Program-made: the position numbers and the translations under genes
Origin: Polyangiaceae bacterium
GTDB taxonomy: Bacteria; Myxococcota_A; Polyangia; Polyangiales; Polyangiaceae
NCBI GenBank assembly: GCA_029261965.1
Contig: JAJDAH010000042.1
Span: 1 to 40,955 of the forward strand
Direction: 5' to 3'
DNA length: 40,955 bases
Notes under the pieces: generated by a model
Seen by the model: only the letters and a program-made list of their open reading frames with translations
The model's database searches: none
What the model was told of the DNA's origin: nothing
Shown here: piece after piece, positions 1 through 40,955 of the stretch
Layout of the letters: the number at the start of each line of letters is the position of its first letter
How positions within the stretch are numbered: position 1 is the first letter of the stretch

Positions 1-800
<800 letters not shown>

Positions 801-813
801 CGGTCTCTTCCTT

Positions 814-2934
814 TCAGCTGCCGCGAACCTTCGCGACGATTTCTTCCTGAACGGAGCTCGGCACAGCCTCGTAGTGCGAGAACTGCATGGTGTATGTCGC
901 CCGTCCCTGCGTCTTGCTTCTCAAGTCGGTTGCGTAACCAAACATCGTGGCTAGCGGTACCTCGGCGTCCACGACCTGCGTGTTCGCCCCCCGCTGGTTC
1001 ATCCCCTGGACCTTGCCTCGTCGAGAGTTCAGATCGCCGATGACATCGCCCATGTTGGCCTCCGGCGTCACGACCTCGACCTTCATCATCGGCTCGAGCA
1101 GGTGCAAGCCGGCGCGCTTCGCACCGTCCTGAAACGCCATCGACCCGGCGATCTCGAACGCCGGGCCCGACGAGTCGACCTCGTGGTAGCTGCCATCGTA
1201 GAGTTCGACCGCGACGTCGATGATCGGATATCCAGCGAGCACACCGCGCTCCATCGCATCCTTGATCCCCTTCTCGACCGAGGGGATGAATTCCTTCGGG
1301 ATGATGCCGCCGGTGATCTTGTTGTCGAACACGTAGCCAGAACCGCGCTCACCCGGGCCCACTCGAATCTTGACGTGACCGTACTGGCCGTGGCCGCCGG
1401 TCTGCCGAACGAACTTGGCGTCCGCATCCACCCGCTTGCGGATGGCTTCGCGGTACGCGACTTCGGGTTTGCCCACGTTGGCATCGACTTTGAACTCGCG
1501 CTTGAGTCGGTCGACGATGATCTCGAGGTGGAGCTCGCCCATGCCGGCGATGATGGTCTGACCGGTTTCTTCGTTGGTGAACGTTCTGAACGACGGATCC
1601 TCGTAGGCGAGCTTCTGCAGGCTCACGCCCAACTTGTCGACGTCCGCCTGGGTCTTCGGCTCGATGGCGATCGAGATGACCGGATCCGGGAACGTCATCC
1701 GCTCGAGAACGATCGGATCCTTTTCGTCACACAGGGTGTCGCCGGTTCTCGTGTCCCTGAGGCCCACGGCGGCGTAGATGTTCCCGGCAGCGCACTCCTT
1801 GAGCTCCTCGCGCTTGTTGGCGTGCATGCGCAGGATGCGTCCGAGGCGCTCGCGCTTGTGGCGCGCGGGGTTGAGTAGCGAAGTGCCGCTGGTACACGAG
1901 CCAGAGTAGACGCGGAAGAACGTCAGGTTGCCGACGTAGGGGTCGTTGGCAATCTTGAACGCGAGAGCGGAGAACGGCGCGTCATCCGATGCTTCACGGG
2001 TGAGCTTTTTGTCTTCTTTGTCGGGGTCCGTACCCTCGACCGGCGGCACGTCGAGCGGCGACGGCAGGTAGTTCACGACGGCGTCGAGCAAGAGCTGAAC
2101 GCCCTTGTTCTTGAACGCCGAGCCGCACATGACCGGAACCCAGGTGAACTCGCAGGTGGCTTTCCGAATCGCCGCGTGGATCTCCGCGTTCGTAATCTTT
2201 TCGGACTCGCCCTCGAGAAACTTCTCCATCAGGGCGTCGTCGACGTCGGCACAAGCCTCGAGCAATTGCTCGCGCATTTCGGCGCACTTTTCCTTGATGT
2301 CCTCAGGGATGTCGTCCCACCGATACTCCGCACCCATCTTGTCGTCGTCGAAGATTGCGGCTTTCATCTGCACCAGGTCGACGACGCCGCGATGCTGGTC
2401 CTCCTGGCCTACCGGCCACTGGAGCGCGACGGGCCGCACGCCGAGGCGGTCCTTCATCGAGTCGAGGTTCATCTGGAAGTCGGCACCGACCTTGTCCATC
2501 TTGTTGACGAACGCGAGCCGCGGAACCTTGTAGCGGTCCGCCTGTCGCCAGACGGTCTCGCTTTGCGGCTCGACTCCGTTGCCGCCGTCGAACACCGCCA
2601 CCGCGCCGTCGAGAACGCGCAAGCTTCGCTCGACTTCGATCGTGAAATCCACGTGCCCGGGCGTGTCGATGATGTTGATGCGGTGCTGGATGTCGGCGAA
2701 GGGAGGCTCTTTCGGCTTCCAGAAGCAGTTCGTCGCCGCACTCGTGATGGTGATGCCGCGTTCCTGCTCCTGCTCCATCCAGTCCATCGTCGCTGCGCCG
2801 TCGTGGACCTCACCGATCTTGTAGTTGATGCCGGTGTAGAAGAGCACTCGCTCGGTAACCGTGGTTTTTCCGGCGTCGATGTGCGCCATAATCCCGATGT
2901 TGCGGGTGCGCTCCAGGGGCATTTCGCGGGCCAT
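814..2934 (-). CDS. fusA: Elongation factor G
   Basis: This 706-residue translational GTPase drives tRNA-mRNA translocation and, with RRF, ribosome recycling. The N-terminal G domain shows AHIDAGKT (P-loop), the RGITI switch I, DTPGH and NKMD. Domains II to V follow at normal length, with the C-terminal part carrying GMGELHLEI and the YRE segment. The start ATG at 2934 has only a weak upstream purine stretch. It is the third gene of rpsL-rpsG-fusA-tuf, and the stop is 13 nt from the tuf start. Its upstream gap of 207 nt is long for a str operon and contains two stem-loops (2983-3084) that may control how much EF-G is made relative to S12/S7. Nothing in the coding sequence is unusual. Confidence 0.98.
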
Positions 2935-2982
2935 GTTCGTCTTGCCTCTTCGGTGATCTCTGATCGGTGCTGATGCACGAAA

Positions 2983-3040
2983 CCCCTCCCGGTCTCCAGC
3001 TTCTCTCCTTTTCGAGAAGCGCCTCAGTCTCCGGAAGGGG
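2983..3040 (-). promoter_or_regulatory. Long two-part stem-loop between rpsG and fusA
   Basis: A 10-bp outer stem (CCCCTTCCGG with CCGGGAGGGG, one G-U) encloses an inner 7-bp stem, GCTTCTC/GAGAAGC at 3014-3020 and 2999-3005. In the mRNA sense it is followed by only three T, so it is not a typical terminator. It sits about 50 nt before the fusA start. Role is inferred: attenuation, RNA processing or a ribosomal-protein binding site. Confidence 0.6.
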
Positions 3041-3084
3041 TTCGGGGTACTCGGGACTCTCGGAAGCGAGTCCTGTAACCCGAA
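3041..3084 (-). promoter_or_regulatory. Second stem-loop between rpsG and fusA
   Basis: An inner GGACTC/GAGTCC stem (3054-3059 with 3068-3073) lies inside an outer TTCGGG/CCCGAA pairing (3041-3046 with 3079-3084). It directly abuts the larger stem-loop at 2983-3040, so the spacer of this operon is almost entirely structured. The pairing is seen in the sequence; the function is not known. Confidence 0.5.
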
Positions 3085-3141
3085 TTTATGTGCAGTGACT
3101 CATTAGCGGAAATTCGTCTCCTCGAACCCGAAAGCCGGTCA

Positions 3142-3612
3142 TCACCAGCGGTAGTGCGCGAACGCTTTGTTCGCTTCGGCAATCTTGTGGGTGTCGTCCT
3201 TCTTCTTCACGGCGTTGCCGCGCAACTGAGCCGCGTCGATGAGCTCGGCGGCTAGCCGCTCTCGCATCGTCTTCTCCCCGCGAGCGCGCGAGTATGAAAC
3301 GAGCCATCGCATGGCGAGCGCCACACGACGCTCGGGCCTCACCTCGACGGGCACCTGGTAGGTCGCTCCACCCACTCGCCGGCTCTTCACTTCGAGACGG
3401 GGCTTGGTGTTGTCGAGCGCCTTGCGGAACGTCTCGAGAGCGTCGCCCTTGAAACGGGTCGTGATGATGTCGAACGCGCCGTAGATGATCCCCTCGGCGA
3501 CGGACTTCTTCCCGTCCTCCATCACGACGTTCGTGAACTTGGCGACGAGCTTGTCGCCGTACTTCGCATCGGGCGTGATCTTGCGCTTGGGAACGTCTCG
3601 TCGGCGGGACAC
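3142..3612 (-). CDS. rpsG: 30S ribosomal protein S7
   Basis: S7 is a primary 16S rRNA-binding protein that nucleates the 30S head. The product has 156 residues, the usual length. The family start [11 protein letters not shown] follows a GTG codon at 3612, and an AAGGA lies about 9 nt before it. The reading frame stays open further upstream through rpsL, but that extension has no S7 character, so the GTG is chosen. Conserved [21 protein letters not shown] and [15 protein letters not shown] segments are present. It begins 5 nt after the rpsL stop, so the two are translationally coupled. In E. coli S7 represses its own operon by binding the rpsL-rpsG spacer. That spacer is too short here, so any autoregulation must use another site. 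Confidence 0.97.
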
Positions 3613-3617
3613 TGTTC

Positions 3618-4016
3618 TTATTCCTTCGGGCGCTTGACGCCGTACTTGCTGCGCTTGCGCTTGCGGTTCTCTTTGTTGGTGCTGCTCGGGCCTGCGGCGC
3701 CGGAAGCGTCGAGAGTGCCGCGAACGACGTGGTAGCGAACACCCGGGAGGTCCTTCACGCGACCGCCGCGGATGAGGACCACGCTGTGCTCCTGCAAGTT
3801 GTGACCCTCGCCCGGAATGTAGCTCGTGACTTCCATGCCGTTGGTGAGCCGCACGCGACACACTTTGCGAAGCGCGGAGTTCGGCTTCTTTGGCGTCGTC
3901 GTGTAAACGCGAACACAGACGCCGCGCTTTTGGGGACAAGCCCGAAGCGCCGGAGCGTCGGTCTTCACTTTTTGGGCCGTACGGCCGTAGCGAATGAGCT
4001 GATTAATCGTGGGCAT
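3618..4016 (-). CDS. rpsL: 30S ribosomal protein S12
   Basis: S12 sits at the 30S decoding centre and controls accuracy. The product is 132 residues, slightly longer than the usual 123-125 because of a basic Ser/Lys-rich C-terminal tail. [13 protein letters not shown] and [13 protein letters not shown] are intact, with the two lysines whose substitution gives streptomycin resistance in other bacteria both present, so the protein looks wild type. It starts at ATG 4016 and is the first gene of the str operon, about 33 nt downstream of the predicted transcription start. A small hairpin (4019-4035) lies directly before the start codon. Confidence 0.98.
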
Positions 4017-4018
4017 GA

Positions 4019-4035
4019 TGGGGCAAAATCCCCCA
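4019..4035 (-). promoter_or_regulatory. Small hairpin directly before the rpsL start
   Basis: TGGGG and CCCCA form a 5-bp stem around a 7-nt loop within the very short rpsL leader, ending 2 nt before the ATG. It contains the only purine-rich stretch that could serve as ribosome binding site. It might therefore limit initiation, but this is inference from one short stem. Confidence 0.3.
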
Positions 4036-4055
4036 GCCTGACCGAGGGAGCCGGG

Positions 4056-4083
4056 AGGGTAGTCGCAGCGCAGAACGTGTCAA
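4056..4083 (-). promoter_or_regulatory. Predicted housekeeping promoter of the str operon
   Basis: On the minus strand TTGACA (4083-4078) is followed after 16 bp by TACCCT (4061-4056). This would start transcription near 4049, about 33 nt before the rpsL ATG. The perfect -35 and the same TACC-type -10 found at three other sites in the window support it. It means the str operon need not depend on read-through from rpoBC. Confidence 0.6.
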
Positions 4084-4171
4084 GGACGCCGCGATCGGCG
4101 ACAATCACGAGTCGTCCCGCCAGGCGCCTCCACGGGGGCCGGGCCCGCCAAGAATGACGTAACCCCACACG

Positions 4172-4822
4172 ATGACTCAGAAAAAAGCAGAGGCCGCCCC
4201 GACGAGTGTCAGCCGAAAATCGGCGAGCTACCACCACGGGGATCTGCGGCGGGCGCTGCTCGACGCCACTTTGGAGCTCATCGAGGCCGATGGGCCAGAG
4301 GGATTCACCCTCCGCGCCGCTGCCAAACTGGCCGGAGTCTCGGACGCCGCGCCGTACCACCACTTCGCGGACAAGGACGCCTTGCTGGCGGCCGTCGCCG
4401 AAGAAGGCTTCGCCAAGCTGTACGAAGACATGAAAGCAGCGGGAGAAGCTTCGTCTTCCGCGCAACACGCCGCGCGCAGCATGGGAACCGCGTACGTCAT
4501 CTTCGCCGCAACGCAACCCGCCCACTTTCGGGTCATGGCGGGCCGGCGAGCGCGTGAGCAGAGCGAGCACCCCGAGCTATTCGAAGCGGCGAGCAGAGCG
4601 TTCAAGATCGTCCGGGACAGCTTGATGAGCAGCCTGGCGGAAGGCGACCTCGAGTTGCCGATTGAACAAGTGGTCTTCGGCTCGTGGGCGCTCGTTCACG
4701 GTCTGGCGTTCTTGGCCATCGACGGGCACCTCGGACCCATCGGGAAGGACCCGGAGAGACTTCGGTCACTCGTGCAAGGGGTGATGGAAGTCTTGAGCGG
4801 TCCGCCCGAGTCCAAAAAGTGA
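4172..4822 (+). CDS. TetR/AcrR-family transcriptional regulator, WHG-domain type
   Basis: A 216-residue one-component repressor. The N-terminal helix-turn-helix spans about residues 20-70, starting with YHHGDLRRALLDAT and containing the recognition-helix stretch GVSDAAPYHHFADKDALL. This belongs to the TetR subgroup whose ligand domain is called WHG. The C-terminal half is an all-helical ligand and dimer domain of ordinary length. The ATG at 4172 has no clear Shine-Dalgarno sequence. It is transcribed away from rpsL and convergent with the lipoprotein operon at 4829-8510, with stops 6 bp apart. The target is unknown; the nearby fatty-acyl-CoA synthetase operon is a reasonable guess because TetR proteins often control lipid genes, but no operator was identified. 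Confidence 0.9.
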   Translation: MTQKKAEAAPTSVSRKSASYHHGDLRRALLDATLELIEADGPEGFTLRAAAKLAGVSDAAPYHHFADKDALLAAVAEEGFAKLYEDMKAAGEASSSAQHAARSMGTAYVIFAATQPAHFRVMAGRRAREQSEHPELFEAASRAFKIVRDSLMSSLAEGDLELPIEQVVFGSWALVHGLAFLAIDGHLGPIGKDPERLRSLVQGVMEVLSGPPESKK

Positions 4823-4828
4823 CGTCCT

Positions 4829-5728
4829 TCAATCGGGGACGCCGGCGCGAGTCGGCCAGCGCTCATCACCTTCGACGAACCAATTCCACGCGCCGACAAT
4901 CGCCTCCGAGACCGGGCCGCCATAGGTGTGGCCGATGTTCCCGTTGATCACGACTCTCGAAGGCAACTTGGCGGCGTCGAGCCAGCGCACCGGAGTCTTC
5001 GCCGCGTGCTGACACGCAGCCTGGCCGCACGCGAACAGAACCCGCTGCCCTCCAGCCTCGGCGTACTTTCGCGCATTGCCGGGGGCCCAGCTCTTGTAGC
5101 CACCCTCGACCAACACGGCCCGTGGGTATCGCTCTGGATCCTTGCGAATGATGCGCGCCCCCAAAATGGCGCCGAGTGAGAAGCCAGTGAATACCACCGG
5201 ACCCGGATGCACATGGTCGGGGAACGCGGCGGTCAGCGCCTTCAAGCCTGCCTCGAGTTCCTGCTCGACCTTGCCGAGCGCGCCGTACGTCCATCGGTCT
5301 TCGCCCTTCGGCGCGTCTGCACGCGGGATCCCGCGGGTGCACAGGATGAACGGAAAAGCCCTGGTGATTGCTCGCCAGACTTGGCATTGCGACTCGGGTT
5401 GATCGTAGTTTCCGTGCAGCGCAACGAGCACCGGCCGTCGTTCGGTCGCTCCCATCGGGACCGAAGCGACAGCGTCGCGAAATCCACTCACCGGAAGGTC
5501 GACGAGCGGGCCGGAGGCGCGAAGCGGCGCGGGTCCAGGCGGCGCCGCTTCGACGACCTCGCGCATGCTACCCGTGGCCGGCGCGGTGGGCGAGGGCGAC
5601 GACGCGAGTGCCGCGGCCGACGGCGCGATGATGGGCTCGGGAGCGCCGCTGCCGTTGGGACCACCCTTTTGACAAGCGATGACAAGCCCGATGAGAGCCA
5701 CGCCAAAGCCCGCAGAAGCTCTCACCAT
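4829..5728 (-). CDS. Lipoprotein alpha/beta-hydrolase (catalytically intact paralogue)
   Basis: Predicted 299-residue exported esterase-like lipoprotein. The start is ATG 5728, which overlaps the preceding gene by 7 nt and is followed by a signal peptide ending in the lipobox VIAC (Cys19). Residues 20-75 are a Ser/Ala/Pro linker. The alpha/beta-hydrolase fold begins with RPVLVALHGNYDQP (oxyanion HG at 105-106), has the nucleophile elbow GFSLG (Ser184) and a late His267 in GNIGHTYGG, so the active site looks complete. Cysteines at about 115, 130, 234 and 239 may form disulfides. The substrate is unknown. It is the last gene of a minus-strand operon with an acyl-CoA synthetase and a paralogue (5722-6693) lacking the catalytic Ser and His. 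The frame extends upstream to 5896 without a signal peptide, so the shorter start is preferred. Confidence 0.85.
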   Translation of the reverse strand: MVRASAGFGVALIGLVIACQKGGPNGSGAPEPIIAPSAAALASSPSPTAPATGSMREVVEAAPPGPAPLRASGPLVDLPVSGFRDAVASVPMGATERRPVLVALHGNYDQPESQCQVWRAITRAFPFILCTRGIPRADAPKGEDRWTYGALGKVEQELEAGLKALTAAFPDHVHPGPVVFTGFSLGAILGARIIRKDPERYPRAVLVEGGYKSWAPGNARKYAEAGGQRVLFACGQAACQHAAKTPVRWLDAAKLPSRVVINGNIGHTYGGPVSEAIVGAWNWFVEGDERWPTRAGVPD

Positions 5729-6693
5729 CCCCCACTGGGCTCGGCACCCCCATTCGTTGTCGACGGTTTCGTGAGGGCGCCAGCATCGGGAGGCGCGCCA
5801 TCGGTCTCGGCTTTGTTCGGTGAGGGTGCGTTTTTCTCGCCCTCGTGTCGAGAAAACCGGCGCCAGTCCGGCGCCCGCTCGACCAACCACGACCAACCGG
5901 CAGCCACCACGTCGAACACCTGTTTGCCCGAGTCTCCCGCCTCGATCAGTCGCGTCTCGACGTTTGCACTCCGGGTCACGGTGACAGGGCGCGCTACCGC
6001 TTCCGGACAGTCCTTCGCGGTGCAGACGAACAAGACGCGACGGCCACCTCTGCGGTCGAACGTCTTGGCCATTCCGGCGGTCCAGCGTTTGTAACCGCCA
6101 TCCGCAATGACGAGCTGAGCGAAAAACTCGGGTTGTTGCATGGCGATGGTCATGGCGTGCGGCGCCGCAGCGCCAATGCCGACCAGCACCGCTGGGCTCG
6201 CACCTACGTGGTGGCCGAACTTCTCCTTGAGCGACGACAGGGCCGCCCGGAGTTCCTTTTGTGCGGTGACCTCGTGAGGTTGTTTGCCGGAGTCGGGTCT
6301 TGGCGCGCCTCGCGGGCAGAGAATGAATCCGCCCGGTGGGACCACTTCGCTCCAGCGCTTGCAGTTGGCACGTGGGTCAGCGCCGTCACCGTGAAGAGCG
6401 ATGAGCACGGGGCGCGCCTCGGTCGCGCCGAGCGGGGCGTGCGCGGCTGCCGGCTCGAAGCCCTCGACGGCCAGCTCGACCGCCGACGGACCGTCGAGGG
6501 GCGAAAGGATCTCGGGGCGCGCGGTCTTCTCGCCAGCTTCGGCGGCAGAACCCGATGAGGTCGCGTCTCCCGCGCCGCACGAATCGCACGCCGTTTGCCA
6601 GAGCGAAAAAAGCGCGAGCAACGCCGTCGCCCCGACGGTCGGTGTTGTCACGACGGAGCTCCGGGCCCACTGCCGCGTCGAGCGTTCGCCCAT
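5722..6693 (-). CDS. Lipoprotein alpha/beta-hydrolase-fold pseudoenzyme
   Basis: A 323-residue paralogue of the downstream hydrolase; RPVLIALHG, FILCPRGAPR, ADGGYKRW, RRVLFVC and the WSWLVE end align throughout. The nucleophile elbow reads GIGAA (Gly174 in place of Ser), and the His position is Lys257 in GDSGKQ. Serine-hydrolase chemistry is therefore not expected. The start ATG 6693 shares its A with the TGA of the upstream gene (TGATG), which argues for it over the in-frame start at 6729. The signal-like segment ends TALLALFSLWQTAC (Cys36); this is a weak lipobox with Gln at -3, so lipidation is less certain than for its partner. A 40-residue Pro/Gly/Ala tail follows the fold. It may bind the same ligand, act as a partner or regulator of the active enzyme, or simply be decaying, although the frame is fully open. 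Confidence 0.82.
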   Translation of the reverse strand: MGERSTRQWARSSVVTTPTVGATALLALFSLWQTACDSCGAGDATSSGSAAEAGEKTARPEILSPLDGPSAVELAVEGFEPAAAHAPLGATEARPVLIALHGDGADPRANCKRWSEVVPPGGFILCPRGAPRPDSGKQPHEVTAQKELRAALSSLKEKFGHHVGASPAVLVGIGAAAPHAMTIAMQQPEFFAQLVIADGGYKRWTAGMAKTFDRRGGRRVLFVCTAKDCPEAVARPVTVTRSANVETRLIEAGDSGKQVFDVVAAGWSWLVERAPDWRRFSRHEGEKNAPSPNKAETDGAPPDAGALTKPSTTNGGAEPSGGW

Positions 6694-8510
6694 CAAAGCC
6701 GCGCGCGACCCTCGGTGACGTCTTTCCACAGCTCGGTGGTCATCCTCACGTAGCCGTCATCGCTACGCAAATAGATCGGATCCGGCACTTCGTCGGGATT
6801 GACGCCATCACTCCGCAGCTGGGTCTTCTGAATCTTGAAGGTGCCTGTCGTGGCCAGCTTGTCGAGCACGCGCACGAATCTGGGCTGCGCGTACGCGGGC
6901 AGCTCCTGCACGACCTTCCAAAAGTCCTTCTTGTCGAACTCACCGTGCGTCACGACGGCACACATTCCCGCTTGGCCTTCGTTGCCGGGTACCGGCACGC
7001 TCGCCACCGTGCACTCCTTGACCCGAGGAGAATGGCCGATGACGTCGGCAACTTCGGCCGTCGACACGTTTTCTCCCTTCCAGCGGAATGTGTCGCCGAT
7101 TCTGTCGACGAAATAGAAGAAGTCGTTGTCGTCGAAACGAAGCAAGTCGCCGGACCGGTAGTACTTGTCTCCGCGGACAAAAACGTCGGTGAGCACCTTC
7201 TTTTTGGTCGCAGCCTCGTCGGTGTACCCACGAAATTCGCTCGCAGCGGTAAGCGGCTGATTCTCGAGCTTGAAGATGAGCTCACCAACCTCGTTCGCCC
7301 CACACTCGACGCAGTAGCCGTCACTTCCCCTCTGGTGCTCGTCGTTGTCGACGTCGTAACGAATGACTTTCATCGGACCTAGACGTCTCAGCGGGACACG
7401 ACCTATCGACCCGACTTTTCCGCTGAGGTTGAGGATCAGCCCGGGCGCCTCGGTGGCGCCATAAAACTCCCGAATGAGTGGGACACCGAAACGTCGTTGG
7501 AACTCCTCCCAAACGTCCGGGCGCATGCCGTTGCCAACGGCGACGCGAATCGGATTGTTCTTCTCGGCCTGCACCGGCTTGGTGTTGACCAAGTACCGAC
7601 AGAGCTCGCCGATGTAGAGCATCGCCGTCGCTCGGTAGCGCTGCACGTCGTTCCAAAATTGGCTCGCGCTGAAGCTGCTGCGCATCGCCATCGGAGTCTG
7701 GGTCATGATGCAGCCGGAGGCGCCCAGCAGCATCGCGTTCGAGTGATAAAGCGGCAAGGCGCTGTACAATTTGTCCCCGGGGCCGAACGCGAAGCACACC
7801 GTTCCGAAGAAGTTGCCCGCAGAGACGGCCCGCGCATGCGTGACTTTGCAAGGCTTCGGCAAACCAGTCGTGCCGGAGGTGTAGATGTAAACGAAGTCGT
7901 CGCCCGCCGAAACCTTCGCGCGCGGGAACGGTGTGCTCGAAGCACTCGCCATCTTGTCCTCGAGGTCGCCTTTTCGGTAGACGAGCACGTGGTCGAGCTG
8001 CGCCTCGAGATCCGCACGAGCGCGCACGTTCTCCGCGAACTCCTGCTCGACGATGACGACACGCGCGTTGGCGCTCTTGATCGCGTGACTCAGCGGCTGA
8101 CCTTCGAGGTGGTTGTTGATCAACGCGGCAGTACCGCCAATCCGCGAAATTCCGAGGGTCGCCATCATGTAAGTCGGAGAGTTCGCGCCGAGCAGCGCAA
8201 CCGCGTCCCCCCGTTGCACACCGGCGTCCGCCAGCACGTGCGCGATACGTGAGGTCTGATCCGCGGCGTCCCACCACGTGAGCCGCTCGTTGTCCATTTC
8301 GTACGCGAGACCACCGGGATTCTTTTCGGCGTTCTCCAACAGAACTTTGAGGAGCGTGAAGTCGGCGTTGCCGCGAGCCTTCAGCACGACCGGCAATGCA
8401 CGTGTCAACGCCGGCCGAAGTGCGCCGAGCTCAATCTTGACCGCATGCCGCCAATCCGGATCACGAATGTGGCGCTTGAAGTCGGCGAAGGCTTCACTGA
8501 GATTCAACAT
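6693..8510 (-). CDS. FATP/FadD6-type long- or very-long-chain acyl-CoA synthetase
   Basis: A 605-residue ANL-superfamily enzyme that should activate fatty acids with ATP to an acyl-adenylate and then to acyl-CoA. Seen motifs are the AMP P-loop IYTSGTTGLPK (209-219), FYGATE (349-354), YRSGDL (about 451-456), and FRWKGENVS (475-483), which is the signature of the fatty-acid-transport-protein branch (animal SLC27, mycobacterial FadD6). The catalytic Lys lies in GTFKIQK (556-562). No membrane segment is evident; a basic N-terminal region could be peripheral. It is the first gene of an operon with two hydrolase-fold lipoproteins, stop and start sharing TGATG. This suggests that an exported ester is hydrolysed and its acyl chain activated inside the cell, which is inference only. 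Chain-length preference cannot be read from sequence. Confidence 0.9.
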   Translation of the reverse strand: MLNLSEAFADFKRHIRDPDWRHAVKIELGALRPALTRALPVVLKARGNADFTLLKVLLENAEKNPGGLAYEMDNERLTWWDAADQTSRIAHVLADAGVQRGDAVALLGANSPTYMMATLGISRIGGTAALINNHLEGQPLSHAIKSANARVVIVEQEFAENVRARADLEAQLDHVLVYRKGDLEDKMASASSTPFPRAKVSAGDDFVYIYTSGTTGLPKPCKVTHARAVSAGNFFGTVCFAFGPGDKLYSALPLYHSNAMLLGASGCIMTQTPMAMRSSFSASQFWNDVQRYRATAMLYIGELCRYLVNTKPVQAEKNNPIRVAVGNGMRPDVWEEFQRRFGVPLIREFYGATEAPGLILNLSGKVGSIGRVPLRRLGPMKVIRYDVDNDEHQRGSDGYCVECGANEVGELIFKLENQPLTAASEFRGYTDEAATKKKVLTDVFVRGDKYYRSGDLLRFDDNDFFYFVDRIGDTFRWKGENVSTAEVADVIGHSPRVKECTVASVPVPGNEGQAGMCAVVTHGEFDKKDFWKVVQELPAYAQPRFVRVLDKLATTGTFKIQKTQLRSDGVNPDEVPDPIYLRSDDGYVRMTTELWKDVTEGRARL

Positions 8511-8579
8511 GGTTCATTTTCAGCAGGGGGACGGAGGGGGAAGCAGCTTACGGGTTTTTCCCAGAATTTCCCCGCAAAA

Positions 8580-11500
8580 TCAGCGAAATGGGGCGAGCAG
8601 AGCGGCCATGCGCGAGGGCTCTCGGATGCCCTCGGTTCGCATCCACGTGTCGGCGGCTTCTATGCGCAGTCGCCCTTCGTCGCCACCGACGAGCTCACCC
8701 AAGCGACGACGAGCGACGTTGGCGAGTAGCTTCAAGTTGGCCGCGTCGAAACCCACCGCGGAGCTCGTGAGCAAGTCCGCCGCCTCCTCCGACATGTTTC
8801 GGGCAATGGCCACGCCAGCTCGCAGCATCATTGCGAGCGGATCGGCCCACGCGAGGCGTTCCTTTTCGATCCTTGCTGCGTCGCTCTCGACAATCTTGAG
8901 AAGCCGTTCTTTGTGGCGAGCCCGCATCGCAACGGCAAGCTTCGCCCTTCCGCGCAAGTTGAGGCCTTCGACGCGGAGAAACTGAATCCGCGTGAGATTC
9001 GAAGCTTCGAACTCCGACCACGACTGCTCGATGCGGGTGAGCGCGGCATCCGCGTCGCCTTGGTAGAGTTCGATTTGTGTCGAAGCAAGCAGGTCGAAAT
9101 AGTGCGGCAAGAGAAAGCCCTCGTTGTCCCAATTACGGCGGCCTTCGAGAACTTGGCGACGTGCCTCTTCGACATCGCCATTGACGAGCCAAGCGATGTT
9201 GCGGGTCCCACTGCGGAGCACCGTTGCGGCATAAATGTCGCCTCGCCCCTCGGCCTCGCGCACGAACTGGGGCACCAGCATTCCCAGATCCCGCAGGCGC
9301 CCAAGCCAAACGAGGGAGCTGAGCGAAAAAATTCGAGCGCTAGCGAGATCCCACGCGACGCCCGTGCACTTTTCCCGCAGCACCTCTTCGCCCTTTTCCA
9401 GATCGACCTGCGCCGACGCGAAGTCACCCTGTAGATACGCGGCGACCCCCGCCACAATCGACGCCATGGCCACCGGGTAGGGGTCGGCGGAGCCCTCGGC
9501 GAGCCCTTGGATGGTCTCGACGAGCTTTTGCGTTCGCCGCTCGCTCTTGCTCCCACCGGCGGCGGCGTAAATGGTCTCGGTCGCGAGCGCTCGAGTCACG
9601 CGACCTCGTTCGCCGGCTTTCAGCGCGAACAAGAGATGCCTCGATTGAAAATCCGCTGCGCGCAGAGCGTCGACGAAACCGAGACCGATCACCGCCGTCC
9701 ACGCGACATCGATTTGAGTCAGAACTTTCGGTGCGATGAGGTCGGGATCCGTTTCTTCGAAACGGTACCCGCGCAGTGCGATCACCGCGCGCCGACGAAT
9801 CAGCGATACTAGGGTCCACTGCACGTTCTTGGGCAGTTCCATGTCGACAGCCCTCAAGACGGACTCCAGCACCTCGAGGCCGTGGTCGCGGTGACCGCTT
9901 CGCAGGAGCTGTTCGGCAGCCTGCCGGCGCAACTCGAGAGCGACGCCGCCTGTCGCTCCGTCCGCCGCGGTCAGGTATTCCTTCGCGGCTTCCGCACCTC
10001 GCCCAGCGGCCACCAGAGCATCACCGAGGGCGATCGAAAGCTCGCGATAGCGAGGTTGGTCGGCTCCGCACGGCGCCAGGGCCAGGCGATAGAGTCTAAC
10101 CGCGCGATCGAAAGCGAGCATGGTGGCCGCTTGAGCCGCTGCTTCCGCGGCATACTCCCCAGCCGTCTCCGCGTCGCCGGCACCCGCGAAGTGATCAGCG
10201 AGGATCTCTGCGTCCGCCACGCCGGTGTCCTCGAGAACCTTGGCAAGCTCGCGGTGATGGGAAGCCAGCCTGCGTGAATCCAGCCCCTCGAGCACCGCTC
10301 GGCCGACCGCTTCGTGGTAGGTCTCGATGCGCTCTTTGTCCCCCGCGGGCACGGTACGGATGAGGTGACCTGCACGTAGCAGCGTGAGGGCCCCTCGGGT
10401 CTCCGGACCGAGACCCGAGGCTCGAGAGGCGACGGTGAGATCGGTCGGGCGGCCCGCAACCGCCACCACCTCCAAGAGCCGCAACGCGTCGGCCGGCAGC
10501 TGGACCAATCGCATCGTCAAGGCTTGCTCGAGCGTCATCCCTGCGGACGACGGCGTCATGGCATCGAGGTCTCCTTCCGAAATCGCCAAGGCGTATCGAA
10601 CAAGCTCCTGAACGAAAAGCGGGCTGCCGCCGGACTCGATCGCGATGGCCTCGGCGTGAATTCGCGTCGCTTCGTCGGTCTTGCCGAGCAGCGAAAGAGC
10701 GAAGTCGCGCGCTTCGTAGGGCGTCAGCGGACCGATCGTCAGATGGCGCACGTCGGGAACTTTCGAGCCCGCGTAGCTCGCTTCGTCGAGCAACGTCTCG
10801 AGCATGGGGCTGCCCTCCGCATACTCCGCCTGGTAGACCGCGAGGAACATCATCGAGGGTGCGTCCGGCGGGCGAAGCAGGTCGCGCAGCACATTGGCGC
10901 TATCCACGTCACCCCACTGCAAGTCATCGATGTGCAGCACGAGAGTGCGTTCGGCAGCAAGGTTCTTCAGAAGTTGCCGGAACGCCGTAAAAGCGTTTTG
11001 GCGCAGCTCCTGAGGGTCTGCCGCGGACCGCTCGTGTCGAATGGCCTCCGCGATGGCGTCGATGCGACGGAGTACGGTGAATACTCGGGCCAGCGCTGCA
11101 ATCCCACTCGGAAGCAGCTTCTTCAACTCGAGGGCCTTCATCTTGCGCAGATGCTGCGAGAGATCGTCGATGATCGGGTCGAGTGCCTTGTACGGAACAC
11201 TCTCCCGCTCGTAGCAACGACCGCTCAGAACGAGCGCCCTCGGGGAAATCGTCTCGATGAAGCGCTGCACGAGAGCCGATTTCCCGAACCCGCTCTTCCC
11301 CGAAACGAACGCGGTCACCGTACGGCCCTGGCTGACGTCGGTGAACGCGGTCGTCAGCTTCGCAAAGTCTCGTTCACGACCAATGAAGCTCGGCCCCGGC
11401 GGGGATACTTCGGTGATGGTGGGTGGCGCCGTCCAACTCGGTCGAAATACCGGCGACGGGTGCTCGGAATGGATCGCGTGAGTCACGGGCTCGTCGCCGG

Positions 11501-12491
11501 CACCGTCGAGCCGCCGAATGACCTCATCGCCCGACGGACGGTCGCCCGGATCCATCCTCAAGAGGTCCACGCAGAGCGCGTTCAGGTCGCTCGGAACCCG
11601 CGGAACCAGCACCCGAGGCGGCGGCGGCTCCTGTCGCTGCTTCTTCTCGAGGATGTCGACGTTTTCGCCCCAAAAGGGCAGTCGCCCACAGAGCGCTTGG
11701 TACAGCATCACGCCGACGCTGTACCAGTCGCTCGCATGTGACAGCGAGTGCGCCGCGGCCTGCTCGGGCGACATGTAGGCAGCAGTGCCCACCAGCGACA
11801 ACTCGTGATCCCCGGCTTCGGCGACGTCGACGACGAGCCCGAAATCGAGCAACACGACCCGACCCGCCGGCGTGACCAACACGTTCGAGGGCTTGATGTC
11901 GCGGTGCAGCTTTCCCGATTCGTGCAGAGCGAGAACCCCCGAGGCGAGTTGCTTCAACGTTGGTCTGAGCCGCCCCAGATGCAGCGGACTCGAGATACCC
12001 CGAGGTCTCCGTGCGGACGGGCGAAGCGCGAGCGCCGGGGGTTTGGTCGCACCGGGCCTCGGCACGGTGGGGAACGTGAGTGGCTCGACGATGGTGTCGT
12101 CGACCCCGTCGACCTCCTCTCCACCCGAAGGAATCGTGCAAAGCGCCGTGATGACGTCTTCTTCCGGTGCTCCGAGATCGGACCTCACGAACTCGAGAAA
12201 GCTCACGCCGTCGACGAACTCCATCGTGAAGAACCACTGGTCCCCCTGACTGATGAGCTCGTGCAGGGCGACCAGGTTCGGGTGGACGACGTTGCTCAGC
12301 CCGCGGAACTCCTGCTTGAACCGGTAGATGGCCGCGGCACTGACTTTGGCCAAGGTCTTGAGCGCGATCTGCTCACCGCGCTCCTTGTCGTAGGCCAAGT
12401 AGACGACGCCCATTCCACCCGCTCCCAAGCGGCCGTGGATCTCGAATCGACCCGTGCCCTGGAAGTCGACTTGGGTGAGCGGGCTCAGCAC
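8580..12491 (-). CDS. Ser/Thr protein kinase fused to AAA ATPase and TPR-like region (PknK-like)
   Basis: A large cytosolic signalling protein of 1303 residues from the chosen GTG at 12491. The kinase domain has GRLGAGGMGVVY, the ATP-binding Lys in IALK, HRDIKPSN (about 196-203), DFG (216-218) and SPEQ, so it is predicted active. About 60 residues rich in Pro, Ser and Thr are inserted after the hinge (about 106-168), where most Hanks kinases have none. Next comes an AAA/NTPase module beginning SFIGRERDF, with Walker A GKSGFGKS (about 398-405) and Walker B LVLHIDDLQWGD. The last 650 residues are helical and TPR-like. Neither HTH nor transmembrane segment was seen. The frame is open to another GTG at 12626, but that extension lacks family similarity and would overlap the divergent gene. 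Inputs and substrates are unknown. Confidence 0.9.
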   Translation of the reverse strand: MLSPLTQVDFQGTGRFEIHGRLGAGGMGVVYLAYDKERGEQIALKTLAKVSAAAIYRFKQEFRGLSNVVHPNLVALHELISQGDQWFFTMEFVDGVSFLEFVRSDLGAPEEDVITALCTIPSGGEEVDGVDDTIVEPLTFPTVPRPGATKPPALALRPSARRPRGISSPLHLGRLRPTLKQLASGVLALHESGKLHRDIKPSNVLVTPAGRVVLLDFGLVVDVAEAGDHELSLVGTAAYMSPEQAAAHSLSHASDWYSVGVMLYQALCGRLPFWGENVDILEKKQRQEPPPPRVLVPRVPSDLNALCVDLLRMDPGDRPSGDEVIRRLDGAGDEPVTHAIHSEHPSPVFRPSWTAPPTITEVSPPGPSFIGRERDFAKLTTAFTDVSQGRTVTAFVSGKSGFGKSALVQRFIETISPRALVLSGRCYERESVPYKALDPIIDDLSQHLRKMKALELKKLLPSGIAALARVFTVLRRIDAIAEAIRHERSAADPQELRQNAFTAFRQLLKNLAAERTLVLHIDDLQWGDVDSANVLRDLLRPPDAPSMMFLAVYQAEYAEGSPMLETLLDEASYAGSKVPDVRHLTIGPLTPYEARDFALSLLGKTDEATRIHAEAIAIESGGSPLFVQELVRYALAISEGDLDAMTPSSAGMTLEQALTMRLVQLPADALRLLEVVAVAGRPTDLTVASRASGLGPETRGALTLLRAGHLIRTVPAGDKERIETYHEAVGRAVLEGLDSRRLASHHRELAKVLEDTGVADAEILADHFAGAGDAETAGEYAAEAAAQAATMLAFDRAVRLYRLALAPCGADQPRYRELSIALGDALVAAGRGAEAAKEYLTAADGATGGVALELRRQAAEQLLRSGHRDHGLEVLESVLRAVDMELPKNVQWTLVSLIRRRAVIALRGYRFEETDPDLIAPKVLTQIDVAWTAVIGLGFVDALRAADFQSRHLLFALKAGERGRVTRALATETIYAAAGGSKSERRTQKLVETIQGLAEGSADPYPVAMASIVAGVAAYLQGDFASAQVDLEKGEEVLREKCTGVAWDLASARIFSLSSLVWLGRLRDLGMLVPQFVREAEGRGDIYAATVLRSGTRNIAWLVNGDVEEARRQVLEGRRNWDNEGFLLPHYFDLLASTQIELYQGDADAALTRIEQSWSEFEASNLTRIQFLRVEGLNLRGRAKLAVAMRARHKERLLKIVESDAARIEKERLAWADPLAMMLRAGVAIARNMSEEAADLLTSSAVGFDAANLKLLANVARRRLGELVGGDEGRLRIEAADTWMRTEGIREPSRMAALLAPFR

Positions 12492-12553
12492 ACCGAACAG
12501 TCTAGAGCACCCGAGGCGCCGCAGCCTCGCCCTGTTTCCCCCCGTCTCGCGTG

Positions 12554-12581
12554 GGATCCCCGCCGCTGTCGCCGGGGATCC
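12554..12581. promoter_or_regulatory. 9-bp inverted repeat in divergent promoter region
   Basis: GGATCCCCG (12554-12562) and CGGGGATCC (12573-12581) form a perfect inverted repeat with a 10-bp spacer. It lies between the kinase gene and the divergently transcribed MBL-fold gene. It could be a regulator-binding dyad; the regulator is unknown. Confidence 0.45.
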
Positions 12582-12591
12582 AAGACGTCTT
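12582..12591. promoter_or_regulatory. 10-bp perfect palindrome next to the inverted repeat
   Basis: AAGACGTCTT is a perfect palindrome that abuts the 9-bp inverted repeat, 20 bp upstream of the MBL-fold gene start. Two adjacent dyads in a 120-bp divergent region suggest an operator, but neither matches a site I know. Confidence 0.35.
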
Positions 12592-12611
12592 GCATGGGAT
12601 AGAGTGGCCGC

Positions 12612-13217
12612 ATGAAGCAGCTCCACCGCCCCGAGATGTTCTGCTGGTCAGCGTTCGACGAGACCCGCAACGTCGACTTTCACAGCGTGCTGTGGGTCCA
12701 CGAGGACGGTAATGTTCTAGTGGATCCGCTGCCTTTGTCGGACCACGACCGGCGGCACCTCGACACCCTCGGGGGAGCCAAGACGATCGTGATCACCAAC
12801 TCGGACCACACTCGGGACAGCGAACGCATCGCCGAGGCATTCGGCGCGCGGCTCTTCGGCCCGCGAACGGAGACGAAAGCTTTGCCCGAGCAATGCGAAC
12901 CCCTCGGCGACGGAGACGAACCCGTCCGCGGTCTTCGAGTCTTGGAGCTGCACGGTTCGAAGACGCCGGGAGAGCTAGCCCTGCTCGTCGAAGCAACGAC
13001 GCTCATCACCGGCGATCTAATTCGCGCCCACTCAGGAGGAACGCTGCATCTGCTTCCGGACGCCAAGCTCGACGACAAAACGAAGGCCGCCGAATCCGTC
13101 CACCGCCTCGCCCAAATGACGGATATCGAGGCCGTGCTCGTAGGAGACGGCTGGCCGGTGTTTCGTAGCGGCCACGCGCTGCTCGGCGAGCTCGACCGGC
13201 GGCTCTCTCAGCCCTGA
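12612..13217 (+). CDS. Metallo-beta-lactamase-fold protein with degraded metal site
   Basis: A 201-residue protein whose order of segments follows the MBL fold: an early strand region HSVLWVHEDGNVLVDPLPLS, then ITNSDHTRDS (61-70), KTPGELALL (117-125), LITGDLI (131-137), and a late VGDGWPVF. In active members the second segment is HxHxDH, the third GHTPG and the last GHG. Here only Asp65, His66 and Asp135 remain while the other His positions are Ile/Asn, Lys and Asp. Zinc-dependent hydrolysis is therefore doubtful; it may be a binding or structural relative. The ATG at 12612 has a weak upstream GAGTGG. It is divergent from the kinase gene and convergent with rpoC. The specific role is not recognised. 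Confidence 0.78.
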   Translation: MKQLHRPEMFCWSAFDETRNVDFHSVLWVHEDGNVLVDPLPLSDHDRRHLDTLGGAKTIVITNSDHTRDSERIAEAFGARLFGPRTETKALPEQCEPLGDGDEPVRGLRVLELHGSKTPGELALLVEATTLITGDLIRAHSGGTLHLLPDAKLDDKTKAAESVHRLAQMTDIEAVLVGDGWPVFRSGHALLGELDRRLSQP

Positions 13218-13218
13218 G

Positions 13219-13249
13219 CTGGTGCCGTCGCGCACAGCAGCCTGTTTTT
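13219..13249 (+). terminator. Possible intrinsic terminator after the MBL-fold gene
   Basis: CTG-GTGC and GCAC-(AG)-CAG can pair around a 6-nt loop with a 2-nt bulge, then CCTG and five T follow, beginning just after the stop codon. The stem is short and bulged, so the call is weak. No clear terminator was seen for rpoC on the opposite strand. Confidence 0.35.
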
Positions 13250-13281
13250 CAACGACCAGCACGACGGGGAAAAAGGAGCGC

Positions 13282-17544
<4,263 letters not shown>

Positions 17545-17601
17545 TGGTCGTCACCTCGTGGTCCACGGTCCGCCGATTGAGAAAGGGGTTCGTCATTTCG
17601 C

Positions 17602-21729
<4,128 letters not shown>

Positions 21730-21748
21730 GTCAGCTCCTCAAAACGCC

Positions 21749-21777
21749 AAAAAATACGCCGCCGCGAGGACGCGACG
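21749..21777 (-). terminator. Attenuator-like hairpin between rplL and rpoB
   Basis: In the mRNA sense CGTCGCG and CGCGGCG pair (7 bp, one G-U) around TCCT; after 5 nt comes a run of six T. It lies 20 nt upstream of the rpoB start. E. coli has a partial terminator in the same gap that lowers rpoBC relative to rplJL. The 5-nt space before the T-run makes it a weak terminator, which would suit partial read-through. Confidence 0.5.
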
Positions 21778-21822
21778 ATTCGCGCCTTCGCTCACTCGCC
21801 AACTGCTCAAACTCGCCTGCCA

Positions 21823-22203
21823 CTACTTGACTTCGACTTTGGCTCCCGCGCCTTCGAGCTTCTTCTTGATGTCCGCGGCCTCGTCCTTGTTGACGCCTTC
21901 CTTGACGGGCTTCGGCGCACCTTCGACGAGATCTTTGGCTTCCTTCAGGCCGAGGGCAGTGATCTCACGCACGGCCTTGATGACCTGAATCTTCTGCGCT
22001 CCAGCTTCGGCGAGGATGACGTCGAACTCGGTTTGCTCGGCGTCCGCTTCGCCTGCGGCGGCAGGGGCAGCCGCACCCGCGACCGCAACCGGCGCCGCGC
22101 TGACGCCCCACTTCTCTTCGAGCTCCTTCACGAGCTCGGCAATCTGCATCACGGGCAGGTTGGAGAGATACTCGACGACCTGGTCCTTATTGATATCCGG
22201 CAT
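21823..22203 (-). CDS. rplL: 50S ribosomal protein L7/L12
   Basis: A 126-residue stalk protein, present in several copies per ribosome, which recruits translational GTPases. The N-terminal dimer helices ([20 protein letters not shown]), an Ala/Gly-rich hinge near residues 38-55, and the C-terminal domain with EFDVIL and [20 protein letters not shown] are all present. It starts at ATG 22203, 50 nt after rplJ, and is followed by the attenuator-like gap before rpoB, which would help raise its level above that of RNA polymerase. Confidence 0.98.
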
Positions 22204-22253
22204 TTCTCATTGCTCCATTTGTTCTCGGAAATTCTTCCGACTAAGTCCTAGTT

Positions 22254-22781
22254 TCAGCCTGCTTCGCCCTGGCGCTGTTTTGCAGCCAGGACTCCCACGA
22301 AATTCTGCGCCGGCGCGTTGAGCAGCATCACGAGCTGCTGTGCCGGCGCCATCATCGTCGCGAGCAGCATTGCCCGCGCTTCATCCTTGCTCGGTAGCGC
22401 CGCGAGGGTGTCCTCGACTGCCCTCGCGTCGAGAACCGTGCCCTCGAGCACTCCGGCTTTGATCTCGAGTTTGTCGTTGCCCTTTCGGTACTCCTTGACG
22501 ACGCGAGCGGCGGCGCTGGGCTCTTCGTAGCTCCACGCGATCGCGGTCATTCCACGGAGGGCTTCATGCAGACTCTCCTCGAATCCACTCCCTTTGATGG
22601 CGTGACGCACGAAGGTGTTTTTGACGACTCGGTACTCGATTCCCTTCTCGCGGAACTTGTCACGCAACTCCCCGACCTGTTCGACGTTCATGCCGCCGTA
22701 GTCGAGCAGCACCGCCGAGCTCATTCGGTCGAAGCGCTCCTTGATGAACGCGATCGCCTTCTCTTTTTCGGCCTGCAGCAT
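22254..22781 (-). CDS. rplJ: 50S ribosomal protein L10
   Basis: A 175-residue protein that anchors L7/L12 dimers to the 23S rRNA. The N-terminal RNA-binding domain contains SSAVLLDYGGMNVEQVGELR and YRVVKNTFVRHAI; the C-terminal helix that binds L7/L12 is Ala/Met/Leu-rich. Its ATG overlaps the rplA stop (TGATG). E. coli autoregulates this pair through a long leader between rplA and rplJ; no such spacer exists here, so the L10 control site must be elsewhere or absent. Confidence 0.97.
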   Translation of the reverse strand: MLQAEKEKAIAFIKERFDRMSSAVLLDYGGMNVEQVGELRDKFREKGIEYRVVKNTFVRHAIKGSGFEESLHEALRGMTAIAWSYEEPSAAARVVKEYRKGNDKLEIKAGVLEGTVLDARAVEDTLAALPSKDEARAMLLATMMAPAQQLVMLLNAPAQNFVGVLAAKQRQGEAG

Positions 22782-23491
22782 CAGGCGGCCTCCTCTCGCG
22801 AACCGACGGTGGTCGGATCGATTCGAACTCCCGGGCTCATCGTGCTCGAGATCGTGACGCTCTTCATGTAGGTGCCCTTGGCGGCCGGCGGCTTCTTCGC
22901 GACGAGCTCGTGGAGCAGCGCTCTCGCGTTGTCGGCGAGCTTCACCGCGTCGAAGGACACTCGGCCGACGCTGCAGTGGATGACGCCCGCCTTGTCGACG
23001 CGATACTCGACCTTGCCCGCCTTCGCCTCCCTGACCGCGTCAGCGACGTTCGGCGTCACGGTGCCGACCTTGGGGTTCGGCATCAATCCGCGGGGCCCGA
23101 GGATTCGACCGAGCTTGCCGACCTGACCCATCATGTCCGGAGTGGCGATGACCCGGTCGAAGTCCATGAAACCCTCTTGAACCTTCTTAACGAGCTCCTC
23201 TGCGCCCGCAAAGTCCGCCCCCGCATCGGTAGCGGCCTTTTCGTTCTCGCCCTTCGCGAACACGAGCACGCGCACGCTCTTGCCGGTGCCGTGCGGCAAT
23301 ACGATGGCTCCACGCACCATCTGGTCGGCGTGCTTCGGGTTGACGCCCAGACGCACGGCGAGGTCGACGCTCTCGTCGAACTTCGCGTAGGACAGCGACT
23401 TCACGATCTCGGTTGCCCGTTCGATGGTGTGCTTCGCCTGGCGATCGAACTTCTTGACCGCTTCGTCACGTTTTTTGGCAATTTTAGGCAT
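22781..23491 (-). CDS. rplA: 50S ribosomal protein L1
   Basis: A 236-residue protein of the mobile L1 stalk, binding 23S rRNA. The family start [15 protein letters not shown] fixes ATG 23491, although the frame remains open upstream through rplK in an unrelated composition. Typical segments are [32 protein letters not shown] and a late [13 protein letters not shown]. The gap to rplK is 23 nt, and the stop overlaps the rplJ start. L1 commonly represses the rplKA mRNA; no leader mimic was identified. Confidence 0.97.
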
Positions 23492-23514
23492 CTTGTAGCT
23501 TCCGGTGTCCTGTC

Positions 23515-23973
23515 TCAGGGCGCGCCTTCGACTTCGATTCCCATGCTGACCGCGGTCCCCGCGATGCTCCGCGCTGCTTGGTCGATGTCTGTCGTGTTCA
23601 TGTCCTCGAGCTTGATCTTGGCGATCTCCTGAAGCTGCTTCCAAGTGATCTTGCCCACCTTCTTCTTGTTCGGTTCCGGAGACCCGCTGCCGGGCTTGCC
23701 ACTGGTCGCCAGTCCACACGCCTTCTTCACGAGCACGCTCGCCGGCGGGCTCTTCATGACGAAGGAATAGGAGCGGTCGGCAAAGACCGTGATCACCACC
23801 GGCACGATCGTGTCGCCGAGCTTCGCGCTCTTGCCGTTGAAGTCCTTGCAGAACCCCATGATGTTCACGCCGTGCTGACCGAGCGCGGGACCAACGGGCG
23901 GAGAAGGATTGGCCTTGCCCGCCTGTAGCTGCAACTTGATGTAGCCGGAAATCTTCTTTTTGCTCGCTGCCAC
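23515..23973 (-). CDS. rplK: 50S ribosomal protein L11
   Basis: A 152-residue protein of the GTPase-associated centre, also needed for RelA activation in other bacteria. The N-terminal domain has [30 protein letters not shown] with the proline-rich hinge; the C-terminal RNA-binding domain ends with [18 protein letters not shown]. About ten extra residues ([16 protein letters not shown]) are a little longer than the usual linker here. It starts 14 nt after the nusG stop with an AAGG-type ribosome-binding site. Confidence 0.97.
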
Positions 23974-23987
23974 TGGTGCCTAGCCTT

Positions 23988-24548
23988 TCAGCGCTTCTCG
24001 ATGTCCGCGAAGCTCAGCTCTACCGGGGTGGGGCGTCCGAAGATGCTCACCATGACCTTGAGCTTCTGCTTGTCGGGTTTCACTTCTTGAACGGTGCCGG
24101 AGAAGTTGGCGAACGCCCCGACAACCACCCGCACCTCGTCTCCCGTCTGGAAGCGGTGCTGAGGGCGCGGCTTGACGCCGGTTTCGGTGATTCCCTTGCG
24201 AAGGTCCTCGATGTGGGGCGGCTTCACTTCCCGAGGCTGGTTGTTGCCGACGAACCCGGTCACCTTGGGCGTGTCCTTCACCAGATGCCAAGCGCGCTCG
24301 TTCATCGCCATCTCGACGAAGACGTAGCCCGGGAAGCTCGTCTTTTGCTTCAGACGCGCGCTTCCGTCCTTGCGCGTCTCGGTCACGCTCTCCGACGGGA
24401 TGAGGACCTCGCCGAAGCGCTCCTCCATCTTGTGCTGCCGGATGCGCTCTTGCAGCGCTGTCTTGACCTTGTTTTCGTAGCCCGAATAGGTGGTCACTAC
24501 GTACCACTTCTTTTCGGCCGTATCGGTCGCTTGCTCTACGTCGCTCAT
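23988..24548 (-). CDS. nusG: Transcription termination/antitermination factor NusG
   Basis: A 186-residue elongation factor linking RNA polymerase to Rho and the leading ribosome. The NGN domain ([17 protein letters not shown], then FPGYVFVEM) is followed by the KOW domain ([21 protein letters not shown]). Its ATG at 24548 overlaps the secE stop by 4 nt (ATGA), which settles the start over an in-frame upstream extension. The NGN-KOW linker carries the segment KPRPQHRF. Nothing is missing. Confidence 0.97.
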
Positions 24549-25186
24549 CCGTACACCAACGTCGTTACGAAACCCCAAAACCGATCCAGCAAAGCGATGT
24601 AAATCGTCGCAATGCAACTGGCGATGCACACGACGATTGTCCCGTTCGTCACGGTTTCCCGCTCCGGCCAGGTGACCTTCGACAGCTCGAGCGCCACGTC
24701 GTCCGCCCACTGGCGGATCGCCGGTTTGCGATACGACTGAACGACCGCAAGGACGCCGACTACGGCGCCGGCGACCATGGTCAAGTTGGGTCGCTCGTCC
24801 TCGGCGTAGCGAAGGAGTGCGGGCACGGTGCGAACCGCAGCGGGCCACTCCGCCAGAGAGTTCCAGCCGCTCGCCAAGATTTTCCCGCTCAAAAACGCCA
24901 CGAGGATGCCGGCAGCGAAGAAGGCTGCTTGCACGTATCTGGTCGAACCGAGGTTCGCCGGTGTGCCGTCGTCTTCGACGTCCGACTCAGCGTCCGGGTC
25001 ATCCGATCCGTCGTCGCTCGATTCGCGCGCGTCCGCATCGTCTGCATCGTCCTCCGACTCGTCGCCGGGTTCTTCGGGCATCGAATCGTCGTCTTCCGGA
25101 GGCTCAGAATCCAGACGAACCGAAGCCTCCGCGTCCTCCTCGGACCCGTCGTCGTCTTCGCGTTCTTTGTCGTCTTTGCTCGCCAT
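24545..25186 (-). CDS. secE: Preprotein translocase subunit SecE with long acidic N-terminal extension
   Basis: SecE stabilises SecY in the inner membrane. The family core is at the C-terminus: ELSKVTWPERETVTNGT followed by a hydrophobic helix. Two further hydrophobic segments precede it (about 85-105 and 135-153), giving the three-helix form also found in E. coli. At 213 residues it is far longer than usual (about 60-130) because residues 1-80 are almost entirely Asp, Glu, Ser and Pro. The start ATG 25186 lies just after tRNA-Trp; a longer open frame would run through the tRNA and is rejected. The acidic tail is presumably cytosolic; its role is unknown. Confidence 0.93.
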   Translation of the reverse strand: MASKDDKEREDDDGSEEDAEASVRLDSEPPEDDDSMPEEPGDESEDDADDADARESSDDGSDDPDAESDVEDDGTPANLGSTRYVQAAFFAAGILVAFLSGKILASGWNSLAEWPAAVRTVPALLRYAEDERPNLTMVAGAVVGVLAVVQSYRKPAIRQWADDVALELSKVTWPERETVTNGTIVVCIASCIATIYIALLDRFWGFVTTLVYG

Positions 25187-25209
25187 CGTGTTCTTTGTGC
25201 GGGGCGGGG

Positions 25210-25282
25210 CAGGGGCGGAGAGACTCGAACTCCCGACCGGTGGATTTGGAATCCACTGCTCTACCAACTGAGCTACACCCCT
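25210..25282 (-). tRNA. tRNA-Trp (CCA anticodon)
   Basis: A 73-nt cloverleaf can be folded: 7-bp acceptor AGGGGTG/CGCCCCT, D arm GCTC/GAGC, anticodon stem GTGGA/TCCAC with loop TTCCAAA, T arm GGGAG/CTCTC, discriminator G. The 3' CCA is not encoded. It lies between rpmG and secE, the place where many bacteria keep tRNA-Trp. Confidence 0.97.
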
Positions 25283-25296
25283 TCAGTTTTCTCTAC

Positions 25297-25460
25297 CTAA
25301 AGCGTCTCCTGATGAACTGTGTGCCGATTGCAGGTGTTGCAGAACTTCTTCAAGGTCAGTGGCTTCGAGCCTTCACGTCGTACTTTTGTCGTCTTGTAGT
25401 TGCGCGCGCTGCACTCAGTACACGCCAACGCTATCGAAACGCGGCGTGAAAGACGCGACT

Positions 25461-25464
<4 letters not shown>
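25297..25464 (-). CDS. rpmG: 50S ribosomal protein L33, zinc-binding form
   Basis: A 55-codon gene found by reading the gap between tuf and tRNA-Trp. The protein begins at a GTG (25464) whose GTGA overlaps the tuf stop, and ends at TAG 25297-25299. The L33 pattern is clear: [34 protein letters not shown]. Two CxxC pairs (Cys15/18 and Cys42/45) make the zinc ribbon, so this is the C+ form and not the cysteine-free E. coli form. The core normally starts close to RVSIALAC, so the first six residues may be a short extension. It should be translated by coupling to tuf. No better start codon is present, and an internal TTG would remove the first strand. Confidence 0.92.
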
Positions 25465-26657
<1,193 letters not shown>

Positions 26658-26705
26658 TGTTCGGAACCTCTAGGAAATTGCGGATTTACGAGTGTTTCTC
26701 TTTAG

Positions 26706-26778
<73 letters not shown>

Positions 26779-26784
26779 GGGCGG

Positions 26785-26857
26785 AGCGGGAGACGAGGGT
26801 CGAACTCGCGACATTCAGCTTGGAAGGCTGACGCTCTACCAACTGAGCTACTCCCGC
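26785..26857 (-). tRNA. tRNA-Gly (TCC anticodon)
   Basis: Acceptor GCGGGAG/CTCCCGC, anticodon stem TCAGC/GCTGA with loop CTTCCAA, T arm GCGAG/CTCGT, discriminator T. Only 6 nt separate it from tRNA-Thr(GGT), so the two must be cut from a common transcript. CCA is not encoded. Confidence 0.97.
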
Positions 26858-26882
26858 ATTGGTCATCGGCGTTTCGTTCTCT

Positions 26883-26898
26883 GGTTCCTGATGGAACC
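26883..26898 (-). other. Spacer hairpin between tRNA-Tyr and tRNA-Gly
   Basis: GGTTCC and GGAACC form a perfect 6-bp stem with a TGAT-type 4-nt loop, 2 nt from the tRNA-Tyr 3' end. Similar hairpins occur in the other long tRNA spacer and in the leader, so an RNA-processing role is possible. Confidence 0.4.
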
Positions 26899-26900
26899 CG

Positions 26901-26983
26901 TGGAGGGTGTTGGATTTGAACCAACGTAGGCATAAGCCGGCAGGTTTACAGCCTGCTCCCTTTGGCCACTCGGGCAACCCTCC
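26901..26983 (-). tRNA. tRNA-Tyr (GTA anticodon)
   Basis: An 83-nt class II tRNA with acceptor GGAGGGT/ACCCTCC, anticodon stem GCAGG/CCTGC with loop CTGTAAA, a long variable arm, T loop TTCAAAT and discriminator A. CCA is not encoded. It corresponds to tyrU of the E. coli thrU-tyrU-glyT-thrT-tufB transcript. Confidence 0.96.
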
Positions 26984-26994
26984 GGAAGTCGAGT

Positions 26995-27010
26995 GCTCCT
27001 TCGCAGGAGC
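26995..27010 (-). other. Spacer hairpin between tRNA-Thr(TGT) and tRNA-Tyr
   Basis: GCTCCT and AGGAGC form a perfect 6-bp stem with a 4-nt loop. It is the same size as the hairpin in the next spacer and may mark a cleavage site in the tRNA precursor. Confidence 0.4.
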
Positions 27011-27032
27011 GATGTTCATGGCGATGTTCATG
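27009..27032. repeat. Perfect 12-bp tandem duplication in tRNA spacer
   Basis: GCGATGTTCATG occurs twice without interruption, beginning at the last bases of the spacer hairpin. It looks like a recent slippage duplication in non-coding sequence. Confidence 0.7.
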
Positions 27033-27060
27033 AAACGACGATGGCCTTCTGAGAAAGATG

Positions 27061-27133
27061 AGCTGGCGAGGGGACTCGAACCCCTAACCGCCTGTTTACA
27101 AAACAGGTGCTCTACCAGTTGAGCTACACCAGC
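27061..27133 (-). tRNA. tRNA-Thr (TGT anticodon)
   Basis: A 73-nt cloverleaf with acceptor GCTGGTG/CGCCAGC, D arm GCTC/GAGC, anticodon stem CCTGT/ACAGG with loop TTTGTAA, T arm AGGGG/CCCCT and discriminator T. CCA is not encoded. It is the first tRNA of the tRNA-tuf transcript, matching E. coli thrU. Confidence 0.96.
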
Positions 27134-27332
27134 CGACGTGGCAGGCAGCCCTTCAGGGCGTTGAAGATCAGGAGTACGGCAGTCCGCGAACGAGTTGCTT
27201 TAGCGCTTACGGGGTCGACAGGAACAGTCCGTCGTCGTAGGACGACGGAAGGGACACCCGTACCTTTCTCCCAGCCGTCAGGCTCATGGCCTAACGTCGG
27301 GGAGCTGGCTGGCGGGGGCCCAGGACCGCGCA
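27134..27332 (-). other. Leader of the tRNA-tuf-rpoBC transcript, with two hairpins
   Basis: About 190 nt lie between the predicted promoter and the first tRNA. A 9-bp perfect stem TCCGTCGTC/GACGACGGA with a GTAG loop sits at 27228-27249, and a small GCCC/GGGC hairpin at 27148-27159, 14 nt before the tRNA 5' end. No T-run follows either, so they are not typical terminators. No boxA-like antitermination element was found by eye. No coding sequence was recognised here. Confidence 0.45.
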
Positions 27333-27361
27333 CTGGTAGCGCTGGGATCAGACCCTGTCAA
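27333..27361 (-). promoter_or_regulatory. Predicted promoter of the tRNA-tuf-secE-rpoBC superoperon
   Basis: On the minus strand TTGACA (27361-27356) is followed after 17 bp by TACCAG (27338-27333). The -35 is perfect and the -10 starts TACC, as in three other candidates in the window. The remaining 27362-27501 stretch up to the next gene shows no further feature that I can support. Confidence 0.5.
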
Positions 27362-27501
27362 GCACAGACCGTACCGCTCTGGGCACCCTCATCGAATGCC
27401 TTTAATTTCAGCCAGTTGCAGCTCATTTCGCACGTTCTCAACCAGCCATGTCGGCGAGTCGGGACGGATTCGCAGCGGGAGCCCCGCGGCTTTGGGGAGG
27501 C

Positions 27502-28674
27502 TCAGCTCTTCTTCCGATATTTCTTCTTGAGCTCTTCGAGCGCTTCACGCAGCTGAGCACGCGTGTAGGGCAGTCGGTCGATAGCTTCGTCCTCCCGCCG
27601 AATTGCCCCTTCGATTCTGGCCCTGGCTTCTCGCGCGCGTGCCACCCACGCCGACTTCTCGCCGGTGCGCTTGGCCATGGCGAGAGTGCGGTCCATCAGG
27701 TTCTTCCCCTTCTCCAGCAGAACCGAATAGCGGAGACGCATCGCGCCCTCGAACAGATCGCGGCGACCCTTGGTGTCCGCGGTGTCCGGTGCGGGGATCT
27801 TCATCAGCTCGACGTGAAGGCGCTCGTAAAGCTCACCGACCCGAAAGCCCGCCATGGCTGACCAGTGGGGGTCGAGCGCGCGCATCGTCTCCGAGTAGGC
27901 GTTCTGCGCGTCGAGCAAGAGCTGAGCTCGCATCTCGAGCTTGATCGGAAAGTCCGGCGGCAGCGGCGTGAACACGATCGCTTCCCCGCGCATTCGTCGA
28001 ATCTCCCCAAGCGCGAAGTACAGCTGGGCGACGTCCCGCGGCAGGCGCCCAACCGAATCCAGCCGCCTTCGCTCGACGACCCCGCGCCCCTTTTCCACGA
28101 AGGTATGCGCCCGGTCGACGTCCCCGGCGGCGAGGAATGCGTGGGCGCGAGCGCCATGGAGCAGTACCTGCTCGACAGGGGTCTGCTCGACGTAGCGCTT
28201 CGAAAACACCATCGCGACCTGCCCGGCCCGCTCCCAGCTTTCGAGATACAAAAGCACGCGGATCGAGCGCAGCAACGACTCGCGTGCGAGCTGGTGCTCC
28301 GGGAAGCGCCGAGCCACCTGCTCGAACTTCGACTCGGCAACTTCGTAGCGCCCGCTTTCGTCGTGGGCGACCCCCGCTCGAAAGAGTGCTTCGGCAGCGC
28401 GCGGGCCCTTGGGATCCAGCGAGAATACTCGGTCGAAATCGGCCGCCGCCGCCTCCATGTCACCCTTCAGCAGCGCGGCGGTTGCCCGATCGAACAGCTC
28501 GTCGATCGTCACGGCCTCGCCGGGAGTGATGACGGTGCGAGGGACCTCGACGACGGGTGGCGGCGTGGCCGCTTCGCTCGGGGCCTCGGGGGCGCTCGGG
28601 CCTGCTCCCGGCCGCGCCGCGCAGCCACAAGTGAAAGCCAAAAGACACCAAACTCGCGCTCGAAGAATGCTCAT
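27502..28674 (-). CDS. TPR-repeat envelope protein, probable lipoprotein
   Basis: A 390-residue exported protein. The N-terminal signal SILRARVWCLLAFTCGC ends at Cys18 or Cys20 in an imperfect lipobox, followed by an Ala/Pro/Ser linker to about residue 45. From about 55 onward the sequence is helical with TPR-type pairs, for example LLKGDMEAAAADFDRVFSLDPKG and ESGRYEVAESKFEQVARRFPEH. The C-terminus is strongly charged (EALEELKKKYRKKS). The ATG 28674 has AGGGAG a few bases upstream. It is transcribed toward the tRNA operon but ends before that promoter and is divergent from the DUF465 gene. TPR lipoproteins usually hold together envelope complexes; which one cannot be said. Confidence 0.82.
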   Translation of the reverse strand: MSILRARVWCLLAFTCGCAARPGAGPSAPEAPSEAATPPPVVEVPRTVITPGEAVTIDELFDRATAALLKGDMEAAAADFDRVFSLDPKGPRAAEALFRAGVAHDESGRYEVAESKFEQVARRFPEHQLARESLLRSIRVLLYLESWERAGQVAMVFSKRYVEQTPVEQVLLHGARAHAFLAAGDVDRAHTFVEKGRGVVERRRLDSVGRLPRDVAQLYFALGEIRRMRGEAIVFTPLPPDFPIKLEMRAQLLLDAQNAYSETMRALDPHWSAMAGFRVGELYERLHVELMKIPAPDTADTKGRRDLFEGAMRLRYSVLLEKGKNLMDRTLAMAKRTGEKSAWVARAREARARIEGAIRREDEAIDRLPYTRAQLREALEELKKKYRKKS

Positions 28675-28722
28675 GCTCCCTGTCTGAGTGTACGCCGCGA
28701 AGCGAAAGTTCCGCGAGCAGAG

Positions 28723-28738
28723 TGGCCCGAAAATTGCG
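28723..28738 (+). promoter_or_regulatory. Possible sigma54 (-24/-12) promoter element
   Basis: TGGCCCG-N4-TTGCG matches the sigma54 consensus TGGCACG-N4-TTGCA at all but two positions, with the invariant GG and GC correctly spaced. It lies 209 bp before the DUF465 start, within the divergent gap 28675-28946. A chance match is possible. Confidence 0.3.
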
Positions 28739-28805
28739 CCTCGGAAGATTCGGCCAGGGCACTGAAATTGCTTGGGATCTGCTCGTCGTGCGTCACCGAA
28801 ATTTG

Positions 28806-28833
28806 TTGACCTGGCCCGCCCGACACCTACCTT
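28806..28833 (+). promoter_or_regulatory. Predicted housekeeping promoter of the DUF465 gene
   Basis: TTGACC (28806-28811), a 16-bp spacer and TACCTT (28828-28833) predict a start near 28840, giving a leader of about 107 nt before the ATG at 28947. The -10 has the TACC form seen at other promoters in the window. Confidence 0.5.
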
Positions 28834-28946
28834 GGAGAAGTGGTTGGTCGGGAGCGGACACGACGCGAGCCTCGGGAGGCACCGCGGCGTTCGTCGGCTC
28901 CAAAGGATTCGTCGCGCGAAGGGCGCGGCGGGGAGGTGTGCTGCTC

Positions 28947-29135
28947 ATGAAGGAAATGACGTCGGACGGTCTGCAGTCTTTGCAGGCCAAGCACCAGCAA
29001 CTCGATCAGGAGCTGCGTCACCTCGAACGCCGGGCGTACCTCACTCCAGCCGAGCAGCAGCAGGCCACGGTCTTGAAGAAACAGAAGCTCGCGACGAAAG
29101 ACCAAATCGTCGCGAGCAAGCCAGGCGACGAGTAG
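28947..29135 (+). CDS. DUF465 / YdcH-family small coiled-coil protein
   Basis: A 62-residue protein with the DUF465 pattern: LQAKHQQLDQELRHLERRAYLTPAEQQQ followed by LKKQKLATKDQI. It should form a short antiparallel helical hairpin. The family is widespread in proteobacteria without an established biochemical role. ATG 28947 is chosen because GGGAGG lies about 10 nt upstream and the family begins here; the frame is open for 75 codons further upstream in unrelated Arg/Gly-rich sequence. It converges with trmB, the stops being 15 nt apart. Confidence 0.88.
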   Translation: MKEMTSDGLQSLQAKHQQLDQELRHLERRAYLTPAEQQQATVLKKQKLATKDQIVASKPGDE

Positions 29136-29150
29136 CGTCCGAAACCGGCG

Positions 29151-29771
29151 CTAGCGGCATCGGTAGTGCAGCCGGTGCACGGGTAGCCCATCCTCGACGG
29201 CTCGGCGCTCGCGAGGACTGGGAGTCCCGTAGGGGTTGAGTTCGACTCGCGCTCGAGCGGCGACTGGCTCAAATCCGGCGTGCGCGTCGACGAGTCTCTC
29301 GTATTCATCCGCGCGGTCTTCGACATCCGTCTGAACGAAAAGCTCTGCGCCGGGGACCAGGACCCGCGCGAGATCGTCGAGCAGCTCGCGCGTCACGACT
29401 TTGCGTTTGGCGTGGCGCTTTTTCCACCAAGGGTCTGGGAAGTGGACAAAAACGGTGGACACGCACGCCGGGGGGAATCGGGGAAGCGCATGGCGCGCGT
29501 CCTCGGCAAATACCCGCCCACGGTCTCCGAGCCCGCGCGACGCGAGACGCCGATCGACGATCGTCGCCCACTTGCGACGGATCTCGAGTCCGATCATCCG
29601 CTGGCTCGATTCGGCAACCAGCCGTTCGAGGATGAAGCCCCCCCGACCCGGGCCGATCTCCAGCTCGATGGGCTCCTCACCCGCCCCGACCAAAATGCGA
29701 GGATCGACCCGATCCCCCTCCGGCAGTCGGGGCGCATCGGCATAAACGTCTGTCTGGGGCACGGGAGACAA
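29151..29771 (-). CDS. trmB: tRNA (guanine-N7)-methyltransferase
   Basis: A 206-residue SAM-dependent enzyme that makes m7G46 in the tRNA variable loop. The SAM-binding motif EIGPGRGGFILE, the family signature FVHFPDPWWKKRHAKRKVV, and a late NPYGTPSPRERRAVEDGLPVHR segment identify it. The start is TTG 29771, supported by GGAGG 5 nt upstream; the nearest alternative is an in-frame GTG three codons later. The N-terminus has no extension of note. It lies divergent from the GT-C protein gene with a 39-bp gap. Confidence 0.93.
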   Translation of the reverse strand: MSPVPQTDVYADAPRLPEGDRVDPRILVGAGEEPIELEIGPGRGGFILERLVAESSQRMIGLEIRRKWATIVDRRLASRGLGDRGRVFAEDARHALPRFPPACVSTVFVHFPDPWWKKRHAKRKVVTRELLDDLARVLVPGAELFVQTDVEDRADEYERLVDAHAGFEPVAARARVELNPYGTPSPRERRAVEDGLPVHRLHYRCR

Positions 29772-29810
29772 CCGTACCTCCGTTCGTGCTCGGTGAAATA
29801 GACTCGCCGC

Positions 29811-31844
29811 ATGGCCGCCGGTTCGAAGGCGCTCGGCGAAGCCCTCGCGGGTTTCGCCCGACGCCAGTGGTGGCTGGTTCTAGGCACCTGTGTGCTCGCG
29901 TTCATCACCACGCGCGCCGTGCTGGAGGCGACCGGCGGCGAGCCGGCGGTGCCTCTCGACGACGCCTACATCCACTTTCAGTTCGCGCGGAGCTTCGCCG
30001 AGCTCACTCCCTTCGTTTACACGTCAGCTACCGCGCCAACCCCGGGCGCAACCAGCCTCGCCTGGCCGGGCGTCCTGGCGATTTTCTACGCCTTGGGTTT
30101 TCACGGCACGTCCATCATCTGGCCAGCTTGGGCCCTCGGCTGGTTGTGCCTGGGGCTCTTGGCGCACGAGACGCGACGCCTCGCGAGTGGGTTGGTCGAG
30201 CCGGACGTCGCGGTGGCCGCGGCGGTGATGACTCTGGCGTTCGGTGGGCACACTTGGTTCGCCGGCAGCGGCATGGAGGTATTGCCGTTCGCTTGGGTGC
30301 TCACCCGCACCGCACGCCGAGTTGCCGAATGGGGAGAACGCTCGCACACGGGTGAAGCGGGACACGAGCAAGAAGCGAGTCGCCGGGCGCTCGAGCTCTG
30401 TGTGCTCGGCGTCGCGGGCCCGCTGCTTCGCCCCGAGGGCATCGTCGGCACGGCTCTGGTGATCGGCGCCCTCTTGCTTCGCGCCAAGGGTAAACGCCGC
30501 GCGCTCGCGCTCGTCCCGGTCGCCGGCGTGTTTCTCCCCGCAGCGATCTATTGGCTTGCCACCGGCAGCGCGTCGAGCACGACTCAAGCAGTGAAGTGGC
30601 TCCCGGCGAGCCCTTACTTCGACTCGCCTCGACTCTGGAGCGCCATCGCATACCACCTCCGCCTGTTCTTCGGGACGTTGCTCGACGGGCGTCTGTGGAG
30701 CGCGCTCTTCATCCCGGCGGGCTCTGCCGTGCTCGCGTGGGCGGCACTCGCATCGCTTCCGGTGGCGGGATGGGTGCGCCGCCGCCCGTGGCGCGCCGCC
30801 GTCGTTTCAATCGTGTGCCTGGGCATGTTGATTCCGACGACCTACGAAACCTTCCTCGTCAACCGCCTGAGATATCTTTGGCCCTTCGCCGCCGCTTGGC
30901 TCGTAGGTGCAGCTACGTTGGCTCAGCTCGCCGGAGACCTCGGCTCCCGCTTCGGAAAACATCTTGCCAGGCTACCGCTCGTCATAGCCGGCGTATTCGT
31001 CGGCGGCCTCGGGAGCCAGCTGTCGATGTCGATCGACGATCTGGCCACGAGTGCAGAAGCCGTTCGCCAGCAGCAGGTGTCCTTGGGTCGGTGGGCGAGG
31101 GACCACTTGCCACGAGACGCCACTATCGGAGTCAACGACGCCGGCGCGATCGCATACTTCTCCGAGCGCCGAGTTTTCGACGTCGTCGGCTTGACCACGT
31201 CGTCCGAGGGTCGGTTCTGGGTCGCCGGTCCCGGTTCACGATTCGAACACTACGAATCGCTGGGCGAAGCGAAGCTGCCAACCCACTTCATCGTGTACCC
31301 CGAATGGATGAGCGTCGCCCCGGTGCTAGGCGAGCGCTTGACGGACCGAACTGTGACGAACGCGACGATCCTGGGCGGGACGAGCATGGTCGCGTTCGTA
31401 GCGTCGTACTCCGTGCTCGGCTCGGCCCATTCTCCCGCTGACCCGGCGGGGGAGCTCGTGGACAGACTCGATGTCGCGGACCTCGAGAGCGAAGCCGGCC
31501 ACGAGTACGAGCTCGATTCTGCTGCCCGAGAATGGAACGTCGTCGTTCAGAACGGGGCTCGTGCCGACGGGGCGCGCACGTCGCGCGGTCGAGATCGCTT
31601 CGAGCTCGCGCTAAGCGGGGGAGGAGCTTTGATCGCGCGGTTCGCGGCGGACGAGCCACTCGAGCTCGAGGTGAACGTCGACGGAGAGCGGATCGGCAGC
31701 TTGCGTCTCGACGGCCGAAGTTGGGAAGAACATCGCGTCGACGTGCCGCCAGGAGTTGACGGTCGACACGTCGTCGAGATTCGAGCCCTCGGCTGGACGA
31801 CCTTCACGTCGATGCACTACTGGTCGTACCGAAAGATCGATTGA
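29811..31844 (+). CDS. Polytopic membrane protein, GT-C-type glycosyltransferase-like
   Basis: A 677-residue inner-membrane protein with roughly ten hydrophobic helices in residues 20-430. The first external loop has VPLDDAYIHFQFARS, an Asp-Asp pair (50-51) like the catalytic or metal-binding loop of GT-C enzymes that use lipid-linked sugars. The loop YTSATAPTPGATSL follows. Residues from about 430 form a soluble domain on the same side, with GVNDAGAIAYFSERRVFDVVGLT and a beta-rich C-terminus (ELEVNVDGERIGSLRLDGRSW). This suggests transfer of a sugar onto an envelope glycan or protein; substrate unknown. No glycan gene cluster surrounds it. It could also be an uncharacterised non-catalytic relative. 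ATG 29811 lacks a strong Shine-Dalgarno sequence. Confidence 0.75.
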   Translation: MAAGSKALGEALAGFARRQWWLVLGTCVLAFITTRAVLEATGGEPAVPLDDAYIHFQFARSFAELTPFVYTSATAPTPGATSLAWPGVLAIFYALGFHGTSIIWPAWALGWLCLGLLAHETRRLASGLVEPDVAVAAAVMTLAFGGHTWFAGSGMEVLPFAWVLTRTARRVAEWGERSHTGEAGHEQEASRRALELCVLGVAGPLLRPEGIVGTALVIGALLLRAKGKRRALALVPVAGVFLPAAIYWLATGSASSTTQAVKWLPASPYFDSPRLWSAIAYHLRLFFGTLLDGRLWSALFIPAGSAVLAWAALASLPVAGWVRRRPWRAAVVSIVCLGMLIPTTYETFLVNRLRYLWPFAAAWLVGAATLAQLAGDLGSRFGKHLARLPLVIAGVFVGGLGSQLSMSIDDLATSAEAVRQQQVSLGRWARDHLPRDATIGVNDAGAIAYFSERRVFDVVGLTTSSEGRFWVAGPGSRFEHYESLGEAKLPTHFIVYPEWMSVAPVLGERLTDRTVTNATILGGTSMVAFVASYSVLGSAHSPADPAGELVDRLDVADLESEAGHEYELDSAAREWNVVVQNGARADGARTSRGRDRFELALSGGGALIARFAADEPLELEVNVDGERIGSLRLDGRSWEEHRVDVPPGVDGRHVVEIRALGWTTFTSMHYWSYRKID

Positions 31845-31868
31845 CAGAGTCTCCACCGAATTACAACG

Positions 31869-31896
31869 TTGAAAGCACTTGGCGTCCGGATAGACT
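31869..31896 (+). promoter_or_regulatory. Possible promoter of the SRPBCC/H1-tail gene
   Basis: TTGAAA (31869-31874), 16 bp, then TAGACT (31891-31896), about 110 bp upstream of the ATG at 32008. The -10 is not of the TACC type seen elsewhere in this window, so the call is tentative. Confidence 0.35.
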
Positions 31897-32007
31897 CGCG
31901 CCCAGCGAGCAACTCGTGAGCATGGCGTTCGAACCTGCTCGCACCGTCACACGCTCGCCACAACATGGCCTGTCGCCGCATGTCCGGCGCACACCGGCAG
32001 GAGCAGC

Positions 32008-32892
32008 ATGAGCCAGGAGCGAATCCGCATCTCGAGCATCATTCCGGCAGACCCCGACCGGATTTACCGCGCGTGGATGGACGCCGCCGAGCACACGGCG
32101 ATGACCGGAAGCGAAGCGACGGTCGTCCCACGCCGCGGAGGCCGGTTCTCCGCCCACGGCGGCTACATCACCGGTAAGACCATCGAGCTCGACACGGGCA
32201 AACGAATTCTTCAGTCGTGGCGCACGAAGCACTTCCCCGACGGCAGCTCCGACTCGACGATCGAGGTGAAGTTCAAACCGGCGAACACGGGAACTCGCGT
32301 CATCATCACGCACGCCGCGATCCCCGAAGGACAGGGGGACCAGTACCGGGTCGGTTGGCTCGCCAAGTACTTCAAGCCCATGACCGAATACTTCCAGGCC
32401 AATCCCGTGGGACCGCCGCCCGGTTTGCCGACGCCGCGGACTGAAGCCGAACGGACAAAAGCCGAGGCCGCCGCCAACGGCGCGTCAAAGAAAGCGGCCG
32501 GCGCGTCGGCGTCGGATGACGAAACCGCCTCGGAAAAGAAGTCTGCGAAACCAGCGGCCAAAAAGCCCGCCCATCGGAGCAAAACCAAGAAGAAGGCGAG
32601 CAAGCAGTCCACGCGGACGAAGCCAAAAAAGACAGCCAAGAAGAAGGCCACCAAGAAGAAGGCCACCAAGAAGAAAGCCGCCAAGAAACCGGCGCGCGCG
32701 AAAAAATCGAAGGCGGCGAGCCGCGGCAAGAAAAAGAGCGCGACCAAGAAGTCCTCGGGCCAGCGTCGACGCGCAAAAACCAAACGAGCCGTCGGGAAAA
32801 AGAAGCCCGCTAGAAAGCCCGCGGCCGCGAAGAAGCGCGCAGGCGGGTCCGCAAGAAAACCTGCCAAAAAGACGCGTTCGAAGCGGCGGTGA
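32008..32892 (+). CDS. SRPBCC (AHSA1-like) domain fused to a histone H1-like Lys/Ala-rich tail
   Basis: A 294-residue two-part protein. Residues 1-135 look like a START/SRPBCC domain of the AHSA1 type: IRISSIIPADPDRIYRAWMD, GGRFSAHGGYITGK, ILQSWRTKHFPDGS, THAAIPEGQGDQYRVGW. Residues 140-294 are low complexity, almost all Lys, Ala, Arg, Ser, Thr and Pro, with KKKAT and PAKK-type units typical of H1-like bacterial DNA-binding tails. The start ATG 32008 has AGGAG 5-6 nt upstream. Tail binding to DNA or RNA through charge is expected from similar tails; what the SRPBCC pocket binds is unknown. The reading frame is intact across the junction, so this is a true fusion. Confidence 0.88.
   Translation: MSQERIRISSIIPADPDRIYRAWMDAAEHTAMTGSEATVVPRRGGRFSAHGGYITGKTIELDTGKRILQSWRTKHFPDGSSDSTIEVKFKPANTGTRVIITHAAIPEGQGDQYRVGWLAKYFKPMTEYFQANPVGPPPGLPTPRTEAERTKAEAAANGASKKAAGASASDDETASEKKSAKPAAKKPAHRSKTKKKASKQSTRTKPKKTAKKKATKKKATKKKAAKKPARAKKSKAASRGKKKSATKKSSGQRRRAKTKRAVGKKKPARKPAAAKKRAGGSARKPAKKTRSKRR
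32638..32682 (+). repeat. Three 15-bp tandem repeats in the basic tail
   Basis: The unit AAGAAGAAGGCCACC encodes KKKAT and occurs twice exactly, and a third time with two changes (KKKAA). Repeat number probably varies between strains by slippage. Confidence 0.8.
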
Positions 32893-32925
32893 GCCGCGGG
32901 CCAGACGCCTGCTATACCGCGGGTC

Positions 32926-33870
32926 GTGCGCTCGCGTTCGCTAGGGAACACCGGCCTCGAAGTCTCGGAGCTCGGCCTCGGCACTTGGGGGCTTTCCGGC
33001 GACAGCTGCGGCTCGGTTCCGGAAGCGGAACAGGACAAGGTCATCGACCGAGCGCGAGCGCTCGGGATCACATTGTTCGACACTGCGGACAGCTACGCGC
33101 ACGGCAAGATGGAAGAACGGCTCGGGCGCCGTCTGCCAGCGGACTCGCAAACATGCATCGTCACGAAGATCGGCACCGATCGCGATGCCGACCCGCCCCA
33201 AAAGCGCTTCAGTGTCTCGTATCTGCGTGCGGCCTTCGAAAAATCGCGGGACCGGATTGGGCGCGACACCCTCGATGTCGTCCTGCTTCACAATCCTTCG
33301 GTAGCGGCGATCGAAAAAGGGGACGCGACGGGACTGCTCGAAGAGCTCCGGAAAAGCGGGGCCGTGCGTGCCTGGGGCGTCAGTGTCGGCGATCCCGATA
33401 CCGGGAGGGCCGCGGCAAAAAGCGGCGCCCAAGTGCTCGAGCTCGCCTACAACGTGTTGCACTCGCACGACTTGCGCGACTTGACCGAGCTGGTCACCGA
33501 AAAGCAAATCGGCATCCTGGCGCGGTCGGTGCTCTCCTACGGGCTCCTTTGCGGGCACTGGCCTCCGCACAAGACTTTTCCGGGCATCGACCACCGAGCA
33601 CAACGCTGGACCGCCGACGAGCTGCGCCGACGCGTGAGTCAGCTCGACGCCGTGCGCGCGCTCGTGGGTGGGCCCGTGCTCACGATGCGCGCCGGCGCGC
33701 TCCGGTACGTCTTAGCCAACGACCTCGTCGGCTCCGCGGTTCTGGGTCCACGAAACATCATCCAACTCGACCAGTTGGTTCGTGAGGGTGGCCGCGAGCC
33801 TCCATACCTCGACGACGAAAAGCTCGCAAAGCTGGCGACTCGGCTCACTGACGTCGGTGTGGAGCAGTGA
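32926..33870 (+). CDS. Aldo/keto reductase
   Basis: A 314-residue NAD(P)H-dependent oxidoreductase with a TIM-barrel fold. The catalytic tetrad is complete: Asp52 and Tyr57 in LFDTADSY, Lys81 in IVTKIG, and His122 in VVLLHNPS. The opening SLGNTGLEVSELGLGTWGLSG is characteristic. Start is GTG 32926; no earlier suitable start keeps the family N-terminus, and no strong Shine-Dalgarno sequence is seen. It begins 33 nt after the basic-tail gene, so co-transcription is possible. Its stop overlaps the next GTG start (GTGA), making it the first gene of a three-gene operon. The physiological substrate cannot be inferred. Confidence 0.92.
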   Translation: MRSRSLGNTGLEVSELGLGTWGLSGDSCGSVPEAEQDKVIDRARALGITLFDTADSYAHGKMEERLGRRLPADSQTCIVTKIGTDRDADPPQKRFSVSYLRAAFEKSRDRIGRDTLDVVLLHNPSVAAIEKGDATGLLEELRKSGAVRAWGVSVGDPDTGRAAAKSGAQVLELAYNVLHSHDLRDLTELVTEKQIGILARSVLSYGLLCGHWPPHKTFPGIDHRAQRWTADELRRRVSQLDAVRALVGGPVLTMRAGALRYVLANDLVGSAVLGPRNIIQLDQLVREGGREPPYLDDEKLAKLATRLTDVGVEQ

Positions 33871-34694
33871 GCGACGACGTGCTCGAAACGATGCTCGAAA
33901 TCGCGACCGGCGCCGCTTCGATCGCACGCGACGTCTACGCCACCTCGTTCTCGGTCGACTACAAGTCCCCCGGGGATCCGGTCACCGAAGCCGACCGGCG
34001 CGCGAACGCTTTCATCTGCAAGGGGCTCGCCGATCGTTTCGGCGACGTCCCCGTGGTCGCCGAGGAGAGTGACCCGCGCGCTTACGAACGCTTTCGAGCC
34101 GCGCCACGAGTCTTCTTCGTCGACCCCGTCGATGGAACCGCGGAGTTCGTGAAGAAGAACGACGAGTTCGCCGTGATGATCGGACTCTTGGAGGAAGAAC
34201 GACCGGTGGCCGCAGTCATCTACGCGCCAGTGCCTCGAACGGGGTGGATCGGCCGCGTTGGCGCGGGTGCGTGGCAAGTGGACGACAAAGGCGAACGCGA
34301 ACCGATCCGAGTTTCACCCACGTCAGACTTGGCGGATGCGATGCTGGTTCTATCGCGGTCGCACCGAACCGAGCACGTCGAAAAGGCGCTGAGCATCCTC
34401 GGGGCGGCACGTCATGCCGCGCTCGGCAGCGCTGGTCTGAAAGGTGCCGAGATCGCGAGGGGCGCCGCCGACGCGTACGTGTCGCCGGGCACGTCGGGTT
34501 GCCGCTGGGACGCTTGCGCTTCCGACGCGCTCGTTACCGCGGCGGGCGGGAGCTTCACCGACGCATTTGGCGATCCGATCGCCTACCGGGCAGAAACCCT
34601 GCGAAACGACCGCGGGGTAGTAGCTACGAACGGAAGGCTGCACGGAGCCGTTCTCGACCGGCTCGCCTCCTACAGGGCTACACTGAAGGAGTGA
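33867..34694 (+). CDS. Inositol monophosphatase-superfamily phosphatase, CysQ-like
   Basis: A 275-residue Mg-dependent phosphatase. Motifs in order are DPVTEADRRAN, VVAEES, the metal-binding VDPVDGTAEF, and the late WDACASDALVTAAGG. The stretch AEFVKKNDEFAVMIGL is closer to CysQ, the 3'(2'),5'-bisphosphate nucleotidase that removes PAP from sulfate assimilation, than to inositol phosphatase, but other phosphates are possible. The GTG start at 33867 overlaps the aldo/keto reductase stop by 4 nt, and its own stop overlaps the GTG of the FAD oxidase, so the three are tightly coupled. No sulfate-assimilation gene lies nearby in the window. Confidence 0.88.
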   Translation: MSDDVLETMLEIATGAASIARDVYATSFSVDYKSPGDPVTEADRRANAFICKGLADRFGDVPVVAEESDPRAYERFRAAPRVFFVDPVDGTAEFVKKNDEFAVMIGLLEEERPVAAVIYAPVPRTGWIGRVGAGAWQVDDKGEREPIRVSPTSDLADAMLVLSRSHRTEHVEKALSILGAARHAALGSAGLKGAEIARGAADAYVSPGTSGCRWDACASDALVTAAGGSFTDAFGDPIAYRAETLRNDRGVVATNGRLHGAVLDRLASYRATLKE

Positions 34695-35848
34695 CCGCCG
34701 AGTCCAGCCACGCCGACATCGTCGTCATCGGCGCTGGCATCATGGGCCTCTCTACCGCTTACCATCTCGCTCGCGAGCGACCAAAGCTACGAATCGTGGT
34801 GCTCGACGCCGGCTACCTTTGCGGGGGTGCCAGTGGTCGCAACGGTGGCGGAATACGGGCCCAGTGGTCGAACGAAGCCAACATTCGACTGATGCAGGAG
34901 AGCCTGCACTTGTTCGGTGAGTTCGCCAAGGAGCACCGAATCAACACCTGGCTCCGCCGAGGCGGATACCTGTTCGTTGCCCGCTCGGCGGCCAAGCAAC
35001 GAGCTCTCGAACAGAGCGTCGCCGTACAAAACGAGTGCGGGCTCTCGTCGCGTTTGTTGACGGCGAAAGAAGCTCGCGCCGTGGTGCCGGAACTGGAAGT
35101 ACGCGACATCGCTTTGGCCAGCTACAACCCCACGGACGCCGTCGTCTTTCCGTGGCCATTCGTCTGGGGATACGCCGAGGGAGCACGCGAGTTGGGCGTG
35201 GACATTCGGACGTTCACCCGGGTGATTGGATTCGAAAAGCGTGGTCGTGGCATCCGGCGTGTTTCGACGACGCGGGGAAGCATCGATACGGAGGCCGTCG
35301 TCAATGCAGCGGGCGCTCACAGCGCGGACGTCGCCAAGCTGCTCGAAGTCGATATGCCGAACCGACCGCAACGCCACGAGATTTGCTCGAGCGAGCCGCT
35401 CAAGCCGTGGCTGACACCGCTAGTGGCGGATCTCGACGACGGTGTGTATTTCTCACAGTCGACGCGAGGGGAGATCGTTGGCGGGGTGGCGGACCCAGAA
35501 GCCCAGCCAGGTACGGACCAAAGCTCCTCGGTGCGGTTCCTCGCGCTCTATGCTCGAGCGCTCGTGCGATTGTGTCCTCGACTGGCGTCTGTCCGCGTTC
35601 TGCGGCAGTGGGCCGGGCTCTACGACATCACGCCGGACTCACATCCGATCGTCGGCCCTGTAGACGAGGTAGAAGGATTTTTCCAGGCCTCCGGCTTCAT
35701 GGGTCATGGGTTCATGATGGCCCCGATCATCGGCAAGCTCCTCGCCCAGCACATCGCGCACGGCACGCCGCTCCCGCTGTTCGAGCGTTGGAACCTCCGT
35801 CGATTCCGGCAAGGCCGTCTTCTCGAAGAAAAGATGATCATCGGCTAG
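34691..35848 (+). CDS. DAO-family FAD-dependent amine/amino-acid oxidoreductase
   Basis: A 385-residue flavoenzyme of the D-amino-acid oxidase superfamily, nearest in layout to glycine oxidase and sarcosine oxidase beta. The FAD-binding motif is VVIGAGIMGLSTAYHLA (about 11-27), followed by VLDAGYLCGGASGRNGGGI. The C-terminal FAD-contact region GLYDITPDSHPIVGPV and GFFQASGFMGHGFMMAP is complete. Start GTG 34691 overlaps the phosphatase stop (GTGA), with AGGA directly before; the frame remains open upstream through the phosphatase gene but is not coding there. It probably oxidises a secondary amine or amino acid, giving H2O2 or passing electrons on; substrate is not predictable. Last gene of the operon. 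Confidence 0.9.
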   Translation: MTAESSHADIVVIGAGIMGLSTAYHLARERPKLRIVVLDAGYLCGGASGRNGGGIRAQWSNEANIRLMQESLHLFGEFAKEHRINTWLRRGGYLFVARSAAKQRALEQSVAVQNECGLSSRLLTAKEARAVVPELEVRDIALASYNPTDAVVFPWPFVWGYAEGARELGVDIRTFTRVIGFEKRGRGIRRVSTTRGSIDTEAVVNAAGAHSADVAKLLEVDMPNRPQRHEICSSEPLKPWLTPLVADLDDGVYFSQSTRGEIVGGVADPEAQPGTDQSSSVRFLALYARALVRLCPRLASVRVLRQWAGLYDITPDSHPIVGPVDEVEGFFQASGFMGHGFMMAPIIGKLLAQHIAHGTPLPLFERWNLRRFRQGRLLEEKMIIG

Positions 35849-35905
35849 CGTATGACGCGTTGCGCTATGGTTAGCGCCCGCGCTCGACCGGGCAGCATCG
35901 CGCAA

Positions 35906-35935
35906 TTGACAGCAGCTTGAGACGCGTCCTACCGT
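35906..35935 (+). promoter_or_regulatory. Predicted promoter of the HEAT-repeat lipoprotein gene
   Basis: TTGACA (35906-35911), an 18-bp spacer and TACCGT (35930-35935) lie about 100 bp before the ATG at 36039. The -35 is perfect and the -10 is again TACC-type; the spacer is 1 bp longer than ideal. Confidence 0.5.
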
Positions 35936-36038
35936 CCGTCCGCTGGGAAAACGAGGGTTTGCGGGGTGTTCCGCGGCTCCGGCCCGGTGTTTTCTGATTG
36001 GGCCCTGGGCCCCCAACCGCCCCCGGAGGGATCCGCGA

Positions 36039-37796
36039 ATGCTCCGCTCCACCCGCACTATCGCGGCGCTGATGCGCTCGCTCATCGTAGGGACTGCCGT
36101 CACCGTCGCCACCGCGACCGCGGCTACCACCATCGTCGGCTGCAAAGACGAGAGTCAGCCGGACTACTGGATCGAAAAGCTCGCGGATCCGCCGTGGAGG
36201 CCTCGAGCGATCAAGCGCCTCGAGCAGTTCTTCGAGGACGCCGCGACCCGATCCAACAACGACTTGCAGAACGCCGAGGTGAAGGCGCTGCTCGACAAGA
36301 TTGTCGGGCCGCTCACCGACATCTACGTCGCCAATCACGCGGAGCTCGACACGAAGAGTCGCGTCGCGCTGATCAAGCTGTTGGCGGCAACGCGAGACGC
36401 CCGCGCCGAACCGGCTCTCAAAACCGCCCTCGAGGAGTACGCGAAGCGGCCACGCCGCTCCAAAGACGATTCCGACATCAAGTGGGTCGTGCGCGCCCAA
36501 GCCGACATGAACCTGGACGGTCTCGCCCAGCCGATGGTGGACGCGTTCTCGAAGTTCCGGGCCAGCACGATGCTCGGGGGCATCACCTACAAGGACTTCA
36601 GCAAGGCCATCGTGACCACCGCCCGAAAAGACTGGGTCGGACCGATGCTCAAGCTGCTCGAGCCCCCCATCGAGCGACCGAAGAACAACAAAGAGAAAGA
36701 CAAGCTCGACGTCTACCGCGACCAGGTTCTCTGGCAGACGACCGCAGCGCAGGTTCTCGGCAAAGTGAAGGCCACTGAAGCCATCGAGCCACTGCTCAAG
36801 ACCATTCTCGACCCCACCAAGGGCGACGTCGCGAAGACCGCGCTCTTGGCGCTGGTGAAGATCGGCCAGCCAGCGATCGATCGCACGATCAAGCTTCTCA
36901 AAGACGAGGACACCGGGTTGAAGGAATTCCACCTCGCGAAGGTGCAGAAAGCTACGAAGGCGAAAAAGCCACCGACCGACGACCCGCACGTTCGAATTGC
37001 CGCGCAGATCCTCGGGACGATGGGAAATCCAGCCGCAATTCCACACCTCATCGCCGTGGCCAACAAGGCAGACAAGGAAGGCCAAAAGGCCGTCATCCTC
37101 GCCGAGCTCGCGAAAATCCCCGCCACAGCAGAGTCGAAGAAAGCCTTCATGGCCGCCTACAACGAAATTTCGCTCGACTCGGCGACTCCGGCGACCCGCG
37201 ACAACGCGATGGCGATGCTCACCGACGCCGCGGCCACCTTTTACGACGCCACGTTGATCGACGCGCTGTTCGAACGGGCAGAATCGATCAAGGGCGACAA
37301 GCAGGACAAAAAGGGTCTTCAGGCGCTGGTCGCCACTGCGGGCATCAAGTTGATGACCCCAAAGCAGGTCCCGCAGGTAGACGCTTTCGTCAAGCGCAAC
37401 GGCACGAAGCTCGAGAAGGACAACTTCAAGCTCGGCGAAGCCATGGTCAAAGCTTGTGGAGACAAGGTCGCCTGCTACCTCGAGCAAATCGGCAACAGCG
37501 AAAACCAGGACGCCAAGACTTACTTCAAAGGCATCAAGGCGGCCTACATGATCGGCGTCTACGGCGACGACAAGACGCGCGACGAGCTGGTCAAGAAACT
37601 CCAGGTCATCGAGAAGGACGAAGTTCGTTTCGCCGCGATGCAGACCATCGACAAGCTCGCGCCAAAGGGCTCGAAAGAAACTGCTGACGTCCTCGAAGCG
37701 ATGATCACCAAGAAGGAAGAGTCGGGGGACAAGGACGCCACGCTCTCGGCGCTCAAGAACTTCATGTACCGCATTCGAGCCCGGGCGGGCGGCTGA
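36039..37796 (+). CDS. HEAT-repeat lipoprotein
   Basis: A 585-residue exported protein. Signal peptide MLRSTRTIAALMRSLIVGTA and onward ends in the lipobox IVGC (Cys35), followed by a Lys/Asp-rich start of the mature chain. The mature part is a helical array of HEAT-like repeats, for example ATEAIEPLLKTILDPTKGDVAKTALLALVKIG and DDPHVRIAAQILGTMGNPAAIPHLIAVANKA. No enzymatic motif is present; a scaffold role in the envelope is the cautious reading. The ATG has GGAGG 8-10 nt upstream. It has its own promoter and precedes the sigma54 activator gene by 62 nt, so the two may be partly co-transcribed. Lys-rich composition separates it from other lipoproteins in the window. Confidence 0.85.
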   Translation: MLRSTRTIAALMRSLIVGTAVTVATATAATTIVGCKDESQPDYWIEKLADPPWRPRAIKRLEQFFEDAATRSNNDLQNAEVKALLDKIVGPLTDIYVANHAELDTKSRVALIKLLAATRDARAEPALKTALEEYAKRPRRSKDDSDIKWVVRAQADMNLDGLAQPMVDAFSKFRASTMLGGITYKDFSKAIVTTARKDWVGPMLKLLEPPIERPKNNKEKDKLDVYRDQVLWQTTAAQVLGKVKATEAIEPLLKTILDPTKGDVAKTALLALVKIGQPAIDRTIKLLKDEDTGLKEFHLAKVQKATKAKKPPTDDPHVRIAAQILGTMGNPAAIPHLIAVANKADKEGQKAVILAELAKIPATAESKKAFMAAYNEISLDSATPATRDNAMAMLTDAAATFYDATLIDALFERAESIKGDKQDKKGLQALVATAGIKLMTPKQVPQVDAFVKRNGTKLEKDNFKLGEAMVKACGDKVACYLEQIGNSENQDAKTYFKGIKAAYMIGVYGDDKTRDELVKKLQVIEKDEVRFAAMQTIDKLAPKGSKETADVLEAMITKKEESGDKDATLSALKNFMYRIRARAGG

Positions 37797-37858
37797 GCCC
37801 AACCGAGGAGCGATCCGGCGAAGTGCTCCGCTCCGCCGGCTCGTGCTAGAGCGGAAAC

Positions 37859-39820
37859 ATGCCGAGACTCAGGATCGAGGTCGTGTCCGGAAGTGAAGCC
37901 GGCCGCGTTCTCGAACCCGAGGGAGACATCGTCAACATAGGTCGCGGCCCAGCGAACCAGCTCGTTCTTCCGGAGCATCACATCTCCGGGGAGCACGCCC
38001 GCGTCGTCGTGGGAACGGCGAAGGTGTTGCTCGAGGACTTGCGCAGCACCAACGGCACGTCGATCATTCGTCAAGGCAAGCGAATGGCCCTCGGAGAAGG
38101 CACCTCGCTCAAGACCACCCTCGAAAACGCTGACATCGTCGAGCTAGGTGGCTCGGACGAGAGTGGCTCGACCCAACTCCGGGTGTCGCTGGGCGAAGAA
38201 GCCGAGCTTGCGCACGTTGTCACCGTCAAACCGATTGCCGAGCTCACCGGGCACACGGCCAACCCGGAGCGCAATGTCGACGTGCTCGACCGGATTGCCG
38301 TGGCGCAAAGGAGCATCGGTGCAGCACCGGATCTCGACGGCGTGCTGGTTGCCTTCGCTGACGCGGCGTTGGGGCTCATTCCGCTGGCCACTCATGCGAC
38401 GATTGTGCTCCGCGGTGAAGTCGACGATTCGGACCAAATCGCCGACCAAGCGGGCTATGTCCCAGTCTTGACGCGCGTCCGCGGATCCGAGGGAGGGGGC
38501 CAAGCCCCAGAAGGCCCGGTGGCGGTGACACGCAGCGTGTTCCGGAAGGTCGTCAGCGAACGTGCCGCCGTCCTCGCCGCGGATGCGCCAAGCGAGTCGT
38601 TCAGCTCTGAATCGCTCCTCGGGGCGAGCATTCGCAGCACCATCGGCGTGCCTCTGTGGCGCGGCGAAGAGATTCTGGGCGTGTTGCAAGTCGACAGTCG
38701 AGACAGCCCGAAGATGTTTTCCGGGGACGACGTCGATGCTCTCGGGGTGCTAGCGGCGAACGCTTCCTTCGCCATCGCCAACGCTCGGCTCATCCAGCGA
38801 CTGAGAGCCGCCGAAGAGCAGCTCGAAAAGGAGAACACCTACCTCAAGGGGCGAGAACAGAAGCGTCGCGCGGGCGAAGTCGAAATCATCGGCGAGAGTC
38901 GCGCAATGAAGGACCTGTTCGAAAAGCTCGAAAAGGTCGTCGACACCCGGGTGACGGTGCTCATCGAGGGGGAAACGGGTACCGGCAAAGAGCTCATTGC
39001 CAGCGCCATCCACTACCGTTCCCGCCGCCGCGACAAGCTCTTCGTCGCTCAGAACTGCGCCGCACTGCCGGAGAACCTGCTCGAAAGCGAGCTGTTCGGA
39101 CACAAACGCGGGGCGTTCACCGGCGCCACCGAAGAAAAGAAAGGGCTGTTCGAAATCGCCGACGACGGCACTTTGTTTCTCGACGAAGTCACCGAAATGC
39201 CGGCACCGCTCCAAGCGAAAATCCTTCGCGTGCTCCAGGAGGGTGAAGTCCGCCCGCTCGGGGCGACGCAGACTCACTATGTCAACGTGCGCATCGTCGC
39301 CGCGAGCAACCGCGACATGGAAAAAGAAGTCGCCGAAGGGCGCTTTCGTGAGGATCTGTACTACCGACTCAAGGTGTTTCCCATTCGGGTTCCCCCACTA
39401 CGCGAGCGGCGCGACGACGTGCCTCTCATCGCGAACTACCTGCTCAAACGTTACAGCAAAGAAATGGGGAAGCCAGTCGCTGGGTTCGCTCAGGAAACGC
39501 TCGAACTGATGGCCGCTCACGAGTGGCGCGGCAACGTCCGCGAGTTGGAAAACGAGATCCAACGCCTCGTGATTCAGTGCGACCCCGATGGATTCATCAC
39601 GTCCGATCTGCTGAGTGCACCGCTTCGAAAGGTCGAGGGCATCGTAGCCCGGGCTGGTGCCAAGAAGGGTACGCTCAAGGAGATGGTCGAGCAGGTCGAA
39701 AAGTACTTCCTGCTCGAGTCCCTGAGAGAGCACGGCGGGAACAAGACCAGCGCGGCGAAGACTCTCGGAATCACCCGCGAGGGCCTTCACAAGAAGCTGA
39801 AGTTGCTGAAAATCGGTTGA
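37859..39820 (+). CDS. Sigma54-dependent activator with FHA and GAF sensory domains
   Basis: A 653-residue enhancer-binding protein. An N-terminal FHA domain (about 1-95) has the phosphothreonine-binding residues Arg29 (NIGRG), Ser43 (HISGEHAR) and Asn65 (STNGT). A GAF-type domain follows (about 130-310), then a helical linker, and the AAA+ domain with Walker A GETGTGKE (about 370), intact GAFTGA (about 418), and Walker B GTLFLDEV. A Fis-type helix-turn-helix ends the protein (GGNKTSAAKTLGITREGLHKKL). There is no receiver domain, so input is expected through phosphothreonine binding and GAF ligand sensing; a Ser/Thr kinase is the likely partner, and one lies at 8580-12491, though no link is shown. 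Such FHA activators are common in myxobacteria. Confidence 0.94.
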   Translation: MPRLRIEVVSGSEAGRVLEPEGDIVNIGRGPANQLVLPEHHISGEHARVVVGTAKVLLEDLRSTNGTSIIRQGKRMALGEGTSLKTTLENADIVELGGSDESGSTQLRVSLGEEAELAHVVTVKPIAELTGHTANPERNVDVLDRIAVAQRSIGAAPDLDGVLVAFADAALGLIPLATHATIVLRGEVDDSDQIADQAGYVPVLTRVRGSEGGGQAPEGPVAVTRSVFRKVVSERAAVLAADAPSESFSSESLLGASIRSTIGVPLWRGEEILGVLQVDSRDSPKMFSGDDVDALGVLAANASFAIANARLIQRLRAAEEQLEKENTYLKGREQKRRAGEVEIIGESRAMKDLFEKLEKVVDTRVTVLIEGETGTGKELIASAIHYRSRRRDKLFVAQNCAALPENLLESELFGHKRGAFTGATEEKKGLFEIADDGTLFLDEVTEMPAPLQAKILRVLQEGEVRPLGATQTHYVNVRIVAASNRDMEKEVAEGRFREDLYYRLKVFPIRVPPLRERRDDVPLIANYLLKRYSKEMGKPVAGFAQETLELMAAHEWRGNVRELENEIQRLVIQCDPDGFITSDLLSAPLRKVEGIVARAGAKKGTLKEMVEQVEKYFLLESLREHGGNKTSAAKTLGITREGLHKKLKLLKIG

Positions 39821-39834
39821 GCGCAGTCGGAGCA

Positions 39835-39864
39835 GGTTCAACCCGGTTCAACCTGGTTCAACCA
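39835..39864. repeat. Three tandem 10-bp units, each an odd-centred palindrome
   Basis: GGTTCAACC plus one base is repeated three times without gap. Each 9-bp core is GGTT-C-AACC, so every unit is its own dyad. The array lies between the converging sigma54 activator and Cys-rich genes, and its third unit includes the stop codon of the latter (39858-39860). Confidence 0.75.
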
Positions 39865-40955
39865 GCAGGGCAGATCGTGCCGCAAGCACCGACGTTGCCC
39901 GGCCCACCGCGGAACAAACACTGAAGGATGTTGTTGTATAGCGCCTGCCCTTGGACAGTACCCGCGGCGAGGCACGCGCTCACGCAAGCCGCATCGCCGC
40001 AGGCGTTGACGCAGGTGGAGATCGATTGGCAGCTCGCGTTCGACTGACAAGCCATTACCTGCGCTGAACAGCAACCGCCCGCAGATTCTGCCGTCGCCGC
40101 GCACAATGCGCAGGTCGAAAACTCGGAGCCTCCGCCGGCGCAAGACGCTAGGGCGCAGACACCTACCGTGGGATCCACCTGAGATGGCACGCAGGCCTGG
40201 CCGCCGGCGCAGTCGCCACGCTCGGACGTGCGGCAAAGGCGGAAACAACGCGGTGGCGTGCCGGCGCTGTCGTCGTGGTCGACGCACGAGCCGCGCCAAG
40301 CGTTGCCATCGTTGCCGCAGCGAACTCCTGGCGCACTCGCCAACGAGCACGCTGCGCCGATGTTCGCCGCATCCCCCGTCTCGACCGAACAGATGTTTCC
40401 GAGCGCGCAGCGCGTCGCCAACGTGCAGCCGGGCGTCGCGGAGAAGAAGTTGCACTGCGGACGGCAGTTGGCGCCACCTCCGTCGTCGGCACAGTCGTTA
40501 CCTGCAACGCACCCGCTCGACAGGTCCGTCGGGGTGCACGCTTGCGCACTCGCGGCCGAACCAGTGTCGAAGCAGGCTCCGGACTTGCCATCGAGCGCCA
40601 ACGGCAAGCACACGCTGGCCGCTCCGCACCCGAGACCGGCGAACGGCACGCACGACGGGTAGCAGGCGCCGACGACGGGACTCGGGATCTGACCAACACA
40701 CACTTGGTTGTTGCCTGAACAAGGAGCGCCGATCGTGCATTCCCCTGCCACACAGGCTTCGCTCGTTGGGCTGCAGACCATCGTCTGAGGAATCGAACAT
40801 TCTTCGGCGTTCATGCAATTGCCGACGCCGCCGGTTCCCGCGCTCCCACCGGTTCCCGCTCCGGCATTACCGCCGGTTCCCGCCCCAGCATTGCCGCCGG
40901 TTCCCGCGCTCCCACCGGTTCCCGCTCCGGCATTACCGCCGGTTCCCGCGCCAGC
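39858..40955 (-). CDS. Cys-rich secreted/surface protein with Gly-Thr-Ala repeat stalk (N-terminus outside window)
   Basis: The minus-strand frame is open from the right edge to the stop at 39858, giving 365 codons with the start beyond the window. The visible part begins with about 40 residues of GTGGNAGA/GTGGSA repeats, a flexible stalk, then a long Cys-rich region with many spaced cysteines (for example CVAGECTIGAPCSGNNQVC and GDCAGGQACVPSQ), arranged as several small disulfide-bonded modules. The C-terminus has CVNACGDAACVSACLA. This composition is typical of myxobacterial exported proteins. No catalytic motif was recognised and the signal peptide cannot be checked. The ATG at 40814 is internal, since the frame and the stalk continue upstream of it. 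Confidence 0.8.
   Translation of the reverse strand, partial: AGAGTGGNAGAGTGGSAGTGGNAGAGTGGNAGAGTGGSAGTGGVGNCMNAEECSIPQTMVCSPTSEACVAGECTIGAPCSGNNQVCVGQIPSPVVGACYPSCVPFAGLGCGAASVCLPLALDGKSGACFDTGSAASAQACTPTDLSSGCVAGNDCADDGGGANCRPQCNFFSATPGCTLATRCALGNICSVETGDAANIGAACSLASAPGVRCGNDGNAWRGSCVDHDDSAGTPPRCFRLCRTSERGDCAGGQACVPSQVDPTVGVCALASCAGGGSEFSTCALCAATAESAGGCCSAQVMACQSNASCQSISTCVNACGDAACVSACLAAGTVQGQALYNNILQCLFRGGPGNVGACGTICPAG
40829..40955 (-). repeat. Tandem repeats encoding GTGG(N/S)A units
   Basis: A GGGAACCGG(C/T)GG core recurs about every 18-24 bp to the window edge, giving GTGGNAGA and GTGGSA in the protein. It is coding and in frame, and its full length lies outside the window. Confidence 0.85.

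Follow-up and report, generated by a model that had tools for sequence, protein, structure and literature searches.

A candidate pseudoenzyme of the alpha/beta-hydrolase fold encoded between an acyl-CoA synthetase and an intact twin in Polyangiaceae

The window analyzed here, a stretch of 40,955 nucleotides from a Polyangiaceae bacterium (contig JAJDAH010000042.1 of assembly GCA_029261965.1), contains a cassette of three consecutive genes, which encode an acyl-CoA synthetase and two related hydrolase-fold proteins, P1 and P2. The cassette and its key residues are summarized in Table 1. The coordinates and reading frames of P1 and P2 in a preliminary description of this DNA agree with the translations. 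The same description had both genes overlapping the synthetase gene, which holds for P1, whose ATG at 6693 shares one base with the synthetase stop codon (TGATG), but not for P2, which starts at the ATG at 5728 and overlaps only P1, by 7 bases at the P1 stop. Overlaps of one and seven bases make co-transcription and translational coupling of the three genes very likely. According to Pfam, the genes around the cassette are rpoC, a metallo-beta-lactamase-fold gene, a kinase/AAA gene, the convergent TetR gene and rpsL-rpsG-fusA.

Table 1. Genes of the cassette and residues at the active-site positions of P1 and P2 (positions in the window).
Feature	Position	Strand	Basis
Acyl-CoA synthetase gene	6693..8510	minus	Pfam AMP-binding and AMP-binding_C; NCBIfam PRK08279
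P1 (upstream copy), a lipoprotein-like protein of the alpha/beta-hydrolase fold that lacks the nucleophile and the His	5722..6693	minus	translation, AlphaFold, VIA-align
P2, downstream copy: intact alpha/beta-hydrolase lipoprotein, predicted esterase	4829..5728	minus	translation, AlphaFold, VIA-align
TetR-type regulator, convergent with the cassette; candidate regulator only	4172..4822	plus	Pfam TetR_N and TetR_C_33
P2 Ser184 (TCA), nucleophile in GFSLG	5177..5179	minus	invariant in 15/15 P2-type rows and 32/32 rows of a broader intact alignment
P2 Glu208 (GAG), proposed catalytic acid after strand 6; P1 has Asp198 there	5105..5107	minus	alignment and model
P2 His267 (CAC), general base	4928..4930	minus	invariant in 15/15 P2-type rows
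P1 Gly174 (GGC), at the nucleophile elbow	6172..6174	minus	alignment column; model strand 169-173, helix from 174
P1 Lys257 (AAA), aligned with the position of the general-base His or adjacent to it	5923..5925	minus	alignments

By its domain content, the product of the first gene is an AMP-binding acyl-CoA synthetase, with both domains above the Pfam cut-offs (AMP-binding, E 8.2e-56 and 189.9 bits against a cut-off of 29.9; AMP-binding_C, 33.7 bits against 24.5). The match to the NCBIfam long-chain-acyl-CoA synthetase model PRK08279 (NF006134) reaches 621 bits, just below the cut-off of 625. We take the enzyme to be FATP-like, as it was labeled in the preliminary description.

P1 and P2 are paralogous along their fold, as had been claimed. 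They are 38% identical over P1 residues 39-277 (E 2.7e-36), and both are confidently modeled as alpha/beta hydrolases by AlphaFold, with input alignments drawn from the window and the fetched related loci only. The mean pLDDT is 82.2 for P1, where most ten-residue blocks of 61-280 exceed 90, and 89.1 for P2. The P1 model aligns with 6rzo_B (VIA-align Z 18.6, rmsd 3.2, 200 aligned residues) and the P2 model with 6rzo_A (Z 19.0, rmsd 2.9, 200 aligned), and in the rows shown Foldseek assigns a probability of 1.00 to solved hydrolases for both. Judging from these models, P1 and P2 belong to the alpha/beta-hydrolase fold superfamily. Within it, P1 has no match in Pfam or NCBIfam at E 0.1, and P2 passes no curated cut-off, its best scores being 13.6 bits in Pfam (cut-off 23) and 19 bits in NCBIfam (cut-off 150). 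Pfam hydrolase models match single members of the two groups described below, each family recognizing at most 2 of the 18 catalytically dead rows and at most 4 of the 15 P2-type rows at E 0.01. The fold is shared over about 180-210 residues with the carboxylesterase and feruloyl-esterase-like alpha/beta hydrolases of PDB entries 6rzo, 1jjf, 5dwd and 3wyd, at identities of 20% or less in the rows compared. P2 resembles these enzymes in having the GxSxG elbow and the His, but differs in the conserved Glu after strand 6 and the missing acid after strand 7, whereas P1 differs from them in lacking both Ser and His; P1 and P2 also both carry an export signal.

P2 has the Ser in a GxSxG elbow and the C-terminal His that characterize serine esterases of this fold, and the retention of Ser184 and His267 noted in the preliminary description is borne out by the alignment. 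Glu208, which that description did not mention, is invariant in the 15 P2-type rows; its position is occupied by Glu in all 22 intact rows versus 3 of the 18 dead rows, and in the P2 model strand 203-207 immediately precedes it. At the usual place of the acid, after strand 7, P2 has CGQAAC, which contains none. On alignment and model, we propose that the catalytic triad of P2 is Ser184-Glu208-His267. A catalytic acid after strand 6 is a feature of pancreatic-type lipases. Members of a more distant branch of the family (L122, L124, L127, L128, L130 and L132) carry a GxxD motif where the acid usually lies, after strand 7, and it is possible, to judge from these motifs, that the acid moved within one family, following strand 7 in the distant branch and being a Glu after strand 6 in the P2 type.

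P1 has lost both the nucleophile and the general base, with the fold and the frame kept, in agreement with the preliminary description, and so lacks the elbow nucleophile and His of a serine esterase. At the His position, one alignment places Lys257 and another a short (4-residue) gap; either way, the loop has no His. Another nucleophile at the elbow is ruled out because the elbow stretch, VLVGIGAAAPHA, contains no Ser, Cys or Asp.

Relatives of P1 were sought among 59 relatives, 108 genomes of the family and 183 of the order, with regional fetches added. Copies lacking both catalytic residues (hereafter dead copies) number 18, that of the window included, and occur in 18 of the 108 family genomes, in 9 genera (codes g1, g13 with 3 copies, g21 with 2, g22 with 6, g28 with 2, g33, g36, g59 and g62), so that the loss of Ser and His, for which a check in other species had been suggested, is common to relatives well beyond the window. 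The figure of 18 is a minimum, as only part of the matches from the family and order searches was fetched and read at the residue level; matches of the order search outside the family (e.g., G172, 199 bits) lie beyond that reading. Among 134 distinct homologous proteins from the loci fetched by then, Ser and His are both present in 109 and both absent in 21, which consist of the 18 dead copies and 3 cut or broken frames, the 18 being the sole uncut proteins without both. Set apart from this tally are the cut or broken frames L134 (3-1181), L154 (1-573) and L256, two copies with an intact Ser that are truncated by the end of a contig or locus, L083 (1-777) and L149 (1-1068), and two His-to-Pro copies; loci from a later search with a P2 profile are outside it as well. 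Dead copies are also present in eight named public loci, all metagenome-assembled (five Polyangiaceae/Polyangia, two Myxococcales and one Sorangium sp.), which are possibly the same genomes as the 18 and were therefore left out of the count.

The elbow residue of the dead copies is Gly in 13 and Ala, Arg, Lys, Glu (G106) or Asp (G062) in one each. The general-base His is absent from all 18, and nothing is conserved at its position. The His of the oxyanion loop (HG) is retained in 14 of the 18, and C111 and C126 are kept in at least 90%. If P1 were still an enzyme with a different mechanism, the retained oxyanion-loop His and the acidic elbow residues of G062 and G106 would be readily understood; however, neither a nucleophile nor a base is conserved, and the residues conserved specifically in the dead copies, including Arg149, Lys156 and His162, comprise no new nucleophile, which makes this reading very improbable.

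The export signals differ between the twins. The lipobox of P2, VIAC, is canonical, a strict match after a hydrophobic stretch, so that P2 has the sequence features of a bacterial lipoprotein and is predicted to be lipidated; that of P1, QTAC, is weak and matches only the loose pattern. An N-terminal hydrophobic stretch ending in Cys was read from the sequences of 14 of the 18 dead copies (a script scored 1 as strict and 10 as loose, and picked a second Cys in 3); 3 have no such stretch and 1 is cut by the contig. The genus g13 copies (L098, L155 and L157, in G012, G068 and G069) have an N-terminal hydrophobic anchor without the lipobox Cys and lack the strand-7 cysteines. In these sequences, the mode of anchoring possibly changed after catalysis was lost.

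In the tree, the dead copies form one clade (96/88), to which L084 (G026:C407, 4265-5632), a homolog of the P1 lineage with Ser, Glu and His intact, is sister (100/98). When the active-site columns and their neighbors are removed, the lineage made up of the dead copies and L084 stays (95/90), with L084 inside it at supports below 30; the dead copies are together in only 1% of 200 bootstrap trees obtained without the active-site columns, in a bootstrap that had not settled. Dead monophyly is not rejected by the AU test (p 0.371). A single loss of catalysis is possible on this evidence; as a certainty, it was dropped in view of the position of L084 and the bootstrap result without the active-site columns. 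The lineage-marking residues R149, A151, K156, L170, A180 and F190 are common to the dead copies and L084, which indicates that P1 is a member of an old paralog line that was formerly an intact hydrolase. The preliminary description had named homologs of the first gene with both Ser and His as a sign of decay. One such homolog exists, L084, and the other 18 relatives lack both residues; L084 is better explained as a surviving intact member of the lineage than by decay. Its contig, which is short, showed neither a synthetase nor P2. L084 is a useful living reference for the state that preceded the loss.

All 18 dead copies have open frames, one of which starts at a contig edge. In pairs from genus g13, dN/dS of the dead copies (Nei-Gojobori) is 0.185, 0.279 and 0.259, and that of the synthetase in the same pairs is 0.114, 0.176 and 0.149; for G100 and G105, the dead copy gives 0.188 versus 0.127 for the intact copy. 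Distant pairs (dS of at least 1.0) are near saturation; their values are 0.36-0.45 among dead copies and 0.36 among intact ones. These values bear on the view that P1 descends from a duplicated esterase and is now decaying. Relaxed constraint is evident from the long branches of the dead copies (up to 1.92 changes per column), from the variety of residues where the His would be, and from dN/dS values somewhat above those of the intact copy or the synthetase. Nevertheless, simple decay is ruled out by the open frames, dN/dS of 0.18-0.28 in the closest pairs and the spread over 9 genera, to which the persistence of C111 and C126 can be added, and we regard decay in any form as highly improbable. 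These sequence comparisons give good support to a maintained gene whose product has lost its catalytic residues.

In 9 of the 18 loci (window, G020, G064, G012, G068, G069, G032, G106 and G101), the dead gene comes directly after a synthetase gene, which upholds the association seen in the window by the preliminary description; the synthetase gene is at most 0.4 kb away in G100 and 2.8 kb away in G105. No synthetase occurs within 3 kb in 7 of the 18, two of which (G073 and G062) begin at the edge of a contig or close to it. Four g22 genomes have a linked synthetase of a more distant type (381-449 bits), and since another paralog in the window genome itself scores 460 bits, the g22 synthetases may not be orthologs of the window synthetase. 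Conversely, no copy of this hydrolase family is found alongside 5 of 12 close synthetase relatives (at least 650 bits). The synthetase as an obligate neighbor is ruled out by these two counts.

A P2-type copy overlaps or adjoins the dead gene in 6 of the 18 (window, G027, G035, G104, G101 and G100) and lies 3-6 kb on in 3 (G020, G064, with a frame broken near the contig end, and G074). The P2-type copy of G105 begins another contig that runs into rpsL, as in G100, and is probably adjacent to the dead gene, split from it by the contig end; that of G073 lies elsewhere in the genome (340 bits). In the remaining 7 (G012, G068, G069, G032, G106, G021 and G062), the P2 profile detected no P2-type copy, the best scores being at most 228 bits versus 340-413 bits for P2-type copies in the same search; two of these genomes are only 83 and 88% complete. 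Five of the 7 have the synthetase immediately before the dead gene. Altogether, a synthetase or P2 is found within 0.4 kb of the dead gene in 13 of the 18, and in 15 with the more distant cases of G105 (2.8 kb) and G074 (5.8 kb) included.

The preliminary description regarded the twins as an enzyme/pseudoenzyme pair. The part of this claim that concerns the upstream copy stands, P1 being a maintained pseudoenzyme candidate with relatives across the genera listed above, but the pair as a general rule is ruled out by the 7 genomes without a P2-type copy. A P1-P2 complex, in which P1 would control P2 or present substrate to it while the synthetase acts in downstream metabolism, is a rather unlikely explanation for the same reason. 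It would account for the six loci in which the two types overlap or adjoin, three of them (G027, G035 and G104) with no synthetase within 3 kb, and for the fact that two genera (window and G027) carry the pair at the same place, between rpsL and rpoC; moreover, two of the 7 genomes are the incomplete ones mentioned above, and another intact paralog could be the partner there.

The dead gene is located beside rpsL-rpsG-fusA in 7 of the 18 genomes. It directly precedes rpsL in G106, G073 and G062, and in the last of these about 80 bases separate its end from the part of rpsL that was matched; P2 lies between in G100, and P2 and the TetR gene lie between in the window, G027 and G074, all three with rpoC on the far side. 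The labels rpsL, rpsG, fusA, rpoC and PurL come from Pfam for the window and one locus and from similarity elsewhere. This recurrent location would be expected if P1 were an envelope sensor or scaffold unrelated to fatty acids, with the synthetase and P2 as neighbors by history, as would the dead genes of G073 and G062, which have neither synthetase nor P2 alongside (on short contigs). Yet, in 9 of the other 11 loci, the dead gene is immediately preceded by the synthetase or immediately followed by P2, and we consider such a role distinctly unlikely. The rpoC-rpsL interval (4016-13285 in the window) carries variable parts of a hydrolase/synthetase/kinase cassette in several genera. In the window, the gene that immediately precedes the synthetase (8580-12626, likewise on the minus strand) encodes a large protein with Pkinase and AAA_16 domains, and a partial match to this protein adjoins the dead gene in G074.

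P1 has the sequence marks of a pseudoenzyme, namely, an enzyme-family fold, loss of the required residues and maintenance of the gene. Since this loss extends over 9 genera and dN/dS indicates purifying selection in the close pairs that could be measured, P1 probably has a job other than cutting, such as binding or handing over fatty acids. A dead fold that carries an export signal has persisted, in most cases next to the synthetase, to P2 or to both of them, which favors a ligand-binding or scaffold role in the handling of acyl chains. The link to the synthetase looks at least as basic as that to P2, given that 5 lineages without a P2-type enzyme still keep the synthetase-P1 arrangement. Our preferred reading, held tentatively and with somewhat less than even confidence, is that P1 may be a maintained non-catalytic envelope pseudoenzyme, handling acyl chains alongside the synthetase and, in genomes that have it, alongside P2; the inactivity of P1, its location, its ligand and its partner are what we infer. 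Specifically, P1 would reside on the outer face of a membrane and would bind an acyl or ester ligand (or the synthetase) via the retained fold, without cleavage, thereby delivering or metering fatty acids for activation by the synthetase. P2, where present, would free the acyl group by ester hydrolysis with Ser184-Glu208-His267. Several observations count against this preferred role. The synthetase is expected at the cytoplasmic side and P1 is predicted to be exported, so that direct hand-over would require a transport step; furthermore, 7 of the 18 loci have no synthetase within 3 kb, and the g13 dead copies lack the lipobox Cys. A bolder version, which we advance as an improbable speculation, is that a hydrolase fold could have turned into a dedicated envelope lipoprotein that binds fatty acids or acyl esters and feeds a FATP-like synthetase, the dead esterase capturing the chain and the live twin releasing it; together they would form a module for fatty-acid import in bacteria.

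Pseudoenzymes of the alpha/beta-hydrolase fold are known in animals, namely, the NDRG proteins and neuroligins. Like P1, these retain the hydrolase fold, have lost catalytic residues and perform a non-catalytic role; P1 differs in being bacterial and exported, in belonging to another subfamily and in its linkage to an intact twin and an acyl-CoA synthetase. The CspC and CspA pseudoproteases of Clostridioides difficile are, as far as the titles and opening lines of abstracts tell, likewise bacterial, hydrolase-derived pseudoenzymes with a non-catalytic role, and differ from P1 in fold and process. Among titles and abstract beginnings retrieved for pseudoenzymes together with hydrolase and lipoprotein, alpha beta hydrolase or myxobacteria, no such protein appears, and by this measure bacterial alpha/beta-hydrolase-fold pseudoenzymes seem little studied. 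With 18 dead members, an intact relative from their own lineage, intact twins and a repeated synthetase linkage, the set at hand makes two subjects testable: the role of a hydrolase fold after the loss of catalysis, and the uptake or recycling of envelope fatty acids in these soil myxobacteria.

A recent tandem is present in another branch of the family, in G112 (L204:6087-6962) and G111 (L205:6088-6978). Its first copy has His replaced by Pro and keeps the Ser, and its second copy is intact; dN/dS is 0.39 at dS 0.12. Judging from these sequences, the tandem, which belongs to a separate branch and is outside the dead count, is possibly an independent case of a disabled twin.
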